From the NCBI GenBank assembly GCA_002705055.1, contig PAHY01000052.1, positions 1-64,000 on the forward strand: a DNA stretch of 64,000 bases. Direction: 5' to 3'. Positions 1 to 64,000 of this stretch are shown here, piece by piece. Positions within the stretch are counted from its first letter, which is position 1, and every line of letters starts with the position of its first letter. The translations under genes and the position numbers were made by a program. Origin of the DNA: Planctomycetota bacterium. GTDB lineage: Bacteria; Planctomycetota; UBA1135. Below the pieces are notes generated by a model. That model made no database searches, was not told the origin of the DNA, and was given only the letters and a program-made list of their open reading frames with translations.

Positions 1-729
1 CGCCGCTTCGTCCGAATGGCGCAGGTCGCCCGGGACTTTCACCTCGCTCGCCTCCAGGAGTGCACAGAGGCCGGTGGCATCGACGGCACCTTCCAGCTCG
101 ACGAGCTCGAGACCTTCGAGCATCACCGCAAGCTGAAGCCAGTCACGATGGCGGTTCTAATCGAGCGCAAGAGTTACTTCATCGTGCACACGCGCGCGGG
201 GCAGCTTGCGGCACGGGGTCGCCAGACGGAAGCTCAGCAAGAGCGCCTCGAGGAGATCCAAAGGAAAGAGGGCAAGCGGCGCTCCGCTTCACGCGCCTGC
301 GTGCGGGAGTGCTTCGAGGCACTCGGGAACGTGCTCGCTGCAGATCTTCCGATCCGGCTGCAGACGGACAAGAAGCGCACCTATCCCACCGAGTGCAAGC
401 GAGCCAACTTCCCTCGTGCGCTCTATCACCGGACGACCGACAGCCGTAGGCGCCGCGACTATCGCAACTTGCTCTTCCCGATCAACCACACCCTCGCGAT
501 GATGCGGGATGGGATGTCCTGCCTCGTGCGGCGCAGCTGGGGCGCCGCCAAGAAGATCAAGGGGCTCCAGCGCCACGCCTGGCTGTGGACGGCCTACAGG
601 AACTACGTCCGCGGCGTGACGGTAAAAACGAGAACGACCCCTGCCCAGTCGGCAGGGGTCTGTGATCAGCGCTGGCAGCTGAAGGAGGTCCTGAGGTGGC
701 GCTGGCCGTTGCGGATGGCGCAGCAATGA
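1..729 (+). CDS. Transposase, DDE type, 5'-truncated by window edge
   Basis: The reading frame is open to the first base, so the ATG at 16 is probably internal and the N-terminal part lies outside the window. The protein carries FQLDELETFE near its start, an LQTDKKRTY segment in the middle and an LFPINHTLAMMRDG...LVRRSWGAAKK stretch. This pattern resembles the DDE domain of IS1-like transposases that are common in planctomycetes; the family name is from memory and uncertain. Candidate acidic residues are the Asp of LDELE and the Asp of QTDKK; the third catalytic residue could not be placed. The C-terminus (RNYVRGVT...WQLKEVLRWRW) looks complete. A perfect 10-bp inverted repeat lies inside the coding sequence at 636-660. 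The stop is 15 nt from the convergent stop of the serine hydrolase, so the element sits right at that gene's 3' end. Confidence 0.75.
   Translation, partial: RRFVRMAQVARDFHLARLQECTEAGGIDGTFQLDELETFEHHRKLKPVTMAVLIERKSYFIVHTRAGQLAARGRQTEAQQERLEEIQRKEGKRRSASRACVRECFEALGNVLAADLPIRLQTDKKRTYPTECKRANFPRALYHRTTDSRRRRDYRNLLFPINHTLAMMRDGMSCLVRRSWGAAKKIKGLQRHAWLWTAYRNYVRGVTVKTRTTPAQSAGVCDQRWQLKEVLRWRWPLRMAQQ
636..660. repeat. Perfect 10-bp inverted repeat inside transposase
   Basis: GACCCCTGCC, five-base spacer CAGTC, then GGCAGGGGTC. The arms match perfectly and lie within the coding sequence of the transposase 3' part. It could form a strong GC-rich hairpin. No run of T follows, so it does not look like a classical terminator. 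Confidence 0.7.
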
Positions 730-744
730 GCCCACTCAAGGGGG

Positions 745-3108
745 TCAGACTCCCTCGGGTGATTCAAAGGCTGTCGGATCCGGAGTAACGCCCGGCTGAA
801 TCTCAAGGACCTGCTGAATCGCGCGCCCCGTAGCCTGATTGATGACCTCAGTCCGGAAGGGGACCTTCACGCCGTCCACCATGCGATAGTCGCCCATCCG
901 AATTCGGATCGACATGAAGCCGGCGCCATCCAGATCGACGTGGGCGTCGAGGCGGATCAGCTCGCCTTTCTCGCAGTCGAACCACATCTTGGCCGGCGGG
1001 CGGTCGCCTTTCTTGCCGATCAGCACCCAGCACTCCTGGTCGCGGAAGGTGGCCTTGCCGTCGAGCAGGACCTCGTCGTAGACCGTGCGGAAGTCGCCGA
1101 CGGCGAGCGCCATGCCGCTGTTCTCCATGGCCTCGGTGACCTCCTGCTCATTGAGCACCTTGAAGGGCTCAAAGTCGGACTGCACCCATCCGCTGTCCAG
1201 GGTCAGAGCCGACTTGGTCATGCCGAAGGGGCCGAAGTCGAGCGTCATGATCGAGCGGCCTTCGGCATCGGCCGCGACGGTCATCTCGCCGCGGACGCCG
1301 GACTGCTGCACGAGCATCTCGAGTTTGGCGGTGTAGCCGCCCCACGCTGCATAGGCCGCGCCGCGGCCGGCCGGGTCGAGCAGCTCGTAGACCTCCGCGA
1401 GAGTCGGCAGGCCGTCTTCGGGGCCGGCGACGAACTCGAGGTAAAGCTCGGTGCCCTTCTCCATGTGTTGCATGCCCTGCGGCACGCCGGTGGGGTCGAG
1501 CTGGAAGCGCGTGGCCATGTCCTCGACCGCGCGCCACGCACGCCAACCTTCTTCATCGGGGGCATGCAGCTCGAAGGCCATCTGGTTAGGCACGTCGACC
1601 GCAAGGCGGTTGTTGCGCAGGCGGACCGTCCAGATTTCGTCCTTTTCCGCGAGGCGATAGGTGCCCAGATAGGGGCGCAGCTCGTTGAGCGGCACCTCGA
1701 TCGGGACCTCGTAGCCTTCGCGCGGCATCTCGAGCTTGGCGCCGCCCTGATGCAGCACCATTGTGTGGACGCCATGCTCCTCGTCCTGCTGGAAGGACAT
1801 CTTGATGGTGTCGGTCAGCACCCAGGCCCACATGCCTTCGTCATCCGGCATCTTCAGCTCGAAGGTGCCCTGGCCCGGCACGATCACGGCCAGCGCGCCA
1901 TCCTTGTCGACAGTCTCAAGCGACTCGCCGTTGAAGGGCGGAAAGTCGGCCACGAACTTGCCCAGGTAGGGGCTGAGGTCGAGCGCTTCGGCCTCGACCG
2001 CCGTGTCGTCCTCGCCGGGCAGCGGCCCGAGCAGCGCCTCCCAAACGATCGGGTCGATGCGGCCCTGGATGCCCGCACCATTCAGATTGCACAGCATCAC
2101 GAAGCCGTAGCCCGCGTCCGGCAGCATGCCGACCTTGGCCGAGTAGCCATCGATGTTGCCGCCGTGCTCGATCCAGCGTTGGCCCTGCCAGTCATGAAGC
2201 ATCCAGCCCATGCCGTAGCCGACCTCCGGAGCGATGTCGATATTCGACTTCCAGCACTCTTCGATGCTCTCAGCGGAGACGATCTGCTCGCCCTGCCAGT
2301 TGCCCATGTTGAGCTGGAACTGCACCCAGCGCGCCATGTCGGCGGCGTTCGAGTAGATCGAGCCAGCCGGGCCGACGTTGGAAATATTGCGCGGCGGCAG
2401 TGCCTCGTGCGCCTCGTCGTCGCGGTCCCAGCGGTAGCCGGTCGCGCGGCGCGCGTCGTGGGTCGCGCGCGCGAAGCTGGTGGTAGTGCTGGCCATGCCG
2501 AGCGGATCAAAGAAGCGCGTTTCCAGCAGCGCATTCCAGCTGGCATCGGCCACGTTAGCCGCCGCCGTTCCGGCGGCGAGGTACTGGATGTTGTTGTAGA
2601 GGAAGGTCTCGTGATAGCCGCGGAAGGGGCGCGCGCCGGCGGCCGTCTCGAGGATCAGCTCCGAGGGCGCCTTGCCCGAGGCAAACAGCAGCCCCATGCG
2701 CGGGTAGCCGGTGCGGTGGGACAGCAGGTCGCGCAGCGTGATCGTCTCGCCCTCGCTGCCTTCGAGGGTCCACTGCGGGACGACCTCGACCGCCGGGACG
2801 TCCCAGCTGATTCGGCCCTCATCGACTAGGTCGCCGATCAGGGTCGATGTGAAGGCCTTGGTGGTCGAGCCGATGGCGTACAGCGTCCGCTCGTTGGCGG
2901 CGCGGCCGGACTCGAGATCGGCGGCGCCGAAGCCGCCGGCCCAGAGCACGCCGTCGCGGTTGACCAGCGCGAAGCCGACGCTGGGGACATGAAACTCGAC
3001 GCGGGCTTCCTCGATGCGCTGCTGGAGCAGGGCGAGGCGATCGGTGAGTTGATCGGGTTCCTGGACGGCGATCGCCCAGGGGGAGCACAGCAGAAGGGGG
3101 ATGAACAT
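745..3108 (-). CDS. Secreted serine hydrolase, class C beta-lactamase/PBP-like, with C-terminal extension
   Basis: 787 aa. A short hydrophobic N-terminus (MFIPLLLCSPWAIAV) suggests export. The N-terminal 350 residues are a serine beta-lactamase/DD-peptidase fold: S81-T-T-K84 is the SxxK nucleophile motif, Y171-N-N the YxN motif, and H315-G-G replaces KTG. These assignments are visible in sequence and standard for family S12. About 430 further residues follow, with repeated DLSPYLGKF/ELRPYLGTYR-type segments as in DUF3471-like tails and a C-terminal lipocalin-like region. The substrate is unknown; esterase or peptidase activity is as likely as beta-lactamase. The start codon follows the stop of the upstream DUF3667 gene by one base (TGA-G-ATG), so the two are probably co-transcribed. 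The stop codon lies within AGGGGGTCAG, next to the transposon. Confidence 0.85.
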   Translation of the reverse strand: MFIPLLLCSPWAIAVQEPDQLTDRLALLQQRIEEARVEFHVPSVGFALVNRDGVLWAGGFGAADLESGRAANERTLYAIGSTTKAFTSTLIGDLVDEGRISWDVPAVEVVPQWTLEGSEGETITLRDLLSHRTGYPRMGLLFASGKAPSELILETAAGARPFRGYHETFLYNNIQYLAAGTAAANVADASWNALLETRFFDPLGMASTTTSFARATHDARRATGYRWDRDDEAHEALPPRNISNVGPAGSIYSNAADMARWVQFQLNMGNWQGEQIVSAESIEECWKSNIDIAPEVGYGMGWMLHDWQGQRWIEHGGNIDGYSAKVGMLPDAGYGFVMLCNLNGAGIQGRIDPIVWEALLGPLPGEDDTAVEAEALDLSPYLGKFVADFPPFNGESLETVDKDGALAVIVPGQGTFELKMPDDEGMWAWVLTDTIKMSFQQDEEHGVHTMVLHQGGAKLEMPREGYEVPIEVPLNELRPYLGTYRLAEKDEIWTVRLRNNRLAVDVPNQMAFELHAPDEEGWRAWRAVEDMATRFQLDPTGVPQGMQHMEKGTELYLEFVAGPEDGLPTLAEVYELLDPAGRGAAYAAWGGYTAKLEMLVQQSGVRGEMTVAADAEGRSIMTLDFGPFGMTKSALTLDSGWVQSDFEPFKVLNEQEVTEAMENSGMALAVGDFRTVYDEVLLDGKATFRDQECWVLIGKKGDRPPAKMWFDCEKGELIRLDAHVDLDGAGFMSIRIRMGDYRMVDGVKVPFRTEVINQATGRAIQQVLEIQPGVTPDPTAFESPEGV

Positions 3109-3109
3109 C

Positions 3110-3973
3110 TCAGACGGAGAAAACAGCCGAGAGCAGTACGGTGATGAGCAGGACCGCGGAGGAGAAGATCTGCCAGAATCCGAGCAGGATCATCTTGATC
3201 ACGGTGATCGCCCAGTGCTGATCGTAGACCCGCCGCAGCGCCAGGAAGAGGTGGACGGGCAGGTAAACCGCGTGCCCGGCGATCCACAGCCAGGCCTCAT
3301 TGATCAGAATGCTGGGTCCCAGCACCAGCAGCCACGCCGAGTAGAAGTGCGTGGCGAAGATGAAGTGGTCGAAGAAGTAGCGCCGGCGCAGCAGGTAGAA
3401 GAATTTGAGTCCCAGCGCGAACAGCGGCACCGCGACCAGCAGCGTGGTCGGGATGGATCCGATCATCCCCCGGTAGATCGCGAAGTCGCGCATCTCCGGG
3501 CTCATCTCATTGAGCTTCTCGATCTTGGCGGTCAGCCGCTCATTGACCCAATTGGTCAGCAGAGTGCCATCGGGAAACAGCTCGATCTCGTCGATCGGGA
3601 TCGTGCTGTCTTCCTGCCCCTCACTGTTCGTGACCTTGAAGAGCGAGCCGGCCCGTTCGGGCAGCACGAACGAGAGCGAAGCAAAGAACAGCAGTGAGAT
3701 CACCAGGTACAGCCGCAGCGGCGGCACGTACTTGACCCAGCGCTCCCTCAGGTTCTCCTTCGTCACCCAGCCCGGCTTGGTCATCAGCGGGACCAGCGTC
3801 TGCCAGAGCCGGCTGTCGTAGGCGAAGCTGTGGGCGAAGAAGTCGGCGACCACCATCCAGAAGGTGAGTCTGCGGATCTTGGTCGATTGCCCGCAGGCGC
3901 TGCAGTAGGGCGTCGAGACCGGGGCGTCGCAGTTCAGGCAGCGAGACGGTGGGGCCGGGGGAGTCGCGTCCAC
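3110..3973 (-). CDS. DUF3667 family membrane protein, GTG start
   Basis: An N-terminal zinc-ribbon-like CLNC...YCSACGQ is followed by RLTFWMVVADFFAHSF and several transmembrane helices (LRLYLVISLLFFASLSFVL, TLLVAVPLFALGLKF, SAWLLVLGPSILI, VIKMILLGFWQIF). This is the layout of DUF3667 proteins, whose function is unknown. The ORF track starts at 4042, but that reading would overlap the divergent lipoprotein. A GTG at 3973 gives MDATPPAPPSRCLNCD and lies exactly 6 nt after TACTGT on the minus strand, the leaderless arrangement seen throughout this window. I therefore prefer GTG 3973 (287 aa). It is followed by the serine hydrolase at a one-base gap. Confidence 0.75.
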   Translation of the reverse strand: MDATPPAPPSRCLNCDAPVSTPYCSACGQSTKIRRLTFWMVVADFFAHSFAYDSRLWQTLVPLMTKPGWVTKENLRERWVKYVPPLRLYLVISLLFFASLSFVLPERAGSLFKVTNSEGQEDSTIPIDEIELFPDGTLLTNWVNERLTAKIEKLNEMSPEMRDFAIYRGMIGSIPTTLLVAVPLFALGLKFFYLLRRRYFFDHFIFATHFYSAWLLVLGPSILINEAWLWIAGHAVYLPVHLFLALRRVYDQHWAITVIKMILLGFWQIFSSAVLLITVLLSAVFSV

Positions 3974-3978
3974 AGCGG

Positions 3979-3985
3979 TACAGTA
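3979..3985. promoter_or_regulatory. Overlapping bidirectional -10 element (TACAGTA)
   Basis: On the plus strand TACAGT (3979-3984) is followed by 6 nt and ATG 3991. On the minus strand TACTGT (3985-3980) is followed by 6 nt and GTG 3973. One near-palindromic heptamer therefore provides a -10 for both divergent genes, with start codons 18 bp apart. Published work on bacterial bidirectional promoters describes this symmetry and an 18-bp separation of start sites. Transcription itself is inferred. Confidence 0.6.
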
Positions 3986-3990
3986 TCCGC

Positions 3991-4452
3991 ATGCCGCGCC
4001 TCCTGATCGCCGCTCTCTGCCTGCTGCTGGGCACGGTCGCATGCAGCACCCCCGCGAAGAAGCAGCGCCCCGCGCCGCCGATGCTGGAGTTCCGCATCGA
4101 GGCCGATCCGGGCGAGGTCGAGGCCGCCGGGGTCTCGCTGCTGCAGATTCACGGCGAGAACGTGCATCTGCTGCCCGGCAAGCGCTTCCTGATCGAGCAC
4201 GCGACCGTCGAGGACATCGGCTCGGGGCGCAACGGGGTGCACTTCTACGTCTATCCCGAACAGCGCGATGACTTCCGCCGCTGGACCGGCCAGTACGTCG
4301 GCCGGCGCATGGCGGTGCTTCACAAGGGGCGCCCGCTTTCGCTGGCCAAGCTGATGGTCGCGCTGCCCGGAGAGGGGGTCATCGCCGGCGGGCGAGCCGG
4401 CCTGTCCAAGACCGAGGCCGAGCGTCTGGCCGCCGACCTCAGCCGCTACTAG
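3991..4452 (+). CDS. Lipoprotein with SecD P1-head-like domain
   Basis: 153 aa. The start at 3991 gives MPRLLIAALCLLLGTVACS, a lipoprotein signal with lipobox TVAC. The mature part contains FRIEADPGE, FLIEHATVEDI, a VHFYVYPEQRDDFRRWTGQYVGRRMAVLHKG stretch and a GEGVIAGG...LSKTEAERLAADL ending. This order resembles the SecDF periplasmic P1-head subdomain, which is also found as stand-alone lipoproteins. The resemblance is by eye, so the function is a guess. The longer ORF-track start (3949) is rejected because the lipoprotein start is preceded by TACAGT at the 6-nt leaderless distance. It is transcribed divergently from the DUF3667 gene and converges on the transglutaminase gene, with a 4-base overlap of the two ends. 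Confidence 0.7.
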   Translation: MPRLLIAALCLLLGTVACSTPAKKQRPAPPMLEFRIEADPGEVEAAGVSLLQIHGENVHLLPGKRFLIEHATVEDIGSGRNGVHFYVYPEQRDDFRRWTGQYVGRRMAVLHKGRPLSLAKLMVALPGEGVIAGGRAGLSKTEAERLAADLSRY

Positions 4453-6926
4453 GCAGCGGAAATGCCATCGTCGTCCTCGTCCTCGGCGCCGAGGTAGAAG
4501 GACCAGTCCTCTTCTTCGGTGGCGCGCTCGACGACTTCCTCAAACTGCAGGAAGCGCTCCCATGCGTGGCCGGACATCGGCCGTTCGCCGTAGCGGCGAG
4601 CGTAGAGCATCTGCGTGATCGGCAGCAGCGTGCGAAAGCGTGCGCCGAAGCGCTCAATGAAGCGGCGCGAGAACTCGAGCGGAGTGCGCAGGCCGCCCGG
4701 CCGGAACCCCAGTCGCTGCAGCAGGCCGACGACGCGGCGGTAGTCATCGTCGAAGCTCAGCATCTCGGGGAGCGGGGCGCTGCCTGCCACGCCGCCGGTG
4801 CCCGGCTGGGGGACCCGATCGATCTCGTCCGGATCCTGCGACTTCATCAGGCCGCGCATCGTGATGACGATGAGCAGCACGATCAGGAAGTAGAGGAAGT
4901 ACTCGTCCAGTCTTGAGCGCGGCTCCTCTTCGGTCGCGAGCTCTTCGGCGGCGGCCTCCGGATCGAGACTCGGGTCATCGAGCGCGGGATCGGCCGCATC
5001 GTTCAGCGCGGACTCCGAACTCGGGTCGGCGAGCGGGTCATTCGCTTCGGTGGCCGCGGCCTCCTCTTCGGCCAGGGCCGCAGCGGCGCGCTCGGCGGCT
5101 TCCTGGCGACGCAGCTCCTGGGTACGCAGCGCGACCGCTTCCTGGAGGCCGAGCGTGGGGGTGGGGTCGATCGGCACCCATCCCTCGCCGACCAGGCGCA
5201 CCTCGACCCAGGCATGGGCGGCCTGGTCGCCGGCGACGTAAGCCCCGCGCTCCGGGTCCCATTCGGTGACGCGATAACCCGCGGCGACCCGGGCGGGGAC
5301 GTCGAGCATCCGCAGCATGAGCATGGCCGAGGTCGCAAAATAGGTGCAGTAGCCTTCGCGTTGCGCGAGGAAGCTGGCGAGCCCTTCCAGGCCGGGGTCG
5401 GGGGCGCTCAGCGAATAGGAGTAGCCGCGTTTGAAGTGGCCCAGGACCGCGCGCAGCACTTCCTCGCCCGCGTCGAGTTCATCTATCTGGGTGCGCAGCG
5501 CCTCGATGGTCGGCCGCCAGGCGGAGTCCGAGGGCAGCCGCAGAAAGCGTCGATCCGAGCGATCAAAGACCGGGCGGCGCAGGGACAGCACATCGCCGAA
5601 GGGCAGGCGCGTTCGGAAGGTGAACTCCTGAATCGGCTTGCCGTCATCCGGGACCGTCACCATGCCGGCCGCGCGGTGCTCCAGTTCGGCGCGCCGTGCC
5701 GCGATCATCGGTTCGATTCGCGGGATGGTCAGGCGCGGCGAGCCGGAGCCGGGGGCGCGCAGCGCGCTGACCGCCACCTGGAGGTCGACCTGCACGCCGC
5801 GCAGCGGATCGGTGACGACCTGTGTCCAGCCGTCGCGCGCGCCGTCGTCAGCGTCGCCGTAGCGCCGGCGCGGGTCGTAGCGTGCCGGCAGCAGACCCTC
5901 CGGGCCGAAGCCGTCGTAGGTCGTCGTCATCAGGTAGGCCGGTGCAGCGCGGCTGAAGCGGCGCTGCTGCGCGCGCGGCGAGACGACTCGCAGCTCAAGG
6001 CGCTTGCTCTGTTCGCCGCGGACCATGCTGGACGCCCCCAGAAAGTCGAGGGAGTCGGGGAAGCGACGGATCACGCGCGGCGGCTGGCTGGAGTCCGCCT
6101 CGTTCCCGGCGGCCGACACGCTGCCCGAGCTGCCTGCGCTGCCGCTGCGACCCGAACCCGAGGAGGAATCGGAGCTCTGCGCGCTGCCGGAGTCGCCTTC
6201 GTCCTCGGAGACCACGCTGCCCCACTCGCCGCTGCCGCCGTCGCCGGCGAACCACTGCGCATAGCTCTCCTGCGCCATCGTGCTGGCGCGGAAGCTGGCC
6301 GGGACGAGCAGCAGCAGGAGCACACCCATGGCGCAGCCGATCAGCGCGCGCCCGCGCAGCCCGCGCTCACTCTCTTCGGGCTGCAGGTGCGCGCCGCGTC
6401 GGACCTGGCGCCGCGCATGTCGCGCCTGCACCCAGAGGATTCCGGTCGCGGCCAGGCACAGGTTGGGGGCGGCGATCAGCGCCGCCACCGAACCCGACCA
6501 GTGCGCCGCGACGCCGCCCGCCGCGAGCGCCGACAGCACGAAGCTGGCGATGGCGAGGTCGTCGGAGCGCGCGTGGCGCTGGAACAGAATCGCCAGCACG
6601 GTGAGCAGCAGCGGGAAGAACAGCGCGCTGCTGATGCCGACGAAGGGAATCAGGCCCAGCGCCAGCGCGCGCAGCACGATATCCAGGTACTGGCCTTCGC
6701 GCCCCAGCCGCTGGATCACCCGTCCCGGCCAGGGCAAGGCGAGGCACAGGATCGGCAGCAGCGTGTGCGTCGGGTCGACGTAGAGCGCGCCGGCGATCGT
6801 CGCGGTCGCGAACAGCGCGGCCAGCACGCTCAGCCAGTGGATCCACACGTCCATTTCGCAGGGACCGTGCACGCCGAATAGGCGTTCGCGCAGACGCGGG
6901 CGGGTGGCGGACGGATCCACGTTCAT
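4449..6926 (-). CDS. DUF3488/transglutaminase-like membrane protein
   Basis: 825 aa. The N-terminal 200 residues hold several transmembrane helices. A periplasmic domain follows with a Ser/Gly/Asp/Glu-rich linker and a transglutaminase-like core: REGYCTYFATSAMLMLR supplies the Cys (about residue 522), AHAWVEV the His (about 571) and PIDPTP the Asp. Near the C-terminus there is one more membrane helix (YFLYFLIVLLIVIT) and a DUF4129-like tail. It is the third gene of a MoxR-DUF58-transglutaminase operon, a conserved bacterial module with a proposed role in protein assembly or cross-linking that is largely untested. The ATG at 6926 overlaps the DUF58 stop as ATGA, which decides the start against the 998-aa ORF in the track. 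Confidence 0.88.
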   Translation of the reverse strand: MNVDPSATRPRLRERLFGVHGPCEMDVWIHWLSVLAALFATATIAGALYVDPTHTLLPILCLALPWPGRVIQRLGREGQYLDIVLRALALGLIPFVGISSALFFPLLLTVLAILFQRHARSDDLAIASFVLSALAAGGVAAHWSGSVAALIAAPNLCLAATGILWVQARHARRQVRRGAHLQPEESERGLRGRALIGCAMGVLLLLLVPASFRASTMAQESYAQWFAGDGGSGEWGSVVSEDEGDSGSAQSSDSSSGSGRSGSAGSSGSVSAAGNEADSSQPPRVIRRFPDSLDFLGASSMVRGEQSKRLELRVVSPRAQQRRFSRAAPAYLMTTTYDGFGPEGLLPARYDPRRRYGDADDGARDGWTQVVTDPLRGVQVDLQVAVSALRAPGSGSPRLTIPRIEPMIAARRAELEHRAAGMVTVPDDGKPIQEFTFRTRLPFGDVLSLRRPVFDRSDRRFLRLPSDSAWRPTIEALRTQIDELDAGEEVLRAVLGHFKRGYSYSLSAPDPGLEGLASFLAQREGYCTYFATSAMLMLRMLDVPARVAAGYRVTEWDPERGAYVAGDQAAHAWVEVRLVGEGWVPIDPTPTLGLQEAVALRTQELRRQEAAERAAAALAEEEAAATEANDPLADPSSESALNDAADPALDDPSLDPEAAAEELATEEEPRSRLDEYFLYFLIVLLIVITMRGLMKSQDPDEIDRVPQPGTGGVAGSAPLPEMLSFDDDYRRVVGLLQRLGFRPGGLRTPLEFSRRFIERFGARFRTLLPITQMLYARRYGERPMSGHAWERFLQFEEVVERATEEEDWSFYLGAEDEDDDGISAA

Positions 6927-8059
6927 GCGCGGCGCAGGATGCGGGTGCGGGCGGGCATCGCGCGAGCCTCGCGGAAGTAGGCGCGCAGCCGTCGCTGATC
7001 CCGTGCGTCGAGCACGCTGCGCTTGGGGTGGGGATGGGGGGCCGGATCGAGTCCGCCCGAGTGCACCAGGACGACGGCGCCGCCGTCGAGCAGCCCGGGT
7101 GGAATGCGGGCGGGTGCGTTGGAGTCGGCTTCGACCTCTGCGAGCGCAATGAGCACCTGGTTCAGGCCATCGCGCCCGGGGCGCGGCCGCCAGCTGCGCA
7201 CGCTCGAACCCACCAGCGTCACCCGCACCGGCTGGCGGCGTCGCATCAGCGACTCGACCAGCGTGGCGGCCAGACTGATCGACCGCTCGAAGGCGAAGCG
7301 ATTCCGTCGCCGCGCCGCCGTCCCGAGGTGCAGGATCACGTGCATCGCCGGCCGCTGGATGAACTGGTTCTGTCGGACCAGCAGCTCGCCGCGCCGCGCG
7401 CTGGCCTTCCAGGCGATCTGCCGCTGCGGCAGACCCGGGCGCCATTCCTGCAGCGCGAAGAACTCGCCAGGCCGCCAGGTGCCGCGCGGCCGCTGACGAT
7501 CGGGTTGCAGCTCGTCGGGCAGGACGCGTTCAGTTTGGCGCAGTTCGCCCAGTCGAGGCAGCCCCAGCAGATCGACCCGAATCTCAAACTGACGCCGCCA
7601 GCGCAGCAGCCCAAAGGGAAAGCTGGACGAGACCTCGACGCGGTACTGCGTATGCCGACCGCGGCGCGGAACGCGCAGCAGCGGTTCCAGCCGGGTCTCG
7701 ACGCCGGCGCCGAGGCGCGGCCGATAGCCCGAAATCCGACGCACCCGCTCGGAGCTCAGCACGTGGCCGACCAGCAGATCGCGGGCGGCCCAGCTCTGCG
7801 AGTGGTTGCGCAGACGCAGGTCAACCGGCACCGCTTCCCAGGCAAAAGCGGAAGCCGGCAGCTCGGCGCCCACGTCGATGGCGCGCAGATTCCAGCGGCC
7901 GAACACCCAAGAGCCTCCGAGCAGCACCACCCAGATCGAAATCAGCAGCGGCAGCAGTTCCGGCGCGACCCAAGGAATCGGGATCGCCGTCGACAGCAGT
8001 GGCCCCAGCATCGCCGAGGCTTTCACCTCGGGGCGCGAAGGGGTCGCGTCGAAGTTCAT
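6923..8059 (-). CDS. DUF58 domain protein
   Basis: 378 aa. Two hydrophobic segments near residues 18-60 (LLSTAIPIPWVAPELLPLLISIWVVLLGG) anchor it. The C-terminal half carries the DUF58 signature: YRPGEF-like WRPGEFFALQEWRPGLPQRQIAWKASARRGELLVRQ. The family is the usual partner of MoxR ATPases and probably has a von Willebrand A-like fold that could bind metal; no clear MIDAS motif was verified here. Both ends overlap their neighbours by ATGA (8056-8059 and 6923-6926), so translation of the three genes is probably coupled. Confidence 0.88.
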   Translation of the reverse strand: MNFDATPSRPEVKASAMLGPLLSTAIPIPWVAPELLPLLISIWVVLLGGSWVFGRWNLRAIDVGAELPASAFAWEAVPVDLRLRNHSQSWAARDLLVGHVLSSERVRRISGYRPRLGAGVETRLEPLLRVPRRGRHTQYRVEVSSSFPFGLLRWRRQFEIRVDLLGLPRLGELRQTERVLPDELQPDRQRPRGTWRPGEFFALQEWRPGLPQRQIAWKASARRGELLVRQNQFIQRPAMHVILHLGTAARRRNRFAFERSISLAATLVESLMRRRQPVRVTLVGSSVRSWRPRPGRDGLNQVLIALAEVEADSNAPARIPPGLLDGGAVVLVHSGGLDPAPHPHPKRSVLDARDQRRLRAYFREARAMPARTRILRRA

Positions 8060-9000
8060 GCCGGCACCTTGACCTGATCGAGGATCTCCTCGAGCACGTC
8101 GGAGGTGTCGAGGTCGGTCTCGCGGAGCGGTGCCAGCAGCACGCGGTGTGCGACGACCGGCACGAACAGCTCCTTGAGATCGTCCGGGATCACGTAGTTG
8201 CGTCCGCTGAGCAGCGCCTGCGCCTGCGAGGCGCGCCGCAGGTCGATCGCCGCGCGCATGCTGGCGCCGAGCGCCAGCTGACGCGAGCGCCGCGTCGCCT
8301 CGACCAGGTCGAGCAGATAGCCCGTGAGGCTGTCATCGAAGGCGATCTTCGGCACGGCGCGCATGAAGCCCTGCAGCGCCTCCAGATCGAGCACCGGCTT
8401 GAGCTCGGTGATGCGCCGACCCAGGTGCGGGTCTTCCAGAATGCGCTGCGAGGCCTCGCGGTCCGGGTACCCGATGGACAGCCGCATCAGAAAGCGGTCG
8501 AGCTGCGACTCGGGCAAGGGATAGGTGCCCTCAAAGTCGACCGGGTTCTGCGTGGCGATGACGAAGAAGGGCTTGGGCAGCTCGTGGGTCGTGCCGTCCA
8601 CCGACACCCGCCCCTCGGCCATCGCTTCCAGCAGACAGGATTGGGTGCGCGGCGAGGTGCGGTTCAGTTCGTCGGCCAGCACCACGTTGTGGAACACCGG
8701 CCCGGCGTGAAACTGAAAGCTCTCGCGCTTCATCGAGTAGAGGTTCACGCCCAGCACATCGCTGGGCAGCAGATCAGCCGTGAACTGCACGCGCTGAAAG
8801 CTGCCGCCGATCGAGCGCGCGAGCGCCCGCGCCAGCGAAGTCTTGCCGGTGCCGGGGACATCCTCGAGCAGCACGTGGCCGCCCGCGAGCAGCGTCGTGA
8901 TGGCGCGCCGGACCGTTTGCGGCTTGCCGAAGATGACGCTTTCGACCTGTTCGACGAGATCCTGCAGGGTCGAGGCTTGGAGACGGGGACGCTCGCTCAT
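8056..9000 (-). CDS. MoxR family AAA+ ATPase
   Basis: 314 aa from ATG 9000. Walker A is VPGTGKTS (residues 49-55) and Walker B VVLADELNRTSPRTQ (Asp110-Glu111). ATQNPVDFEGTYPLPESQLDRF provides the sensor and the MoxR signature. MoxR ATPases act as chaperones for VWA/DUF58 partners, which fits the two genes that follow. A GTG 15 nt upstream (9015) is an alternative start. Upstream on the minus strand TAAAAC (9036-9031) could be a -10; no Shine-Dalgarno sequence is seen before either start. It is divergent from the NlpC/P60-like gene. Confidence 0.92.
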   Translation of the reverse strand: MSERPRLQASTLQDLVEQVESVIFGKPQTVRRAITTLLAGGHVLLEDVPGTGKTSLARALARSIGGSFQRVQFTADLLPSDVLGVNLYSMKRESFQFHAGPVFHNVVLADELNRTSPRTQSCLLEAMAEGRVSVDGTTHELPKPFFVIATQNPVDFEGTYPLPESQLDRFLMRLSIGYPDREASQRILEDPHLGRRITELKPVLDLEALQGFMRAVPKIAFDDSLTGYLLDLVEATRRSRQLALGASMRAAIDLRRASQAQALLSGRNYVIPDDLKELFVPVVAHRVLLAPLRETDLDTSDVLEEILDQVKVPA

Positions 9001-9057
9001 AGGAGGCGCGCCCACTTGCGGCGCGTCCCCGTTTTACCAGAGCCCGGGCGCGGGGCT

Positions 9058-9063
9058 TACAAT
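9058..9063 (+). promoter_or_regulatory. Leaderless -10 element TACAAT
   Basis: TACAAT is followed by exactly 6 nt and ATG 9070 of the NlpC/P60-like lipoprotein. The spacing places the expected transcription start at the A of ATG. Confidence 0.6.
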
Positions 9064-9069
9064 CGAGGC

Positions 9070-9804
9070 ATGGCGGAGAGCAGCGTGTTGCGGGCAGTCG
9101 TGCAGATCGGCCTGGTCGTTTGGCTGGCTGGCGCGGGTGCCTGCGCGGGGCCGACGGTGCAGGGCGACGCGGCCGCGGAAGCCGCGGCGAGCTCGGATCA
9201 GCTGACGCGCGCGCAGGTCATCGAGCACGCCCGCGCCTTCGCGGAGCATCGCTGGTCGGCTTCCGAGGCGAACGTCTTCCATGGTGAAGATCGCTTCGGC
9301 AATCGCATCGACACGCCGGATCGCCCGGGCTCGGGCCTGGACACCGGCTGGTCCACCGATGGCGAGCCCAATCAAGGGGTGGCTTACCAGTGGGGTGGCT
9401 TCTCGACGATCGCCGAGTTCGAGGCCGGAGTCGCGGCGGGCAAGTGGGCCGGGCATCTCCCCACCGATGGCGCGTCCTTCTTCACGCCCGAAGCCGTGGG
9501 GGTGGATTGTTCCGGGCTGGTGTCGCGGGTCTGGCGGCTGCCGCGCAAGGAGTCGACCCGCAGCCTGCCGCGCATCTGCCGGCGGCTTGACGATTGGGAC
9601 GAGCTGCTGCCCGGAGATGTGCTCAACCGCGTGGATCGGCACACCATGATCTTCGTCGAGTGGGCGAATCCGGCCCGGACGGAGCTGCGCGTGATCGAGG
9701 CGACCACCCGCGAGGGCCGGGTCCACGAATCCGTGCACGAACGGCAGGAACTGCAACGGCGCGGTTACCAGGCCTTGCGCTACCCGCCATTGGCCACGCG
9801 CTAG
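9070..9804 (+). CDS. NlpC/P60-like lipoprotein (Cys-His hydrolase)
   Basis: 244 aa. A hydrophobic leader ends in LAGAGAC (Cys25), so lipidation is likely. The catalytic region shows V-D-C147-S-G-L-V, the NlpC/P60-type nucleophile block, and H191-T-M-I-F-V-E as the probable histidine. Between the leader and the nucleophile lies an unusual 100-residue segment (ANVFHGEDRFGNRIDTPD, GVAYQWGGF) rather than an SH3 domain. Such enzymes cut cell-wall peptides or related amides; the substrate here is unknown. The ORF track fuses it to an unrelated upstream frame; the leaderless -10 at 9058 fixes the start at 9070. Confidence 0.78.
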   Translation: MAESSVLRAVVQIGLVVWLAGAGACAGPTVQGDAAAEAAASSDQLTRAQVIEHARAFAEHRWSASEANVFHGEDRFGNRIDTPDRPGSGLDTGWSTDGEPNQGVAYQWGGFSTIAEFEAGVAAGKWAGHLPTDGASFFTPEAVGVDCSGLVSRVWRLPRKESTRSLPRICRRLDDWDELLPGDVLNRVDRHTMIFVEWANPARTELRVIEATTREGRVHESVHERQELQRRGYQALRYPPLATR

Positions 9805-9860
9805 TCGCGCTTCGCACCGCCGCGCGATGAGCCCCCTGCCCGCCTGCTGAAATCACGACG

Positions 9861-11027
9861 ATGGAAGCAGCGTCTCCGCTTGTCGATCTCCCGCGCCGGC
9901 CGTGGCTGCGGTGGGTCTGGTGGGCCGGCTTTTGGGTAGGCATCGGGCTGCTGACCGCGCTGCAGTTCTACTTCGCCTGGAAGGCGGAGTACGGCACCGA
10001 CGGCGAGCCGCTCAGCTTCCAGTCCGCCCTGGTCCGCCGCATGCCCGGCTGGCTGGTGTGGGGCGTGTTCTCGATCGGCATCGCCCGGCTGGCCCGGCGC
10101 TTTCCGCTGGGGCGCCGGCGCGGGCACAGCTTCTGGCTGCACGCGGCCATGAGCCTCGGGGTCGCCGTCGTCCACGCGGCGATTCGCATTCCGATCGAGT
10201 TCATGCCCTTCGCCCTCGAGGGGATCCAGCAGGAGAACCCGGGCGCGGAGTACTTCGACGTCTATTGGGTGGCGATCCTGTGGTACCTGCCGCCGGGCAT
10301 CGTCATGTACTGGGCGATTCTGGCGGTCTGCTCGGCGCTGCATTACCGGCAGCGGCTGAGCGAGAAGGAGGTGCAGGCCGCGACGCTCGAGTCGCAGCTG
10401 TCGGAAGCGCGGCTCAACGCGCTCAAGATGCAGCTGCAGCCCCACTTCCTGTTCAACACGTTGCACTCGATCGGCGCGCTGGCGCGCACCGGGCGCGGCG
10501 AAGAGGTGGTGCGGGTGGTGACCGGACTTTCGGATCTGCTGCGCCGCGTGCTGACGGCCGGCGGCGGTCAGCTGGTCCTGCTCGAGGAGGAGCTCGACTT
10601 TGTCGACCGCTACCTCGAGATCGAGGGGCTGCGCTTCCAGGATCGGCTGCGCGTGACGCGCGAGATCGCGCCGGATGTGCTCGACGCCCAGGTGCCCAAC
10701 CTGATCCTGCAGCCGCTGGTCGAAAACGCAATCCGCCACGGCATCTCGGTGCTGCCAAAGTCGGGGCGGGTCGAGCTGCGCGCCAGCCGCCGCGGCGAGC
10801 AGCTGGTGATCGAAGTGCGCGATGATGGCCCCGGCCCGGGTGGCCCTCCGATGGGCGGGGGCATCGGCCTGGCCAATGTGCGGGGTCGCCTCGAAGAGCT
10901 CTACGGCTCGCGCGCGCAGCTCGAACTGGTCCATGACACCTGGGGAGAGACAGGAGGGACCGGGACCTGCGCACGCCTGAGCTTGCCGCTGACCGCCTCC
11001 GACTCCGCAGCAGGAGAAAGCAGATGA
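9861..11027 (+). CDS. LytS/YehU-type sensor histidine kinase
   Basis: 388 aa. Four transmembrane helices occupy residues 20-160. The His_kinase (PF06580) block is LKMQLQPH195FLFNTLHSIGAL, with VLLEEELDFVDRYLEIEGLRF, then an ATPase with LVENAIRHGI (N box) and DDGPGPGG...GGGIGLANVRGRL (G boxes). These kinases phosphorylate LytTR regulators; the next gene is one, overlapping by ATGA at 11024-11027. There is no extracellular sensor domain beyond short loops, so the signal is probably sensed in the membrane. Confidence 0.92.
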   Translation: MEAASPLVDLPRRPWLRWVWWAGFWVGIGLLTALQFYFAWKAEYGTDGEPLSFQSALVRRMPGWLVWGVFSIGIARLARRFPLGRRRGHSFWLHAAMSLGVAVVHAAIRIPIEFMPFALEGIQQENPGAEYFDVYWVAILWYLPPGIVMYWAILAVCSALHYRQRLSEKEVQAATLESQLSEARLNALKMQLQPHFLFNTLHSIGALARTGRGEEVVRVVTGLSDLLRRVLTAGGGQLVLLEEELDFVDRYLEIEGLRFQDRLRVTREIAPDVLDAQVPNLILQPLVENAIRHGISVLPKSGRVELRASRRGEQLVIEVRDDGPGPGGPPMGGGIGLANVRGRLEELYGSRAQLELVHDTWGETGGTGTCARLSLPLTASDSAAGESR

Positions 11028-11779
11028 AGGTGCTGATCGTCGACGACGAACCCCTGGCCCGCGAGGTGATCGCCGGCCTGCTCGCGCGCCACGAAGACAT
11101 GGAAGTCGTCGGCCAGGCGGGCAGCGGCGAGGACGCCATCGAGCTGATTCGTGCCAAGCAGCCCGATTTGGTCTTCCTCGACGTGCAGATGCCGGGCTGC
11201 GACGGCTTCGAGGTCGTGCGTGCGCTCGAGCTCGATCCGATGCCGCAGATCGTGTTCGCGACCGCCTTCGACGAGCACGCGCTGCGCGCTTTCGAGGTGC
11301 ACGCCGTTGACTATCTGCTGAAGCCCTTCAGCGATGAGCGCTTTGAACAGAGCCTCGCCCGCGCGCGCGCCGTCCACGCTGCGAGCAAGCGTTCCGAGCT
11401 CGCCGAGCGGCTGATGGAGCTGGTGGCGAGTTCGGACGTCGGGCGGCCGCGGGAGCAGCGCTTCGCGATCAAGTCCGGCGGCGCGGTCTACTTCCTGGAT
11501 GCCGAGGAGATCGACTGGATCGAGGCGGCGAACAACTCGGTGCGCTTTCACGCCGGCGGCAAACGCCATCTGATGCGAGCGACCATCCGATCGGTCGAAG
11601 AGCAGCTCGATGAGCAGGCCTTTGCCCGGATCCATCGCTCGACGATCGTGCGCCTGGATCGAATCCGGAAACTCGTGCCGCAGGAACACGGGGATTACCT
11701 TGTGGTTCTGCGCGATGGCACCGAACTTCGGATGAGTCGCCGGCGGCGCGAGGAGCTGCGCGCGCGTCTTCCCTGCTAG
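11024..11779 (+). CDS. LytTR family response regulator
   Basis: 251 aa. The receiver domain has D7-D8-E9, phospho-acceptor D53 in LVFLDVQMPG, and the YLLKPF lysine at about 100. The LytTR DNA-binding domain spans about 145-250 (SGGAVYFLDAEEIDWIEAANN, FARIHRSTIVRLDRI). It is the cognate regulator of the kinase with which it overlaps. A GGAG Shine-Dalgarno sequence precedes its ATG, as expected for an internal operon gene. Its TAG stop (11777-11779) is also the first half of the TAGGAT promoter hexamer of the next gene. Confidence 0.93.
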   Translation: MKVLIVDDEPLAREVIAGLLARHEDMEVVGQAGSGEDAIELIRAKQPDLVFLDVQMPGCDGFEVVRALELDPMPQIVFATAFDEHALRAFEVHAVDYLLKPFSDERFEQSLARARAVHAASKRSELAERLMELVASSDVGRPREQRFAIKSGGAVYFLDAEEIDWIEAANNSVRFHAGGKRHLMRATIRSVEEQLDEQAFARIHRSTIVRLDRIRKLVPQEHGDYLVVLRDGTELRMSRRRREELRARLPC

Positions 11780-11782
11780 GAT
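11777..11782 (+). promoter_or_regulatory. Leaderless -10 element TAGGAT, overlapping a stop codon
   Basis: TAGGAT lies 6 nt before ATG 11789. Its first three bases are the TAG stop codon of the LytTR gene, so termination codon and promoter share sequence. Confidence 0.6.
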
Positions 11783-11788
11783 CGGGGG

Positions 11789-13765
11789 ATGCCCCGGATT
11801 TGGTTGCCCATTCTGCTGATTCTCGCGGTCGGCGCGGGAGTTGTCTTCTGGCCGACCGAGCAGCCGGAGGGCCCGCTGACCGCATCGGCCGCGGCGGCCG
11901 AGGACGAGGAGGAGCGCGACTTCGCCGAGGTCGGCGAGCTGCCGCAGGATCCCCTTCCCTCTCCGCTCGGCGCGCCGCTCGACCTGTCCGGCGGGGGCGC
12001 CGCGCAGCGCGAAGGCGGGGACGTCCTGGCCACCCGCGACCCGGATGAGGTCGACGCCGAGGCCACCGTGACGGTGCGAGTGATCAACCAGGACGGCGCG
12101 CCCATCGAAGGGGCCACCGTCGGGGTGCTCCAGGTGCCGGACATGGAAGGCGAGGCGGGGCTGCGCAGCCTGCAGCCGGTCCTGTTCGCCGTGCAGGGAG
12201 CGCCGGTCGAGAACAAGGACTTCGCGATCACCGAGGTGCTCAGCGATCTCGAAGGTCGCGCCAGCCTGCCGGCGCCGAGCGAGGTGCAGTTCGTGGTCTA
12301 CGCCCGTCTGCCGCGGCACCTGATCTCCTTCAAGCTGGGCGAGGGCCTGAGTGACGGCGAGCAGCACGATCTGGGTGATCTGCGCGTCGCGCCGGGCGGC
12401 TACCTCGAGGTCGACGTGGTCGATGACTACGGCGCGCCGATCGAAGACGCCGCCGTCGTCATGGTGCTCAACAACGGCGGCAACTTCGCGGAAGAGCTGC
12501 CGATTCAGTTCCTGCGAACCAACGCAGCGGGCCGCGCGGTCTTCGAGCACCTGTCCTTCAAGGACTACAAGCTCGAGGTGGCCAAGCGGGGTTATCAGCA
12601 CTATCGCGAGGAGCCGGTCTCGATCACCGAGCGCGGCGACGGCCGCATGGAGGTCAGCCTGTCGCGCGGCGCTGCGCTGGCGGGCACTGTGGTCGACGCC
12701 TGGGGCCAGGCGGCCGAGGGCGTGGTCGTCACCGCGCGGGCGCGGCGCGGCGAGTTTCGCCTCGAGGGGCTGACGGACGGGCTGCTGGGCCCGGCCGCGC
12801 CGGTGGTCACCGACGCCGCGGGTCAGTTCCGCTTTGAGGGGATGTTCGCGGACGCCGAATACGACCTGCGCGCCAACCCGGATCCGGGCCTGTCGGCCTT
12901 CGCGCGCGAGCGTCCGGCCGAGGGCATCACCATCTCCCTCCCGGAGACCGCCTTCGCGAGCGGTCGCGTGATCGACGCCAACGGCAAGCCGGCGGTCAAC
13001 GCTCAGGTCAGCTTCCTGCAGGATGTCGGCAACGAGCGACGCCGCGTGCGTCCGCGCAGCGTGCGGACCAACGACGACGGCGCCTTTCTCGCCGAGCTGA
13101 CCCCCGGCCTCTACGAATGGAGCGCGCGCCACGCGCGCGGCGAGGTCTACAGCACCAACGCCATGGACCTGCGCGGCGAAGTGCTGCTGGGCGATTTGCA
13201 GCTCATGCCGGGTGGCCGCGCCGAACTGCGCTTCTTCGACGCAGCCGGCGAGCGCACCACGCAGGTTTCGTTCTACTCGCTGCGGCGCGTCGACGGCGGC
13301 CAGGAGGTCGAGCCCGCTTCGCTCATCCGCGACCGGCGGCCCTCCAACGGCCGCGAGACCAATCCAATGCGCTTCGACGGTCTCGCGCCCGGGACCTACG
13401 CCATGCGCTTTGGCAGTTCGGCCGGACTTGCCCCGGTCGCCCGCTTCGATGTGCGCGCCGATCAGACCACCGAGGTCGAGGTCCAGCTCGGCGCCGCGGC
13501 GACGGTTGTCTTGGAGTTCGCTCGAGCCGACGGCAGCCCCGCCGGCGGCCGCTTCCGCCTGGATCGCGTCGGGCCGATGCCGCCGGAGTGGACCCATCTG
13601 CGGGATGACCATCGCATCCGTGCCCGCGAGGGGCGCGACACCACGGTCTCGGGCATCGTGCCGGGCTCGTACATCCTGCGCGAGGACCGTCGCGGTGGGG
13701 CAGAGTTGGGTGAGTTCAGCTTCGGGCCGGGCGAACACCGGCATCGCGTCGTCATCCCGAACTAG
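11789..13765 (+). CDS. Membrane-anchored carboxypeptidase-regulatory-like repeat protein
   Basis: 658 aa. The N-terminus MPRIWLPILLILAVGAGVVFW is one transmembrane helix or uncleaved signal. A Glu/Asp-rich linker and then several beta-sandwich repeats follow, recognisable from recurring blocks such as VRVINQDGAPIEGATVGV, VDVVDDYGAPIEDAAVVMV, GTVVDAWGQAAEGVVVTAR and GRVIDANGKPAVNAQVSF. These match carboxypeptidase regulatory-like/Cna-B-type domains, which are typical of planctomycete surface proteins. No enzyme motif is seen. It lies behind the two-component pair but has its own promoter. It converges on the TfoX gene with a 4-base overlap of the ends. Confidence 0.75.
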   Translation: MPRIWLPILLILAVGAGVVFWPTEQPEGPLTASAAAAEDEEERDFAEVGELPQDPLPSPLGAPLDLSGGGAAQREGGDVLATRDPDEVDAEATVTVRVINQDGAPIEGATVGVLQVPDMEGEAGLRSLQPVLFAVQGAPVENKDFAITEVLSDLEGRASLPAPSEVQFVVYARLPRHLISFKLGEGLSDGEQHDLGDLRVAPGGYLEVDVVDDYGAPIEDAAVVMVLNNGGNFAEELPIQFLRTNAAGRAVFEHLSFKDYKLEVAKRGYQHYREEPVSITERGDGRMEVSLSRGAALAGTVVDAWGQAAEGVVVTARARRGEFRLEGLTDGLLGPAAPVVTDAAGQFRFEGMFADAEYDLRANPDPGLSAFARERPAEGITISLPETAFASGRVIDANGKPAVNAQVSFLQDVGNERRRVRPRSVRTNDDGAFLAELTPGLYEWSARHARGEVYSTNAMDLRGEVLLGDLQLMPGGRAELRFFDAAGERTTQVSFYSLRRVDGGQEVEPASLIRDRRPSNGRETNPMRFDGLAPGTYAMRFGSSAGLAPVARFDVRADQTTEVEVQLGAAATVVLEFARADGSPAGGRFRLDRVGPMPPEWTHLRDDHRIRAREGRDTTVSGIVPGSYILREDRRGGAELGEFSFGPGEHRHRVVIPN

Positions 13766-14346
13766 CGCGCCGCGTCCAGCTCCGCTTCCAGTTCGGCCTT
13801 GCGCTCGGCGGGGAGCCGGTTCCACATCTTGCCGGTCAGCGCGCCTTCCATCGCCCACAGCAGATTGCGGCTCGGGGCGTGGCCCAGCTGCTCGACGGCG
13901 CGGTAAGCCGCGACCGGACCGATCTTGCGCAGCTCGGTGGGCGTGCGGATTCCGGCGTCCATGAGCATGGCCGCGGAGGCCTTGCCCAGCCCGCGCATCC
14001 GCGCCAGCGCCGAGCCGTCCGCCTCCTTGTTCAGCCGGGCGATGCGCAGCGCGCGATCGGCCCAAGCCGCCAGCCGCCGCGCGTCGTCAAGCACGGCGGG
14101 CGGCACCCAGGCGTAGGGCATCGTCGCCTCGCCCTCGCCCGGGCGGAGCAGCGCGGATCCCACCGCCTCGCGCTCGTCGGACATCGTCGCGTCACTGCGC
14201 AGGTAGAGCCGGCCATCCTTCGGGTCGAAGATCGCGAAGAAGAGCCCGTCCAGGTAGAAGCCATAGGCGCCGAACATCCGCTTCTCGACGACCTCGCCCA
14301 GGAAGGCGAGGCGCTCGAGCGCTTCGATCAGAAGCCGGTGCGGCAT
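13762..14346 (-). CDS. TfoX-like protein (N- and C-terminal TfoX domains)
   Basis: 194 aa. The N-terminal domain has KRMFGAYGFYLDGLFFAIF and RLYLRSD as in TfoX_N. The C-terminal part MRGLGKASAAMLMDAGIRTPTELRKIGPVAAYRAVEQ is the helix-hairpin-helix-like TfoX_C. In gamma-proteobacteria TfoX/Sxy activates competence genes with CRP; outside that group the role is unknown. The start at 14346 is supported by TACGAT 6 nt upstream. Confidence 0.88.
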   Translation of the reverse strand: MPHRLLIEALERLAFLGEVVEKRMFGAYGFYLDGLFFAIFDPKDGRLYLRSDATMSDEREAVGSALLRPGEGEATMPYAWVPPAVLDDARRLAAWADRALRIARLNKEADGSALARMRGLGKASAAMLMDAGIRTPTELRKIGPVAAYRAVEQLGHAPSRNLLWAMEGALTGKMWNRLPAERKAELEAELDAAR

Positions 14347-14352
14347 CCCGCC

Positions 14353-14358
14353 ATCGTA
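14353..14358 (-). promoter_or_regulatory. Leaderless -10 element TACGAT (minus strand)
   Basis: TACGAT reads 14358 to 14353 on the minus strand and is followed by 6 nt and the TfoX ATG at 14346. It stands back to back with TACGCT at 14363-14368. Confidence 0.6.
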
Positions 14359-14362
14359 CTGC

Positions 14363-14368
14363 TACGCT
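14363..14368 (+). promoter_or_regulatory. -10-like element TACGCT
   Basis: TACGCT lies exactly 6 nt before a GTG at 14375 that opens a 9-codon reading frame, and 32 nt before the transporter ATG. It is a weaker match than the TAGGAT sites. Confidence 0.45.
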
Positions 14369-14374
14369 TTGCGC

Positions 14375-14404
14375 GTGTTGCAAGCGCGGGGGCACGCTCG
14401 ATGA
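14375..14404 (+). CDS. Possible 9-residue leader peptide (MLQARGHAR)
   Basis: GTG TTG CAA GCG CGG GGG CAC GCT CGA TGA. The GTG stands at the leaderless distance from TACGCT. The TGA overlaps the transporter's ATG as ATGA (14401-14404), so a ribosome finishing this peptide would be placed on the next start. It is too short for coding statistics; the call rests only on these two coincidences. Alternatively the transporter simply has a 26-nt leader. Confidence 0.35.
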   Translation: MLQARGHAR

Positions 14405-16212
14405 GCTACCACGGCTGGATTTCGCTGGTCGTGCTGGTGGTCGCGGCCGTGCTCTTTCTCACGCGCTGGATCCGGCTTGAGCTCGTCGCGCTGTCGATCC
14501 CGGTGCTGCTGTTCGTGACCGGTGCCGTCCCCGAGCCCGAAGACGCGCTGGCCGGCTTCGGCAACCAGGCAGTCATCGCGATCGCGGCGGTCTTCGTGTT
14601 GGGAGCGGGCCTTCAGGAAAGCGGGGTGGCCGCGGCGCTGGCCCGCCGGGTCGAGCGCGCTGCGGGCAAGAGCGAGCCGCGCATCCTCACCCTGGTCTGC
14701 GGGGCGGTCATCATCCTGTCCGCCTTCATGAGCAACGCCGCGACGGTCGCGGTGCTGCTGCCGGTGGTGGTCGCGCTGGCGCGGCGCGCCCAGCTTCCGC
14801 CCTCGCGGCTGCTTATGCCGCTGGGCTACGCGGCCATCCTGGGGGGCAATCTGACGCTGATCGGATCCTCCTCAAACCTGCTGGTCAGTGATTTCCTGCG
14901 CCGCACCACCGGCAGCGGGCTGGGCATGTTCGAGTTCGCGGTCATCGGCGCGCCGATCTGCATCGCGGGTGTGCTCTACCTGCTGCTGGTCGGCCGACGA
15001 TTCCTGCCCGACCGTGATGGGCGCGGGCCGGGCGCTTCGCATGCCCACTCCGAGAAGCTGGTGGCGGACTACGGTCTGGCGCAGTCGATCACGCGGGTGC
15101 GCGTCGGTCAGGCTTCTGCGCTGCGCGGCAGCACCCTCGCCGAGACCGGTATCGGACGCGACTACGCCGTTTCGGTGCTGGCCGTGACCCGGCGTGGTTC
15201 CTTCGGCGAGCGCTGGGTACACCCGGGGCCCAACTTCCGCTTTGAGCGCGGCGATGACGTCTATCTCGAGGGGCCGGACACGGAAGTGTGGCGTCTCGCC
15301 GAAGAGACGCATTCGCGCATGGGGCTGCCCGGCGAGCATGCGGTCGAGCGGGTGCTCGATCACGGCGTGGGGATCGTCGAGGCCAGCGTGCCACCCCGCT
15401 CCGGCTTTCTCGGCCGCACTCTGCAGGAGGTCGAGTTCCGTTCGCGCTACGGCCTGAACGTGCTGTCCCTGTGGCGCAATGATGGCCCGGTACAGCAGGA
15501 CTTCGCGCGTCTGCCGCTGGCCGCCGGCGACGCCATGCTGCTGGCCGGCCCGACCGATCATCTGCGGCGGCTGCGCGGATCCCAGGATCTGGTCTTGCTC
15601 TCCGAGCCCGACGACGTCCGCGACTTCAGCAAAGCACCGCTCGCGCTGCTCTGCCTGGGTGTGGCGCTGCTGCCGCCGTTGCTTGGCCTGGCTCCGCTCG
15701 CGATGAGCGCGCTGGCCGGAGCTCTGCTCATGGTGCTGACCGGCTGCCTGCCTGCTGACCAGGCCGGGCGTTTTGTCGAGTGGCGAGTCCTCGCTCTGAT
15801 CATCGGCACGATCCCGCTGGGCACCGCGCTCGAGAACCACGGCGTCGCGGATCTGGTCGCCGACACCATGGTGGGGGCTTCCTCCTGGGCGGGCGCACCG
15901 GCCGTGCTGGCCGGGCTCTTCCTGCTCGCCGCGCTGATCAGCGTGACCAGCAGCAACGCGGCCGCGGCGGTCATCCTGTCGCCGGTCGCGGTGCGCGCCG
16001 CCGAACCGCTGGGCCTGACACCTTCGGCCGCGCTGCTGACCGTCGCCTACGGCTGCAGCTGCGCCTTCGTCGTACCCTTCGCCCATCAGTGCAATCTGAT
16101 GGTGGCCAAGCCGGGGGGCTACACCACGCGCGACTTCGTGGTGGTCGGCTCCGGACTGAGCGTGGTCGTGGCGGTGGTCGCCGTCACGATGTCGACGCTG
16201 CTCGGCAGCTAG
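14401..16212 (+). CDS. SLC13/NhaD-like permease with two RCK_C (TrkA-C) domains
   Basis: 603 aa. Two membrane halves (residues about 1-200 and 410-603) flank a cytoplasmic insert holding two TrkA-C modules, for example SITRVRVGQASALRGSTLAETGIG and GIVEASVPPRSGFLGRTLQEVEF. LSAFMSNAATVAVLLPVVVAL and TSSNAAAAVILSPVAVRAAEPLG are the paired hairpin motifs of the ArsB/NhaD/SLC13 superfamily. Such proteins carry sulfate, dicarboxylates or other anions, usually with Na+; the substrate cannot be told. No Shine-Dalgarno sequence is present. It may be translated by coupling to the small ORF ending at 14404. Confidence 0.85.
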   Translation: MSYHGWISLVVLVVAAVLFLTRWIRLELVALSIPVLLFVTGAVPEPEDALAGFGNQAVIAIAAVFVLGAGLQESGVAAALARRVERAAGKSEPRILTLVCGAVIILSAFMSNAATVAVLLPVVVALARRAQLPPSRLLMPLGYAAILGGNLTLIGSSSNLLVSDFLRRTTGSGLGMFEFAVIGAPICIAGVLYLLLVGRRFLPDRDGRGPGASHAHSEKLVADYGLAQSITRVRVGQASALRGSTLAETGIGRDYAVSVLAVTRRGSFGERWVHPGPNFRFERGDDVYLEGPDTEVWRLAEETHSRMGLPGEHAVERVLDHGVGIVEASVPPRSGFLGRTLQEVEFRSRYGLNVLSLWRNDGPVQQDFARLPLAAGDAMLLAGPTDHLRRLRGSQDLVLLSEPDDVRDFSKAPLALLCLGVALLPPLLGLAPLAMSALAGALLMVLTGCLPADQAGRFVEWRVLALIIGTIPLGTALENHGVADLVADTMVGASSWAGAPAVLAGLFLLAALISVTSSNAAAAVILSPVAVRAAEPLGLTPSAALLTVAYGCSCAFVVPFAHQCNLMVAKPGGYTTRDFVVVGSGLSVVVAVVAVTMSTLLGS

Positions 16213-17405
16213 TCGCTGTCGGCTTCGGCGGTCTCGCCGTTCACCCAGGCGATCCAGGCCTCTTCCAGCTGAATCGGTGTCCATGACCACAGCTCGCGGA
16301 ACTGATCGCGCTGCAGCGCGCCCAGCTTGCGACCGGTCGGATAACCCTGTTCGTCGAGCTGCGCTTTGACGGCCCCGATCAGCTTGGCGTATGCGTCGGG
16401 GTGCTGCTCGATCAGGAAGCTCGTGATCGACCAGGCGGTCACGTTCGCGGCGCGGTCCAGATCCGCCGGCCCGCGCGCCGCCAGCAGCTTGATCATGCTG
16501 GTGTGGTCCTTCTTGCGCACCAGCTTGCGCGCGTCCTCGGCCCAATCCTTGGAGCGGTCCGGCTCGAAGAACACGCCTTCGCCGCCATCGCGCGTCCACG
16601 ACTCGGGCTCGATGCGCTTCTCAAACCACAGCGCTAGGCCTTCGGCCATCCACAGCGGAGGGTCGTAGGCGAAGAACTTGTAGCCGTCCAGCAGCATGTG
16701 CGCCATGTTGTGCGCGAGGTGCGGCCACAGCCAGCGGTCCTGGCGCAGGTCACCATCGACGCAGGGCATCGACACGATCAGCTTGCTGGGCTCGCGGTTG
16801 TGCCAGCGCACGGTGTCGTTGGCGCGGATCCCGCGCTGCCACTCGGTGAAATCCATGTGGTCGAGCCGGTCGGCGTGCAGCACGACTTCAAACTTCTCCC
16901 GCTCACCCAGATACGGGCCATCGCCCATGTACGCGCCCTGACCCTTCTGCGCCGCGCGCGACTCGGGGAAGTCCGCGTCGGTCACCTGGGCGATCGCCTG
17001 AAACTCGCTGTACAGCTTTTCGAGGCGCATCCCGGTCAGCACGATGTAGACCTCGGGCGGCAGCGAGCTGGGCTTCATGCCCAGCGATGGGAAGTAGGGC
17101 GCGAGCGCCTCCAGCTCCGGCGCCAGCCGCTTCTTGTCCTTGTTCGAGAGCTTCATCTTCTCGAGCGAGCTGGCAATCCGGAAGTGCGTCGTCTCCAGGT
17201 AATGCCACTCTTCGTCCGGGAAGCGCTCGGCGAAGTTGCCCAGCGCCGGATCACCGATCGGCTGCGGGTCCTGGCTTACGACGCCCATCTCGCTGAGCGG
17301 GCGCGGCTCTTCCTTCTTCTTTCGCTGCGCCGCCGTCGCGTCCGGAGTCGCCACGAGGATCGCGCACAGCACGGGCAGGAGGAGGCCGAGCGGGGAGCGT
17401 GCCAT
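16209..17405 (-). CDS. Secreted gluzincin-like protein with degenerate HNMAH motif
   Basis: 398 aa with a signal peptide (MARSPLGLLLPVLCAILVATPDATAA). The C-terminal half contains WLWPHLAHNMAHMLLDGYKFF followed by PLWMAEGLALWFEKR. The layout (H-x-x-x-H, then a downstream Glu in a WMAEGLA helix) matches DUF1570/peptidase MA-like gluzincins, but the catalytic Glu of HExxH is Asn here. It is probably a non-catalytic relative, or it uses a different residue. TAGGCT stands 7 nt before the ATG. It converges on the SLC13 gene. Confidence 0.65.
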   Translation of the reverse strand: MARSPLGLLLPVLCAILVATPDATAAQRKKKEEPRPLSEMGVVSQDPQPIGDPALGNFAERFPDEEWHYLETTHFRIASSLEKMKLSNKDKKRLAPELEALAPYFPSLGMKPSSLPPEVYIVLTGMRLEKLYSEFQAIAQVTDADFPESRAAQKGQGAYMGDGPYLGEREKFEVVLHADRLDHMDFTEWQRGIRANDTVRWHNREPSKLIVSMPCVDGDLRQDRWLWPHLAHNMAHMLLDGYKFFAYDPPLWMAEGLALWFEKRIEPESWTRDGGEGVFFEPDRSKDWAEDARKLVRKKDHTSMIKLLAARGPADLDRAANVTAWSITSFLIEQHPDAYAKLIGAVKAQLDEQGYPTGRKLGALQRDQFRELWSWTPIQLEEAWIAWVNGETAEADSD

Positions 17406-17412
17406 GCCCTCC

Positions 17413-17418
17413 AGCCTA
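17413..17418 (-). promoter_or_regulatory. -10-like element TAGGCT (minus strand)
   Basis: TAGGCT is followed by 7 nt (GGAGGGC) and ATG 17405. The GGAGGG could equally act as a Shine-Dalgarno sequence if transcription starts further upstream. Confidence 0.45.
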
Positions 17419-17457
17419 ACGGCCGGGATTCCCTTGCGGGATCCGCGCGGCGTCCGT

Positions 17458-17463
17458 CAAAGT
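17458..17463 (+). promoter_or_regulatory. -10-like element CAAAGT
   Basis: CAAAGT lies 6 nt before ATG 17470. It keeps the most conserved -10 bases (A2 and T6) but has C at position 1. GGAGGG in the gap is an alternative ribosome binding site. Confidence 0.4.
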
Positions 17464-17469
17464 GGAGGG

Positions 17470-18621
17470 ATGGCCCCGACGCTGGTTCTTGCCTGCCTGG
17501 CGCTGGCCCAACAGCCTGCCGCCGCCCCGCCGACCGATGTCTTTGCGATGACGCGGTCCGGGGTACAGGTCGAAGTCAGCGAGCGTCCGGCGCGCGGTGC
17601 GCTGGACCTGGTCACCCCTTTCGGGGTCTATCACACGCCGACCGACCCGGTCGAGACGGTGCTGGAGCGGGTCCGCGACCGCAAGTGGCGCGGGCAGCTG
17701 CGCACGACCCCGGCGGCGAGCCTGGTGCCGATCATCGAGACCTACGCCGACAACGGCCAGATCTCGGCGCTGCTCGAGCTGACCGAGGCGGTGCTGCAGC
17801 GCGGCCGCAGCCACGAGCTGCGCGCGGCGCTCACCGCGCTCGAGGCCTGGGGCGCGCGCTTCGATCCGGTCGAGCTCGGCCTGAGCCCCGACGAACGGGT
17901 CGAGTGGCTGTGGGAAGAAGTGCAGAAGACGGAAGGGCTGCGCCGCCTGCTGCTGGGCGCCCGGCTGGCGGCCGAAGTCGCGCCGGGCCGCAACGGCGAA
18001 GGGGACCGGCAGCTCACGCTGACCACCCTGAGCCGCGCCTTTGAGGACAGCGACCCGCTGATGCAGCGCGTCGTCCTGCTGGTGACGCGCCGGCAGCTGA
18101 TGGACGAGCCGTACTTTGGGGCACGGGTGCAGCACGCCAGCCTCTACGCTTCGGCGGCCGTGCGTGATTTGGCCGGTGCCACGGCGGTGCGGCTGCGACC
18201 GACGGCCGCCCGCGAGTACTGGGTCAAGGCACTGCTGCGCGCTGAAGACGCGCTGCGTCTGCATGCCGCCGAGCAGCTGGCGCAGCATCTGCCGGATTAC
18301 GCGCCCAAGCCCTTCGTGCTGCTGATCGCGATCGAAGACCGACGCGCGCCCAGCAAGTTCAGTTTCCTCGACCACGCGGTGCAGGTGGTCGTCGATCGCG
18401 ACGAGCCGCTCGCCCTGCGCCAGTTGCAGTTCGCCTTCTCGCGCGGCGGCAACGAGCGCAATGAGTACCTTGAGAATGCCTCGACGATCAAAGCAGTGCG
18501 TCTCGAGGACGAGCTTCAGAGTCTGCTCAAGCACCTCCTGCAGGGCCTCGCCGGCGATGACGTCGAACGCACGCCGGCGCAGTGGATGGAGTGGTACGAG
18601 AAGCGTCAGGTCAAGCCCTAG
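17470..18621 (+). CDS. Secreted helical protein of unknown function
   Basis: 383 aa from ATG 17470; the longer ORF-track start at 17236 is on a shadow frame. MAPTLVLACLALAQQ is a short signal peptide. The mature protein is rich in Ala, Leu and Arg and looks all-helical, with stretches such as LLELTEAVLQRGRSHELRAALTALEAWG, AREYWVKALLRAEDALRLHAAEQLAQHL and DEPLALRQLQFAFSRGG that resemble HEAT/TPR-type repeats. There is no catalytic motif. It precedes the selenoprotein gene by 44 nt on the same strand but that gene has its own -10-like element. Confidence 0.7.
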   Translation: MAPTLVLACLALAQQPAAAPPTDVFAMTRSGVQVEVSERPARGALDLVTPFGVYHTPTDPVETVLERVRDRKWRGQLRTTPAASLVPIIETYADNGQISALLELTEAVLQRGRSHELRAALTALEAWGARFDPVELGLSPDERVEWLWEEVQKTEGLRRLLLGARLAAEVAPGRNGEGDRQLTLTTLSRAFEDSDPLMQRVVLLVTRRQLMDEPYFGARVQHASLYASAAVRDLAGATAVRLRPTAAREYWVKALLRAEDALRLHAAEQLAQHLPDYAPKPFVLLIAIEDRRAPSKFSFLDHAVQVVVDRDEPLALRQLQFAFSRGGNERNEYLENASTIKAVRLEDELQSLLKHLLQGLAGDDVERTPAQWMEWYEKRQVKP

Positions 18622-18653
18622 CGCTTCTGCTTGTCAGCCGCTGAGGGCGCTGC

Positions 18654-18659
18654 CAAGGT
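18654..18659 (+). promoter_or_regulatory. -10-like element CAAGGT
   Basis: CAAGGT lies 6 nt before ATG 18666 of the selenoprotein gene. A2 and T6 are kept and position 1 is C. Its support comes from the exact spacing. Confidence 0.4.
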
Positions 18660-18665
18660 GCAGTC

Positions 18666-19799
18666 ATGACCGCGTCTCTGCGTTCCCTGCTCATTCTGGG
18701 TGGTTTGGCTGCCTGTTCGGCGCCGCCGTCCGAAGACCAGGCGGAAGCGAGCATCTTTGATGCCGCTTTTGCCGCCGGGGATTCCTGGCAATGCAGCTCG
18801 CGCGTCGAGCTTTCCAGCCTGTGGGCCGAGGTGCGCGATCGCCACGACCACAACGGGGATGGCCAGGTGACCCTGGCCGAGTACGACCGCGGCGAGGTGC
18901 GCTTTCGTAACTACGATCGCAACGAGGACGGCCTGCTCGACAGCAGCGACTTCCCCGAAGATGCCCACTTCAACGGCTTCAACCCGATGATTCTGGGGCA
19001 CGCCGACAGCGACGGGGATCAGCAGGTGACCCGCGCCGAATGGAGCGCCTTCCAGGCCTCGCTCGACGCCGATGGCGACGGCCGCGTGGTCAAGGAAGAG
19101 GTGCAGCAGGGGATCGGCGGGTGGACCTCCGACTGGCCGCTCTTTCTGCTCAGCTTTGACCAGGACGGCGACCAGGACTTCGACGAGGCCGACCTGGAGA
19201 TGACCTTCCGCGACCAGGACTACAACGGGGACGGCGTCCTGGCGGGCGCCGAGATGGCCGGCTGGCAGCCGACGGTGCAGTACGAGCGCATCGAGCCGCC
19301 GGCGCCGGGCGAGATCGCCCCGGACTTCGAGCTGGCCTATGCCGCCGACCCAGCGCGCAGCTTCCGCCTGCATGATCCCGCGCGCACCCGGCCGGTCGCG
19401 CTGATCTTCGGCAGCTACACCTGACCGCCTTTCCGCAAGTCAGCCGGTCGGCTGAACGAGCTCTATGCGGCGCACGGGGATGCGGTCGAGTTTGTGGTGA
19501 TCTACATCCGCGAGGCGCATGCCATGGATTCGCGCCTGCCGATGATGTTCGGCAACATCGAGGATCCGGTCACCTACGAAGAGCGCCGCGTCATGGCGAA
19601 CTTCAGCTCGAAGGAGCTGGGCATGGAGATTCCCGCCGTCGTCGACGAACTCGACGACGCCGTGTCGATGGCCTACCAGGGCTGGCCCGAGCGTCTGTAC
19701 CTGATCGCGCCGGATGGCGAGGTGCTGTACCGCTGCGGCCCCGGTCCCTTTGGCTTCGACCCGGACGGTCTCGAACAGGCCATCCTGGATCTGCGCTGA
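18666..19799 (+). CDS. EF-hand/iodothyronine-deiodinase-like selenoprotein (UGA = Sec253)
   Basis: 377 aa when the in-frame TGA at 19422-19424 is read as selenocysteine. A lipoprotein signal (GGLAAC, Cys17) leads into six EF-hand loops: DHNGDGQVTLAE, DRNEDGLLDSSD, DSDGDQQVTRAE, DADGDGRVVKEE, DQDGDQDFDEAD and DYNGDGVLAGAE (residues 61-196). A thioredoxin-fold domain follows with FGSYT-U-PPFR, the deiodinase signature (vertebrate GSCTUPPF), then VVIYIREAHAMDS, whose EAHA matches the conserved deiodinase histidine block, and YRCGPGPFGFD. The frame continues unbroken to TGA 19797-19799. A hairpin with GGTC loop starts 15 nt after the UGA. The ORF track splits the gene at the UGA. Likely a Ca-binding, outer-membrane or periplasmic selenol redox enzyme; the substrate is unknown and dehalogenation is only one possibility. 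It is coupled to the GST gene (TGATG). Confidence 0.9.
19440..19455 (+). promoter_or_regulatory. Bacterial SECIS-like hairpin after UGA 19422
   Basis: TCAGCC-GGTC-GGCTGA: a perfect 6-bp stem closing a GGTC loop, with the loop beginning 21 nt after the UGA codon. The loop bases match the GGUC of the Escherichia coli fdhF SECIS that SelB reads, and the distance lies in the range known for bacterial SECIS elements. Confidence 0.8.
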
Positions 19800-20530
19800 T
19801 GAGTCAGCCCGAGCTGATTCTCTATCAGTATCCGGGGCTCAGCCGCGGGGCCACGCTGTCGCCGCCCTGCGGCAAGGTGCAGATGGCGTTGCGCTACAAG
19901 GGGCTGAATTTCGAAGTGCACAATCTTCGAACGCCGGGCCAGGTGCGCAAGGTCAACCTGCGCGGACGGGTTCCGGCGCTGAAGATCGGCGACGAGCTGA
20001 TCGCCGACAGCACCGACATCCTCCACGCGCTGGAGCAGCGCTTCCCCGATCCACCGCTCGATCCGGCCGACCCGCAGCTGCGCCTCGAAGCGCTGCTGTG
20101 GGAGGACTGGGCCGATGAGTGCCTCTACTTCTACGCGGTCTATCTGCGCTGGATGCTGGAGGAGTCCTTCGAGGAGATGCGCCGCAAGGTCTTCTCTCGT
20201 CAGCCCTGGCCGCTGCGCGCGATCATCCCGGGGATCGCCAAGCGGCTGGTGCGGCGGCGGCTGGTCGGGCAGGGGACCGGAGACAAGCCGCGCGAAGTCG
20301 TCTGGCGCGAGTTCCGCGACGCGCTCGATCGCATCGACGCACGCCTCGAGGGCCGCTCCTTTCTGGTCGGCGATGCCCTGAGCCGCGCCGACTTGGCCGT
20401 CGCCTGCATCCTGGACCAGCTTGTGTCCGAAGTCCTTCCGCCCGGCCTGCACGCCGAACTCGAACCACGCCCGCAGCTGCGCGCCTGGCTCGAGCGCGTG
20501 CACGAGCAGGTGCCGACGGCTGCGGGTTAG
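19799..20530 (+). CDS. Glutathione S-transferase family protein
   Basis: 243 aa. The N-terminal thioredoxin fold has LILYQYPGLSRGATLSPPCGKVQMALRYKGL with a Cys in the SPPCGK turn, then RVPALKIGDELIADSTDILHALEQRFPDPPLDP, the G-site region with cis-Pro and the SxxI motif. The C-terminal helical domain includes RIDARLEGRSFLVGDALSRADLAVACIL. The CxxK-like active site suggests a glutaredoxin-like or Omega/Beta-type enzyme rather than a Tyr-GST. Its ATG overlaps the selenoprotein stop (TGATG), so it depends on readthrough of the UGA for coupled translation. This suggests that the pair works in thiol/selenol chemistry. Confidence 0.88.
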   Translation: MSQPELILYQYPGLSRGATLSPPCGKVQMALRYKGLNFEVHNLRTPGQVRKVNLRGRVPALKIGDELIADSTDILHALEQRFPDPPLDPADPQLRLEALLWEDWADECLYFYAVYLRWMLEESFEEMRRKVFSRQPWPLRAIIPGIAKRLVRRRLVGQGTGDKPREVVWREFRDALDRIDARLEGRSFLVGDALSRADLAVACILDQLVSEVLPPGLHAELEPRPQLRAWLERVHEQVPTAAG

Positions 20531-20539
20531 CGGCGCGAC

Positions 20540-21442
20540 CTACGCGCCCATCACGCGATCCATCCGGCTCGCGATTTCGGCGAGTCGCTCGCGGCCGCCG
20601 CCGCCGACTTCGGCGGTGAACCAGCCGGCGTAGCCAATCTCGCGCAGCGCCTTCGTGACCTCGGGCCAGTCGCAGTCGTCATCGCCGATGCCGACCTGGA
20701 AGCCCTTCCACAGGCCTTCCTCGTTCTGCTTCTTGCGGCTGTAGCCCTTGACGTCGATCTTCATGATCCGCCGCCCCAGCGCCTCGACCCAGTGCTGCGG
20801 CCAGGCGTAACGCACTAGGTTGCCGACATCCAGATAGGCGCCCACGTGCGGGCTGCCGAAGCCGTCGATGTACTGCGCCATCTCAAGCGGCGACAACAGA
20901 AAGTTGTTCCAGACGTTCTCGAAGGCGATGTTCAGGCCCAGCTCTTCGGCGAGCGGCACCATGCGCATGATCTCGGCGCGCGAGCGCACCCAGGCATCGC
21001 GATAGCTGATGCCCTGGTTGACCACCGCCGGCACGACCAGCACCGTGTCGCCGCCGTAGGCCTTGCAGTCCTGCAGCGCCGTCTCGAGCGCGCGCACCCC
21101 TTCGGCGCGCACCTTCGGATCCGGGTGCGAGAAGGGCTTGCTCCAGTGCACGCTGTCGACCACGCCGTGAATCGGCAGCCCGGTCTGATCGCGCGCGTCC
21201 AGCACCTCCTGCCGATCCAGGCCATTCGGGCTGTCCAGCTCGATGCCGTCAAAGCCCAGCTCCTGCACCAGCTGGAACTTCTCCAGCACGCTCGAGCCGG
21301 CACCGACCATGCCGTACTTGACCGCCTTGCGCCAGGGCTTGCCGGCGGCGTCCTGGGGGCGCGCCCGCGCAGAGAGGGGAGCGGCGGCCGCGACCGCGGC
21401 TCCGGCGGCGAGAAAACCACGACGGGTGATCCGGTTCGACAT
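20540..21442 (-). CDS. Tat-exported sugar phosphate isomerase/epimerase-like TIM barrel
   Basis: 300 aa. The twin-arginine signal is SNRITRRGFLAAGAAVAAAAP. The AP endonuclease family 2 barrel shows FDGIELDSPNG, HGVVDSVHWSKPFSHPD, NIAFENVWNNFLL, VGAYLDVGNLVRY and IMKIDVKGY, with the metal-ligand-type Glu, Asp and His residues. These are periplasmic relatives of xylose isomerase/hydroxypyruvate isomerase, abundant in planctomycetes for sugar breakdown. The exact substrate is unknown. TAGGAT stands 6 nt before ATG 21442. Confidence 0.88.
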   Translation of the reverse strand: MSNRITRRGFLAAGAAVAAAAPLSARARPQDAAGKPWRKAVKYGMVGAGSSVLEKFQLVQELGFDGIELDSPNGLDRQEVLDARDQTGLPIHGVVDSVHWSKPFSHPDPKVRAEGVRALETALQDCKAYGGDTVLVVPAVVNQGISYRDAWVRSRAEIMRMVPLAEELGLNIAFENVWNNFLLSPLEMAQYIDGFGSPHVGAYLDVGNLVRYAWPQHWVEALGRRIMKIDVKGYSRKKQNEEGLWKGFQVGIGDDDCDWPEVTKALREIGYAGWFTAEVGGGGRERLAEIASRMDRVMGA

Positions 21443-21448
21443 GCGCGG

Positions 21449-21454
21449 ATCCTA
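21449..21454 (-). promoter_or_regulatory. Leaderless -10 element TAGGAT (minus strand)
   Basis: TAGGAT reads 21454 to 21449 and is followed by CCGCGC and ATG 21442 of the Tat isomerase. Confidence 0.6.
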
Positions 21455-21503
21455 GCAACGAAAACGGGACTGCGCGCCGAAGCGAGCAGCCCCTAGGGAG
21501 AAA

Positions 21504-21524
21504 GGCCGGGAGAGAGGCCCGGCC
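21504..21524 (-). terminator. Intrinsic terminator-like hairpin of the TPR/DUF1579 gene
   Basis: On the minus strand GGCCGGG, loop CCTCTCT, CCCGGCC, then TTTCTCC. The 7-bp perfect stem begins 9 nt after the TAG stop at 21534. The T tract is short, so termination may be partial. Confidence 0.6.
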
Positions 21525-21533
21525 CCGTGCGTC

Positions 21534-23024
21534 CTACTTGCGCGAGTAACGCGCGCGGTACAGGCCTTCGATGGTCGTGCCGCTCTCGGTGTAGTAGCGG
21601 TCGAGCCAGACGCTGTAGCCCGCGGAGTCGATCTCGGTGAAGTACAGGCGGTCGCGGAAGGCGCCGTACTGATCTTCGCCGCCGGAGATCTCAACGACCT
21701 TGCCGTTTTCGAGCGCGGCCTTGGAATCGACCGAGACCTGGCCGTCCGCCGAAGTCCAGTTGACCAGGATGCGGCCGCTCTCCGGGTCGAGCGAACGCGT
21801 GGTGACGCCTTCCCAGACCGTGCCGTCTTCCTGGGTGAGCTTCTGCTTCTCGACGATGGCGCCGTTATCCATGCGCTTCGCCGAGCAGCTGCCCTTGCCG
21901 GCAACCCACGACTGATCGGGCATCATCGCCTTGTACTCGACGCTGAACTCGCCTAGCAGGAACTCGTAGCGCTCAATGCCTGCGGCGCTGGCCGAGGCTT
22001 CCTGGGCGGCACCCTTGCGCCAGCATTCCATGGTCGCTTCGGTGGTCCAGGTCTTGCCGTTGTCGCGGGACAGCTCCCACTTGGTGGCGAAATAGTTCTT
22101 GTGGATGTCGTGCAGGGTCCAGCGGCCGATCGCGCCCGCTTCCTCGCGCACGACCTTCTGGTGCATGACCATGGCGTCGCCTTCGCGCGCGCCGACCAGC
22201 ACGTCGTGGTGGCCTTCGGTGCTCATCCAGGTCATGTGCCACTTGCCGGTTGTCGGCTCGAAGTTGACGACGGTCATCGAGTAGGGGCCCGACTGGCGGA
22301 TCACTTTGCCGTCGAGCTCTTTGGCGACTTTCCATTCCGTGACGAAGTCACCGTTCATCGCCACGTCCCATTCGCCGAGCCAGAAATCGAACTGCTGTTC
22401 GACCGGCACGCTGGCCAGGGCGACAGTGCGGCCGCGCTTCTTCAGGGCCGCGGCTTCTGCGGCTTCCGTGGGCTCGGCTTCGGTCCATTCCTGGCTTTCG
22501 AAAGCCGGCTCGCCGACCTCGAGGCCCTGCAGCTTGCGGCCCAGCGCCACCCAGCGCGGGTCGCTGTGCAGCGAGCGGAGGTCCGCATCCGATCCGTACT
22601 GGTTCGGGTCATTGAAGCCGGCCTCCACGGCCTGCTCGAGGAAGGCGAAGGCCTCGTCGGCCCGACCCTGGAGGGCGTGGACGCAGGCGATGTTGTAAAG
22701 CGCGATGGGGCGCACCGCATCGAAGGTCGCGGCCTTCGTGTGCACACGCAGCGCGCGATCCAGGTCGCCGCTCATGTGCAGGCTGTAGCCGAGCATCTGC
22801 CAGGCCTGGGCGTTCTCGGGCTGCGCAAGCACGATCTTGGCGTAGGCCACCGAGGCCGCCTGCAGATCGCCCTGCTGCAATAGAGCGCCCGCCTCTTGCA
22901 AGGTCGGCACTTCGGCGGCCGGCTGCGGGGCGGGCGGGGTGTCCTGCTGGGCGGTGGCGGTGGGGGCCACGAGGCTGGCTGTGCCGAGCAGAAGAAGAGT
23001 GAAGAGAGAGGGACGTCGGGACAT
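21534..23024 (-). CDS. Secreted TPR protein with DUF1579-like C-terminus
   Basis: 496 aa from ATG 23024; the 703-aa ORF in the track starts in an unrelated upstream frame. MSRRPSLFTLLLLGTASLVAPTATA is a signal peptide. Residues about 40-140 form TPR repeats (AGALLQQGDLQAASVAYAKIVLAQPENAQAWQMLG, ALRVHTKAATFDAVRPIALYNIACVHALQGR). From about 215 there are two lipocalin-like repeats, QFDFWLGEWDVAMNGDFVTEWKVAKELDG and YEFLLGEFSVEYKAMMPDQSWVAGKG, as in DUF1579/nitrobindin-like proteins that bind small molecules. The function is unknown. No close -10 precedes the start; TACAAA near 23066-23071 on the minus strand is possible. Confidence 0.8.
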   Translation of the reverse strand: MSRRPSLFTLLLLGTASLVAPTATAQQDTPPAPQPAAEVPTLQEAGALLQQGDLQAASVAYAKIVLAQPENAQAWQMLGYSLHMSGDLDRALRVHTKAATFDAVRPIALYNIACVHALQGRADEAFAFLEQAVEAGFNDPNQYGSDADLRSLHSDPRWVALGRKLQGLEVGEPAFESQEWTEAEPTEAAEAAALKKRGRTVALASVPVEQQFDFWLGEWDVAMNGDFVTEWKVAKELDGKVIRQSGPYSMTVVNFEPTTGKWHMTWMSTEGHHDVLVGAREGDAMVMHQKVVREEAGAIGRWTLHDIHKNYFATKWELSRDNGKTWTTEATMECWRKGAAQEASASAAGIERYEFLLGEFSVEYKAMMPDQSWVAGKGSCSAKRMDNGAIVEKQKLTQEDGTVWEGVTTRSLDPESGRILVNWTSADGQVSVDSKAALENGKVVEISGGEDQYGAFRDRLYFTEIDSAGYSVWLDRYYTESGTTIEGLYRARYSRK

Positions 23025-23240
23025 CGTGAAGGGAGGCGCGCGGCGGGGTTGCGCCGAGCACCTTCTTTGTACGCACTGATTGGGGAAAGGTCCCCCGAAG
23101 TTGCGAAGGGCCGCAGGATCGGGGCGAGCGGCGAAGTCTCGAGGCTCTCCCCCGTGAATTCGCGGCGTACAGCTTGACGTGGCCGCAGAGCCGCCGCAAA
23201 CAGAGGGGGGGCTTGGCGGATTTCGGGTAAGGTGGAGGAG
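23025..23240. other. 216-bp divergent intergenic region
   Basis: The region lies between the TPR gene (minus) and the W/Y/G-rich lipoprotein (plus). It contains TACAAA on the minus strand and TAAGGT (23228-23233) on the plus strand as possible -10 elements. No RNA gene or convincing ORF was recognised. Confidence 0.5.
23228..23233 (+). promoter_or_regulatory. -10-like element TAAGGT
   Basis: TAAGGT is followed by 7 nt (GGAGGAG) and ATG 23241. The gap sequence could also act as a Shine-Dalgarno site, so leaderless initiation is not certain. Confidence 0.45.
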
Positions 23241-24785
23241 ATGCAGAAGTCGTTCTCGACGCTTTTGGTCGTGGGCGCGCTCGGCTTGCTGGGCGGCGCC
23301 TGTTCCTCCGGTTCCGTGTACGAGGGGCCGGCACCCCAGTACGTCCCCGTGCCCATGGGCGTGGCCAATGGCTATTGGGTGGCCGTGGACGAGAACCGCA
23401 ACGGGGTCTACGACGAAGGCGATGGCGACATCGAGGCCTCGGTGCCGCTTTATCTCGACGAGTACGTCGGCGATTACTACGGCGAGACCTACACCGACGG
23501 CTACGTCAGCTACTACTACTCCACCTGGGATCCATGGTGGAGCCCGTGGTGGGATCCCTACTGGCGTCCCGGCTACGGCTGGTACGGCCCGTGGCCCTGG
23601 TGGTACTGGTATCTGCACTGTGACCACGGTCACCACCATCACCACAACGATGGCGGATCGAGCGGTGGCTCGAACGGCGGCGGCAACGGGGGTGGAAATG
23701 GCGGCGGCAACGGCGGCGGGGCGCCCAGCCCCTTCATCGCGGACGCCTTCGTGATCGACGGCGATGGTGTCGGCGGATTCATCGACAACGGCAGCGGCTC
23801 GACCGGCGACGGCGGGGCTTATGCCGGTGGTTCGGTCGGCGGCTCCGACGGCCAGGCCGGCGGTTGGGGCAACGGCGAGAACGAAGACGACGACGCGCCG
23901 CTGATCGTGGTCTTCAGCGATGGGTACAGCACCGAGCTGGCCGCCGACGGCGACACGCCGGGTGGGGGTGCAGTCGGAGGCGGAGCGACCGGTGGCTCGA
24001 ACGGCGGCAATGCGGGCGGCGTGCCCGTGCCCGGCGGCGGCCTAGGAGGCCGCACCTTCAACACCTACAACCCCACGGCGTCGGCCCGTCTGGGCGATCC
24101 GGTCAATGGCTACGGCCTGAACGGCACGGCCCGCAAGGACCCGTCGCCGCCGCGTCCGAGCGAACGCAATGCCGGGCGCTGGGGCGGGGACTCCGGCGGG
24201 GGTGGGGGCATCGAGCCCAACCCGCGCGGCAACAACGGCGTGGCGACTGGCAACGGGGGCAGCTCCTCGCGTTCGACCGGCAGCCAGCCCGGCCGGGTTC
24301 TGCCGCCGCGCCCCAGCGGTTCGGCCAGCAACCGCCTGGGCAATGGCACCACGGGCTACGGCCTGAACGGCAGCGCCCGCAAGGATCCTGCGCCGGCGCG
24401 TCCCAGCGAGAAGAATTCCTCGCGCTGGGATTCCTCGCGCAACGGCTCGCAGCCTCAGCCTCGCAGCCAGCCGAACACGCGGCCCAGCACGCAACCGCGG
24501 GCGCAGCCGGTGCGCCCCAGCCAGCAGCCGCGCTCGAAGCCGAGCACGCGCCCGAGTCAGCAGCCGCGCAGCCAGCCCAACCGCACCAGCACCAAGCCGC
24601 GGTCGAGCGCCAGCAGTCGCGCGCAGTCGCGGCCCAGCAACTCCAGCTCGCGCCCGAAGTCGAGCTCGGGTAGCTCGGCCCGGCCCAAGTCGAGCTCGGG
24701 CAGCAGTGCGCGCCCGAAGTCGAGCAGCGCTCGACCCAGCCAGTCGCGCCCGAAGAGTTCGGGTGCGAGCCGTCGTCCGCGCTGA
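23241..24785 (+). CDS. Low-complexity lipoprotein rich in W/Y, G/N, H and S/R/P
   Basis: 514 aa. The lipobox is LGGAC (MQKSFSTLLVVGALGLLGGACSSG). The chain is a series of compositional blocks: an acidic DENRNGVYDEGDGD segment, an extreme aromatic tract (YVSYYYSTWDPWWSPWWDPYW and on to WWYWY), a His cluster (HGHHHHH), GGSNGGGNGGG repeats, two 32-residue modules with GYGLNG(T/S)ARKDP, and a basic Ser/Pro/Arg tail ending in RPKSSSGSSA repeats. No enzyme domain is seen. The basic tail could bind polyanions or envelope polymers; that is inference. An alternative GTG start at 23232 exists, but ATG 23241 follows TAAGGT. Confidence 0.7.
   Translation: MQKSFSTLLVVGALGLLGGACSSGSVYEGPAPQYVPVPMGVANGYWVAVDENRNGVYDEGDGDIEASVPLYLDEYVGDYYGETYTDGYVSYYYSTWDPWWSPWWDPYWRPGYGWYGPWPWWYWYLHCDHGHHHHHNDGGSSGGSNGGGNGGGNGGGNGGGAPSPFIADAFVIDGDGVGGFIDNGSGSTGDGGAYAGGSVGGSDGQAGGWGNGENEDDDAPLIVVFSDGYSTELAADGDTPGGGAVGGGATGGSNGGNAGGVPVPGGGLGGRTFNTYNPTASARLGDPVNGYGLNGTARKDPSPPRPSERNAGRWGGDSGGGGGIEPNPRGNNGVATGNGGSSSRSTGSQPGRVLPPRPSGSASNRLGNGTTGYGLNGSARKDPAPARPSEKNSSRWDSSRNGSQPQPRSQPNTRPSTQPRAQPVRPSQQPRSKPSTRPSQQPRSQPNRTSTKPRSSASSRAQSRPSNSSSRPKSSSGSSARPKSSSGSSARPKSSSARPSQSRPKSSGASRRPR
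24087..24428 (+). repeat. Two 32-residue protein modules (RLG...GYGLNG.ARKDP...RW)
   Basis: Copy 1 is at 24087-24182 and copy 2 at 24333-24428, inside the low-complexity lipoprotein. They share GYGLNG, ARKDP, RPSE and a final RW. They are separated by a Gly-rich spacer. Confidence 0.7.
24651..24740 (+). repeat. Tandem 30-bp repeat encoding RPKSSSGSSA
   Basis: Two full copies and a partial third copy of a 10-residue Ser/Arg/Lys-rich unit lie near the C-terminus of the lipoprotein. Confidence 0.7.
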
Positions 24786-24812
24786 TCCGACTGCGGATCG
24801 GTACCGCGAGGT

Positions 24813-24818
24813 TATCCT
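24813..24818 (+). promoter_or_regulatory. Leaderless -10 element TATCCT
   Basis: TATCCT is followed by exactly 6 nt and ATG 24825. Confidence 0.6.
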
Positions 24819-24824
24819 TCTGGG

Positions 24825-26933
24825 ATGACGGGGGGGGGAGTCGCCGGGATTGCGCTTTGGGTGTGCCTTGGATGGGCCCAGGAACCGGCGCCGGAGCCAA
24901 ACTGGCTCAAGAACCCAGGCTTCGAAGCGCCCGCCGCGCGCGTCCATGAAGTCGTCGGCTGGCAGACCCAGGCCGGCGCTTGGCACAGCATGGCCAGCGA
25001 GGACGCCCCCGAAGGCGAGCGCATGCTCGCCTGGCAAAGTGGGCAGCTCGCGCGCACGCGGCAGGTCCTGCAGCGGCGCTTTGCGCAGCCGCAGTGGGTC
25101 GAGCTGCGCGCCATGGTGCGGGGCAGCGGCCCGGGTGAGCTGCGCCTCGCCGCGCGGGCGCTCGGCAAGCCGGGTGTGCAGCGCGCCGTCAGGCTGGTCG
25201 CGCCGAGCGAAGGCTGGGAACCGATCTCGCTTGTCCTGGCCGTCCCTGCAGGAACCGATCGCCTCGACGTCGAGTTGATCGCGAGCGGCCCCTTCGAGCT
25301 GGATCAGCTGCGGCTGGCGGAGAGCTCGAAGGAGCAGCTTCAAGCGGTCTCCGCCGCAGCCGAAGTCCAGTCCTTGAGCGACGAGATCTTCGCGAGCGCC
25401 CCGGGGCTGGAGCGTGAGCAGCTCCTGGTCGACTGGGCCGTGCATCCCGAGGCCCATGCGATTCTGCTTGGCTCGGGTTTCGATCAGACCACCGCCGAGC
25501 TGGGCGCAGAGTTCGACCGAGAGCTCTGGCGCGCGATGGGCCGGGTGCAGTCGCCGCAGCTGCTCAAGGAGCCTCCTCAGGCTCTGGTTCAGCCCCGGAC
25601 CGAAGCGGACGCGCTCGCCCTCGAGCGGGTCGCGCGCGAGTATCCGCTGCGAGCGGTCTACGCCAAGCTGCTCGCTCCGCAGCTCCAGCGCGGCGCGCTG
25701 CCGGCCGCGCAGGACGCCGCGATGCGGGTTCTGGCGGATGCCGGCGATGCGCGCTTCTTCGCCGCTTTTGAGTCGGTCTATCTTGGGGCGGCGCTCGAGC
25801 GTCGGGCTGCGCTGCTCGATGCGGCAGCGTCGATCCGCGACACCCAGGCCCTCGAGACTCTGGCCAAGCGGGTGCGTTCGGCGCGGGGGCTCGAGCGCGA
25901 GCTCGCCGAGAGGGCCTTCTTGCACGCGGCCCGGTCCGCGTCCGATCTGGAAGGGCGCGCCTGGCTGCTCGACACCGGGCTCGCCCATCGCGATTCCTAT
26001 GTGCGGCGCGCCAGTCTGCTGGCGCTGGGCCAGGAGCTGGAGCCGGTCGAGATCTCGGCGATTCTGCGCCTCACCCGCGACTCCGACCCTGAAGTCCTGC
26101 GCACCCTGATCCCGGTGCTCGCGGCGCATCCCTCGGATGCCTCCAGCCGCGCGCTGCAGGACCTGGTCGGTCACCGTCGCCCGGAGGTCGCCGCCGATGC
26201 GCTGCGCGGACTTTGGGCCCAGCGTTCCGGAGACTCCGGAGTCCGCTCCTTCGCCCGCGGGGTGATCGTCGGCGAGGGGCAATGGGCCGTGCAGCAGGCA
26301 GCGATCGAGCTGCTGGCACGCGACGAGCGCAACCTGCCGCCGCAGCGCCTGCGTCAGCTTGCCGTGTCGAGCGCAGACTGGCGCGTGGCACGCGCTGCGA
26401 CCCGCGTGCTGATCGCGCGCGGCGAGCAGGCACCCGAGGGCGCGCGCACCGCCCCCGAACAGGGTCAGACTCTGGTCGTCATCGCGCTTGATCGCGAGGC
26501 GATCGCCGCCGGGGATCCCACCGCGGTCGCGCCTTGGCTGCAGCTGCGTGAATGGCTGACCCAGGACGCGCTCCAGGCCAAACTCTGGCTCGCTGGTGTT
26601 CCGCCGCAGGCCTGGCGCGAGTCGGGCTTCGCCTCCGGCGCCGAGCGGCTGACGGCTTTCGATCGCTGGTTCGCCGAACGCCCTGTCCCGGTGGGGATCG
26701 GCAGCATGGGCGGCCTCCGCGAGGCCCTACGCAAGGCCTGCGCCGAGCAGGATGGGGTCGAGCTGGTGCTGGCGATCGACGCCGATCTGCGCGATGGCGA
26801 GCTGGAAGACTGGCTCGATCTCGCGGCGGACTTCCGGCGCTGGAATGCGCATCAGCAGCTCAAGCTGCGTGTGCTGACTGCCCCCGACGGCGGCCGGCTG
26901 AGCCTGGCGCTCAGCGAGTTCGCCGCCGACTAG
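24825..26933 (+). CDS. Secreted protein with N-terminal CBM-like domain and HEAT-like repeats; poly-G9 after the start
   Basis: 702 aa. The start MTGGGVAGIALWVCLGWAQE is a short signal peptide. NWLKNPGFEAPAARVHEVVGWQ...WVELRAMVRGSGPGELRLAARAL resembles the beta-sandwich seen before carbohydrate-binding or adhesin modules (residues about 25-165). Helical repeats follow at about 330-550 (RRASLLALGQELEPVEISAILRLTRDSDPEVLRTLIPVLAAHPSD), of HEAT type. The C-terminus from about 550 carries LVVIALDREAIAAGDPTAVAPW and ELVLAIDADLRDGELEDWLDLAADFRRW, which I do not recognise. Codons 2-5 contain a run of nine G (24830-24838), a possible slippage site. The start is fixed by TATCCT at the leaderless distance. 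Confidence 0.72.
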   Translation: MTGGGVAGIALWVCLGWAQEPAPEPNWLKNPGFEAPAARVHEVVGWQTQAGAWHSMASEDAPEGERMLAWQSGQLARTRQVLQRRFAQPQWVELRAMVRGSGPGELRLAARALGKPGVQRAVRLVAPSEGWEPISLVLAVPAGTDRLDVELIASGPFELDQLRLAESSKEQLQAVSAAAEVQSLSDEIFASAPGLEREQLLVDWAVHPEAHAILLGSGFDQTTAELGAEFDRELWRAMGRVQSPQLLKEPPQALVQPRTEADALALERVAREYPLRAVYAKLLAPQLQRGALPAAQDAAMRVLADAGDARFFAAFESVYLGAALERRAALLDAAASIRDTQALETLAKRVRSARGLERELAERAFLHAARSASDLEGRAWLLDTGLAHRDSYVRRASLLALGQELEPVEISAILRLTRDSDPEVLRTLIPVLAAHPSDASSRALQDLVGHRRPEVAADALRGLWAQRSGDSGVRSFARGVIVGEGQWAVQQAAIELLARDERNLPPQRLRQLAVSSADWRVARAATRVLIARGEQAPEGARTAPEQGQTLVVIALDREAIAAGDPTAVAPWLQLREWLTQDALQAKLWLAGVPPQAWRESGFASGAERLTAFDRWFAERPVPVGIGSMGGLREALRKACAEQDGVELVLAIDADLRDGELEDWLDLAADFRRWNAHQQLKLRVLTAPDGGRLSLALSEFAAD

Positions 26934-26936
26934 CTG

Positions 26937-27305
26937 CTAGCCTGCGCCCAGCTGCAGCCCGCAGCCCGGGCAGCGGCCGCCCGATTCCTGCAGAGCCTGC
27001 GGCGAGAACTCGTCCCCGCAGGCCGGGCAGCTGGCCGACTCGGCATCGAGGTCGATGGCATCCGAGTGATCTTCGGCGGCCATCGCTTCTTCCTGCGCCA
27101 TCTTGATGAAGCGGATGGCCCAAGGGGCGTCTTGGCTCGCGACCGCGAGCTGCATCCGACCGCCGCCTCAGTGGTTGGGGTTGGAGCCCGGCTTCAGTAC
27201 GATCCGCGCCTGGATGCCGCGCCCGGCCAGAAGCTCGACCCAGGGCGCCAGGGCTTCCGCATTGCCCTCGGCAAGCACCGTCTCGGCTGGCGTTTTCTCG
27301 TCCAC
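26937..27305 (-). CDS. Candidate small selenoprotein: DUF2007-like plus zinc ribbon, in-frame UGA (Sec46)
   Basis: 122 codons in one frame, interrupted by TGA at 27170-27168. A GTG at 27305 follows TAGGAT by exactly 6 nt and opens MDEKTPAETVLAEGNAEALAPWVELLAGRGIQARIVLKPGSNPNH, then UGA, then GGGRMQLAVASQDAPWAIRFIKMAQEE and a zinc ribbon CPAC...CPGC. The two halves read as one DUF2007-like (putative signal-transducing) domain with a C-terminal ribbon: SxxGIxAxxV first, then LAVASQDAPWAIRFI. Downstream of the UGA a perfect stem closes a GGTC loop, the same design as the deiodinase SECIS. Alternatives are two short genes (the ORF track begins the second at 27155, which has no Shine-Dalgarno sequence) or a nonsense mutation. 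The family link is by eye. It ends 3 nt from the preceding convergent gene. Confidence 0.6.
27135..27150 (-). promoter_or_regulatory. SECIS-like hairpin after in-frame UGA 27170
   Basis: On the minus strand GCTCGC-GGTC-GCGAGC: a perfect 6-bp stem and a GGTC loop that begins 23 nt after the UGA. Stem length and loop sequence are identical in design to the hairpin at 19440-19455. Confidence 0.6.
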
Positions 27306-27311
27306 GCGTCC

Positions 27312-27317
27312 ATCCTA
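27312..27317 (-). promoter_or_regulatory. Leaderless -10 element TAGGAT (minus strand)
   Basis: TAGGAT reads 27317 to 27312 and is followed by GGACGC and GTG 27305. It supports expression of the candidate selenoprotein from that GTG. Confidence 0.6.
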
Positions 27318-27344
27318 CCTCCGGGCCCCCTCCTTCCCCTGCCG

Positions 27345-28085
27345 ATGCCCGCCCCTTCCCTGGAAGTCCATCCGGACGCCCGCACCGCCTCTCGCGTGCT
27401 CGCCGAGCAGCTGGTGGCCCGCGTGCAGGCCGAGCCCGAACTCGTCCTTGGTCTGCCCACGGGCGGGACGCCGATCGAGCTGTACGCCGCCATGGTCGAA
27501 GCGCACCAAGAGGGGCGTGTCGATTGGTCGCAGGTCCGCAGCTTCAATCTCGACGAGTACTGGCCGATGGCGCCGGCTCACCCGCAGTCCTTCGCGCACT
27601 TCATGCGCGAACAGCTGTTCGAGCCGGCCGGCTTCGATCCGACGCGGACGCACATCCCTTCCGGCGAGGTCGCGCCGGAGTCGATCGCGCTGCACTGCGC
27701 CGCCTACGAAACGGCGATTCGAGCTGCCGGCGGCATCGCGGTGCAGGTGCTGGGGATTGGGCTGAACGGCCACCTGGGCTTCAACGAACCCGGCGCGCCG
27801 CGGGACGGCCGCACGGACCTAGTGGACCTCGCGCCCAGCACGCGCGAGCGCGCTGCGGCAGCCTTCGCTCCCGAAAAGGTGCCCGCGCGCGGCATCACGA
27901 TGGGGCTCGGCACGATCCTGGAAGCCAAGCAGATCGTGGTGCTGGCCTTCGGCACCGAGAAAGCCGAAGCGGTGGCGCGCTCCATCCAGGGCCCGGTTGA
28001 CGAGGCCTGTCCGGGCAGCCTGCTGCAGGAGCATGCCCAGGTGCATTGGCTGCTCGACGAAGCGGCGGCGAGTCAGCTGCGCTAG
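27345..28085 (+). CDS. nagB: Glucosamine-6-phosphate deaminase
   Basis: 246 aa. It converts glucosamine 6-phosphate to fructose 6-phosphate and ammonia, the last step of amino-sugar use. Diagnostic motifs are [17 protein letters not shown] (phosphate loop), SFNLDEYW (catalytic Asp), and [16 protein letters not shown] (His/Glu pair). The length is slightly below the 266 aa of E. coli NagB. The start at 27345 ([12 protein letters not shown]) is preferred over the ORF-track start at 27066, which reads through a shadow frame. No leaderless -10 or clear Shine-Dalgarno site is seen. It converges on the oxidoreductase gene with a 4-base overlap. Confidence 0.93.
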
Positions 28086-29119
28086 CCGATCTCGCTGACC
28101 TTGACCGGACGCCCTTCGGCGGCCGAACGATCGGCGGCGAACATCACGCGGTGCGTCTCGAGCGCGGTCGCGTAATCGGTGCGCGCCATCGGCCGCCCTT
28201 CCTTGCAGGCGTCGGCGAACTCCTGGAACTGCGGCTCGTAGGGGTGATCGGCGACGTCACCCGAGTCGATCAGCGCGGTGTGCAGGGTCGACCACTGATC
28301 CTTGACCAGCCCGTCGAACTTCTCGCTGTAGAACTTGTTGTCGAGGATGCTGCCCTCGGAGCCGCACAGGTGCAGGTGGAAGTAGTAGGGCTGCAGGCAG
28401 TCGACGATCGCCGCGCACTTGGCGATGCGGCCGTCTTCAAAGCGCAGGATGGTCGTGCTCGAAGTGTCGTACTCGTAGGGCTCGAAGATCTTCGACTTGG
28501 AGCGGGTCGAGTAGCTGGTCACTTCCTCGACCTTGCCGCCCATGAAGAACAGCAGCGCGTCCAGCGCGTGGCAGCCCGCGGTGAGCAGCGCCGAGCCGCC
28601 GTGCTCCTTCTTGACGTTCCACGGGAACTGGCCGTACCACGGGCCGATGCCGTGGTAGTAATCGACCTCGGCGTAGTGCAGCTCGCCGAACACGCCCTGG
28701 TCGATCATCGAACGGACCAGGCCGAAGTGCTTGGAGAAGCGGCACTCGAAGCAGACCCCGCCCTGGACCCCGTTGCGGCGCAGCGCCTCGTCGACGCGCT
28801 GGCAGTCCTCGAAGCTCATCGCGATCGGCTTCTCGATCAGGACGTGCTTGCCGGCATCGGCGGCCGCGATGGCCAGATCGGCGTGCAGCGAGGGGGGCGT
28901 GCAGATGTCGATCGCGGTGACTTCCGGGTCGGCGAGCATCGCCTGGAAGTCGGTGTAGGCGCGCAGCGGCAGGCCGTGCCGGGCCTCGAGTTCGGCGGGG
29001 TCATGCTCGCGGCGCGAGCAGATGGCCGTGACGGTCGCCCCGTTGACCGCTTTGAATGCCTCGATGTGGGCGCTGGCCGCCCAACCGTATCCGACGATGC
29101 CGACTTTGAGTTCGCTCAT
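28082..29119 (-). CDS. Gfo/Idh/MocA family oxidoreductase (cytoplasmic)
   Basis: 345 aa from ATG 29119 ([22 protein letters not shown]); upstream in-frame sequence in the track is discarded. The Rossmann motif GYGWAASAH is followed by [30 protein letters not shown], the EKP motif of the family. [20 protein letters not shown] carries the C-terminal-domain Gly-x-x-x-Asp/His block. NAD(P)-dependent sugar or inositol dehydrogenases share this layout; the substrate is not identifiable. It has no signal peptide, unlike its paralogue at 40523. A TAAGCT hexamer (29157-29152, minus) would give a leader of about 30 nt. Confidence 0.9.
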
Positions 29120-29163
29120 GATGCTGCCCGCCTGCGACGGGAACGGGCAGCTTAGCGGCCCGG

Positions 29164-29304
29164 CTACTCGGCCGGGGAGTTGAGTTCGACGGTGTTGGCC
29201 GCGTGCTGGGGAGCGGTCGGCAGGTCGATGACCCAGCTCGCCAGGGCGCAGAAGGCCAGGATGGCGGGCCAGATGTACGGACTCGAACGTCGTTCGTGTC
29301 GCAT
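29164..29304 (-). CDS. Possible small single-TM protein
   Basis: 46 codons from ATG 29304: [24 protein letters not shown] and a polar tail. A basic N-terminus followed by one hydrophobic helix is typical of small membrane proteins. The track extends it upstream to 67 aa. There is no recognised homologue and no strong start signal. It lies 44 nt upstream of the oxidoreductase gene on the same strand. Confidence 0.35.
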
Positions 29305-29485
29305 GGGATGTTTTCCGTGGGTTCCGAGGGGATGGCAACCGGGGGTCACCTTGGAAACGCGAACCATGTTGATTGCGTCCCACGGAATCGGGAAAAAAGC
29401 GCGGTGAAGCTCCTGCGAAGCGAAAATCGCCGCATCGGCCCCGCGCTGGCCGGGGTCAGCCCGTGTTGACCCGCGTCCGACTGCG
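29305..29485. other. Intergenic stretch with inverted repeat
   Basis: This lies between the small ORF and the 3' end of the sigma-factor fusion. GGGTCA, 8-nt spacer, TGACCC at 29453-29472 forms a 6-bp hairpin just downstream of that gene's stop; there is no T tract, so it is at best a weak terminator. Nothing else was recognised. Confidence 0.4.
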
Positions 29486-32400
29486 CTAGTCGGTCAGGAG
29501 GCGCTCCAGCCGAGCGCCGGGAAGGAGCAGGAACTCCTCGCCGTAGGGCTCGCCGAGCAGGAACAGCTGATAGCGGCCGGCCGGGAGGCTGCTGTGGCTC
29601 GCCTGGGCTTTCGCATCCAGCGCAAGCGAGAACCAACTGCGCGTCTCGAGATGGAGCACGTCGCAGGCGCCGAGCTCGCCCGAGCCGGCGGCATCCACGA
29701 CCGGGCCGCGCCATGCGGGCGGCATCTGGAACTGAAGCTGAGCCGGCCTCTCCAGCGCCAGCTCGCCCAGATCGAGCTCGCGCGGGCTGCCGAGAGGCAG
29801 CTCGATGTGCAGCGACTCGTGCGGCTGCGGGCCGGCGCCGCTCAGCCGCAGCCGCCACGCGCCCGGCGGCACGAAGGGGAAGCGGAAACTGCCGTCCGCG
29901 GCGATCTCGGCGGATGCCGGGCGGTCGAGCCAGCGTCGGGCATCGGTGCCCCGCTCTGCCACTTCCGGCAGGCGCGGCAGCAGCTCGACGCGCCGCCCGC
30001 TCTCCTCGCTCGCGAACTCCGCAGGGAGGCGACCGAGCAGCGATCCGCCGCCCGGGTTCCAGCGCAGCTCGCGCGTCTCCGCGGTGACCCGAACCCGAGT
30101 GATCCAGGCAGGCCGCTCGGCGGTGGCGGGAAGGCTGAGCCAGTAGTCCCCGGTCGGCAGCTGCTCCACCTGGCAGCGACCGTGCTCGTCCAAGCTCCAG
30201 GGCGCCTTCGTTTCGCCGTGGATCCGGCCAGCCTGGGCCGCGCTACGCACCGGTTCCAGCACGAAGTTGCTGGCTTCCGTCGCGTCGCCCAAGAGCGGGG
30301 CGACGACCTCCAGGTCCACCAGCCCGGGCACGGCGACCCGCAGCACTTCTTGCGGATCGGCGGGCAGCGTAAAGCTCTCACTGGCAGCGCGGCAGCTCGA
30401 TCCACGCGTGATCTCGGGCGCACGCACATCCAGCCGCAGCGCGCCGTGGACGGCGTTCTCGAAATGAACGTGTCCGGTAGCGTCAGTGCGGCCGCCCTGG
30501 ATGCGGCGCCCGTCTGCAGTAGAGAGCTGCACGCTTCGATCTGCGATCGGCCGCCCCCGCGTATCCACCACTTTCACCGTGCACGGGCGCGCGGGTTGGA
30601 CCAGGAGCTCGACCTGCGCGGGGCGGACGCCGTCGAGTGAAATTGGCTCCGGGGCGATGCAGACCTTGCCCGACTCCTCCATCAGTTCGAGCGACAAAGT
30701 GCAGGGCGGCAGCTGCAGCGCGGCGCGGCCTTCTGCGTCCGTCATGAACTGGAAGTAGAGCGCGCGCGTGGACCGGCCGACGCGAAACTCGGCCGTGGCA
30801 AAGGCGGTGAAGTTCGCGACGGGGCGCGCTTCCTGGTCCTGAACCAGGAGCTCCACGAGGGAGCCGGTCTCCAGGTCGATCTGCAAGGGTCGCCCCAGCT
30901 GGCCGAGGGCGACGGAGGGAAGAAAAGCCGTGCCCTGCTCATGCAGGACGCGCACCGCAAACTGCGTCTCGGGCTCGCAGGGCAGCGCGAACTCCGCCAC
31001 GCCGTTCTCGAGCTTTCCTCGTCTCGTCAGCGAGCCCTTCGGGTCCTCGAGGTTCCATTCGACCAGGATCGTGCCGCCTGAGACGGGCTGGCCCTGGCTG
31101 CGGACCTCAATCGTGGTCTCGAGCAGGAAGGCCTCCAGCGCGACCGTCGGCTGGCTGAGCAACTGAGACGCAGGGACCAGCTGATCGAGGTACCCCTCTG
31201 CTCGGACCACGATGAAGTCCTCGGGCCCGGTGCCGGCGTGCGCAAGCTGGGCCACGCCATCACGGCTCGAGACCGGATACAGCTCGACGCCCGGCGGAAC
31301 GGGGTAGCGACGCAGCTGTTCCCTGACTTCGCGGCCGATGACGGCGAAGGCCTCGGCGTCTCGCACCGGCTTGCCGCTCTCTGCATCGACGACATGTACC
31401 TCCAGGGTGCTGCCGGGCCGGGTCACGAGCTGATACTCGCCGGACTGCGCAGGGCCGACCTCCACCTGATCCCAGAAGGTGCTGGTTCCCGCGCCGTGGA
31501 CCCGCACCTCGTAGCGACCTGCCTTCAGGCCGAGCATCCGAAAGCGACCGTTCTCGTCGCTGACCTGATCGAAGGCGGGCCAGCTGTAGGCGTTGCTGCC
31601 CTCGGACTGAAGATGGAAGGCCACGTGGACACCGGGGGCGGCCTTCCCGCTGGGGTCGAGCACCTGGCCGGCAAGTTGGAAGCCCGGTTCGAGCTGGAGA
31701 ATCAGCTCGGATTCCTCCGTCGACGAGCTGTCCAGGAGTCCCCGGCGGGTGATCACAAACTCGGGGTCCGCCGACACCGCGGCGATGCGTTCACCGAGCG
31801 GCACCTCGATCCGAAGCAGGCCGTCCTCGTCGGTCATGCCGGCGAGATAGTCCGGGTGCGGCTTTCCATCCTCCGCGAAGTAACGCGAGTTGGGATGGGG
31901 GTTTCCGACGCTCAGCCCGATCGGGATCTCAGCAAGCGGGCGGCCCTGCTGATCTTCGGCCCGGATGCGGAGCGGGCGGCTCGCCGCCTTGGTGGCGGGC
32001 TCCGGGGCGGCGTCGAGTCGAAAACGCTGGTCCACCGGCACTTCGGGGAGCCCTCGTGCGGCGCCGCCCGCGAGACTCGCCTCGACCGCGGCAGGCGTGG
32101 GGGAGCCCGCCGCCTGCAGTCCCGCGTCCGGCAGGAAGGGGAGCGCCGCCAGGGTCAGTCCCGCAGCTGCAGCCCAGGCCACGGTGCTCGGCTTGATCAG
32201 CTGGCCCAGCTTGTCCGGGCCGGCCAGCAGGGTCGGATCGATGGTCGGCATCGGAGCCGGGATGCCCTGGATGACCGCGAGGCAGGACAGCTCCCAGCCT
32301 TTGCCATAGCGCTGCTCCCAGCGCTGGCGGCAGGACTGCAGGGCGCGCGCCAGACGCCGCTCCACCGCCTTGGTCGAGATGCCCAGGTCCTGCGCGATCT

Positions 32401-32932
32401 TCGCCTGCGGACGCTGCATGGCGTAGGCCTGCACGATGAGCGTGCTCTGCTCCTTGGGCAGCTCGTGCACGATCTCGAGCATGAACTGGATGTTCTCGGT
32501 CTGCGCCGCCGCTTCCTGCGGCGTCGGTCCGTCCGCAGATTCGGCGCGGTAGCTGGCAGGCGCCACGGTGCGCACCAGCTCCTCGCGACGCTTGCGCTGG
32601 CGTCCATCGCTCGCTGCGAGGTTGGCCATGACCCGCGCGAGCCATCCCGGCAGATTCTTTTCGTGCTCCGGCGGGCTCTCGAGCGCCCGCTGCGCGGCCT
32701 CCTGAGCCAGGTCCTCCGCCCGCTGCTCGCCGACGATCGCGGTCGCAAGCGCTTTCATCCACCCGAGATCGGTGATCAGGGCTTCCAGGCTGGGGGACGG
32801 CGGCAAAGGAGGGGGAGGCGTCACGGCAATCGGGGGACCGTGGGACAACGCGGGAAACAGTGGCTTCCCCCTCGATTCTGACGCGATCATTCGCGCCTGG
32901 AAAGAGGGGTTTTTGTCAGAAAGCAGATTCAT
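29486..32932 (-). CDS. ECF sigma factor fused to a TM segment and carboxypeptidase-regulatory-like repeats
   Basis: 1148 aa. Residues about 50-120 are sigma region 2 (GEQRAEDLAQEAAQRALESP, KNLPGWLARVMANLAASDGRQRKRRE) and about 145-205 sigma region 4 (LPKEQSTLIVQAYAMQRPQAKIAQDLGISTKAVERRLARAL). A single hydrophobic helix at about 248-267 (STVAWAAAAGLTLAALPFL) follows. The remaining 870 residues are beta-sandwich repeats (LAGQVLDPSGKAAPGVHVAFH, VKVVDTRGRPIADRSVQL and others). Predicted topology: cytoplasmic sigma factor, transmembrane helix, exported repeats, so this would be a membrane-tethered sigma factor with a built-in sensor and no separate anti-sigma gene nearby. Release may need proteolysis; that is inference. 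TAAGTA lies 6 nt before the ATG. Confidence 0.85.
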   Translation of the reverse strand: MNLLSDKNPSFQARMIASESRGKPLFPALSHGPPIAVTPPPPLPPSPSLEALITDLGWMKALATAIVGEQRAEDLAQEAAQRALESPPEHEKNLPGWLARVMANLAASDGRQRKRREELVRTVAPASYRAESADGPTPQEAAAQTENIQFMLEIVHELPKEQSTLIVQAYAMQRPQAKIAQDLGISTKAVERRLARALQSCRQRWEQRYGKGWELSCLAVIQGIPAPMPTIDPTLLAGPDKLGQLIKPSTVAWAAAAGLTLAALPFLPDAGLQAAGSPTPAAVEASLAGGAARGLPEVPVDQRFRLDAAPEPATKAASRPLRIRAEDQQGRPLAEIPIGLSVGNPHPNSRYFAEDGKPHPDYLAGMTDEDGLLRIEVPLGERIAAVSADPEFVITRRGLLDSSSTEESELILQLEPGFQLAGQVLDPSGKAAPGVHVAFHLQSEGSNAYSWPAFDQVSDENGRFRMLGLKAGRYEVRVHGAGTSTFWDQVEVGPAQSGEYQLVTRPGSTLEVHVVDAESGKPVRDAEAFAVIGREVREQLRRYPVPPGVELYPVSSRDGVAQLAHAGTGPEDFIVVRAEGYLDQLVPASQLLSQPTVALEAFLLETTIEVRSQGQPVSGGTILVEWNLEDPKGSLTRRGKLENGVAEFALPCEPETQFAVRVLHEQGTAFLPSVALGQLGRPLQIDLETGSLVELLVQDQEARPVANFTAFATAEFRVGRSTRALYFQFMTDAEGRAALQLPPCTLSLELMEESGKVCIAPEPISLDGVRPAQVELLVQPARPCTVKVVDTRGRPIADRSVQLSTADGRRIQGGRTDATGHVHFENAVHGALRLDVRAPEITRGSSCRAASESFTLPADPQEVLRVAVPGLVDLEVVAPLLGDATEASNFVLEPVRSAAQAGRIHGETKAPWSLDEHGRCQVEQLPTGDYWLSLPATAERPAWITRVRVTAETRELRWNPGGGSLLGRLPAEFASEESGRRVELLPRLPEVAERGTDARRWLDRPASAEIAADGSFRFPFVPPGAWRLRLSGAGPQPHESLHIELPLGSPRELDLGELALERPAQLQFQMPPAWRGPVVDAAGSGELGACDVLHLETRSWFSLALDAKAQASHSSLPAGRYQLFLLGEPYGEEFLLLPGARLERLLTD

Positions 32933-32985
32933 AAGGGATACTTAAGATGCCCCTTCCCTCCAAACTCTCATTCTCAGAGAAAGCA

Positions 32986-33369
32986 ATGCGAATTCAGAAC
33001 GTTGCTTTCCTCCCCCTGGTGCTGGCAACCTCCGTTTCTGCCATGCACGAGTGGGGTTGGAAGGCCCCCCAGAACGCTTCTGTGCAGCTCCTCGACACCG
33101 CCGCGATGGCGGACGATGTCCTGGTCTGCGCAATCGACATCCACTGCGGCGATCTCAACGCCGCCTTGCGCATCATCAAGAACGATGACGAGACCAAGTT
33201 GGTCTTGCTGACGCCGACCGATCGCAAGGTCCTCAAGTTCCCCAAGGGCGAATCGACGACCGCCGAGTTCACCTTTGAGTGCGACGGACAACCGATCACG
33301 CTCAGCATCTCGCCCGAGGCCGGCAAGAGCTGGGATGAGGTCGAGTCCTGCTCGGAGATTCAGTACTGA
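32986..33369 (+). CDS. Small secreted protein of unknown function
   Basis: 127 aa from ATG 32986 (MRIQNVAFLPLVLATSVSA, signal peptide); the track begins 13 codons earlier. The mature part has CAIDIHCGDLNAAL, VLLTPTDRKVLKFPKGES and FECDGQPITLSISP, with three Cys residues. No family was recognised. It is divergent from the sigma-factor fusion and coupled to the next gene (TGATG at 33367-33371). Confidence 0.65.
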   Translation: MRIQNVAFLPLVLATSVSAMHEWGWKAPQNASVQLLDTAAMADDVLVCAIDIHCGDLNAALRIIKNDDETKLVLLTPTDRKVLKFPKGESTTAEFTFECDGQPITLSISPEAGKSWDEVESCSEIQY

Positions 33370-33803
33370 TGGCACGTCCCTCTCGTCAATCGGGCGCGGC
33401 GGGCCTGCTCTGGGTCGCCGGTGCCGCTCTGGCCAGCCTCGCGCTGCTCGGTTCGGGTGCGAAGCACGCGAACGCGGCGGACAGCTGGCCGCTTGAAGAA
33501 GCTGCGGACCTCAGCGTGCTGCGCGCCGAGGCCGAGTTCGAAAGCGGTGCCCGCGTCGTGCGGGTTCAGGTGCTGCGCGGGCTGCCGGGTCAGGTCGTGG
33601 TCGAGGTCGAAGACTTCGTCGTTGGCACCGACACGCTGCTGGCTTCCGGACAGATGCTCTACACCCGGGATGCCGACTCGCGTGAGCCGCTGATGGTCCC
33701 GCTGTCGATGGACCAGCGTTTCGTGGTCGTGCAGCCCCACGCCGAGTGGGGGCGCGTGCACCGCGACACCGGCCTCGGCATCGCGATGCATCTCACCGAC
33801 TAG
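33369..33803 (+). CDS. Small exported protein of unknown function
   Basis: 144 aa. GLLWVAGAALASLALLGSGAKHANA is a signal peptide. The mature domain looks all-beta (ARVVRVQVLRGLPGQVVVEVEDFVVGTDTLL, RFVVVQPHAEWGRVHR). No family was recognised. Its ATG overlaps the TGA of the previous small secreted protein, so the pair is co-translated and may form a complex. The location next to the membrane-bound sigma factor hints at target or partner genes, but nothing proves this. Confidence 0.65.
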   Translation: MARPSRQSGAAGLLWVAGAALASLALLGSGAKHANAADSWPLEEAADLSVLRAEAEFESGARVVRVQVLRGLPGQVVVEVEDFVVGTDTLLASGQMLYTRDADSREPLMVPLSMDQRFVVVQPHAEWGRVHRDTGLGIAMHLTD

Positions 33804-33812
33804 CGCCGCGGG

Positions 33813-36800
33813 CTAGCGTCCCGCCGCCCACAGCACCCCTTCAATCAGGTGCTGTGCGTAGGCGGGATGTGTCCAGACATCCGCGCGGTGGCCGAGCGAG
33901 CTGTAGAACACGCGGCCCTTGCCCTGCTTGCGCGTCCAGGCGATCGCAAAATCACCGTCGGTGCGCTTGATGCCGCCGACGTTCATGGGGCTCGCCTTGG
34001 TATCGAGGCTGAGCAGGATGTGCTGCCGCTCGCGCGAGTAGGGATCCTTGAACTGGTAGATTTCGTCGGTGATCGTGAACTTGTCGCCGAGGTGCTCACA
34101 CGCGCGGTGGTTCGGATCCTCGACCGTGACGCCGACCGTCGCATTGGCGTTCCACGGGTGGCCGTCGAAGTAGCCGCCGATCATGTTGCCGTACCACTCC
34201 CACTCGTAGTAGGTGTCGGTCGCGCAGTGCGCTCCCGAGAAGCCGCCGCCGTTCTCGACCCAGGCCTGCAGCGCCTGCTTGCCCTCTTCGGGGATCGGCA
34301 GTTCGCCGGTGGTGTAGAAAAAGACGGCGTCGACCTTGGCCAGATTCTCGCGCGTGAACCAGGCCGGATTGCGGTCGATGATCACCTCAAAACGCGGATC
34401 CTGAGCGGCCCAGGATTCCCACTGCTTCTCGAGCAGGGACTTGCCGCTCTCATCGGCGCGCGCGACGGCGTGCTCATAGCCCGCGCTGTGCACGAAGATC
34501 ATGACGCGGGTCGGTTCGCGCTTGCTGTCGAGGTACGCGACCAGGTCACGCAGCGGGCGCGGCCCCAGCGTGTCGGCCAGGTTCGGCAGCATGGCCGAAA
34601 TCGGCAGCAGCTTGCCGTCCGCATCGTAGAACTCGAAGCCAGGCGCGATCTCGGAGGCGGGATCGACCATCGAGCGCAGCAGCTCTTCGCGCGTCCGCGC
34701 CAGGCCGATGCCTTCCAGCGCCGGACCGACTTCGGCCGGCATCTCTTCACTGCTGTCGCCGTGGACGTAGTGGCAGCGCTGACAGCTGGCGACCGGATCG
34801 TTGAAGAAGATGTCCTTGCCGCGCTGCGGGTCGCCGCCTTCCAGCGCGATGCGGTAGGGGGCCAGCTTGTCGTCGGCGTCGAAGCCGGCGCGCCAGGCCT
34901 CGAGCGCGGCGGCGAGCCCGGCCGAGCCTTCGTTCGCGCGGCGGGTCGCGGCCTCGTAGAGCTCCAGCTGAGAAGCGCCCGGCACCTCGCCGGCACCCAG
35001 TCGATTGACCCAGGCGACCAGCAGCGCATCCGCCTGCGGGTTGGCGAGATCGGCCAGGGCACCGAAGGCCGCGGCCTGTTCAGCGGCCTCGGCGCGCGGC
35101 AGGACGTCGGCCAGAATGGGCAGCGCCTCGACCGGATCCCACTTGGCCAGCAGGCGCATCGCGCGGGCGCGCAGCTTGGCGCTGTCGCTCTGGCCGGCGG
35201 CGCGGAGGCCTTCGCCCAGCTGCTCGGCGCCGAAGTCAGAGAGCGTGTTCAGAGCCGCGATGCGGACCTCTTCATTGCCGTCACCTTGGACGGTGGTCAG
35301 CAGTTCGGGGGCGATCTCGGCCATCTCGGCGGCGCGCGCAGCGCGGATCGCCGCCTGCTGCACCGCGGCGTCGGGGTGCGCCATCATCGCAGCGAAGGAC
35401 GACGCCAGCTTGGCGTGCGCCGCCTCGGCATCGCGTGCGCCGTAGACGCGCGACTCATTGCGGACGCGGTCGAACTCCTGGGGAGCGGTCCACGACGCAA
35501 TCAGATTCGCAGCCTCGCCGCGCAGGCGGTCACTCTCGGCCCCGCTAGCCAGCACGAAGCGGTCGAGCACCGCGGCGTAGCGCGCGGCGCCACCAAGGCG
35601 ATTGGCCGCGTGCATCGCGCGCCGCGCCATCGCAAAGGGCAGGCTGCGCTTCTGGCCCAGGACATCCGCGAGCGCGGGCAGCGCCGCGTCGATCGGCTTG
35701 TCGTAGATCGCGATCGCCGCCTCGGTCGCGACAAAGAGATCCTGATCCCTCAGGAAACGCGCGATCGAAGGGTGCTGCATCCGCCGCAGCGCCAGCACGG
35801 CGCCGAGGCGCACGGCCGGCGAGGCGTGGTTGCTCGCCGCCGTGAGCTGATCCAGATCGCCGATGCCACCCAGCGCCCAGCTGGCGGCGTGACGCAGGAA
35901 GCGATCGGTGTCGTTGTTCTCGGCGAGCAGGGCAAACAGCGCCGCAACCTGATCGGGGCCGCCCACCTTGCCGAGCGACTGCGCGGCGAAGTAGCGCACG
36001 CGCGCCGAAGGATCCTGCAGGGCTTCGGCCAGGGCCGGCGCGGCATCGAATCCGCTGTCGCCCACCCCGCGTGCAGCCTGGGCGCGCACTTCCGCGTCGC
36101 TGTCCTGCAGCAGCTCGGCCAGCACGCCGCCGGCGCCGAGGCGCGTCAACGCCCAGATCGCATGCACTCGCGGCAGCGTCGGCAGCGCGCGGTCGCGGGC
36201 GGCGGAGATCAGGCCCGGCACGCTGGCTTCACCGCGCGCCATCAGCTCCAGCTGCGCCTCCATGCGCACCCGCCGGTCGACGTGACCGAGCAGCTCGAGC
36301 AGCCGGTCGCCGTCCATCTGGTCGTACTCCGCCGCGAGCAGGCGGGCGTTGGCCGCCATCGCGTTGCGGTCGATGCCGCTCGGCGGATCCAGCCGGTACA
36401 TCCGGCCTTTGCCGGCGCCGTTCCAGCCTTGCACCCAGTCGCTCGCCCAGAGGGAACCGTCCGGGCCGAAGTCGACGTCGGTGGCCAGGATCTTCCACCA
36501 GAACTGCTCCTGCTCATCGACCTCGAAGCCGGCACCGTGCGGGTCGAGGGTGAAACGCCAGATGCCGCTGCCGCCGGCGCCGCCGCGGAAGTCGACCAGG
36601 AAGAACGAGTCGGCGTACTGTTCTGGCAGACCGAAGCCGGGGTAGTGCGTGAAACCCGACGGCCCCGCGCCCAGGTTCTTGATCGGTGGGTTGAGGAAGG
36701 CCGGCTGGCCGTCAAAGCGCGGCTTCCACCAGCTCTCGGACATCCACGGGCCGCGATCGTTCAGGTACTGGAAGTTCATGCTCCAGCCGCAGTCGCCGCC

Positions 36801-37724
36801 TTCCATCACGTAGACGAGGCGCGCCTGGTCGCCGGCGTCGCAGTTGTTGTCGCCGGTGAACAGATTGCCGTAGTCGTCGAAGGCCAGCTCCTGCGGGTTG
36901 CGCAGGCCGGTCGCGAACACTTCTAGGTTGGAGCCGTCCAGCTCGCAGCGGAAGACCGCGCCGCTGTTCGGGGCGGCGAGCCGCTCGCCCTCCTGATTGA
37001 CGACGTTGTAGCCGCGGTCGCCGATCGAGAAGTACAGCCGTCCATCCGGGCCCAGCACCAGGCCGTGCATATCGTGGCCGCGGAAGGCGACGCGCACCCC
37101 GTATCCGTGGTGCAGGGCCTCCCGGCGATCGGCGCGGCCGTCGTCGTTGTCATCCGTCAGCTTCCACAGCTTCGGGATGTTGGTGTACCAGGCCTCCTTG
37201 CCGCGCACGTAGACCCCGGCGCCGGTGCCATCGAGCAGATCGCCGAAGCCGGTCGCGAAGATCACGCTGCGGTCGGCCTTGCCGTCCTCGTCGAGGTCCT
37301 CGAGCAGTCGAATCCGATCGTTGCGGTCGGTCCACTCCTCGGCGTACTCGGGGTGGTACTTCAGGTACATCTCGCCGCGCTCCTCGACCGTCTGCAAGCG
37401 CAGGTCGTCCTCCAGCCAGTAGCGGTGCGAGCGGTTGTCCGGCACGCCGTCGACTTCCTGGCGGAAGGTCTCGCAGACGAACACTCGGCCGCGGTAGTCG
37501 ATGTAGAAGGCGACCGGATTGGCGAGGTCCGGCTCGGAGGCCCACAGCATGGGCCGGAAGCCTTCCGGCACCTTGAAGTTCTCAAGCTGGCGCTCGGCTT
37601 CATCCGAGCGGGGTTGGATGCCGAGCTCGGCGTCCGATTTGGGCTGCTGGGCAGCGCCCGGGGTGGCGCCGGCGCAGAAAGCGAGCAGCGCGAGGGGAAG
37701 CAGGGTCTTGGAGGGAGTCAGCAC
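33813..37724 (-). CDS. PVC-type membrane-bound dehydrogenase: beta-propeller, HEAT repeats, cytochrome c, ThuA
   Basis: 1303 aa from GTG 37724 (MLTPSKTLLPLALLAFCAG signal peptide). The ATG at 37766 used in the track lies upstream of TATCTT (37754-37749), a likely -10, so it would not be transcribed. In order: a glucose/sorbosone-dehydrogenase-like propeller (residues about 40-430, HDMHGLVLGPDGRLYFSIGDRG, LRNPQELAFDDYGNLFTGDNNCD), HEAT repeats (about 470-930), a cytochrome c motif CQRCH (about 978), and a C-terminal ThuA glutamine-amidotransferase-like domain (GGGFSGAHCATDT, SSLGHRADVW). This is the planctomycete/verrucomicrobial family tied to sugar oxidation in the periplasm; the ThuA domain is an extra fusion. 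It is upstream of nothing on its strand and may share transcription with the two genes before it. Confidence 0.9.
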   Translation of the reverse strand: MLTPSKTLLPLALLAFCAGATPGAAQQPKSDAELGIQPRSDEAERQLENFKVPEGFRPMLWASEPDLANPVAFYIDYRGRVFVCETFRQEVDGVPDNRSHRYWLEDDLRLQTVEERGEMYLKYHPEYAEEWTDRNDRIRLLEDLDEDGKADRSVIFATGFGDLLDGTGAGVYVRGKEAWYTNIPKLWKLTDDNDDGRADRREALHHGYGVRVAFRGHDMHGLVLGPDGRLYFSIGDRGYNVVNQEGERLAAPNSGAVFRCELDGSNLEVFATGLRNPQELAFDDYGNLFTGDNNCDAGDQARLVYVMEGGDCGWSMNFQYLNDRGPWMSESWWKPRFDGQPAFLNPPIKNLGAGPSGFTHYPGFGLPEQYADSFFLVDFRGGAGGSGIWRFTLDPHGAGFEVDEQEQFWWKILATDVDFGPDGSLWASDWVQGWNGAGKGRMYRLDPPSGIDRNAMAANARLLAAEYDQMDGDRLLELLGHVDRRVRMEAQLELMARGEASVPGLISAARDRALPTLPRVHAIWALTRLGAGGVLAELLQDSDAEVRAQAARGVGDSGFDAAPALAEALQDPSARVRYFAAQSLGKVGGPDQVAALFALLAENNDTDRFLRHAASWALGGIGDLDQLTAASNHASPAVRLGAVLALRRMQHPSIARFLRDQDLFVATEAAIAIYDKPIDAALPALADVLGQKRSLPFAMARRAMHAANRLGGAARYAAVLDRFVLASGAESDRLRGEAANLIASWTAPQEFDRVRNESRVYGARDAEAAHAKLASSFAAMMAHPDAAVQQAAIRAARAAEMAEIAPELLTTVQGDGNEEVRIAALNTLSDFGAEQLGEGLRAAGQSDSAKLRARAMRLLAKWDPVEALPILADVLPRAEAAEQAAAFGALADLANPQADALLVAWVNRLGAGEVPGASQLELYEAATRRANEGSAGLAAALEAWRAGFDADDKLAPYRIALEGGDPQRGKDIFFNDPVASCQRCHYVHGDSSEEMPAEVGPALEGIGLARTREELLRSMVDPASEIAPGFEFYDADGKLLPISAMLPNLADTLGPRPLRDLVAYLDSKREPTRVMIFVHSAGYEHAVARADESGKSLLEKQWESWAAQDPRFEVIIDRNPAWFTRENLAKVDAVFFYTTGELPIPEEGKQALQAWVENGGGFSGAHCATDTYYEWEWYGNMIGGYFDGHPWNANATVGVTVEDPNHRACEHLGDKFTITDEIYQFKDPYSRERQHILLSLDTKASPMNVGGIKRTDGDFAIAWTRKQGKGRVFYSSLGHRADVWTHPAYAQHLIEGVLWAAGR

Positions 37725-37748
37725 GGCGTGACGTCGCGGGGGCCCTCC

Positions 37749-37754
37749 AAGATA
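37749..37754 (-). promoter_or_regulatory. -10-like element TATCTT (minus strand)
   Basis: TATCTT reads 37754 to 37749. A start of transcription about 7 nt later would leave an 18-nt leader before GTG 37724. It argues against the ATG at 37766. Confidence 0.45.
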
Positions 37755-37769
37755 ACGGGCCTGCACGGA

Positions 37770-38567
37770 TCAGCGAGGCGGCTTGTAGCGCAGCACCGCG
37801 CGGAGCGGGGCATGGTCGGAGGCGACCGGCTCGTGGATCGTGTGCACCTCCAGCACCTCCCAGCAATCCGCCGGGGTGTAGAGCACCCAGTCAATCGCCT
37901 TGGTGGGCTGATCGCTGGGGTAGCTGGGAATGCCGTCGGGCGCGGCCGAGTGAAAGCGCTCGAGCAGCACCTTCATCGGTTGACTGCCCGGTTCAGCGTT
38001 GAGATCGCCCAGCAGCAGGGTGGGCGGCACCTTCTTGCCCGCCGGAAAGGCCTGTTCGAGGATGCTCTGCGCCTGCCGCACCCGGTCGCTGGGATCACGG
38101 GTGTGATCGAGGTGCGTGCCCAGGAAGCGGATCCGTTCGCCGGAGGGCAGCCGCACCAGGATGCCCACCGCGACGCGTTCCTCGTGCTGAGGTTCGGCCG
38201 GGAGCTTCCAGATCAGCTCGGCTTCGATCGGCAGCCGCGACAAGACTGCGTCGCCGTACGAACCGCCGGAGTAGGGGATCGCCTCGCCAAACAGAACTTC
38301 CATTCCGGTCAGCCGCGCCAGTTCCGCGGCCTGATTCACGCCGCCCGCGCGCTGCGTCTTGACGTCGACTTCCTGCAGCGCGACCAGATCAGGGTCGGCC
38401 TCGCGAATGATCTGCGCCAGGCGCTCGAGGTCGAAGACGCCATCCGTGCCCTCGCCGTGATGGATGTTGTAGCTGAGGACGGTGAGGGTGTCCGATGCGT
38501 CGGTGGAAGGAGCCTGACAGGCACCCAGACCGAGCGCAGCCCACGCAATGAGAGCAGGTCGCAGCAT
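37770..38567 (-). CDS. Endonuclease/exonuclease/phosphatase family lipoprotein
   Basis: 265 aa. The signal ends in GLGAC (Cys17). The fold is marked by VLSYNIHHGEG, DLVALQEVD (metal-binding Glu), FLGTHLDH, LLGDLNAEPGS and ASDHAPLRAVL, the standard DNase I/inositol-phosphatase motif order. A lipidated, exported enzyme of this group more likely acts on phosphodiesters or phospho-sugars outside the cytoplasm than on genomic DNA. It starts 3 nt after the stop of the Tat isomerase gene, so they form an operon. Confidence 0.9.
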   Translation of the reverse strand: MLRPALIAWAALGLGACQAPSTDASDTLTVLSYNIHHGEGTDGVFDLERLAQIIREADPDLVALQEVDVKTQRAGGVNQAAELARLTGMEVLFGEAIPYSGGSYGDAVLSRLPIEAELIWKLPAEPQHEERVAVGILVRLPSGERIRFLGTHLDHTRDPSDRVRQAQSILEQAFPAGKKVPPTLLLGDLNAEPGSQPMKVLLERFHSAAPDGIPSYPSDQPTKAIDWVLYTPADCWEVLEVHTIHEPVASDHAPLRAVLRYKPPR

Positions 38568-38570
38568 GGT

Positions 38571-39524
38571 CTAGAACTGATCGGCGCGGCGATACGCGGC
38601 CAGCAGTTTCTGCTCGCCTTCCAGGCCGCCCTGGGACTTGCCGTGCTCCATACCCATCACGCCGGTGAAGCCCTTGGCGTGGATGCGGCGGAACAGCTCG
38701 TTGTAGTTCACCTCGCCGGTGTATGGCTCCTTGCGGCCCGGGTTGTCGCCGATCTGGAAGTAGGCGATCTCATCCCAGCAGCGCTCGATGTTGCGCCACA
38801 GATCGCCCTCGCTGATCGCCTGGTGATAGATGTCGAACAGGATCTTCACCGCGGGCGACTGCACCGCCTTGCACAGCATGTAGGCGTGATCGCTGCGTAC
38901 CAGGTACATGTCCGGGTGATTGATCGGGTTGAGCGGCTCCATGACCATGGTCAGGTCGTGCGGCTCGAAGATTTCGGCGCCGCGCCGAAGCATCTCGATC
39001 GCGTTGGCGTGCTGGTAGCCATCGGGGAGGCGCGGATCACGCGTGCCCAGCACGATGGTCATCCACTTGGCGTGGACGCGCTTGGCGACCTCGACCGCTT
39101 TGCGCAGATCGTTCTGAAAGTTCTCCAGCGCGTCCTGCTTGCCGCTTGAGAAAGTCTGCGGCTGAAAGGCGGTGCCGAAGTTGGCGACGAACACGCCCAT
39201 GCGCATGCCGAGCTGCTCCATCTTGGCCGCGATCTTGTTCTGATCCTCGATCGAGCGGCCGGCCATGCCGTTGTCTTCCCAGGAGCGGAAGCCGTGCTCA
39301 TACGCCCATTCCAACTGAGCGAGGTAACTGTCGATGCCCTGCAGGTCCTTGCCGGCGCTCAGGCGAAACTGGCCATCGTGGGGTGCGTAATCGAGCTGGA
39401 AGGGCCCGTCCTGCCTGCCGGCGGAGGATGGCGAACTTGTGCCCGCCGCCGCAGCGAGCGGGCTTCCCAGCGAGGCCGCCGCTGCAGCAGCCGGCACGGA
39501 ACGCAAAAAGGAGCGTCGATCCAT
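38571..39524 (-). CDS. Tat-exported hydroxypyruvate-isomerase-like TIM barrel
   Basis: 317 aa. The twin-arginine motif is MDRRSFLRSVPAAAAAASLG. FRSWEDNGMAGRSIEDQNKIAAKMEQLGMRMGVFVANFG, LTMVMEPLNPINHPDMYL (metal-binding Glu), KILFDIYHQAISEGDL and YFQIGDNPGRKEP, ending with FTGVMGMEHGKS, match the AP-endonuclease-2/hydroxypyruvate isomerase family. It is the first gene of a minus-strand operon with the phosphatase-type lipoprotein. TATGCT lies 6 nt before its ATG. Confidence 0.9.
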   Translation of the reverse strand: MDRRSFLRSVPAAAAAASLGSPLAAAAGTSSPSSAGRQDGPFQLDYAPHDGQFRLSAGKDLQGIDSYLAQLEWAYEHGFRSWEDNGMAGRSIEDQNKIAAKMEQLGMRMGVFVANFGTAFQPQTFSSGKQDALENFQNDLRKAVEVAKRVHAKWMTIVLGTRDPRLPDGYQHANAIEMLRRGAEIFEPHDLTMVMEPLNPINHPDMYLVRSDHAYMLCKAVQSPAVKILFDIYHQAISEGDLWRNIERCWDEIAYFQIGDNPGRKEPYTGEVNYNELFRRIHAKGFTGVMGMEHGKSQGGLEGEQKLLAAYRRADQF

Positions 39525-39530
39525 GCCCGG

Positions 39531-39536
39531 AGCATA
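39531..39536 (-). promoter_or_regulatory. Leaderless -10 element TATGCT (minus strand)
   Basis: TATGCT reads 39536 to 39531 and is followed by CCGGGC and ATG 39524. Confidence 0.6.
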
Positions 39537-39558
39537 CCGAACGGGGTGCCCGGGTGGT

Positions 39559-39564
39559 TAGGAT
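39559..39564 (+). promoter_or_regulatory. -10 element TAGGAT
   Basis: TAGGAT is followed by 5 nt (CTGGC) and ATG 39570 of the ZntB-like gene, one base shorter than the usual gap. Confidence 0.55.
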
Positions 39565-39569
39565 CTGGC

Positions 39570-40514
39570 ATGAGCACAAGCGAGCTGGTGCGGCACGATC
39601 TGCAGTTTGGAGATGGCTGCCGCTGGCTGGATCTGGACCTGGCGCACTGCGAGCTGGATGCGCTGCTTCAGGATCTAATTCCGGACTGGCCGCTGCTGCG
39701 CTCGAACTTCCTCTCCGAGGGTGCGCCCGTGGGTTACCTCGAACACGAGGGCGGGCTCTACTTGGCATTCCGCGGCGCGGATCTCAACCCGGGCGGTACC
39801 CCCGAGAACATGGTGGCGGTGCGCGCCTGGTTCAACGACAAGCTGGTGATCACGGCTTCGCGGCGGGCGACGCGTTCGGTGGGCGATCTGGTGGAACGCA
39901 TCGAGCAGGGCAACGCTCCGGAAGACGCGCCTTCGGTCCTGTTCGGTCTCGCCAAGCGCCTGGCCTTCCACCTCTCGCCGCTGCAGAAGGAGTTTGAATC
40001 CGAGCTGGACGGCTTCGAGGATGCTCTGCTCGATGGTCACGGAGACGACAACGTGCACAGCGATCGCAAGCTCTCCTCGCTGCGTCGCGCCGTGCTGTTG
40101 CTGCGCCGCCGCGTGCTGTCCGTGCGCCGCGGCGTCCTGCCCCAGATCGAGCTGCTCGACGACCTGGAGGAGGACATGCCCGCGCCGCTGCGCGAAGAGC
40201 CCCACGAGCACCTGCTGCAGGAGGCGCGACAGCGCTTCTCCCGCCACCTCGAGGACCTCGACGGCAAGCGCGACCGCACGGTGCTGTTGGCGGAAGAAGT
40301 GGCCGGTTTACAGGAGGAGCGCACCAACCGCCGGACTTACGTCTTCACCGTCGTGGCCGGCGTTTTCCTGCCGCTGGGCTTCGTGACAGGGCTGTTGGGC
40401 ATCAACGTGGGCGGCATGCCAGGGGCCGACCATCCGATGGCCTTCTGGTGGGTCACGCTGGGGCTGGCGGCGATGGGCGTCGCGCTTTGGCTCCGACTGC
40501 GCGATACGCGGTAG
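39570..40514 (+). CDS. CorA/ZntB family divalent cation transporter
   Basis: 314 aa. The long cytoplasmic domain is followed by two C-terminal helices; the first carries PLGFVTGLLGINVGGMPG, the ZntB-like form of the GMN motif (GIN here). CorA-type proteins form pentameric channels; ZntB relatives move Zn2+ rather than Mg2+. The motif favours ZntB, but the ion is not proven. The start at 39570 follows TAGGAT; the longer track start is a shadow extension. Its TAG stop (40512-40514) is the first half of the next gene's TAGGAT promoter hexamer. Confidence 0.88.
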   Translation: MSTSELVRHDLQFGDGCRWLDLDLAHCELDALLQDLIPDWPLLRSNFLSEGAPVGYLEHEGGLYLAFRGADLNPGGTPENMVAVRAWFNDKLVITASRRATRSVGDLVERIEQGNAPEDAPSVLFGLAKRLAFHLSPLQKEFESELDGFEDALLDGHGDDNVHSDRKLSSLRRAVLLLRRRVLSVRRGVLPQIELLDDLEEDMPAPLREEPHEHLLQEARQRFSRHLEDLDGKRDRTVLLAEEVAGLQEERTNRRTYVFTVVAGVFLPLGFVTGLLGINVGGMPGADHPMAFWWVTLGLAAMGVALWLRLRDTR

Positions 40515-40517
40515 GAT
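40512..40517 (+). promoter_or_regulatory. -10 element TAGGAT, overlapping a stop codon
   Basis: TAGGAT is followed by 5 nt and ATG 40523. Its first three bases are the stop codon of the ZntB-like gene, as also seen at 11777. Confidence 0.55.
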
Positions 40518-40522
40518 CGGGC

Positions 40523-41830
40523 ATGCCTCGAGCGACGCGTCGCCAGTTCCTTTCCGCCTCCGGTGCCCTGGTCGGTGGTTTCCTGTTGGGCACGCGCCCC
40601 GCGATGGCGCGCACGCGCTGGAGCATCGAGAAGCTCGAGATCGGGCTGATCGGCACCGCCAATCGGGCCACCGCCAACATCCATGGCGTCGCCGCCGAGA
40701 ACATCACGGCGATCTGCGATGTCGACGACGGCTACCTCGACGCCGTCGGGGCACGCTTCGGCGAGGCGCGTCGCTTCAACGATCTGCGCGAGATGCTCAG
40801 CGAGATGAAGTTCGATGCAGTGGTCGTGAGCACCGCCGACCACACCCACGCGGCGGGTACGCTGCGCGCGCTGCAGCAGGGCGCGCACGTCTACTGCGAG
40901 AAGCCGCTGACCCACACGGTCGCCGAAGCGCGCGCGGTCGCCGAGCTGGCACGGGCCAAGAAGGCGGTCACGCAGATGGGCACGCAGATTCACGCCGGGG
41001 CGAACTATCGGCGCGTCGTCGAGCTGATCCGCAGCGGTGCCATCGGCAAGGTGCGCGAGGCGCACTGCTGGGTGGGCAAGGCTTGGGGCGGCGGCGAGCG
41101 CCCCACCGAACTGCAGGCCGAGCCGGCGGACTTCCAGCACGACCTGTGGATCGGGCCGGCGCCGTACCGCCCGTATCACGACTTCTATCACCCGGCGCAG
41201 TGGCGTCGCTTCTGGGATTTCGGCAACGGCACATTGGGGGATATGGGCTGTCATCACCTCGATCTGCCCTTCTGGGCGCTCGAGCTGCGTCATCCGGTGC
41301 GCGTCTCGGCGGAGGGTCCGCCCGTTCACCCGGAGACCGCGCCGACTTCGATGAGCGCGCGCTGGGAGTTCCCGGCACGCAAGGCGGCCGACGGGCGCGA
41401 GCTGAACCCGGTCGTGCTGCATTGGCACGACGGCGGGCGACTGCCGGCGCAGTTCTCGGACGAGAAGCTCGGCCTGCCGAAGTGGGGCGGAGGCGGCACG
41501 TTGTTCGTCGGCGACGAGGGCATGCTGCTCGCCGACTACGGCCGCTACCTGCTGTTCCCCGAACAGAAGTTCGCCGACTTCGAGGCGCCCGAGCCGACCA
41601 TCCCCAACTCGGTGGGGCACTACCGCGAATGGCTCGACGCCATCCGCAACGGCGGCGCGACGACGTGCAACTTCGACTACTCCGGCGCACTCACCGAGAC
41701 GGTGCTGCTGGGCTGCGTCGCATACCGCTCTGGTGAGGCCTTCGACTGGGATGGAGCCGCCCTGAAGGCATCCAGCGCCCAGGCCCAGAAGCTGATCGCC
41801 CGCGAGGTCCGCGAAGGCTGGGAAGTCTGA
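40523..41830 (+). CDS. Tat-exported Gfo/Idh/MocA oxidoreductase
   Basis: 435 aa. The twin-arginine signal is PRATRRQFLSASGALVGGFLLG. LEIGLIGTANRATANI gives the Rossmann region; VVVSTADHTHAAGTLRALQQGAHVYCEKP holds the EKP catalytic lysine block, and FGNGTLGDMGCHHLDLPFWAL the conserved Gly-Asp...His motif. Exported members carry their NAD(P) folded through Tat; this type is abundant in planctomycetes and acts on sugars. The substrate is unknown. It lies upstream of the ABM and XylR genes, which also have their own -10 elements. Confidence 0.9.
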   Translation: MPRATRRQFLSASGALVGGFLLGTRPAMARTRWSIEKLEIGLIGTANRATANIHGVAAENITAICDVDDGYLDAVGARFGEARRFNDLREMLSEMKFDAVVVSTADHTHAAGTLRALQQGAHVYCEKPLTHTVAEARAVAELARAKKAVTQMGTQIHAGANYRRVVELIRSGAIGKVREAHCWVGKAWGGGERPTELQAEPADFQHDLWIGPAPYRPYHDFYHPAQWRRFWDFGNGTLGDMGCHHLDLPFWALELRHPVRVSAEGPPVHPETAPTSMSARWEFPARKAADGRELNPVVLHWHDGGRLPAQFSDEKLGLPKWGGGGTLFVGDEGMLLADYGRYLLFPEQKFADFEAPEPTIPNSVGHYREWLDAIRNGGATTCNFDYSGALTETVLLGCVAYRSGEAFDWDGAALKASSAQAQKLIAREVREGWEV

Positions 41831-41835
41831 GCCGC

Positions 41836-41841
41836 TAGACT
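41836..41841 (+). promoter_or_regulatory. Leaderless -10 element TAGACT
   Basis: TAGACT is followed by exactly 6 nt and ATG 41848. Confidence 0.6.
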
Positions 41842-41847
41842 GCGCCG

Positions 41848-42144
41848 ATGCACGCCATCGTCGCGCGTCTTCGCATTCGACCCGAGAATCGGGCCGAGTT
41901 CCTCGAGGCCAGTCAGGCGATCATCGCCGGGACGCGCGCCGAGGCCGGCTGCCTCTTCTACGCCCTGCACGAGGACGCGCACGATCCTTGCAGCTTCCTC
42001 TTCTACGAGGAGTGGCAGGATCGCGCCGCGATCGACGCGCACTTCGCCGAGCCGCACTTCGCGGCTTTCGGCGCCGCGATCGAGCCCTGGGTGGTCGAGA
42101 AGAGCCTCGTGATCCACGAGGTTGCGTCAAGCGAGCACCCCTGA
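41848..42144 (+). CDS. Antibiotic biosynthesis monooxygenase (ABM) family protein
   Basis: 98 aa, the usual size for a stand-alone ABM domain of the YgiN type. AIVARLRIRPENRAEFLEASQAIIAGTRAEAGCLFYALHEDAHDPCSFLFYEEWQDRAAIDAHFAEPHF is the ferredoxin-like fold signature (E-x-G-C, F-x-x-x-E-x-W, H). Members oxidise quinols or aromatic compounds without cofactor, or simply bind them. No substrate can be named. It is the only small enzyme in the plus-strand group between the oxidoreductase and the regulator. Confidence 0.92.
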   Translation: MHAIVARLRIRPENRAEFLEASQAIIAGTRAEAGCLFYALHEDAHDPCSFLFYEEWQDRAAIDAHFAEPHFAAFGAAIEPWVVEKSLVIHEVASSEHP

Positions 42145-42191
42145 CGCGCCGCAAATCCGGAAACTGGGGCGCAAAGGCGCTGAGCGTGGGC

Positions 42192-42197
42192 TAGAAT
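42192..42197 (+). promoter_or_regulatory. -10 element TAGAAT
   Basis: TAGAAT is followed by 8 nt and ATG 42206 of the XylR-type regulator, which would leave a leader of 1-2 nt. Confidence 0.5.
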
Positions 42198-42205
42198 GCG
42201 TCAGA

Positions 42206-43369
42206 ATGGCCCAGCAACGCGTCGCCCTCCTGTTCCAACGCGATCTCGCTTTCTGCCGAGGCGTGCTCGCCGGGGCCGAGGAGTGGCTGGCTGATTCCGG
42301 GGCCAGCTGGCATCTGCGCCACGCCCCGTCGACGGTCGATGTCATGGATTCGCTGCGCGAGTGGCAGCCCGATGGCGTGCTCGGTCACGTCTTTGACCAG
42401 CAGCTCGCTAGCGAGCTCGAGGCCTGGGGCGGACCGTGGGTCAACACCACCCTGACCCTGCCCGAGCTGCAGGTCCCGACCGTCGACGCGGACCAGGATG
42501 CGGTCGGCGAGATGGCAGCCGACTATCTGCTCGGGCTCGGCTTCCGCAACTTCGGCTTCTACGGCAACCCCTGGGCAGTCTTCTCGCAGCTGCGCGAGGC
42601 GGGCTTCCAGCGCGGACTGCGGCGGGCCGGCTTCGAGCCGAGCACCTGCTACGCCGACTATCTGCCGATGCGCCCGGCGCGGACCAGCTGGGTCGAGGCC
42701 GACGCCACCCTCTCGGCCTGGCTGCAGGCGCTGCCCAAGCCGGCCGCCGTCTTCTGCTGTCACGACGTGCCCGCCCGCGATGTCGCCGAGGCCTGTCGCA
42801 CGCTGGGCCTGCGCGTCCCGGAAGAGATCGCCATTCTGGGCGTCGACAACGACCGCTTTGAGTGTGAGATCACGCGCCCCACGCTGTCGAGCATCGCGCT
42901 GCCGATGCGCGAGATCGGGCGCCAGGCCGCCGGTCTCCTCGAGCGCGCGATGCAAGGTGAGCTTCCTGCTGGAACGACCGTGGCGATCCCACCGGTTCAC
43001 GTCGTGGCGCGTCGCTCGACCGATCTGCGCGCGGTGCGCGACCCCTCGGTGCGGCGGGCGCTGGCCTTTCTGCAGGATCACTACACCGAGTCGATCGGCG
43101 TCGGCGAGACGGCGGCTGCCGCAGGCCTGTCGCGGAGGCAACTCGAGCGTCGCTTCCGCGAAGCGCTCGGCCGGACGATCCTGTCCGAGATTCACCGCCT
43201 GCGCGTCGACGCGGCGATGAAGCTGCTCGCCGAGACCGAGCTCAAGATCGAGGCGGTCGCGACCCGCAGCGGTTTCTCGAGCGCCCGCCAGATGGCGGAG
43301 GTCTTCCGCCGCACCCTCGGCAAGCCCCCCAGCGTCTGCCGCCGGGAGGCTCGCGAGATGACCGGCTGA
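42206..43369 (+). CDS. XylR-type transcription regulator (LacI-like sensor plus AraC DNA-binding domain)
   Basis: 387 aa. Residues about 5-270 are a periplasmic-binding-protein-like sensor as in LacI/XylR (VALLFQRDLAFCRGVLAGAEEWL, AVFCCHDVPARDVAEACRTLGLRVPEEIAILGVDND). Residues about 285-385 hold two AraC helix-turn-helix motifs (SIGVGETAAAAGLSRRQLERRFREALGRTI, LKIEAVATRSGFSSARQMAEVFRRTLGKPP). This architecture senses pentoses in E. coli XylR and is frequent in planctomycetes. It probably regulates sugar genes, perhaps the neighbouring Tat oxidoreductase and isomerases. The start at 42206 (MAQQRVALLF) is chosen over the track start by TAGAAT. The stop abuts that of the M56 gene. Confidence 0.9.
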   Translation: MAQQRVALLFQRDLAFCRGVLAGAEEWLADSGASWHLRHAPSTVDVMDSLREWQPDGVLGHVFDQQLASELEAWGGPWVNTTLTLPELQVPTVDADQDAVGEMAADYLLGLGFRNFGFYGNPWAVFSQLREAGFQRGLRRAGFEPSTCYADYLPMRPARTSWVEADATLSAWLQALPKPAAVFCCHDVPARDVAEACRTLGLRVPEEIAILGVDNDRFECEITRPTLSSIALPMREIGRQAAGLLERAMQGELPAGTTVAIPPVHVVARRSTDLRAVRDPSVRRALAFLQDHYTESIGVGETAAAAGLSRRQLERRFREALGRTILSEIHRLRVDAAMKLLAETELKIEAVATRSGFSSARQMAEVFRRTLGKPPSVCRREAREMTG

Positions 43370-45604
43370 TCAGCGCCCGCCCGTGTTCGCAGGCCGCGTC
43401 GCCTGCCAGGCGAGCAGCGCGCAGGCCGTCGCATGAATATCGGCGCCGGTCGTCGCCCAGGCGTCGACTGCGGGCCAGGATCCATCGACATTCTGGTGCT
43501 GGCTGAGCGCTGCGCGCAGCGAGCCATGCCAGCGCTCGGCGAGTTTTCCACCGATCAGGTTCACCGCCTCGGCGCCGAACATCCAGTAGTAGTAGTCGAC
43601 GGAGCCGTGCGTTCGGTTCCAGACCGGAGGCTTGGTCGCAACCAGCGTCAGGCTGCGCAGAGTCGTGGGGTCATCCAGCAAGTCTACGCCAGCGCGATCC
43701 TGAGCGATGACCGCCATCGCAGTGCAGAGCTCGGTGTACTTCGTGGGGTAGTCATCGACTCGCTCCCGGAACCGAGGGTCCTCACTTCCTTGCTCCATGT
43801 AGCCGACGCGGCCTGAGCTGGAGTCCGTCATTGACTTCAAATAAAGCAAGGCTTCCCGGCGCGAGGCGAGATCCATCTCCGTGCCATCGACGCGTGCCGC
43901 ATCAGCGAGTGCCTGCAGTGCAAGGCTCGTCGTGAATGTGCAGTTGTCGCCATCCGGCGTGAATGAGAAGCGCCAAGCCATGTAGGGGTTGCGCGCCGCG
44001 ATGATCGTCTCGACGGCTTTGCTTCGGATCGTCTTCCACTCGGGCAGCGAGGTATGGCCATGGAGCCGACAGATGGCGATCGTGGCGATGAGGTGATCAT
44101 GCATCGCCCGATAGGAGGAGTTCTCGACCTGAAAGCGTCCGGCCTGGGAGTCGAAGTTCGCCCGCAAGTAGTCGAGACCGCGGCGTACCGCGTGGCTCCA
44201 GCGCGGTTCCGGCAGCGCGGGGTGTCGATGCTGAAGAGCGAGCAGAACAAGAGCAGTATTGCCGAGCGTCGAGAACTCTCCAGAAGGCTTGTTCATCGAG
44301 GTGCCCGTGGACCAGGAGCCATCCTGGTTCTGATGATTCAGAAGCCAGGCTTGCGCGCGAAATGCGGGCGGTGCCTCGCCAAATCGGAAGCCGTCGGGTG
44401 CCGGAGGCTCTTCTTCCCAGACCTGGTCGGCGGTGAAGTCTGGGTCGCCCACTTCCACGATGACGATCTCGTCCGGCTCGATCGGCTCTTCGACGACCTC
44501 CTCGACGATCTCTTCGGGCGGCTCGACCTCGACCGGCTCCTGAGTATCGAGCGCCCAGACGCTCTGACTGAGCAGCAGACTTCCGGCGGCGAGCAGCGCG
44601 CACAGGCCGGCCGTGGCATAGCCCGCGAGGCGAGAGGGACGAGGTTGCAGCAAACGAGTGATGCGGGTCTTCATGGTGCGAATCGGATCGGTTGAGGAAT
44701 GCAGAGCCAGCGCGACGTGCGCGGTGCGGCGCGGGCCTTCGGCGACGGCGAGCAGGGCCGTCGCGGCCGGGCGGCGGTCGCCGGATAGAGAACGCGCGGC
44801 CTGCTCATCGCAGGCGCACTCGCGCGTCAGTTCGATGCGTTGCGACCACCACCAGAGCGCCGGGTGGAACCACCAGACGATCTGCACCAGCCGCTGCAGC
44901 AGGCTGAGGGGGAGGTCACGACGGGTGTGGTGCGCCAGTTCATGGCGCAGCACCCAAGACAGCTGCGCATCGTCGAGCGCCCCGGACAGCCCGGTCGGCA
45001 GCACGATGCGACGGTCCTTCCAGCCCCAGGCAGCGGGGCTGGCTAGCTGATCGGTCTCGAGCAGACGCAGCGCGCGCGTGGCCGGGACCAGTCGATGGAT
45101 GCGCCGAGCCTCCGCGTGGCAGAGCGGCTGGGCGTGGCGCAGCACCTTCTGGGTGCGCATCAGACCGCGGGCGAATCCGGCGGCGAGCAGGACGACGCCA
45201 CAAGCCCAGGCCAGGAACAGCCAGCCCTGCAGCCCGAGCGAACTCGGCCGCGCGGCGAGCAGCTCGGGTGCGATCTCGGTGCGCTCGGCTGCGGCCGGGG
45301 AGGCGATGTACGCGGGCTGCTCGGAGCGGACGAGCTCGGCGGCGGGTCCGCTGGGGGCTTGCGCGAAGCCCGCCCGGGTCGCGATCGACTGCAGGGTCTG
45401 GTCGGCGATCGCGGGGGCCTCCCAGCTGGTCCAGCGCGGGACCAGCAGAGGAAGCAGGGGCAGCAGCGCCAGCGCGTGCGCGGTCCGCGCCGAGAGCCGA
45501 CGACCCAAGCCCGCCTGCAGGGCCCAGGCGATCAGCAGCAGCAGACTCGACAGCACCAGGCCGCGCGCGACCCAGTCGGTCCAGCTCTCGAGGAAGGCGC
45601 TCAT
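43370..45604 (-). CDS. BlaR1-like M56 peptidase fused to a prenyltransferase/squalene-cyclase-like domain
   Basis: 744 aa. The N-terminal half is a BlaR1/MecR1-type integral membrane metallopeptidase: helices at about 15-55 and 125-147, zinc motif H221-E-L-A-H225 in WVLRHELAHHTRRD, and a last helix near 330-350. A Glu/Val/Pro-rich linker (EPVEVEPPEEIVEEVVEEP) leads to a C-terminal domain of alpha/alpha-barrel repeats: AWLLNHQNQDGSWS, GLDYLRANFDSQAGRFQ, ALSQHQNVDGSWPAVDAWATTGADIHATACALLAW. QDGSW blocks are typical of squalene-cyclase/prenyltransferase and thioester-domain folds. It replaces the beta-lactam sensor of BlaR1. It overlaps blaI by ATGA and so presumably cleaves or inactivates it on sensing a signal. 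Confidence 0.85.
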   Translation of the reverse strand: MSAFLESWTDWVARGLVLSSLLLLIAWALQAGLGRRLSARTAHALALLPLLPLLVPRWTSWEAPAIADQTLQSIATRAGFAQAPSGPAAELVRSEQPAYIASPAAAERTEIAPELLAARPSSLGLQGWLFLAWACGVVLLAAGFARGLMRTQKVLRHAQPLCHAEARRIHRLVPATRALRLLETDQLASPAAWGWKDRRIVLPTGLSGALDDAQLSWVLRHELAHHTRRDLPLSLLQRLVQIVWWFHPALWWWSQRIELTRECACDEQAARSLSGDRRPAATALLAVAEGPRRTAHVALALHSSTDPIRTMKTRITRLLQPRPSRLAGYATAGLCALLAAGSLLLSQSVWALDTQEPVEVEPPEEIVEEVVEEPIEPDEIVIVEVGDPDFTADQVWEEEPPAPDGFRFGEAPPAFRAQAWLLNHQNQDGSWSTGTSMNKPSGEFSTLGNTALVLLALQHRHPALPEPRWSHAVRRGLDYLRANFDSQAGRFQVENSSYRAMHDHLIATIAICRLHGHTSLPEWKTIRSKAVETIIAARNPYMAWRFSFTPDGDNCTFTTSLALQALADAARVDGTEMDLASRREALLYLKSMTDSSSGRVGYMEQGSEDPRFRERVDDYPTKYTELCTAMAVIAQDRAGVDLLDDPTTLRSLTLVATKPPVWNRTHGSVDYYYWMFGAEAVNLIGGKLAERWHGSLRAALSQHQNVDGSWPAVDAWATTGADIHATACALLAWQATRPANTGGR

Positions 45605-46008
45605 GATTTGCCCTCCTCGTCGGCCGCGTCCTGGGAGAGGTCGTCGATCAGCTCGCGCAGCTCGGCGAGCTCGTCGCGATTGAGGCCGCTCTTCTTGACT
45701 AGATGCGCGAGCAGCGGCGCGACCGTGGCCTCATTGGCATGGCCCAGCAGGGTCTCGCCGGCGCGCCGCAGCGCGGACTGCGGGGACTTCTTCGCCGAAT
45801 AGACGAAGCTGTTGCCGACCGCCCGCGTGCTGAGATGACCCTTGTCCACCAGCCGACGCAGCAGGGTCTTGATGGTGCTGGTGGACCAGTCCGTCTGCTC
45901 TTGCAGGGTGGCGATGATCTGCCGGGTGGGCAGCGGGCCAGCCTTCCAGACGAGGCTGAGGACCTGCCATTCGGCGGGGGTCGGGTCTTCTTGAGCGCGG
46001 GGGGGCAT
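45601..46008 (-). CDS. blaI: BlaI/MecI family transcriptional repressor
   Basis: 135 aa. The winged-helix domain has PTPAEWQVLSLVWKAGPLPTRQIIATLQEQTDWSTSTIKTLLRRLVDKGHLSTRAVGNSFVYSA, the family hallmark; the C-terminal dimer part is LLGHANEATVAPLLAHLVKKSGLNRDELAELRELIDDL. BlaI repressors bind paired operators and are cleaved through the M56 partner; the partner gene overlaps at ATGA. An operator region overlaps its own promoter (46016-46051), so it should repress itself and the M56 gene. TAGACA lies 6 nt before the ATG. Confidence 0.93.
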   Translation of the reverse strand: MPPRAQEDPTPAEWQVLSLVWKAGPLPTRQIIATLQEQTDWSTSTIKTLLRRLVDKGHLSTRAVGNSFVYSAKKSPQSALRRAGETLLGHANEATVAPLLAHLVKKSGLNRDELAELRELIDDLSQDAADEEGKS

Positions 46009-46015
46009 CCGTTCT

Positions 46016-46051
46016 GTCTACTTTTGTCGACGGGTGTCTACAAAAGTAAAC
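46016..46051. promoter_or_regulatory. Putative BlaI operators overlapping the blaI promoter
   Basis: Two 16-bp imperfect palindromes, GTCTACTTTTGTCGAC (46016-46031) and GTCTACAAAAGTAAAC (46036-46051), together also contain the perfect inverted repeat TACTTTTGT/ACAAAAGTA. On the minus strand TTGTAG, 17 nt and TAGACA could be the -35 and -10, and TAGACA ends 6 nt before ATG 46008. Repressor binding would block the promoter. Repression is inferred from the layout. Confidence 0.6.
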
Positions 46052-46070
46052 GGCATGCCCCCCTGCGGGT

Positions 46071-46310
46071 TCAGCATTTTTCGCGAGTTTCCAGATCGGC
46101 GTCCGGGTAGGCGAAGACCTCTTCGAGGGGAACCCCGAACACTGCGGCGATCTTGAAGGCCACCTCGAGCGAAGGCGAGTACTTGCCCTTCTCGATCGCC
46201 AGAATGGTTTGCCGCGTGACCCCAACCCGTTTTGCCAGATCGGCTTGGGTCATTTCGTCGGCGTCGAAGCGCAGCCGCCGAATGCGGTTGGTGATGGGAG
46301 TGCGCGCCAT
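46071..46310 (-). CDS. XRE family helix-turn-helix regulator
   Basis: 79 aa from ATG 46310 (MARTPITNRIRRLRFDAD); the 213-aa ORF in the track begins in a shadow frame. The HTH is MTQADLAKRVGVTRQTILAIEKGKYSPSLEVAFKIAAVFGVPLEEVFAY, the YozG/PBSX-like small Cro/C1 type. It starts 2 nt after the stop of the 4-TM gene. The XRE plus small multi-helix membrane protein pair is common in bacteria. It probably controls its own operon through the palindrome at 46818-46837. Confidence 0.9.
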   Translation of the reverse strand: MARTPITNRIRRLRFDADEMTQADLAKRVGVTRQTILAIEKGKYSPSLEVAFKIAAVFGVPLEEVFAYPDADLETREKC

Positions 46311-46312
46311 GT

Positions 46313-46780
46313 CTAGGCGTCGCGGCGATAGAGGATGATCTGGGTCAGGCAGCGGGCGACTTCGGCCAGGGCCAGGCTGCCCACGAGCAGGTTGAGGATG
46401 CCGAAGGGGGAGCCCAGCAGGACCAGCATCTCGTGCTCGAACCAGCCGGAGGCCAGGATGTGGCCGATCGTCGAGATCACGCCGAGGCCCAGCACGATGC
46501 CGGCCACCTGCTCGCCACGCAGCGAGATACGGCGGTCGCGCTCGTCCTCGTCTTCGGGGTGCGTCACCACCGCAGCCACGATGTGACCGATGACCTGGAC
46601 CACGATGAACAGCACGACGGCAATGACCGCGAGCGAGGTGAGGGCCTTGAGACCGGCGCGATCGGGCAGCTCCTCGACCGTGAGCAGGGGGATGGTCTGG
46701 GCGAAGAACCACCAGCTCACCGCCAGGGTGGCGAGCAAAGAAACCCAGCAGCTGCGTTCGTAGAAGGTCGTGTTCATCAT
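46313..46780 (-). CDS. Four-helix membrane protein partnered with the XRE regulator
   Basis: 155 aa from ATG 46780; the GGAG 5 nt upstream of this ATG decides the start over the track's 46795. Four hydrophobic segments: SLLATLAVSWWFFAQ, ALTSLAVIAVVLFIVVQVIGHIVAAVV, GEQVAGIVLGLGVISTIGHILASG and FGILNLLVGSLALAEVARCL, with an acidic cytoplasmic loop (HPEDEDERDRR). The layout resembles DUF2178-type proteins that are paired with XRE regulators; the function is unknown. On the minus strand TATACA-17 nt-TACACT (46795-46823 region) is a candidate promoter. Confidence 0.75.
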   Translation of the reverse strand: MMNTTFYERSCWVSLLATLAVSWWFFAQTIPLLTVEELPDRAGLKALTSLAVIAVVLFIVVQVIGHIVAAVVTHPEDEDERDRRISLRGEQVAGIVLGLGVISTIGHILASGWFEHEMLVLLGSPFGILNLLVGSLALAEVARCLTQIILYRRDA

Positions 46781-46817
46781 CTCGTCTCCGGCCAAAGTGT
46801 ACGGAAGACTCGACTTG

Positions 46818-46837
46818 GTGTATAGAAAACTTTACAC
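46818..46837. promoter_or_regulatory. 20-bp operator-like palindrome
   Basis: GTGTATAG-AAAA-CTTTACAC: arms match at 7 of 8 positions. It overlaps the likely -35 of the 4-TM/XRE operon and lies upstream of the metal-efflux genes on the other strand. It is a candidate binding site for the XRE protein. Confidence 0.45.
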
Positions 46838-46900
46838 AAAGTCGATGAAGCTTGCCTTTCCCCTGCTGGGATCGGGGTTTATGCTTGGCCCAGCTTCGCC

Positions 46901-47344
46901 ATGGCGTCCTGGAATCTCACTGCTTCGGCCTCGCGCGCGCTCGCTTGCGCGTGGGTGCTCGCGGCATTGCTGGTTCGGGTGGTCTACGTGCCCTATCACC
47001 TCGCGGTCGAAGAGCACGCCGAGTCTCACCTGCACGCCGCGGCGATCGACCCCGGCCACTGCCACGCCGGGGGGCATGCGCACGATCACGCCGACGGGCA
47101 TGCTCACGATGGCGAGCCCGGGCAGCCTCCGCACAGCGAAGAGGAACACGAGACCGAGCTCCTGCTGGGCCGCACCGAGCTGGGTGCGCCGGCGTGGGTC
47201 GTCGTCCCGGTCGCCGATTTCGTGGCCGAGGCTTGGCTGAAGCGGGCCCCGGTGCGCAGGCAGCCCCTGCTGCGCGGCCCGCCGCTCCCGGACTCCTGGC
47301 GGGGTTCGGTCGAGCTGGCACGCGGTCCTCCGCGAGCAGTCTGA
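46901..47344 (+). CDS. His-rich envelope protein at the head of the metal-efflux operon
   Basis: 147 aa. An N-terminal hydrophobic helix (ACAWVLAALLVRVVYVPYHLAV) precedes a His/Asp cluster (HLHAAAIDPGHCHAGGHAHDHADGHAHD) and then a helix-rich tail. The cluster probably binds Zn2+, Co2+, Ni2+ or Cu2+. Similar short His-rich proteins often precede czcBA-type operons, which fits the genes that follow. The frame was chosen from composition and context over the overlapping frames at 46770 and 46852. TATGCT (46880-46885) could be its -10. Confidence 0.7.
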   Translation: MASWNLTASASRALACAWVLAALLVRVVYVPYHLAVEEHAESHLHAAAIDPGHCHAGGHAHDHADGHAHDGEPGQPPHSEEEHETELLLGRTELGAPAWVVVPVADFVAEAWLKRAPVRRQPLLRGPPLPDSWRGSVELARGPPRAV

Positions 47345-47360
47345 ACGTTGAATTCTGATC

Positions 47361-47403
47361 GCGACGACGGAGTCGCGTGAGCGCGATGCGAGCTGCGGCT
47401 CGC
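47361..47403 (+). other. Two short hairpins upstream of czcB
   Basis: GCGAC-GACGGA-GTCGC (47361-47376) and GCGAGC-TGCG-GCTCGC (47388-47403) lie between the His-rich gene and the czcB-like start. The stems are perfect but short. They might stabilise or attenuate the message; no function is proven. Confidence 0.35.
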
Positions 47404-47442
47404 GATGCGCACCGTTCTGAACTGACCTCGACGAGGATCAAC

Positions 47443-49136
47443 ATGTCTGCACCCCACCTTGCTGCGCCGCTGCTGGCGCTTGCCCTTCCCTTGGCGGATG
47501 CTCGGAACAGAGCGCCGTCGAAGCCGCGACCCAGGAAGACGACCATGCTCATGGCAGTCACAACTGGACGGCTTTCCACGACGGCATCGGTCTGTTCGTG
47601 GACTTCGCGCCGCCGGTCGCCGGGCGGGAAGCGCGGTTCCTTGCCCACTTCACCGATCTGGCAAGCGGCGCTCCGATTGCATCGGGCAAGGTCCGCCTGC
47701 TCGTCGGCGCTTCCGGCAGAGAATCGGAAGTCGTGGAGGCCGAGATCGACGCAACCCCCGGCTTCGCCGCATTGACCGGCGTCCTGACCGCGGGCGAGCA
47801 CACGGCGCGGCTGCAGTTGCTGCGCGAGGGGCGGACGGTCGAGTTTGAGCAGCTACCGCTGCGGGTGCACGCCGACCTGGCCTCGGCGGAGGAAGAGGAG
47901 CATCAGCTCGCCGAACAGGAGAACCCGGAGGCGATCGCGTTCTCGGTCGAGCAGCAGTGGACGGCGGGCATGCTGGCAGCCGAGGTGGGGCAGCGGGATG
48001 TGTCCCGGCGCGTTGCGGTGGCCGGCACTTTCGCGACCCCGCCCGGCGCGGAAGCACGCGTCAGCAGCAGCTTCGACGGGCGCCTGCTCGCGCCGGAAGG
48101 AGAGGCTCTGCCGCGTATCGGGCAGCAGGTGCAAGCAGGAGATCTTCTGGCCATCGTCGAAGTGCCGCTCGGCGTCGGCGACCTCGCGGCGCTGCGCGGC
48201 AACTCTTTTGCCTGGCACGAGCACGAACACGAGTTGCTGCTGCGGGAGTTTGATCTGCAGGCGCAGCGCCTGCACGCCGAGCAGGATGCCGAGCTGGCCC
48301 AGACCGAGATTGACTTCGCGCAGACGCGTCTGGTGCGCATGGAGCAGCTGGCGGCGCGCGAGCTGGCAACCCAGCGTGAGCTGGAGTCGGCGCGGCAGGC
48401 CGTGGTCGAGGCTGAACTGCACCGCAAGTCAGCGCTGCAGCTGCTCGAGACTTTGGCCGAGATCGGTCAGCGCCTGGAGGACCTGCGGCAGGAGCACGCG
48501 GAAGGCGAGATCGCGGTCCAGCCGCTTCGTTACGAGCTGCGCGCGCCGATCAGCGGGGTCATCGAGCAGGCGCTCCCGGTGGCGGGTGCCGCCGTGTCCG
48601 CGGGCGAGGAGCTGTTCTGCATCGTCGATCCCAGTCGGCTTTGGCTCAGCCTGCACGTGCCGGAGCGGCATGTTCCGGCGCTCGCTTCGAAGACCGAAGT
48701 CCACATCCGACTCGCTGCGGATCCTCAGGAGCTTCTCCAGCTCACCGCAGATTTGAACGGACAGCGTGTCCATACCGCGCAGCAGCTGGACGCACAGTCG
48801 CGCACCCTGGCGGTCCACTACGAGGTGGACTCACGCCAGGGAGCTCTGCGCGCGGGGATGTACGCGGATGCTCAGCTCGGTCTGGATCTGCGCGAAGGTG
48901 TCGTCGCGATTCCGGCCAGCGCGATCGTTCAGCAGGATGGTCTTTCCGTGGCCTTCGTGCAGCTCGATGGCGAGCACTTCGAGAAGCGCGTGCTCGAGCT
49001 CGGCGTCCGCGACGGCGACTGGGTCGAAGTGCTGCAGGGTCTCCGGCTCGGGGATCGAGTGGTGACTCGGGGCGCCTATCTGGTCCGGCTCGCCGGATCG
49101 GCTCCGGACTCCTTCGGCCACGGCCACGTCCACTAG
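47443..49136 (+). CDS. RND efflux periplasmic adaptor (CzcB-like), frameshifted in the signal peptide
   Basis: The ORF track begins at GTG 47598, but the same frame extends upstream as CSEQSAVEAATQEDDHAHGSHNWTAFHDGIGLFV, with codons CTTGGCGGATGC giving LGGC, a lipobox. The matching signal peptide, MSAPHLAAPLLALALPL, begins at ATG 47443 in the neighbouring frame. One missing base near 47490-47497 (CCCTTGGCGGATG) separates them, so the gene is either a recent frameshift or a sequencing error. The mature adaptor has an N-terminal FAPPVAGREARFLAHFTDLASG domain, a lipoyl/hairpin region with coiled coil (LQAQRLHAEQDAELAQTEIDF...), VPERHVPALASKTEVHIRLA and IPASAIVQQDGLSVAFVQ, typical of heavy-metal CzcB/CusB. 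The next gene starts 10 nt later. Confidence 0.82.
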
Positions 49137-49146
49137 GAGACGAGCG

Positions 49147-52100
49147 ATGATCAATCATCTGATTGCGTGGTCGCTGCGGCGCCGCTTCGCGGTGCTGCTC
49201 GCCTCCTTGGCGCTGCTGGTATACGGCGGATACACGGCGTGGAAGATGCCGGTCGACGTCTTCCCGGATCTCACGGCACCGACGGTCACCATCATCGTCG
49301 AGGGGCATGGCATGGCTCCCGAAGAGATGGAGTCGCTCGTCACTTTCCCGGTCGAGACTGCGGTCAACGGCGCAACCGATGTGCGCCGCGTGCGTTCGGC
49401 GACGGCGGTGGGGATCGCGGTGATCTGGGTCGAGTTCGAATGGGGAACCGAGATCCATCGCGCCCGGCAGACGGTCAACGAACGCCTCGCGACCGTGGCC
49501 AACAGCCTGCCCGAGCAGGTCGAAGCTCCGGTGCTGGCGCCGATCTCTTCGATGATGGGGGAGATCCTGTTCGTCGGGCTGACTTCGGACGACGACGACG
49601 GTCTGAAGCTGCGCGAGGTCGCAGACCTGCAGATCCGTCGCCGGCTGCTGGCCGTGGAGGGCGTCTCGCTGGTCACGCCGATCGGCGGTGATGTGCGGCA
49701 GTACCAGGTGATCCTCGCGCCGCAGCGACTGCGGGCCCTGGGGGTCACGCGCGCGCAGGTCGCCGAGGCGCTACGCAGCAATAACGAGAACGTGTCGGCC
49801 GGCTTCCTGCTGGAAGGGGGGACGGAGACCCTGCTGCGCGGGATCGGTCGCTACGAGACGCTCGAGCAGATCGCGTCGACGGTGGTGGATCGAAGCGAGC
49901 AGCGTTCGATTACGGTCGAGGATCTGGGCATCGTGACGATGGGCGCCGCGATCAAGCGCGGCACGGCAGCGGTGACCACGCGCGATGAGGAGGGCGCCTC
50001 GAAGGTGCAGCCGGGAGTCGTGCTGGCCATCCAGAAGCAGCCCAGCGCCAATACCCTGGCGCTGACGCGCACCCTCGACCAGGTGCTGGACGAGATGCAG
50101 CCGACCCTGCCCGAGGGAATGCAGATTCACAAGAATCTGTTCCGGCAGTCGGACTTCATCGAGCACTCGATCTCGAACACGACCGCGGCCCTCGTCGAAG
50201 GCGCCCTGTTCGTGGTCGTGATCGTGGTGCTGTTCCTGGCCAGCCTGCAGGCCAGCGTGATCACGCTGCTGGCGATGCCGATCTCGCTGCTGGTTGCGGT
50301 CCTGGTCATGTCGCTGTTCGGCGTGAGCATCAACACGATGACGCTCGGCGGCATGGCGATCGCCATCGGTTCGCTGGTCGATGACGCGATCATCGACGTC
50401 GAGAACGTGGTCCGCCGACTGCGCGAGAATCGCACGCGGCCAAAGGAGCAACGCCTGTCCTCCCTGCGCGTGATCTACCTAGCCAGCGCCGAGGTGCGCA
50501 CTTCGATCGTGCTGGCGACCTGCATCATTCTGCTGGTCTTCGCGCCGCTGTTCTTCCTCACGGGGGTCGAGGGGCGCCTGCTGGTGCCGCTGGGCCTGGC
50601 CTTCTGCGTCTCGCTGGCGGCTTCGCTGCTGACGGCGCTGACGCTGACGCCAGCCTTGTGCGCGGTGCTGCTGCCGCGCAGCAAGACGATCCGGACCGCG
50701 CACGAGCCAGCGGTCATTCGCCTGCTCAAGCGGAGCTACGCCGGGCCGCTCGCGTTCGCGATGCGCCACCCCTGGATGGTGCTGGCGCCGACTCTGATCG
50801 CGTTCGTCCTGGCGGTGGTCACGGCGGGGCGCATGGGCAAGAACTTCCTGCCCGAGTTCAACGAAGGGGCGCTGGTGGTGGGCCTCGTGTCGCTTCCTGG
50901 CACCTCGCTTGAGCAAAGTGATTTCCTGGCCGTCCTCGCGGAGGACCGCCTGGCGCAGTTCCCCGAAGTCGTCGCGATGGCCCGCCGCACCGGGCGCGCC
51001 GAGGCGGACGAGCACGTGCAGGGGGTGGAGTCCAGCGAGATCGAGATGATGCTCGACATGGATGCTCCACTGGCGCAGGGTCTGCCCAAGCGCAGCAAGG
51101 GGGAGCTGCTGGACGCCATGCGGCAGGAGCTCGCCGGAGTCCCCGGCCTGGAGGCGACCTTCGGCCAGCCGATCAGCCACCGCGTCGATCACATGCTGTC
51201 TGGCACGCGCGCCAATCTCGCGATCAAGATCTTCGGCGAGGACCTCGCGACCTTGCGGACGCTCGCGGCCCAGGTCGAGGCCGAGCTGGGCCGGATTCCC
51301 GGCGTGGTGGACCTGTCGACGGAACAGCAGGTCGAGATCGGGCAGCTGCGGGTCGAGTTCGACCGCGCGGCGCTGGCGCGTTTTGGCATCCCGCTCGCCG
51401 AAGCAGCGCGCGCGCTGGAGACGGCGTATCAGGGCGAAGTGGTGGGCCAGATCTTCAAGGGGCGTCAGACCTACGACCTCAGCCTGCGCCTCGCCGACGG
51501 CGAGGGTGCGCGTCGGGACGCGCTGGAAGACATCCTGCTCGACACGCCGGACGGCGCCAAGGTGCCGCTCGGGGTACTGGCGCGGATGGTGGATGACCGC
51601 GGGCCGAACGTGATCATGCGCGAGGATGTCCAGCGCAAGATCGTCGTGATGTGCAACGTCGCCGACCGCGCGATGACCGAGGTCGTCGCCGACGCGCGCA
51701 CTGCAATCGAAGAGCGCGTGCCGATGCCGCCGGGCTACTTCGTGCAGTACGGGGGCCAGTTCGAGACGGCGACGGCTGCCAACCAGCGGCTGGCGGTGCT
51801 GGGCGCGCTGGCGATCCTAGGCATCGCGCTTCTGCTCGGTTCGATGTTCCGCTCGGTGCGCGAGGTGCTGCTGATCATGCTCAATCTGCCGCTGGCGCTG
51901 ATCGGCGGAGTGGCCGGCGTGGCGCTGAGCGGGGGCGTCATCTCGATCGCCTCGATCATTGGCTTCGTCTCCGTCTTCGGCATCGCGGCGCGCAACGGGA
52001 TCATGCTGGTCTCCCACGTGCGACACCTGCAGGAGGAAGAAGGGGTCGAGGACTTCGTCGAAGCGGTGCGGCGCGGTGCCATGGAGCGCCTCGCGCCCAT

Positions 52101-53709
52101 CCTGATGACCGCGCTCTCGGCAGGCCTGGCGCTGATCCCGCTCGCGCTGCGCGGCGATGACCCCGGAACGGAGATCCTCACCCCGATGGCGATCGTGATT
52201 CTGTTCGGTCTGATCTCATCGACCTTCCTCAACATGGTGGTCGTCCCGGCGCTGTTTGTGCGCATCGGCCGACCGGTGCGGGAGATCCCGGATCCGGAAC
52301 GCCCTACAGGGGGCGAGGGCACGCCGCAGCCGGGCCTGGCCGTGGCGCTGCTCCTGGTCAGCGGGGTGGTGTTGGGATCCTGCGCGCAGGTCGCGCCGGA
52401 GGAGGATTACCGGCGCACCGCCGCAGCTCTGCAGGAGGCCAGCGGCCGGGCGGACTGGGCCTCGCCCACAGAGAAAGCCCTCGATGCCGAAGCGATCGAG
52501 GCGCTGTTCGCCGAGGGGCTCAGCATGGAGGAGGCGCTGCAGATCACGCTGCAGGCGCAGCCTCGTTTGCGGGCCCGCTATCTCGAGGTCGGCGTCGCGC
52601 ACGCCGAGTTCGTCCAGGCGAAGCTGCTGGCCAATCCCTTCTTCGACTTCGCGGCGCGCTTTCCCAGCGGCGGCGGTGGGACCGTGCTCGAGGCGATTCT
52701 TGGTTTTGAGCTGCTCGACCTCTGGCAGGCGCCGCGCCGCCGCGCCTGGGCCGAGCGTCAGCTCGATGCGACGGTCCTGCAGATCGCCTGGGAGGCAAGC
52801 GCCGCGCTCGATCAGACTCGGCACGCCTACCTGCAGGTCGTTACGGCGGATGTCGCGCTCGCGCTGGAACAGGAGTTGGCGACCCACGCTCGTGCGCAGC
52901 AGGAGCTGGTGGAGCAGCGGCGTCAGGCCGGCGCGGCCGATCTTGCGGCGGTGCAGCGTGCAGCGCTGGAGACCAGCGAGGCGGAGCTTGCGGTCCAGTC
53001 CGCGGCGCTGGCGGCGACCCGCGCGCGGAGCGAACTGGGGAAGGCGCTCGGCTGGTCGGGTTCGCTGGACGGCATCGCGCTGCAGGACGACACCTTCGGC
53101 GCCTGGCTGGTCGCGCTGCAGGAGGATTCCGCCCTGGCCTTCAGCGAGGAAGGGCTGAGGCAGGATCTGGCGGGCCGCCTCGACCTGCGGGCGCTGCGTC
53201 AGTCGGTCGAAGCTCTCGAAGCGCGCCTCGCCTGGGAGGAGGCGCGGGTCTTCCCGCGCGCTTCGGCCGGCCTCAACTTCGAGCGCAGCGGGGGCGTGAA
53301 AGAGCTCGGTCCGGCGCTCTCGGTGCAGCTGCCGGTCTTCGATCGCAATCAGGCTCAAATCGCTCGCGCCGAGCTGCTGCTTGAGCAGGCCCGCCTGCTC
53401 GAACAGGCGGCCTGCGCGGACGCCGCCCAGGATCTGCGCCTCGCCTGGCAGCGCTTTGAACAGGACCGGCGGGCGCTGGTCGACACAGGCAGAACCCTGC
53501 ACGAAGCCGCGCGCGGCGTCGAGCAGAGCGTCGAAGAGGCTCGGCAGATCGGCGCCGCGACTCAGATGGACGTGCTGCGCGCGCGGGCCGATCGACTGCG
53601 CGTCGAGCGTACGATGCTGCAGCTGCGCGCCGAGTTCGCCTTGGCTGCGTCGGCGCTGGAACGTGAACGGGGCCGTCCCCTGCTCGTTGTCCCGGAGACC
53701 TCGGAATGA
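49147..53709 (+). CDS. Heavy-metal RND pump fused to TolC-like outer-membrane factor (CzcA-CzcC fusion)
   Basis: 1520 aa. Residues 1-1055 are an HME-type RND transporter: VDVFPDLTAPTVTIIVEGHGMAPEEMESLVTFPVE, the TM4 region GGMAIAIGSLVDDAIIDVENVVRRLREN with acidic proton-relay residues, and ISIASIIGFVSVFGIAARNGIML. Residues about 1065-1080 are a second hydrophobic stretch with a lipobox (VALLLVSGVVLGSC, Cys1079), followed by an outer-membrane efflux domain (SMEEALQITLQAQPRLRARYLEV, coiled-coil repeats to the end). The frame is continuous. CusA-type pumps fused to TolC are known in Bacteroidetes. Here the internal lipobox suggests fusion of two formerly separate genes, perhaps with signal-peptidase II cleavage. 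GGAG precedes the ATG. Likely exports Zn, Co, Cd or Cu/Ag; the ion is unknown. Confidence 0.88.
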   Translation: MINHLIAWSLRRRFAVLLASLALLVYGGYTAWKMPVDVFPDLTAPTVTIIVEGHGMAPEEMESLVTFPVETAVNGATDVRRVRSATAVGIAVIWVEFEWGTEIHRARQTVNERLATVANSLPEQVEAPVLAPISSMMGEILFVGLTSDDDDGLKLREVADLQIRRRLLAVEGVSLVTPIGGDVRQYQVILAPQRLRALGVTRAQVAEALRSNNENVSAGFLLEGGTETLLRGIGRYETLEQIASTVVDRSEQRSITVEDLGIVTMGAAIKRGTAAVTTRDEEGASKVQPGVVLAIQKQPSANTLALTRTLDQVLDEMQPTLPEGMQIHKNLFRQSDFIEHSISNTTAALVEGALFVVVIVVLFLASLQASVITLLAMPISLLVAVLVMSLFGVSINTMTLGGMAIAIGSLVDDAIIDVENVVRRLRENRTRPKEQRLSSLRVIYLASAEVRTSIVLATCIILLVFAPLFFLTGVEGRLLVPLGLAFCVSLAASLLTALTLTPALCAVLLPRSKTIRTAHEPAVIRLLKRSYAGPLAFAMRHPWMVLAPTLIAFVLAVVTAGRMGKNFLPEFNEGALVVGLVSLPGTSLEQSDFLAVLAEDRLAQFPEVVAMARRTGRAEADEHVQGVESSEIEMMLDMDAPLAQGLPKRSKGELLDAMRQELAGVPGLEATFGQPISHRVDHMLSGTRANLAIKIFGEDLATLRTLAAQVEAELGRIPGVVDLSTEQQVEIGQLRVEFDRAALARFGIPLAEAARALETAYQGEVVGQIFKGRQTYDLSLRLADGEGARRDALEDILLDTPDGAKVPLGVLARMVDDRGPNVIMREDVQRKIVVMCNVADRAMTEVVADARTAIEERVPMPPGYFVQYGGQFETATAANQRLAVLGALAILGIALLLGSMFRSVREVLLIMLNLPLALIGGVAGVALSGGVISIASIIGFVSVFGIAARNGIMLVSHVRHLQEEEGVEDFVEAVRRGAMERLAPILMTALSAGLALIPLALRGDDPGTEILTPMAIVILFGLISSTFLNMVVVPALFVRIGRPVREIPDPERPTGGEGTPQPGLAVALLLVSGVVLGSCAQVAPEEDYRRTAAALQEASGRADWASPTEKALDAEAIEALFAEGLSMEEALQITLQAQPRLRARYLEVGVAHAEFVQAKLLANPFFDFAARFPSGGGGTVLEAILGFELLDLWQAPRRRAWAERQLDATVLQIAWEASAALDQTRHAYLQVVTADVALALEQELATHARAQQELVEQRRQAGAADLAAVQRAALETSEAELAVQSAALAATRARSELGKALGWSGSLDGIALQDDTFGAWLVALQEDSALAFSEEGLRQDLAGRLDLRALRQSVEALEARLAWEEARVFPRASAGLNFERSGGVKELGPALSVQLPVFDRNQAQIARAELLLEQARLLEQAACADAAQDLRLAWQRFEQDRRALVDTGRTLHEAARGVEQSVEEARQIGAATQMDVLRARADRLRVERTMLQLRAEFALAASALERERGRPLLVVPETSE

Positions 53710-54044
53710 AACTCCCCTCCCGACTCCGTGTCCTCACCACCTTCGGCGCGCTGGTGGTGATCAGCGGGGTCTATCGCAAGGTGAGCGGCCCCGAGGGCTG
53801 GCCGGCCTTCTGGTTTGGAGTCGTGGACGGCTCGATCATGTTGCTGGGGGCTGCGCTGGTGCGCGCACATCGGCCGCGGGCGGGCTATCTGATCGGCGGC
53901 ACCGCGCTCGCCTTCGTGGTCGGCTGGTTCGGCTATGAATGCCTGATCAAGAAGCCCTGGGCCGAGGTCGAATGGCGGCCTCTGACCGAGCTGATCCTCG
54001 GCACGGTCGCTGCTGTGCTGCTGCTGTTGCCGCGCAAGCGCTAA
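53706..54044 (+). CDS. Small four-helix membrane protein at the end of the efflux operon
   Basis: 112 aa. Four hydrophobic segments: RVLTTFGALVVISGVYR, FGVVDGSIMLLGAALV, AGYLIGGTALAFVVGWFGYE and PLTELILGTVAAVLLLLP. It overlaps the pump gene by ATGA, so it is translated with it. The spacing and Gly pattern recall TMEM14-like proteins, but I cannot assign a family. It may help assemble the pump or be an unrelated passenger. Confidence 0.75.
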   Translation: MKLPSRLRVLTTFGALVVISGVYRKVSGPEGWPAFWFGVVDGSIMLLGAALVRAHRPRAGYLIGGTALAFVVGWFGYECLIKKPWAEVEWRPLTELILGTVAAVLLLLPRKR

Positions 54045-54478
54045 GGCGCGGCTTCTTCGCTGGCCTCGCCCAGATCCAGGGCGCGGCGCATGCCGTTGCC
54101 GCGCGCCTCGCTCAGCTCGCGCTCCAGCCACGACTTGGCGAGCTCCAACGCCTGGAAAGTCCGGAAGGATGCCTGCTGCACCTGGGCCATCGTCTCGAGG
54201 GCGCGGCAGAGTTCGGGCTCGCCGGTGGGGTAGAGCGCCACCCCGATCGCGGCGCAGCCAGGCATATGAAAGACCTGCGCCATGGCGTCCTCATCCATGC
54301 TGTGCGGATGGCGGCAATGTCCGAGGACCACGTACGGAGCCTGAAGCTGGGGCTCAAGCAGCTGCATCATTTCGGTGCAGTGCTCCACGCGGAAGTCGAC
54401 GCCGGGGGCGATCTCAACCTCGACCCAATGGGACGAGCCAAGATAAAGCGTGCCGAAGCTGGCTTGAATCGTGGTCAT
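54041..54478 (-). CDS. STAS/SpoIIAA-like protein of unknown function
   Basis: 145 aa from ATG 54478 (MTTIQASFGTLYLGSSHWVEVEIAPGVDF); the 228-aa version in the track is an upstream shadow extension. The alternating beta/alpha pattern VEHCTEMMQLLEPQLQAPYVVLGHCRHPHSMDEDAMAQVF and AAIGVALYPTGEPELCRALETMAQ resembles small SpoIIAA/STAS-like domains. The identification is tentative. It converges on the efflux operon with a 4-base overlap. CAAGAT (54624-54619, minus) with TTGTGT 17 nt upstream might be its promoter, leaving a long leader. Confidence 0.6.
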   Translation of the reverse strand: MTTIQASFGTLYLGSSHWVEVEIAPGVDFRVEHCTEMMQLLEPQLQAPYVVLGHCRHPHSMDEDAMAQVFHMPGCAAIGVALYPTGEPELCRALETMAQVQQASFRTFQALELAKSWLERELSEARGNGMRRALDLGEASEEAAP

Positions 54479-54769
54479 GAAAGGACGGAGACTGCGGCGG
54501 TCGCGCGCGGGACGCAGGACGGCCGGAACGAAAAGGAACGAACGGAAAGGCGACGCGATGGGGTCGAGTCGCACTCCTGGGGAGGAGGGGTCGAAAGCAA
54601 GGCCTCCGACCACTCTCGATCTTGTCGCAGTTTTTCCTAGAACACAATTCGATTCTGACGATTCGAATCCGATTTCGTGCGGGAGCTCGTCTTCCTCGCC
54701 CGTTCTCGCGCGATCCGGAGTCCGCAAGCAGGATCAAGCGGCGCCTCCGTCGCGCGCCATACTGGGGCC
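54479..54769. other. 291-bp divergent regulatory region
   Basis: This lies between the STAS-like gene and the AraC-GyrI gene. It contains the 10-bp palindrome GATTCGAATC (54660-54669) and three CGATTY half-sites (54650, 54659, 54670), possible AraC-type operators. No RNA gene was recognised. Confidence 0.4.
54758..54763 (+). promoter_or_regulatory. -10-like element CATACT
   Basis: CATACT is followed by exactly 6 nt and ATG 54770 of the AraC-GyrI regulator. Position 1 is C; A2 and T6 are kept. Confidence 0.45.
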
Positions 54770-55627
54770 ATGACCGAGCAGGACCCGCCGGAGTGGCTGA
54801 CGCGCATCGCCCGCGCGCAGCGCCTGCTGGAGCAGCGCTTGGACGAGGATGTATCACTCGACGAGCTCGCTGCGGCGGCCTGCTACTCGAGCTTCCACTT
54901 TCATCGGCTGTTCCGCGCGGCCACCGGCGAGACGGTGCGCCAGCAGCTGCGTCGGCTGCGCCTTGAGCGCGCGGCGGGGCAGCTGGTCCACACGCAGGAC
55001 GAGATCCTGCCGATCGCGATCGCGGCAGGCTACGGCAGTCACGAAGCATTCACCCGCGCCTTTCAGGCGCACTTCGACGCTTCGCCCTCGGTGTTCCGCA
55101 CCGAGCAGCGTGAGATCCGCAAAGCTCCTCTCCCGACCATGTCCGACGTCCCCGTCCGAATCGAAACCCGTCCCACCGAACACATCGCCTTCGTCCGCCA
55201 TGTCGGCCCCTACATCGGCGCCAAGGATGCCTGGCAGAGCCTGATGAAGTGGGGCTGGAAGAAGATGCTGTTTGGCAAGAAGCCCGAACTCTACGGCCTG
55301 GCCTACGACGACCCGCAGGTCACCGACGAGAACCAGTGCCGCTACGAGGCCTGCATGGTGGTCAAGCCGGGCACCAAGGTGAAGCCACCGGTCGAGACGC
55401 GGGATCAGCCCGGCGCGACCTTTGCGGTTTACACCCACAAAGGTCCGTATGAGGAGTTTCAGCAGGCCTACGCCTTGCTGGTCGGGCGCATCGAGTCCGG
55501 TCCGATCGACGGCCAGCAGTATTGCTTCGCCGATCCGCCGGCGCTGGAGATCTACGTCAACGACCCGCGCAAGACGAAGCCGGAAGATCTGATTTCCGAG
55601 ATCTGGATGCCGGTCAAGCCGGTCTAG
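54770..55627 (+). CDS. AraC family regulator with GyrI-like effector domain
   Basis: 285 aa from ATG 54770. The N-terminal AraC domain (residues about 10-110) has SLDELAAAACYSSFHFHRLFRAATGETVRQQLRRLRLERAAGQL and ILPIAIAAGYGSHEAFTRAFQAHFDASP. The C-terminal GyrI-like/BacR-type domain starts with VRIETRPTEHIAFVRHVGPY and ends with LEIYVNDPRKTKPEDLISEIWMPV, the standard hallmark. This Rob/MarA-like architecture senses small hydrophobic compounds and often controls efflux; the nearby RND operon is a possible target. The track's longer start is discarded in favour of CATACT at the leaderless distance. Confidence 0.92.
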   Translation: MTEQDPPEWLTRIARAQRLLEQRLDEDVSLDELAAAACYSSFHFHRLFRAATGETVRQQLRRLRLERAAGQLVHTQDEILPIAIAAGYGSHEAFTRAFQAHFDASPSVFRTEQREIRKAPLPTMSDVPVRIETRPTEHIAFVRHVGPYIGAKDAWQSLMKWGWKKMLFGKKPELYGLAYDDPQVTDENQCRYEACMVVKPGTKVKPPVETRDQPGATFAVYTHKGPYEEFQQAYALLVGRIESGPIDGQQYCFADPPALEIYVNDPRKTKPEDLISEIWMPVKPV

Positions 55628-57336
55628 AGCGGCGGTAGCGCGTCGCCAGGCTGCCAGTGGGCGGCCTGCAGCGCGGCGATCCACTCGAGCACGCGGGCGC
55701 GTTCGTCCTGGCAGAGCAGCATCAGCAGGTCGCCGGGCTGCGCCCAGCGGAAGGCGTCGCGGACAGCGTCGAGTTCGGTGGCCGCGTGACTGAAGTTGCC
55801 CTCCTGCGCACCGGCTCGGCGCAGCTCGTCTTCGATGATGCCCGGGACCTCGCCCGGCTCGCGACCGCGCAGGTAGTTGTGCATCTCCTTGATGACAATC
55901 AGATCGGGCGAGGCTTCCCAGGTGCTGCGGGCGAGCGCGCGGATCGACTCGTCCTCGCGGTCGCCGGCCTGGCCGATCAGCACCGCTTTGCGCGCCGCCG
56001 GCAGCTGCTGCATGAGCGCGAAGACCGCGTCGAAGCCATGCGGATTGTGAGCGTAGTCGACGATGGCTGTCAGGCCGCCGAGCTCGAAGCGATTCAGCCG
56101 GCCGGGGTTGTCGTCCACGCTGTTCTGGAAGCCGCGCAGGCCGGCGCGGATGTGCTCCAGGGAAAAGCCGAGCTGGCGCGCGATCGCGGCCGCGGCCAGC
56201 GCGTTGGCGATGTTGTAGCGCGCGGCGCCGCCCATCGTCACGGGAACATCCTGCACCGGCAGGATCGGCTCGGTCTGCGTTCCGTCGCGGAAGATCAGCT
56301 GATCGCCTTCGAGCAGCGCGGCGCTGCCGCCCGCGGCCAGGTGTTTCTGCACGCGCGGCGAATCAGGCGACAGGCTGAACCAAACCACCGGCTTGGCCAG
56401 GGCATCGCCCCGCGCGGCCACGTGTTCGTCGTCGGCGTTGAGCACGACCGTGTCGGCGGCGCGCGTGACCGTGAACTTGCCTTCCGCCAGGCCAGCCAGG
56501 CTGCCCACGCCCCACTCGCCGAGATGGTCATCACCGACGTTGAGCACCGCCGCGACCTCGCAGCGTTCGACGGCCAGGCCGCGGCGCAGCATGCCGCCGC
56601 GCGCCGTTTCGAGGATGCCGACTTCGGTCTTCGGGTGGCGCAGTACCAGGCGCGCGCCGCCCGGGCCGGACCAGTCCCCGGAGTCGACGAGTTCGTCGCC
56701 CACGCGCACGCCGTCGGTGGAGGAGGTGCCCGGCACTTTGCCCGCCGCCGTGGCGACCGCCGCCACCAGTCGGCCCGTCGTCGTCTTGCCGTTGGTGCCG
56801 GTGATCAGCGCGCAGGGGATGTCGTGGACCCTCGACCAGTCGATATCGACCGGGCGCGGCAGCGCGTTGACCGGCCAGGTCTGGGAGCCGGTGCCCAGCC
56901 CGATCGAAGCATGGTCGTCGTCGGAGAGAAAGGCGACCCCGTGCGCGTGCGCGTCCTTGCGCAGCCGCAGCAGCGGAGGATTGCGCTCTTCGCCGATCTC
57001 CTTGCGCAGGGCTTGCGCCTCCGATTCGAGGTCGGGGGCAGCCTCGCCCTGCACCGCGGCGCAGGCCGCCGCCCAGGCGCTCTCGTTGACCTCCGTCGCC
57101 GCGTAAAGCGCGTCGAGCGGCGCGCTGATGGCGAGGCTCGCGCCGTCGCGCGACAGCCGCACCATCGTGTCCTGGTCGGTCCAGCCGACCGCGTCCAGGC
57201 GCGCCCGCGCCGCCAGCTTCCACGCCTCGACCAGGCCGGGGAGAAGCTCGGGGCGGGCGGTCACGTCGACCACCGCGCCCGGGCGCTCCCACAGAATGTT
57301 GGCTCCGGGAAGGCGACGCGAGTCGAGCAGTTCCAT
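55624..57336 (-). CDS. Second Mur ligase of the cyanophycin locus
   Basis: 570 aa. Residues 1-170 are a family-specific N-terminal region ending in SIGLGTGSQTWPVNALPRPVDIDWSRV. A Mur ligase domain follows: P-loop ITGTNGKTTTGRLVA (residues 178-192), TARGGMLRRGL, VLNVGDDHLGEWGV and DYAHNPHGFDAVFALM. It lacks the ATP-grasp domain of cyanophycin synthetase. Such a short paralogue commonly follows cphA in non-cyanobacteria; its role is not established and may be a helper ligase or a priming enzyme. Its ATG overlaps the cphA stop (TGATG), so the two are co-translated. Confidence 0.85.
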   Translation of the reverse strand: MELLDSRRLPGANILWERPGAVVDVTARPELLPGLVEAWKLAARARLDAVGWTDQDTMVRLSRDGASLAISAPLDALYAATEVNESAWAAACAAVQGEAAPDLESEAQALRKEIGEERNPPLLRLRKDAHAHGVAFLSDDDHASIGLGTGSQTWPVNALPRPVDIDWSRVHDIPCALITGTNGKTTTGRLVAAVATAAGKVPGTSSTDGVRVGDELVDSGDWSGPGGARLVLRHPKTEVGILETARGGMLRRGLAVERCEVAAVLNVGDDHLGEWGVGSLAGLAEGKFTVTRAADTVVLNADDEHVAARGDALAKPVVWFSLSPDSPRVQKHLAAGGSAALLEGDQLIFRDGTQTEPILPVQDVPVTMGGAARYNIANALAAAAIARQLGFSLEHIRAGLRGFQNSVDDNPGRLNRFELGGLTAIVDYAHNPHGFDAVFALMQQLPAARKAVLIGQAGDREDESIRALARSTWEASPDLIVIKEMHNYLRGREPGEVPGIIEDELRRAGAQEGNFSHAATELDAVRDAFRWAQPGDLLMLLCQDERARVLEWIAALQAAHWQPGDALPPL

Positions 57337-60128
57337 CAGTCGGAGATCTCTTGCGGGCGAGCTAGGCGCACGCCGCGCTCATCGCGAATCAGCTCATCGC
57401 CGCGGCCATAGGCGGCCTCGGGCACTTCTTGCGGCGGCAGCTGCGTGATCGACTTGGGGGCCTCGGTGGGCGCGCCCTCCCCGCTTGACTGGAAGCCGGT
57501 GATCTGGCCCCAGCTGCGCGAGATGTTGTCGCCGAAGATCAGCAACAGATCGCCGGCCTCGGCCAGCTGTAGCGCGCGATCAATCGACTCGACCTCGTCG
57601 GGGATCACCTCGATCTGATCCTCCGGCACGCCGGCGTCGAGCAGGGCCTGGCGCTGCATGCGCGGCACCTCGTCGCCATCGCGGCCGCGCGTGTGATCAT
57701 CGCGGCGGCAGATGTAGTGATCAAAATGACCCGCCACCAGTGTGGCGATCTCGGTGATGTCCTGATCGCGGCGATCGCCCGGCGCAGCCACGACCACGAT
57801 GCGCTTGCCGTTCGGCTCGAGGCGGTCGGTCAGCGCGACCATCGCCTTGACTGCGGCGGGGTTGTGGCCGTAGTCGAGGATGACCTTGAAGGGGTGGTCA
57901 TCGCAGACGTTCATCCGGCCCGGCGCCTGGAAGTAAGTCATGTCGAAGGTCCGCAGGCCCAGCCGGATTTCATCGAGCTTGACGTCCATGCTGTAGCAGA
58001 TGGCCGCCGCGAACATGGCGTTCTGGACGTTGTGCGCGGCCTTCCCGTCGAGCGTGGCCGGAATCAGGTGCGTCCACAGCAGCGGGATGTGCGCGCCGTT
58101 GTCGTACAGCGTGATCATGTCGCCGCCCATGCCCGACTCGAGCACGATTGCGCGCCCGCCGGCCAGGATGTGCTCGCGCACCAGCGGGTGCTGCGAGTTC
58201 ATCGTCACGTAGAAAACGTGCTTGGCCTTGGAGTAGTCAGCCATCTGCAGGCAGCGTTCGTCGTCGGCGTTGAGCACCGCCGTGTCCTTGGCGATCTCGA
58301 CCACGATGCGCTTGACCTCAGCCAGGTCATCGAGGGTGTCGATGCCCTTCAGCCCAAGGTGGTCGGACTGCACATTGAGCACCGCGCCCACATTGCAGCG
58401 CCGGTAGCCGATGCCGCGCCGCAGCATGCCGCCGCGCGCGGTTTCGAGCACCGCGACGTCCACGGTGGGGTCGCGCAGCACCATGCGCGCGGCCTGCGGT
58501 CCGGTCATGTCGCCTTCGACCGTCTTGTGACCGTCGATGTAGACCGCGTCGGTCGTCGCCAGGCCGACGTGGCGGCCGGACATCTTGTGAATGTGCGCGG
58601 TCATGCGCACCGTCGTGGTCTTGCCGTTGGTGCCGGTCACCGAGGCGATCGGGATGCGCGTCGGCTCACCCGGCGGGAACAGCATGTCGAGCACCGGCCC
58701 CGCCACGTCGCGCGGGGTGCCCTCGCTGGGGGCGACGTGCATGCGGAAGCCCGGCGCCGCGTTGACTTCGCAGATCGCGCCGCCGGTCACGTGGAAGGGC
58801 TCCGAGATGTCGGTCGTCAGGAAGTCGACCCCTGCCACATCCAGGCCAATCGCCTTGGCGGCGCGGATCGCCATCTCGCGGTTGTCCGGGTGGACGATGT
58901 CGGTGACATCCACCGCGGTGCCGCCGGTCGAGAGGTTGCCGGTCGAGCGCAGGTAAACCACCTCGCCCTCCGGCGGCACCGACGCCGGCGTGTAGCCCAG
59001 GTCTTCGAGCAGACGCAAGGCCTGGTGATCAAACTCGAGGCGCGTCAGCACCTTCTCGTGACCGATACCACGACGCGGATCCTGGTTGACGATCTCGACC
59101 AGCTCTTCGATCGTGCTCTTGCCGTCGCCGACCACGTGGCCAGGCACCCGGCGGGTGGCCGCGACCAGCTCGCCGTCGACCACCAACATGCGGTGGTCCA
59201 AACCAGAGATGTAGCTCTCCACCAGCACGGTGCGGCTGTGCTCGCGCGCGTGGCTGAAGGCGGTGCGCACCTGGTCGCTGTCCGTCAGGCCGATGGACAC
59301 CCCGCGGCCGTGGTTCGCGTTCAGCGGCTTCACCACCACCGGGAAGCCGATGCGCTCGGCGGCGCGCGCGGCCTCGCGCTCGCTGTAGACCATGCGCTGG
59401 TGCGCGACGGGCAGGCCCAGGTCGCCCAGCAGCTTGTTGGTCTCTTCTTTGTCGGACGCGATCTCCACGGCGATGTGGCGCGTCTCGCTGGTGACGGTCG
59501 CCTGAATCCGGCGGCCGTACTTGCCGTGACCGAACTGCACCAGGCTGTAGCGGTTCAGCCGCAGCCACGGGATGTCACGCTCTTCGGCGGCGCGCACCAG
59601 GCTGGCGGTACTCGGGCCCAGCGCCCGGCGCTGCGCGGCGCGAATGAAGGAGTCGCGCTCTTCTTCCCAGTCGAACTCCTTGCCGCGCCACTCGTCCGGC
59701 GTGCGCTCTTCCGGCAGCAGGTGCATCAGCAGATCCAGCGCCAGGTAAGCAGCGCTCATGCCGACATCCTCCTGTTCATACTGGAAGACCACGTCGTACT
59801 CGCCTTCGACGCCGGTGCCGCGCGTCTTGCCGAAGGTTACGCTGCCGCCGGCGATGTTCTGCAGCTCGATCGCGACGTGCTCGAGGATGTGACCCATCCA
59901 GGTGCCTTCATCTTCGCGCAGGCGGCGAAGGAAGCCACCGGGCTCGCCGTAGGAACAGCCGTGCTGATCCAGGCTGGGCAGCGCTTCGATCAGGCCCTCA
60001 TAGAACTCCGGGCCGAGTCGCGTCGAGGACCACTCCTCGAGCTCGCCCAGCTGCACCGTCAGCCGGATGACCGGGAACAACGCATAGAGCGAGGGGCCGA
60101 GATAAACCGAACGATCGACGATCTTCAT
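57336..60128 (-). CDS. cphA: Cyanophycin synthetase
   Basis: 930 aa from ATG 60128 (MKIVDRSVYLGPSLYA); the track start at 60185 reads back into cphB. An N-terminal domain is followed by ATP-grasp (residues about 215-480, VAHQRMVYSEREAARAAERIGFPVVVKPLNANHGRGVSIGL, FHVTGGAICEVNAAPGFRMH) and a Mur ligase domain (ASVTGTNGKTTTVRM at about 496, TARGGMLRRGIGYRRCNVGAVLNV, LDYGHNPAAVKAMVALTD). The enzyme polymerises Asp and Arg into the nitrogen store multi-L-arginyl-poly-L-aspartate. ATP-grasp adds one residue type and the Mur domain the other. It follows cphB by a single base (TGA-C-ATG) and overlaps the second ligase. Length and order match CphA1. Confidence 0.95.
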   Translation of the reverse strand: MKIVDRSVYLGPSLYALFPVIRLTVQLGELEEWSSTRLGPEFYEGLIEALPSLDQHGCSYGEPGGFLRRLREDEGTWMGHILEHVAIELQNIAGGSVTFGKTRGTGVEGEYDVVFQYEQEDVGMSAAYLALDLLMHLLPEERTPDEWRGKEFDWEEERDSFIRAAQRRALGPSTASLVRAAEERDIPWLRLNRYSLVQFGHGKYGRRIQATVTSETRHIAVEIASDKEETNKLLGDLGLPVAHQRMVYSEREAARAAERIGFPVVVKPLNANHGRGVSIGLTDSDQVRTAFSHAREHSRTVLVESYISGLDHRMLVVDGELVAATRRVPGHVVGDGKSTIEELVEIVNQDPRRGIGHEKVLTRLEFDHQALRLLEDLGYTPASVPPEGEVVYLRSTGNLSTGGTAVDVTDIVHPDNREMAIRAAKAIGLDVAGVDFLTTDISEPFHVTGGAICEVNAAPGFRMHVAPSEGTPRDVAGPVLDMLFPPGEPTRIPIASVTGTNGKTTTVRMTAHIHKMSGRHVGLATTDAVYIDGHKTVEGDMTGPQAARMVLRDPTVDVAVLETARGGMLRRGIGYRRCNVGAVLNVQSDHLGLKGIDTLDDLAEVKRIVVEIAKDTAVLNADDERCLQMADYSKAKHVFYVTMNSQHPLVREHILAGGRAIVLESGMGGDMITLYDNGAHIPLLWTHLIPATLDGKAAHNVQNAMFAAAICYSMDVKLDEIRLGLRTFDMTYFQAPGRMNVCDDHPFKVILDYGHNPAAVKAMVALTDRLEPNGKRIVVVAAPGDRRDQDITEIATLVAGHFDHYICRRDDHTRGRDGDEVPRMQRQALLDAGVPEDQIEVIPDEVESIDRALQLAEAGDLLLIFGDNISRSWGQITGFQSSGEGAPTEAPKSITQLPPQEVPEAAYGRGDELIRDERGVRLARPQEISD

Positions 60129-60129
60129 G

Positions 60130-60948
60130 TCAGGGGGTGGGGCTGGGCTGCGCCGCGGCGCGCGCCACGCGGGTCTCGAGGTCAAAGGTGCCGCCGTCGA
60201 CGAGCACGTGCAGGCGAATGTTGATCAGGCTCACCGGGTCGTGCGGCCGCGCCGAGTCCATCGACGAGAACTCCATGTCGGAGGGGTCGACCACCGTGAT
60301 CGCGCCGCTGCCGACGACCTCGATGGTGCGATCGGGCGACATGAAGGCCGCGGTGTCCTCGTCCAGGCCAATGCCGATCGGACGTGGGTTGTAGGAGATC
60401 GACGTCAACAGACGACCCAGGCGATCCCGCTGACGAAAGTGCTGGTCGACGATCATGCTGTGCGTCAGGCCGAGGCCCGGCACGAGCGTGACCATGTCGC
60501 TGCGCGGCGTCGAGCCTTCCTCGCCGCCGGCGATCATGTGCTCCGCCATGAAGGACGCGCCCGCCGAAGTGCCCGCGACGTGCAGGCTCTCTTCGCGGTG
60601 CCGCTCGCGCAGGAGGTCCGCCACCGGGCTACCGCCGATGGTGGTGGACAGGCGCAGCTGGTTGCCGCCGGTCATGAAGACACCGGTCGCGCGGCGCAGG
60701 ATCTCCAACCAGTCTTCGCGCTGGCAGTCAGCGCGCTCGACGAAGTTGAGCGAGTCGACGGTCTGCACGCCGAACTCGCGGAAGATCTCTTCGTAGCGCT
60801 GCGCCGTGTCATCCAGCCGCGACGCGGTGGGAATGATCACGAGCCGCGCGTCTTCGCCGCCAGCGATCGACGCAAAGCGGCGCAGAATCTTCGCGTCGCG
60901 AAGCTTCTCTTCGGCGCCGCCGATGGGAATCAGGAATCCACGTGCCAT
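60130..60948 (-). CDS. cphB: Cyanophycinase
   Basis: 272 aa, the usual length for CphB. It is a serine exopeptidase of family S51 that frees beta-Asp-Arg dipeptides from cyanophycin. LIPIGGAEEKL at the N-terminus, GVFMTGGNQLRLSTTIGG, the nucleophile block VAGTSAGASFMAEHMI (Ser in TSAGA), and MIVDQHFRQRDRLGRLL are all family marks. It has no signal peptide, so it is intracellular. It lies between the isoaspartyl dipeptidase and cphA, 14 nt downstream of the former. Synthesis and breakdown genes in one transcript suggest regulation by enzyme activity rather than by separate promoters. Confidence 0.95.
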   Translation of the reverse strand: MARGFLIPIGGAEEKLRDAKILRRFASIAGGEDARLVIIPTASRLDDTAQRYEEIFREFGVQTVDSLNFVERADCQREDWLEILRRATGVFMTGGNQLRLSTTIGGSPVADLLRERHREESLHVAGTSAGASFMAEHMIAGGEEGSTPRSDMVTLVPGLGLTHSMIVDQHFRQRDRLGRLLTSISYNPRPIGIGLDEDTAAFMSPDRTIEVVGSGAITVVDPSDMEFSSMDSARPHDPVSLINIRLHVLVDGGTFDLETRVARAAAQPSPTP

Positions 60949-60962
60949 GAGGGGAGGTCGTT

Positions 60963-62126
60963 TCAGTTCTCGAAGGGTCCGCGGCGCAGCGATTGACCAT
61001 CGCGCAGGTGCCAGCTTCCATTCACCAGGACGTCTCGCGGTAGGCCGTCCGGGCCCAGTACCACAAGGTCCGCGGGGCCGCCGGTCTTCAGTTTGCCGCG
61101 ACCCGCCAGCTTCAGCAGCCGGGCCGGGTTCGACGTGAAGGCAGGCAGGAACTGCTCCAGGGGCAGCGGCCCCTGCAGCAGTCGAGCGAGGACGTCGGCC
61201 ATCGTCATCGAGGTCGCGACGCCCATGTGCGTCATCTGACCCTGCTCATCAAAGGTCGGCAGGCAGCCGCCGCTGTCCGAGCTGAGGGTGAGCAGGCTCG
61301 GGTCGAGGTCCGTCGCCAGGTAGCGCTGTACCGCTTCGGCCGCGTCGATGGCGGGGTCGTCGTCGTCGACCGGGAAGCAGGTGACGTCGATCGCGCAGCC
61401 GTAGCCCGCGAGTTCGAGCGCTTCCTCGAAGAGGGCTGGCTGGCGGTTGACGTGCGTCGGGTGGAAGACGCGCGGCGGCAGCTCGCTCTGGCCCAGCGCC
61501 TGACGCACTAGCTCGAGGCCGCGCTCGCCGTCGCCGAGGTGCAGATGCAGCACGCCCGCCTTGCCGGCGATCATGCCGCCGACTTGCGCTTCCGAAGCCA
61601 CGCGCAGCAGCTCGTCCAGCGTGGGCTGGCTGCTGCGGAAGTCCGAGATCGCCAGCTCGCCGATGCCGATCACGCTGTCGAGGTGCACCAGGTCGCCGCG
61701 GAAGCTGCCGGTCAAGGTGCAGCCGGGCAGGTGATAGCCGCCGGTGTAACACCAGGCGTTCAAGCCACCGGCGCGCAGCGCGCGCGTCTCGGCCAGCAGT
61801 TCGGCCATGCTGCGAGTCTCGCTGTCCGTGCCAAGCAGACCGATCACGCTCGTCACGCCGGCGCGCGTGAAGCTCGACAGCGCCGGCGCCGGGACGCGCG
61901 TCTCGGCTCCGTCTTCGCCGCCGCCGCCGGTGGTATGCGCGTGACCGTCCACCAAGCCGGGGATGACGCGCGCTCCCTGGAGATCGATCTCCTCCTCGAT
62001 GAGCATCGGGTCGAGCGCGGGCAAGTCGTCGCCCATCCACAAAACGCGGCCTCCACCCACGAGCAGCGACTGCTGACCGACGGATTCCGGGATGTACAGA
62101 TCCGCGTTGCGAAGGATGGTGATCAT
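60963..62126 (-). CDS. iadA: Isoaspartyl dipeptidase (beta-aspartyl peptidase)
   Basis: 387 aa from ATG 62126 (MITILRNADLYIPE); the 473-aa ORF in the track starts too far upstream. It is an amidohydrolase-fold zinc enzyme: VIPGLVDGHAHTTGGGGEDG (HxH and the GGGGE substrate loop typical of IadA), HLHLGDGERGL, VFHPTHVNRQPALF (His) and TLSSDSGGCLPTFD (catalytic Asp). It cuts beta-Asp-Arg released by cyanophycinase to Asp and Arg, completing cyanophycin recycling. It is the first gene of the cyanophycin operon. TAGAAT (62205-62200, minus) is a likely -10 with a leader of about 67 nt, unlike most genes here. Confidence 0.93.
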   Translation of the reverse strand: MITILRNADLYIPESVGQQSLLVGGGRVLWMGDDLPALDPMLIEEEIDLQGARVIPGLVDGHAHTTGGGGEDGAETRVPAPALSSFTRAGVTSVIGLLGTDSETRSMAELLAETRALRAGGLNAWCYTGGYHLPGCTLTGSFRGDLVHLDSVIGIGELAISDFRSSQPTLDELLRVASEAQVGGMIAGKAGVLHLHLGDGERGLELVRQALGQSELPPRVFHPTHVNRQPALFEEALELAGYGCAIDVTCFPVDDDDPAIDAAEAVQRYLATDLDPSLLTLSSDSGGCLPTFDEQGQMTHMGVATSMTMADVLARLLQGPLPLEQFLPAFTSNPARLLKLAGRGKLKTGGPADLVVLGPDGLPRDVLVNGSWHLRDGQSLRRGPFEN

Positions 62127-62199
62127 GCGGCTGGCCGGCGGGGGAGACGCGCGCGGCCGCGCCGGCTCAGGAGGGGAGGCCCCGGTCCGGCGAATCAGG

Positions 62200-62205
62200 A
62201 TTCTA
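62200..62205 (-). promoter_or_regulatory. -10-like element TAGAAT of the cyanophycin operon
   Basis: TAGAAT reads 62205 to 62200 on the minus strand, 73 nt before ATG 62126. The implied leader of about 67 nt could hold regulation of the nitrogen-storage operon; no riboswitch was recognised. Confidence 0.4.
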
Positions 62206-62233
62206 GCTGCGCCCCAGAGCCTGGAAGCGTCGC

Positions 62234-62239
62234 TAGGAT
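62234..62239 (+). promoter_or_regulatory. -10-like element TAGGAT of the adh gene
   Basis: TAGGAT is 20 nt before ATG 62260, so the message would have a leader of about 14 nt, not a leaderless start. Confidence 0.45.
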
Positions 62240-62259
62240 CTGGCCTGACCCCCTGAACC

Positions 62260-63366
62260 ATGAAAGTCCGCGCCGCCGTCCTCGAAGAATTCGCCCAGCC
62301 CCTCGTCGTCCAGGATGTGGACCTCGCGCCGCCCAAGGCCGGGGAGGTCCTGGTCAAGGTGATGGCCTGTGGCGTCTGCCACACCGACCTCTACACGGCC
62401 AGCGGGGTGGACCCGAGCGGCTATTGCGACTGCGTGCTCGGCCACGAGGGCGCGGGCATCGTCGAGGAGGTCGGCGAGGGCGTGACCAGCCTGAAGAAGG
62501 GCGACCACGTGGTCTGCCTGTTCTCGCCGGAGTGCGGCGAGTGCGTCAACTGCCGCAGCGGCAAGACCAACATCTGCACCGCGATCCGGGCGATGCAGGG
62601 GCAGGGCCTGTTGCCCGACGGCACCACCCGCTTCTCGCGCGAGAAAGGCGAGCTGCGCCACTTCATGGGCACCAGCACCTTCGCCGAGTACACCGTCATG
62701 CCCGAGATCGCGCTGGCCAAGGTCGACCCGGAGGCCAGCTTCGACGCGATCTGCCTGCTGGCCTGCGGCGCCACCACCGGCATCGCCGCGGCGCTCTGGA
62801 AGGCCGACGTCGAGGCCGGTTCCTCGGTGGCGGTGTTCGGCGCCGGCATGGTCGGCCTGGGGGCCGTCGTCGGCGCCAAGCTGAAGGGCGCCGAGCACAT
62901 CATGGTGGTCGACCCCAGCCCGGTGCGCCGCGAGCTGGCGATGCAGTTCGGCGCCACCGAGGTGCTGGCGGGTGGCGACGACATCGTCGACCAGATCGTC
63001 GAGCGCACCGACGGCCAGGGCGCGGACTACACCTTCGAGGCAACGGGCATCACGAGCGTGATGGATCAAGCGGTCGAGTCGGCGCGCATCGGCTGGGGCC
63101 TGTGCACGGTCCTCGGCGTGGCCGGCAAGGGCGAGCAGATGAAGATCACGCCGCGCTTCCTGATCACCGGCCGCAAGGTGCAGGGGGGCAGCTTCGGCGG
63201 CGCCAAGGGGCGCACCCACGTGCCGCAGCTGGTCGACATGTACATGAAGGGCGAGCTCGAGCTGGACGGCTTCATCTCACACCGCATCACGCTGGACGAG
63301 GTCAACAAGGGCTTCGATCTGATGCACGAGCAGGACGGCATCCGCTCCGTCATTCAGTTCAGCTAG
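62260..63366 (+). CDS. Zinc-dependent class III-type alcohol dehydrogenase
   Basis: 368 aa, close to the 369 aa of FrmA. The catalytic zinc site is Cys in MACGVCHTDLYTASG with GHEGAGIVEEVGEG; the structural zinc loop is SPECGECVNCRSGKTNIC. The coenzyme fold has VAVFGAGMVGLGAVVGAKLKGA with Asp in MVVDPSP, so NAD is preferred. RAMQGQGLLPDGTTRFS and SFGGAKGRT are class III features (S-(hydroxymethyl)glutathione/mycothiol-type). Role in formaldehyde detoxification is likely, but a general alcohol dehydrogenase is possible. The following hydrolase starts 4 nt after its stop. Confidence 0.9.
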   Translation: MKVRAAVLEEFAQPLVVQDVDLAPPKAGEVLVKVMACGVCHTDLYTASGVDPSGYCDCVLGHEGAGIVEEVGEGVTSLKKGDHVVCLFSPECGECVNCRSGKTNICTAIRAMQGQGLLPDGTTRFSREKGELRHFMGTSTFAEYTVMPEIALAKVDPEASFDAICLLACGATTGIAAALWKADVEAGSSVAVFGAGMVGLGAVVGAKLKGAEHIMVVDPSPVRRELAMQFGATEVLAGGDDIVDQIVERTDGQGADYTFEATGITSVMDQAVESARIGWGLCTVLGVAGKGEQMKITPRFLITGRKVQGGSFGGAKGRTHVPQLVDMYMKGELELDGFISHRITLDEVNKGFDLMHEQDGIRSVIQFS

Positions 63367-63370
63367 CACG

Positions 63371-64000
63371 ATGTTCGGCGAGATTCGCAACCCGCAGGGT
63401 GAGTTGCTTGACTATGCCTTCGCCGAAGGCGAGGGCGGCGGCGAGCAGATCGTGGTCATCGGTCACGGCGTGACGGCCAACAAGGACCGCGCGTGGGCGA
63501 CCACGCTGTCCGACGCGCTGAACGCGGCCGGCTTCGCCAGCTTACGGTTCAGCTTCTCCGGCAACGGCGATTCAGAAGGCGACTTCCGCGACTCCTGCCC
63601 GACGAAGGAAGTCAGCGACCTGGGCGCCGTGCTCGACGCCATCGCCGCGAGTGATCGCGACTGGGCCGTCGCCTACGCCGGCCACTCAATGGGGGCGGTC
63701 GTCGGCGTGCAGCGCGCCTTCATCGACAGCCGCATCGAGATGCTGATCTCTCTGGGCGGCATGGTCGACACGCACGCCTTCGCGCAGCGCAAGTTCGGCG
63801 ACGTCGTGCCCGGCGAGGGTTTCATGTGGGATAAGCCGAAGTGCCCGCTGTCGCAGGCCTTCCTCGACGACATGGAGACCATCGGTTCCGTCGAGCGCCT
63901 CGCCAACCAGGTGCAAGTGCCCTGGCTGCTGGTGCATGGCGATGCCGACACCGTCGTGCCGGCCGAAGAATCCGACCGCATGGCCGCGCTCGGCGCCGAC
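63371..64000 (+). CDS. Alpha/beta hydrolase, 3'-truncated by window edge
   Basis: 210 residues are visible from ATG 63371. The fold is marked by VVIGHGVTANKDRAW (oxyanion HG motif), SLRFSFSGNGDSEGDF, the nucleophile AYAGHSMGAVVGV (GHSMG) and the acid block LLVHGDADTVVPAEE; the catalytic His lies beyond the window. This is the serine-aminopeptidase S33/YitV-like group. Because it follows the class III dehydrogenase by 4 nt, it may serve as a thioesterase in the same pathway, but the sequence is not that of the usual S-formylglutathione hydrolase (esterase D family). The ORF track omits it because no stop codon is reached. Confidence 0.85.
   Translation, partial: MFGEIRNPQGELLDYAFAEGEGGGEQIVVIGHGVTANKDRAWATTLSDALNAAGFASLRFSFSGNGDSEGDFRDSCPTKEVSDLGAVLDAIAASDRDWAVAYAGHSMGAVVGVQRAFIDSRIEMLISLGGMVDTHAFAQRKFGDVVPGEGFMWDKPKCPLSQAFLDDMETIGSVERLANQVQVPWLLVHGDADTVVPAEESDRMAALGAD

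Follow-up and report, generated by a model that had tools for sequence, protein, structure and literature searches.

A planctomycete ECF sigma factor predicted to cross the membrane and to carry an exported repeat tail

P0001, encoded at 29486..32932 on the (-) strand of the window (the whole stretch of 64,000 nucleotides of planctomycete DNA that was analyzed), combines in a single polypeptide an ECF sigma factor, one hydrophobic helix and a long repeat tail. We interpret it, with a probability of roughly 0.58, as a transmembrane receptor in one polypeptide that signals through an ECF sigma factor, which is tethered and then released by regulated proteolysis. The sigma half would be cytoplasmic and held to the membrane by one helix, and the tail, in the periplasm or at the cell surface, would be the sensor. 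Tethering, or a conformation controlled by the tail, would take the place of an anti-sigma factor. A signal at the tail would cause the tail to be cut, after which an intramembrane protease of the RseP type would cut the helix; the freed sigma domain could then engage RNA polymerase and transcribe a small regulon, probably including a divergent pair of small genes (A and B, below) and perhaps its own gene.

Because the G+C-rich window has many long antisense ORFs, frame length is weak evidence for a gene here, and it is same-frame homology to other proteins that settles the coding strand of 29486-32932. Counted from the first ATG the product has 1148 amino acids. We doubt the start at 32932: a divergent ORF would then lie only 14 bp away, and the product would have some 40 N-terminal residues that are absent from relatives, whose N-termini align from about codon 37; the true start is probably Met15 (32890) or the GTG at codon 37 (32824). 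As a sequence-only reading of this DNA had proposed, the protein has sigma regions 2 (residues 57-115; 32588..32764, (-)) and 4 (residues 152-201; 32330..32479, (-)). Region 3 is missing, and this ECF layout is found alike with Pfam, NCBIfam and AlphaFold. The Pfam match to Sigma70_r4_2 has E=4.4e-8, and the score against the NCBIfam sigma70-ECF model TIGR02937 is above its cut-off. In an AlphaFold model of residues 38-335, built with 59 sequences, regions 2 and 4 are confidently placed (pLDDT mostly >90 in region 2), and the PDB entries that best match the fold of the sigma model are complexes of RNA polymerase with an ECF sigma factor. By these sequence and model criteria P0001 is an ECF sigma factor with intact regions 2 and 4.

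The hydrophobic helix, which the sequence-only reading had put at about residues 248-267, lies at residues 249-267 (STVAWAAAAGLTLAALPFL; 32132..32188, (-)) and starts 39 residues beyond the sigma domain. Its predicted insertion dG is 0.83, compared with 3.8 for the best segment of the tail; the values come from an approximate re-implementation of a Hessa-type position-dependent scale, which gave -1.65 for a glycophorin A control and +3.8 for a tail control. This helix is Ala/Gly-rich and weaker than that of most relatives. A hydrophobic segment was present in 89/89 distinct long-tailed relatives (own-genome paralogues, other relatives and proteins from public contigs; median dG -0.57, maximum 1.08), which had been picked by sigma profile and tail length, independently of the helix. 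It was also present in 76/76 members from Saltatorellus ferox Poly30. The best tail segment in the 89 relatives was never below dG 1.27, and across the 89 and the 76 together no tail segment fell below 1.2. When the sets were pooled, the helix occupied the same place in 163/163 distinct members, never lay in the tail, and had dG<0 in 130, which supports the proposal of a sigma factor that is itself membrane-spanning. It follows region 4 by 13-60 residues in these 163 members (median 35). Short ECF proteins from the same searches mostly stop no more than about 40 residues past region 4 and have no hydrophobic segment. Net charge over the 15-residue flanks of the helix is +0.73 toward the sigma domain and -1.33 toward the tail (163 members); in 130 members the bias has the sigma-side-positive sense and in 9 the reverse (p ~3e-22, a value that overstates independence because the members are related). 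Given this bias, the topology that the sequences support is one membrane-spanning helix between a cytoplasmic sigma domain and an external tail.

Between the sigma domain and the helix is a juxtamembrane linker (residues 211-248; 32189..32302, (-)), defined from alignments and without a zf-HC2 match. Many members have the motif [YF]G..W...C in this linker, just past sigma region 4 (columns 198-215 of alignment A2).

The tail proper (residues 268-1148; 29489..32131, (-)) comprises about 880 residues of predicted beta-sandwich repeats. Its description as a run of carboxypeptidase-regulatory-like repeats stood for part of its length: Pfam finds CarboxypepD_reg in three stretches (total E=2.2e-30), the best at residues 420-497 (31442..31675, (-)), with Big_1 (Ig-like) matches further along (1.4e-10), and the remainder is Ig-like or matches no family. 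A search by sequence found no solved structures related to the tail, and a model of the whole tail made from the single sequence had a pLDDT of 36. That the repeats are exported, as had been proposed, is supported by the flank charges and, independently, by sigma-less sister proteins that bear the same tails behind a short N-terminus and a membrane anchor. Tails of the two kinds of protein are homologous with E values down to 1e-46, and that of P0001 matches the sigma-less anchored protein L026 with E=3.4e-16. Several sigma-less sister genes adjoin sigma-helix genes. Contig C12 of the same genome (G000; L001:1713-13312 and L002:1544-9519) has a cluster in which four sigma-helix paralogues are accompanied by a sigma-less anchored protein (L002:6559-9519) with eight carboxypeptidase-regulatory domains. 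At L068:499-6106, two genes for sigma-less anchored proteins, whose tails are homologous, lie downstream of a sigma-helix gene in the same orientation; the two proteins are perhaps competitors or co-receptors. At L038:7737-15508 and L085:7986-10117 the sigma-helix part and the tail are apparently in separate ORFs, through a frameshift, an assembly error or a real split.

The search for paralogues returned the same layout in numbers. The genome that contains the window has 29 region-2 matches, of which seven have the sigma-helix-tail design, and in the cultured, completely sequenced Poly30, 76 of the 109 profile matches fall in frames of >=570 aa; carboxypeptidase-regulatory domains were found in 46/52 of the Poly30 members scanned. 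At a profile E <=1e-38, a cut-off that we set and below which weaker-scoring genomes may still have related layouts, the design was detected in 45/199 genomes sampled from the phylum, across 22 families. In a scan with a narrower alignment, the named contigs bearing long-tailed members were nearly all from Planctomycetota. Other families of the phylum have long-tailed ECF proteins in which the helix comes 52-89 residues after region 4 and the tails differ, being serpin, right-handed beta-helix/NosD, BNR or DUF2092 domains (17 proteins scanned, picked by sigma match and frame length and not for the helix). One of them, L240:261-2459 (+) in genome G103, has an ECF sigma domain at residues 22-191, a helix from residue 254 and a complete serpin at 353-729 (E=2.6e-110); a second serpin-tailed member occurs among the 17. 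From its domains, L240 is possibly a protease-sensing sigma receptor. The sigma-helix layout with beta-helix/NosD, BNR or DUF2092 outside is seen at L250:238-2859, L241:238-2586 and L251:79-2091.

How would such a sigma factor act? Judged by analogy, release by regulated proteolysis is the likeliest route. In Pseudomonas putida IutY (ECF243), as in P0001, the sigma factor is fused to a membrane-spanning part; the proteases Prc and RseP activate and release it, and a truncated form is constitutively active (PMC8999054). IutY differs in having a fused anti-sigma domain and in belonging to an iron cell-surface signaling system, and P0001 has neither. The sequence-only reading had put DNA binding at the membrane beside proteolytic release, and the same topology could indeed work without release: a membrane-bound sigma factor would recruit RNA polymerase and promoter DNA, and the tail would act on its conformation or oligomerization, in the manner of regulators like ToxR and CadC. 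Regulators of that type carry signals from outside to genes in one protein, are mostly single-pass and are common, although their output is a DNA-binding regulator domain and not, as in P0001, a sigma factor; a survey of them makes no mention of sigma factors (PMC10269533). The linker (median 35 aa) would let a tethered sigma domain reach RNA polymerase, and we found neither a cleavage site nor a dedicated protease; among 330 neighboring ORFs of sigma-helix genes no protease gene recurs. The genome has an RseP-like M50 protease gene, and as M50 proteases are near universal this adds little to the case for release. On the other side, holoenzyme formation and promoter clearance would be harder at the membrane, and IutY, a fused sigma factor whose activation has been characterized experimentally, acts via release (PMC8999054). 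On balance we consider action without release unlikely, if a serious contender.

If the sigma domain is released, which genes would it transcribe? Two small genes stand divergently next to P0001. Gene A (32986..33369, (+)), for which 32986 is the more likely start, encodes a small secreted protein with a signal peptide and conserved Cys residues, and has homologues next to the sigma gene at loci L187 and L188. Gene B (33369..33803, (+)) encodes a small membrane-anchored or secreted protein and occurs in 3/26 genomes of the taxonomic family, always at this locus. Outside the window's own genome, B has homologues in 2/25 genomes of the family, G011 and G008, which represent other genera; in each it is found, with the divergent arrangement preserved, next to the gene for one of the two proteins most closely related to P0001. 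A single-sequence search with gene A found no homologue, but the ORFs at its position in both of these loci are homologous (shuffle z 6.1 for window-G011, 22.8 for G008-G011 and 4.5 for window-G008); for gene B the z values are 17 and 10. Profiles of A and B found nothing else convincing among the loci searched, and the G011 form of B, compared with 61 genomes of the order, matched the window copy alone. Beyond A and B lies a gene for a 1317-aa fusion of DUF7133/GSDH-like, HEAT, cytochrome c and ThuA domains (33813-37766, (-)). Its orthologue is present in 19/26 genomes of the family and is flanked by A, B and the sigma gene in three only; in the 16 other genomes the flanks retrieved have no sigma gene, A or B. 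The order MocA-sigma-A-B-ThuA is maintained in related genera, with MocA also kept in G008. As the three A-B genera are mutually closest at this locus (ThuA 60-62% identical), the conserved order may in part be plain synteny among close relatives. The suggestion that the two divergent genes are targets has thus gained linkage at the level of a clade of three genera; the pair are the best candidate targets or partners of P0001, and could still be neighbors and nothing more.

We also looked for a shared promoter motif. In 160 distinct regions upstream of sigma-helix genes, dyad and hexamer enrichment was not clearly above a shuffled null. The hexamer GAATCG was enriched (36/160 regions, with 11 expected) and mostly lay no more than 80 bp from the start of the sigma match; no consensus emerged around it, and no wider motif was found in the 160 regions. 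Autoregulation is therefore unsupported. Promoters specific to each paralogue would fit the lack of a shared motif, which in itself supports nothing.

As a rule, an ECF sigma factor is partnered by a separate anti-sigma protein. P0001, just as had been noted from the sequence, has no anti-sigma gene next to it: the neighboring genes encode a Gfo/Idh/MocA oxidoreductase and the ThuA fusion protein, both metabolic, and include no receptor of the iron-signaling type. The zf-HC2 anti-sigma domain had no match in P0001 or in seven sister sigma-helix proteins, and the domain listings of 52 Poly30 members and of the 17 proteins from other families include no zinc-finger anti-sigma domain. The linker, at most 60 aa in the 163 members, leaves little room for one. 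Nor did a recurrent partner gene appear among the 330 neighboring ORFs, where no cluster exceeded six loci and the largest recurring groups were sigma-less tail proteins; that scan took ORFs of >=120 aa from crude gene calling, so that short genes like A and B could escape it. The sigma factor might instead be controlled by an unlinked anti-sigma factor, or by a soluble protein such as A or B, with the tail merely localizing it. The genome does encode at least three zf-HC2 anti-sigma-like proteins, and A and B are co-inherited with the P0001 sigma gene in the three genera. However, the zf-HC2 genes on contigs C2 and C30 lie directly behind short ECF genes of their own, neighbor families do not recur across sigma-helix genes, and each of 7 to 76 paralogues per genome would need a separate unlinked partner, all of which makes such control improbable.

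Two further explanations fare worse. The Pfam match to Sigma70_r2 is weak in P0001 (23.1 bits), as it might be if the sigma domain had decayed or were a mere anchor for a structural envelope protein; this is very improbable, given that the ECF motifs (..DLAQE.., WL..V and the helix-turn-helix of region 4) are retained across an alignment of 23 divergent sequences, that the NCBIfam ECF model is matched above cut-off, and that the sigma domain is the best conserved part among sigma-helix proteins. That the hydrophobic segment is no membrane helix and the protein wholly cytoplasmic, as the marginal dG and Ala/Gly-rich composition in P0001 might suggest, is scarcely credible in view of the helix in every pooled member, the flank charge asymmetry, the N-terminal anchors of the sigma-less sisters, the extracytoplasmic domain types (serpin, NosD) behind the same helix, and the AlphaFold model of residues 38-335, in which the helix, at low confidence, stands isolated and packs on nothing.

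A tethered sigma receptor has precedents. In ECF52 (SCO4117 of Streptomyces) a sigma factor, a transmembrane helix and an exported tail form one protein, for which proteolytic release has been proposed (PMC5826349). ECF52 is confined to Actinobacteria, has a Pro-rich/carbohydrate-binding tail and is represented in S. coelicolor by SCO4117 alone (PMC5826349); in it, as in ECF48 and ECF53, the sigma factor and the helix are separated by a zinc-finger anti-sigma domain (PMC8999054, PMC5826349). P0001 resembles these groups in its helix after the sigma domain and its exported tail, whereas its family lacks the anti-sigma domain, having a linker of about 35 aa in its place, and has beta-sandwich tails and up to 76 copies. 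In Dma3 of Bacteroides thetaiotaomicron, too, a sigma domain forms the N-terminus of a long protein that spans the envelope, the Dma family having an anti-sigma domain, a helix, a disordered tether and a C-terminal beta-barrel (PMC13088901). P0001 differs in its phylum, in lacking an anti-sigma domain and in its tail, which by sequence matches beta-sandwich families of the CarboxypepD_reg/Big_1 type only. Planctomycete ECFs with long C-terminal extensions are also known, notably ECF57, in which WD40 repeats are prevalent without being in all members, and some Tuwongella ECFs occur in detergent fractions (PMC8999054, PMC8567305). The phylum, the huge ECF expansion and the long C-terminal extensions are common to ECF57 and the present family. 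A WD40-tailed ECF57 fusion is not supported for P0001 by domain content, there being no WD40 in it or in the domain listings of 52 Poly30 members. The literature searched holds no description of a sigma factor with a helix and carboxypeptidase-regulatory or serpin tails; key work on planctomycetes and on ECF classification lay outside that search, and a prior description is possible. Sigma-membrane fusions as such are known already; with that proviso, the novelty here lies in the lack of an anti-sigma part, the kind of tail and the number of copies.

More broadly, and as a tentative proposal that we put a little short of even odds, Planctomycetota may have a class of modular one-piece sigma receptors, in which a constant sigma-helix module is joined to exchangeable domains on the outside (carboxypeptidase-regulatory repeats, serpins, beta-helices, BNR), present in tens of copies per genome and used like receptor histidine kinases, with tethering in place of an anti-sigma factor. 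The 76 members in the cultured, completely sequenced Poly30 make the design directly testable, and the serpin-tailed forms suggest a concrete stimulus, namely proteases. A family that seems free of anti-sigma factors may explain how some planctomycetes manage with very large ECF sets and no matching anti-sigma genes. If the interpretation is right, a sigma factor that passes through the membrane would be a minimal pathway from the outside to RNA polymerase, without the usual partner proteins.
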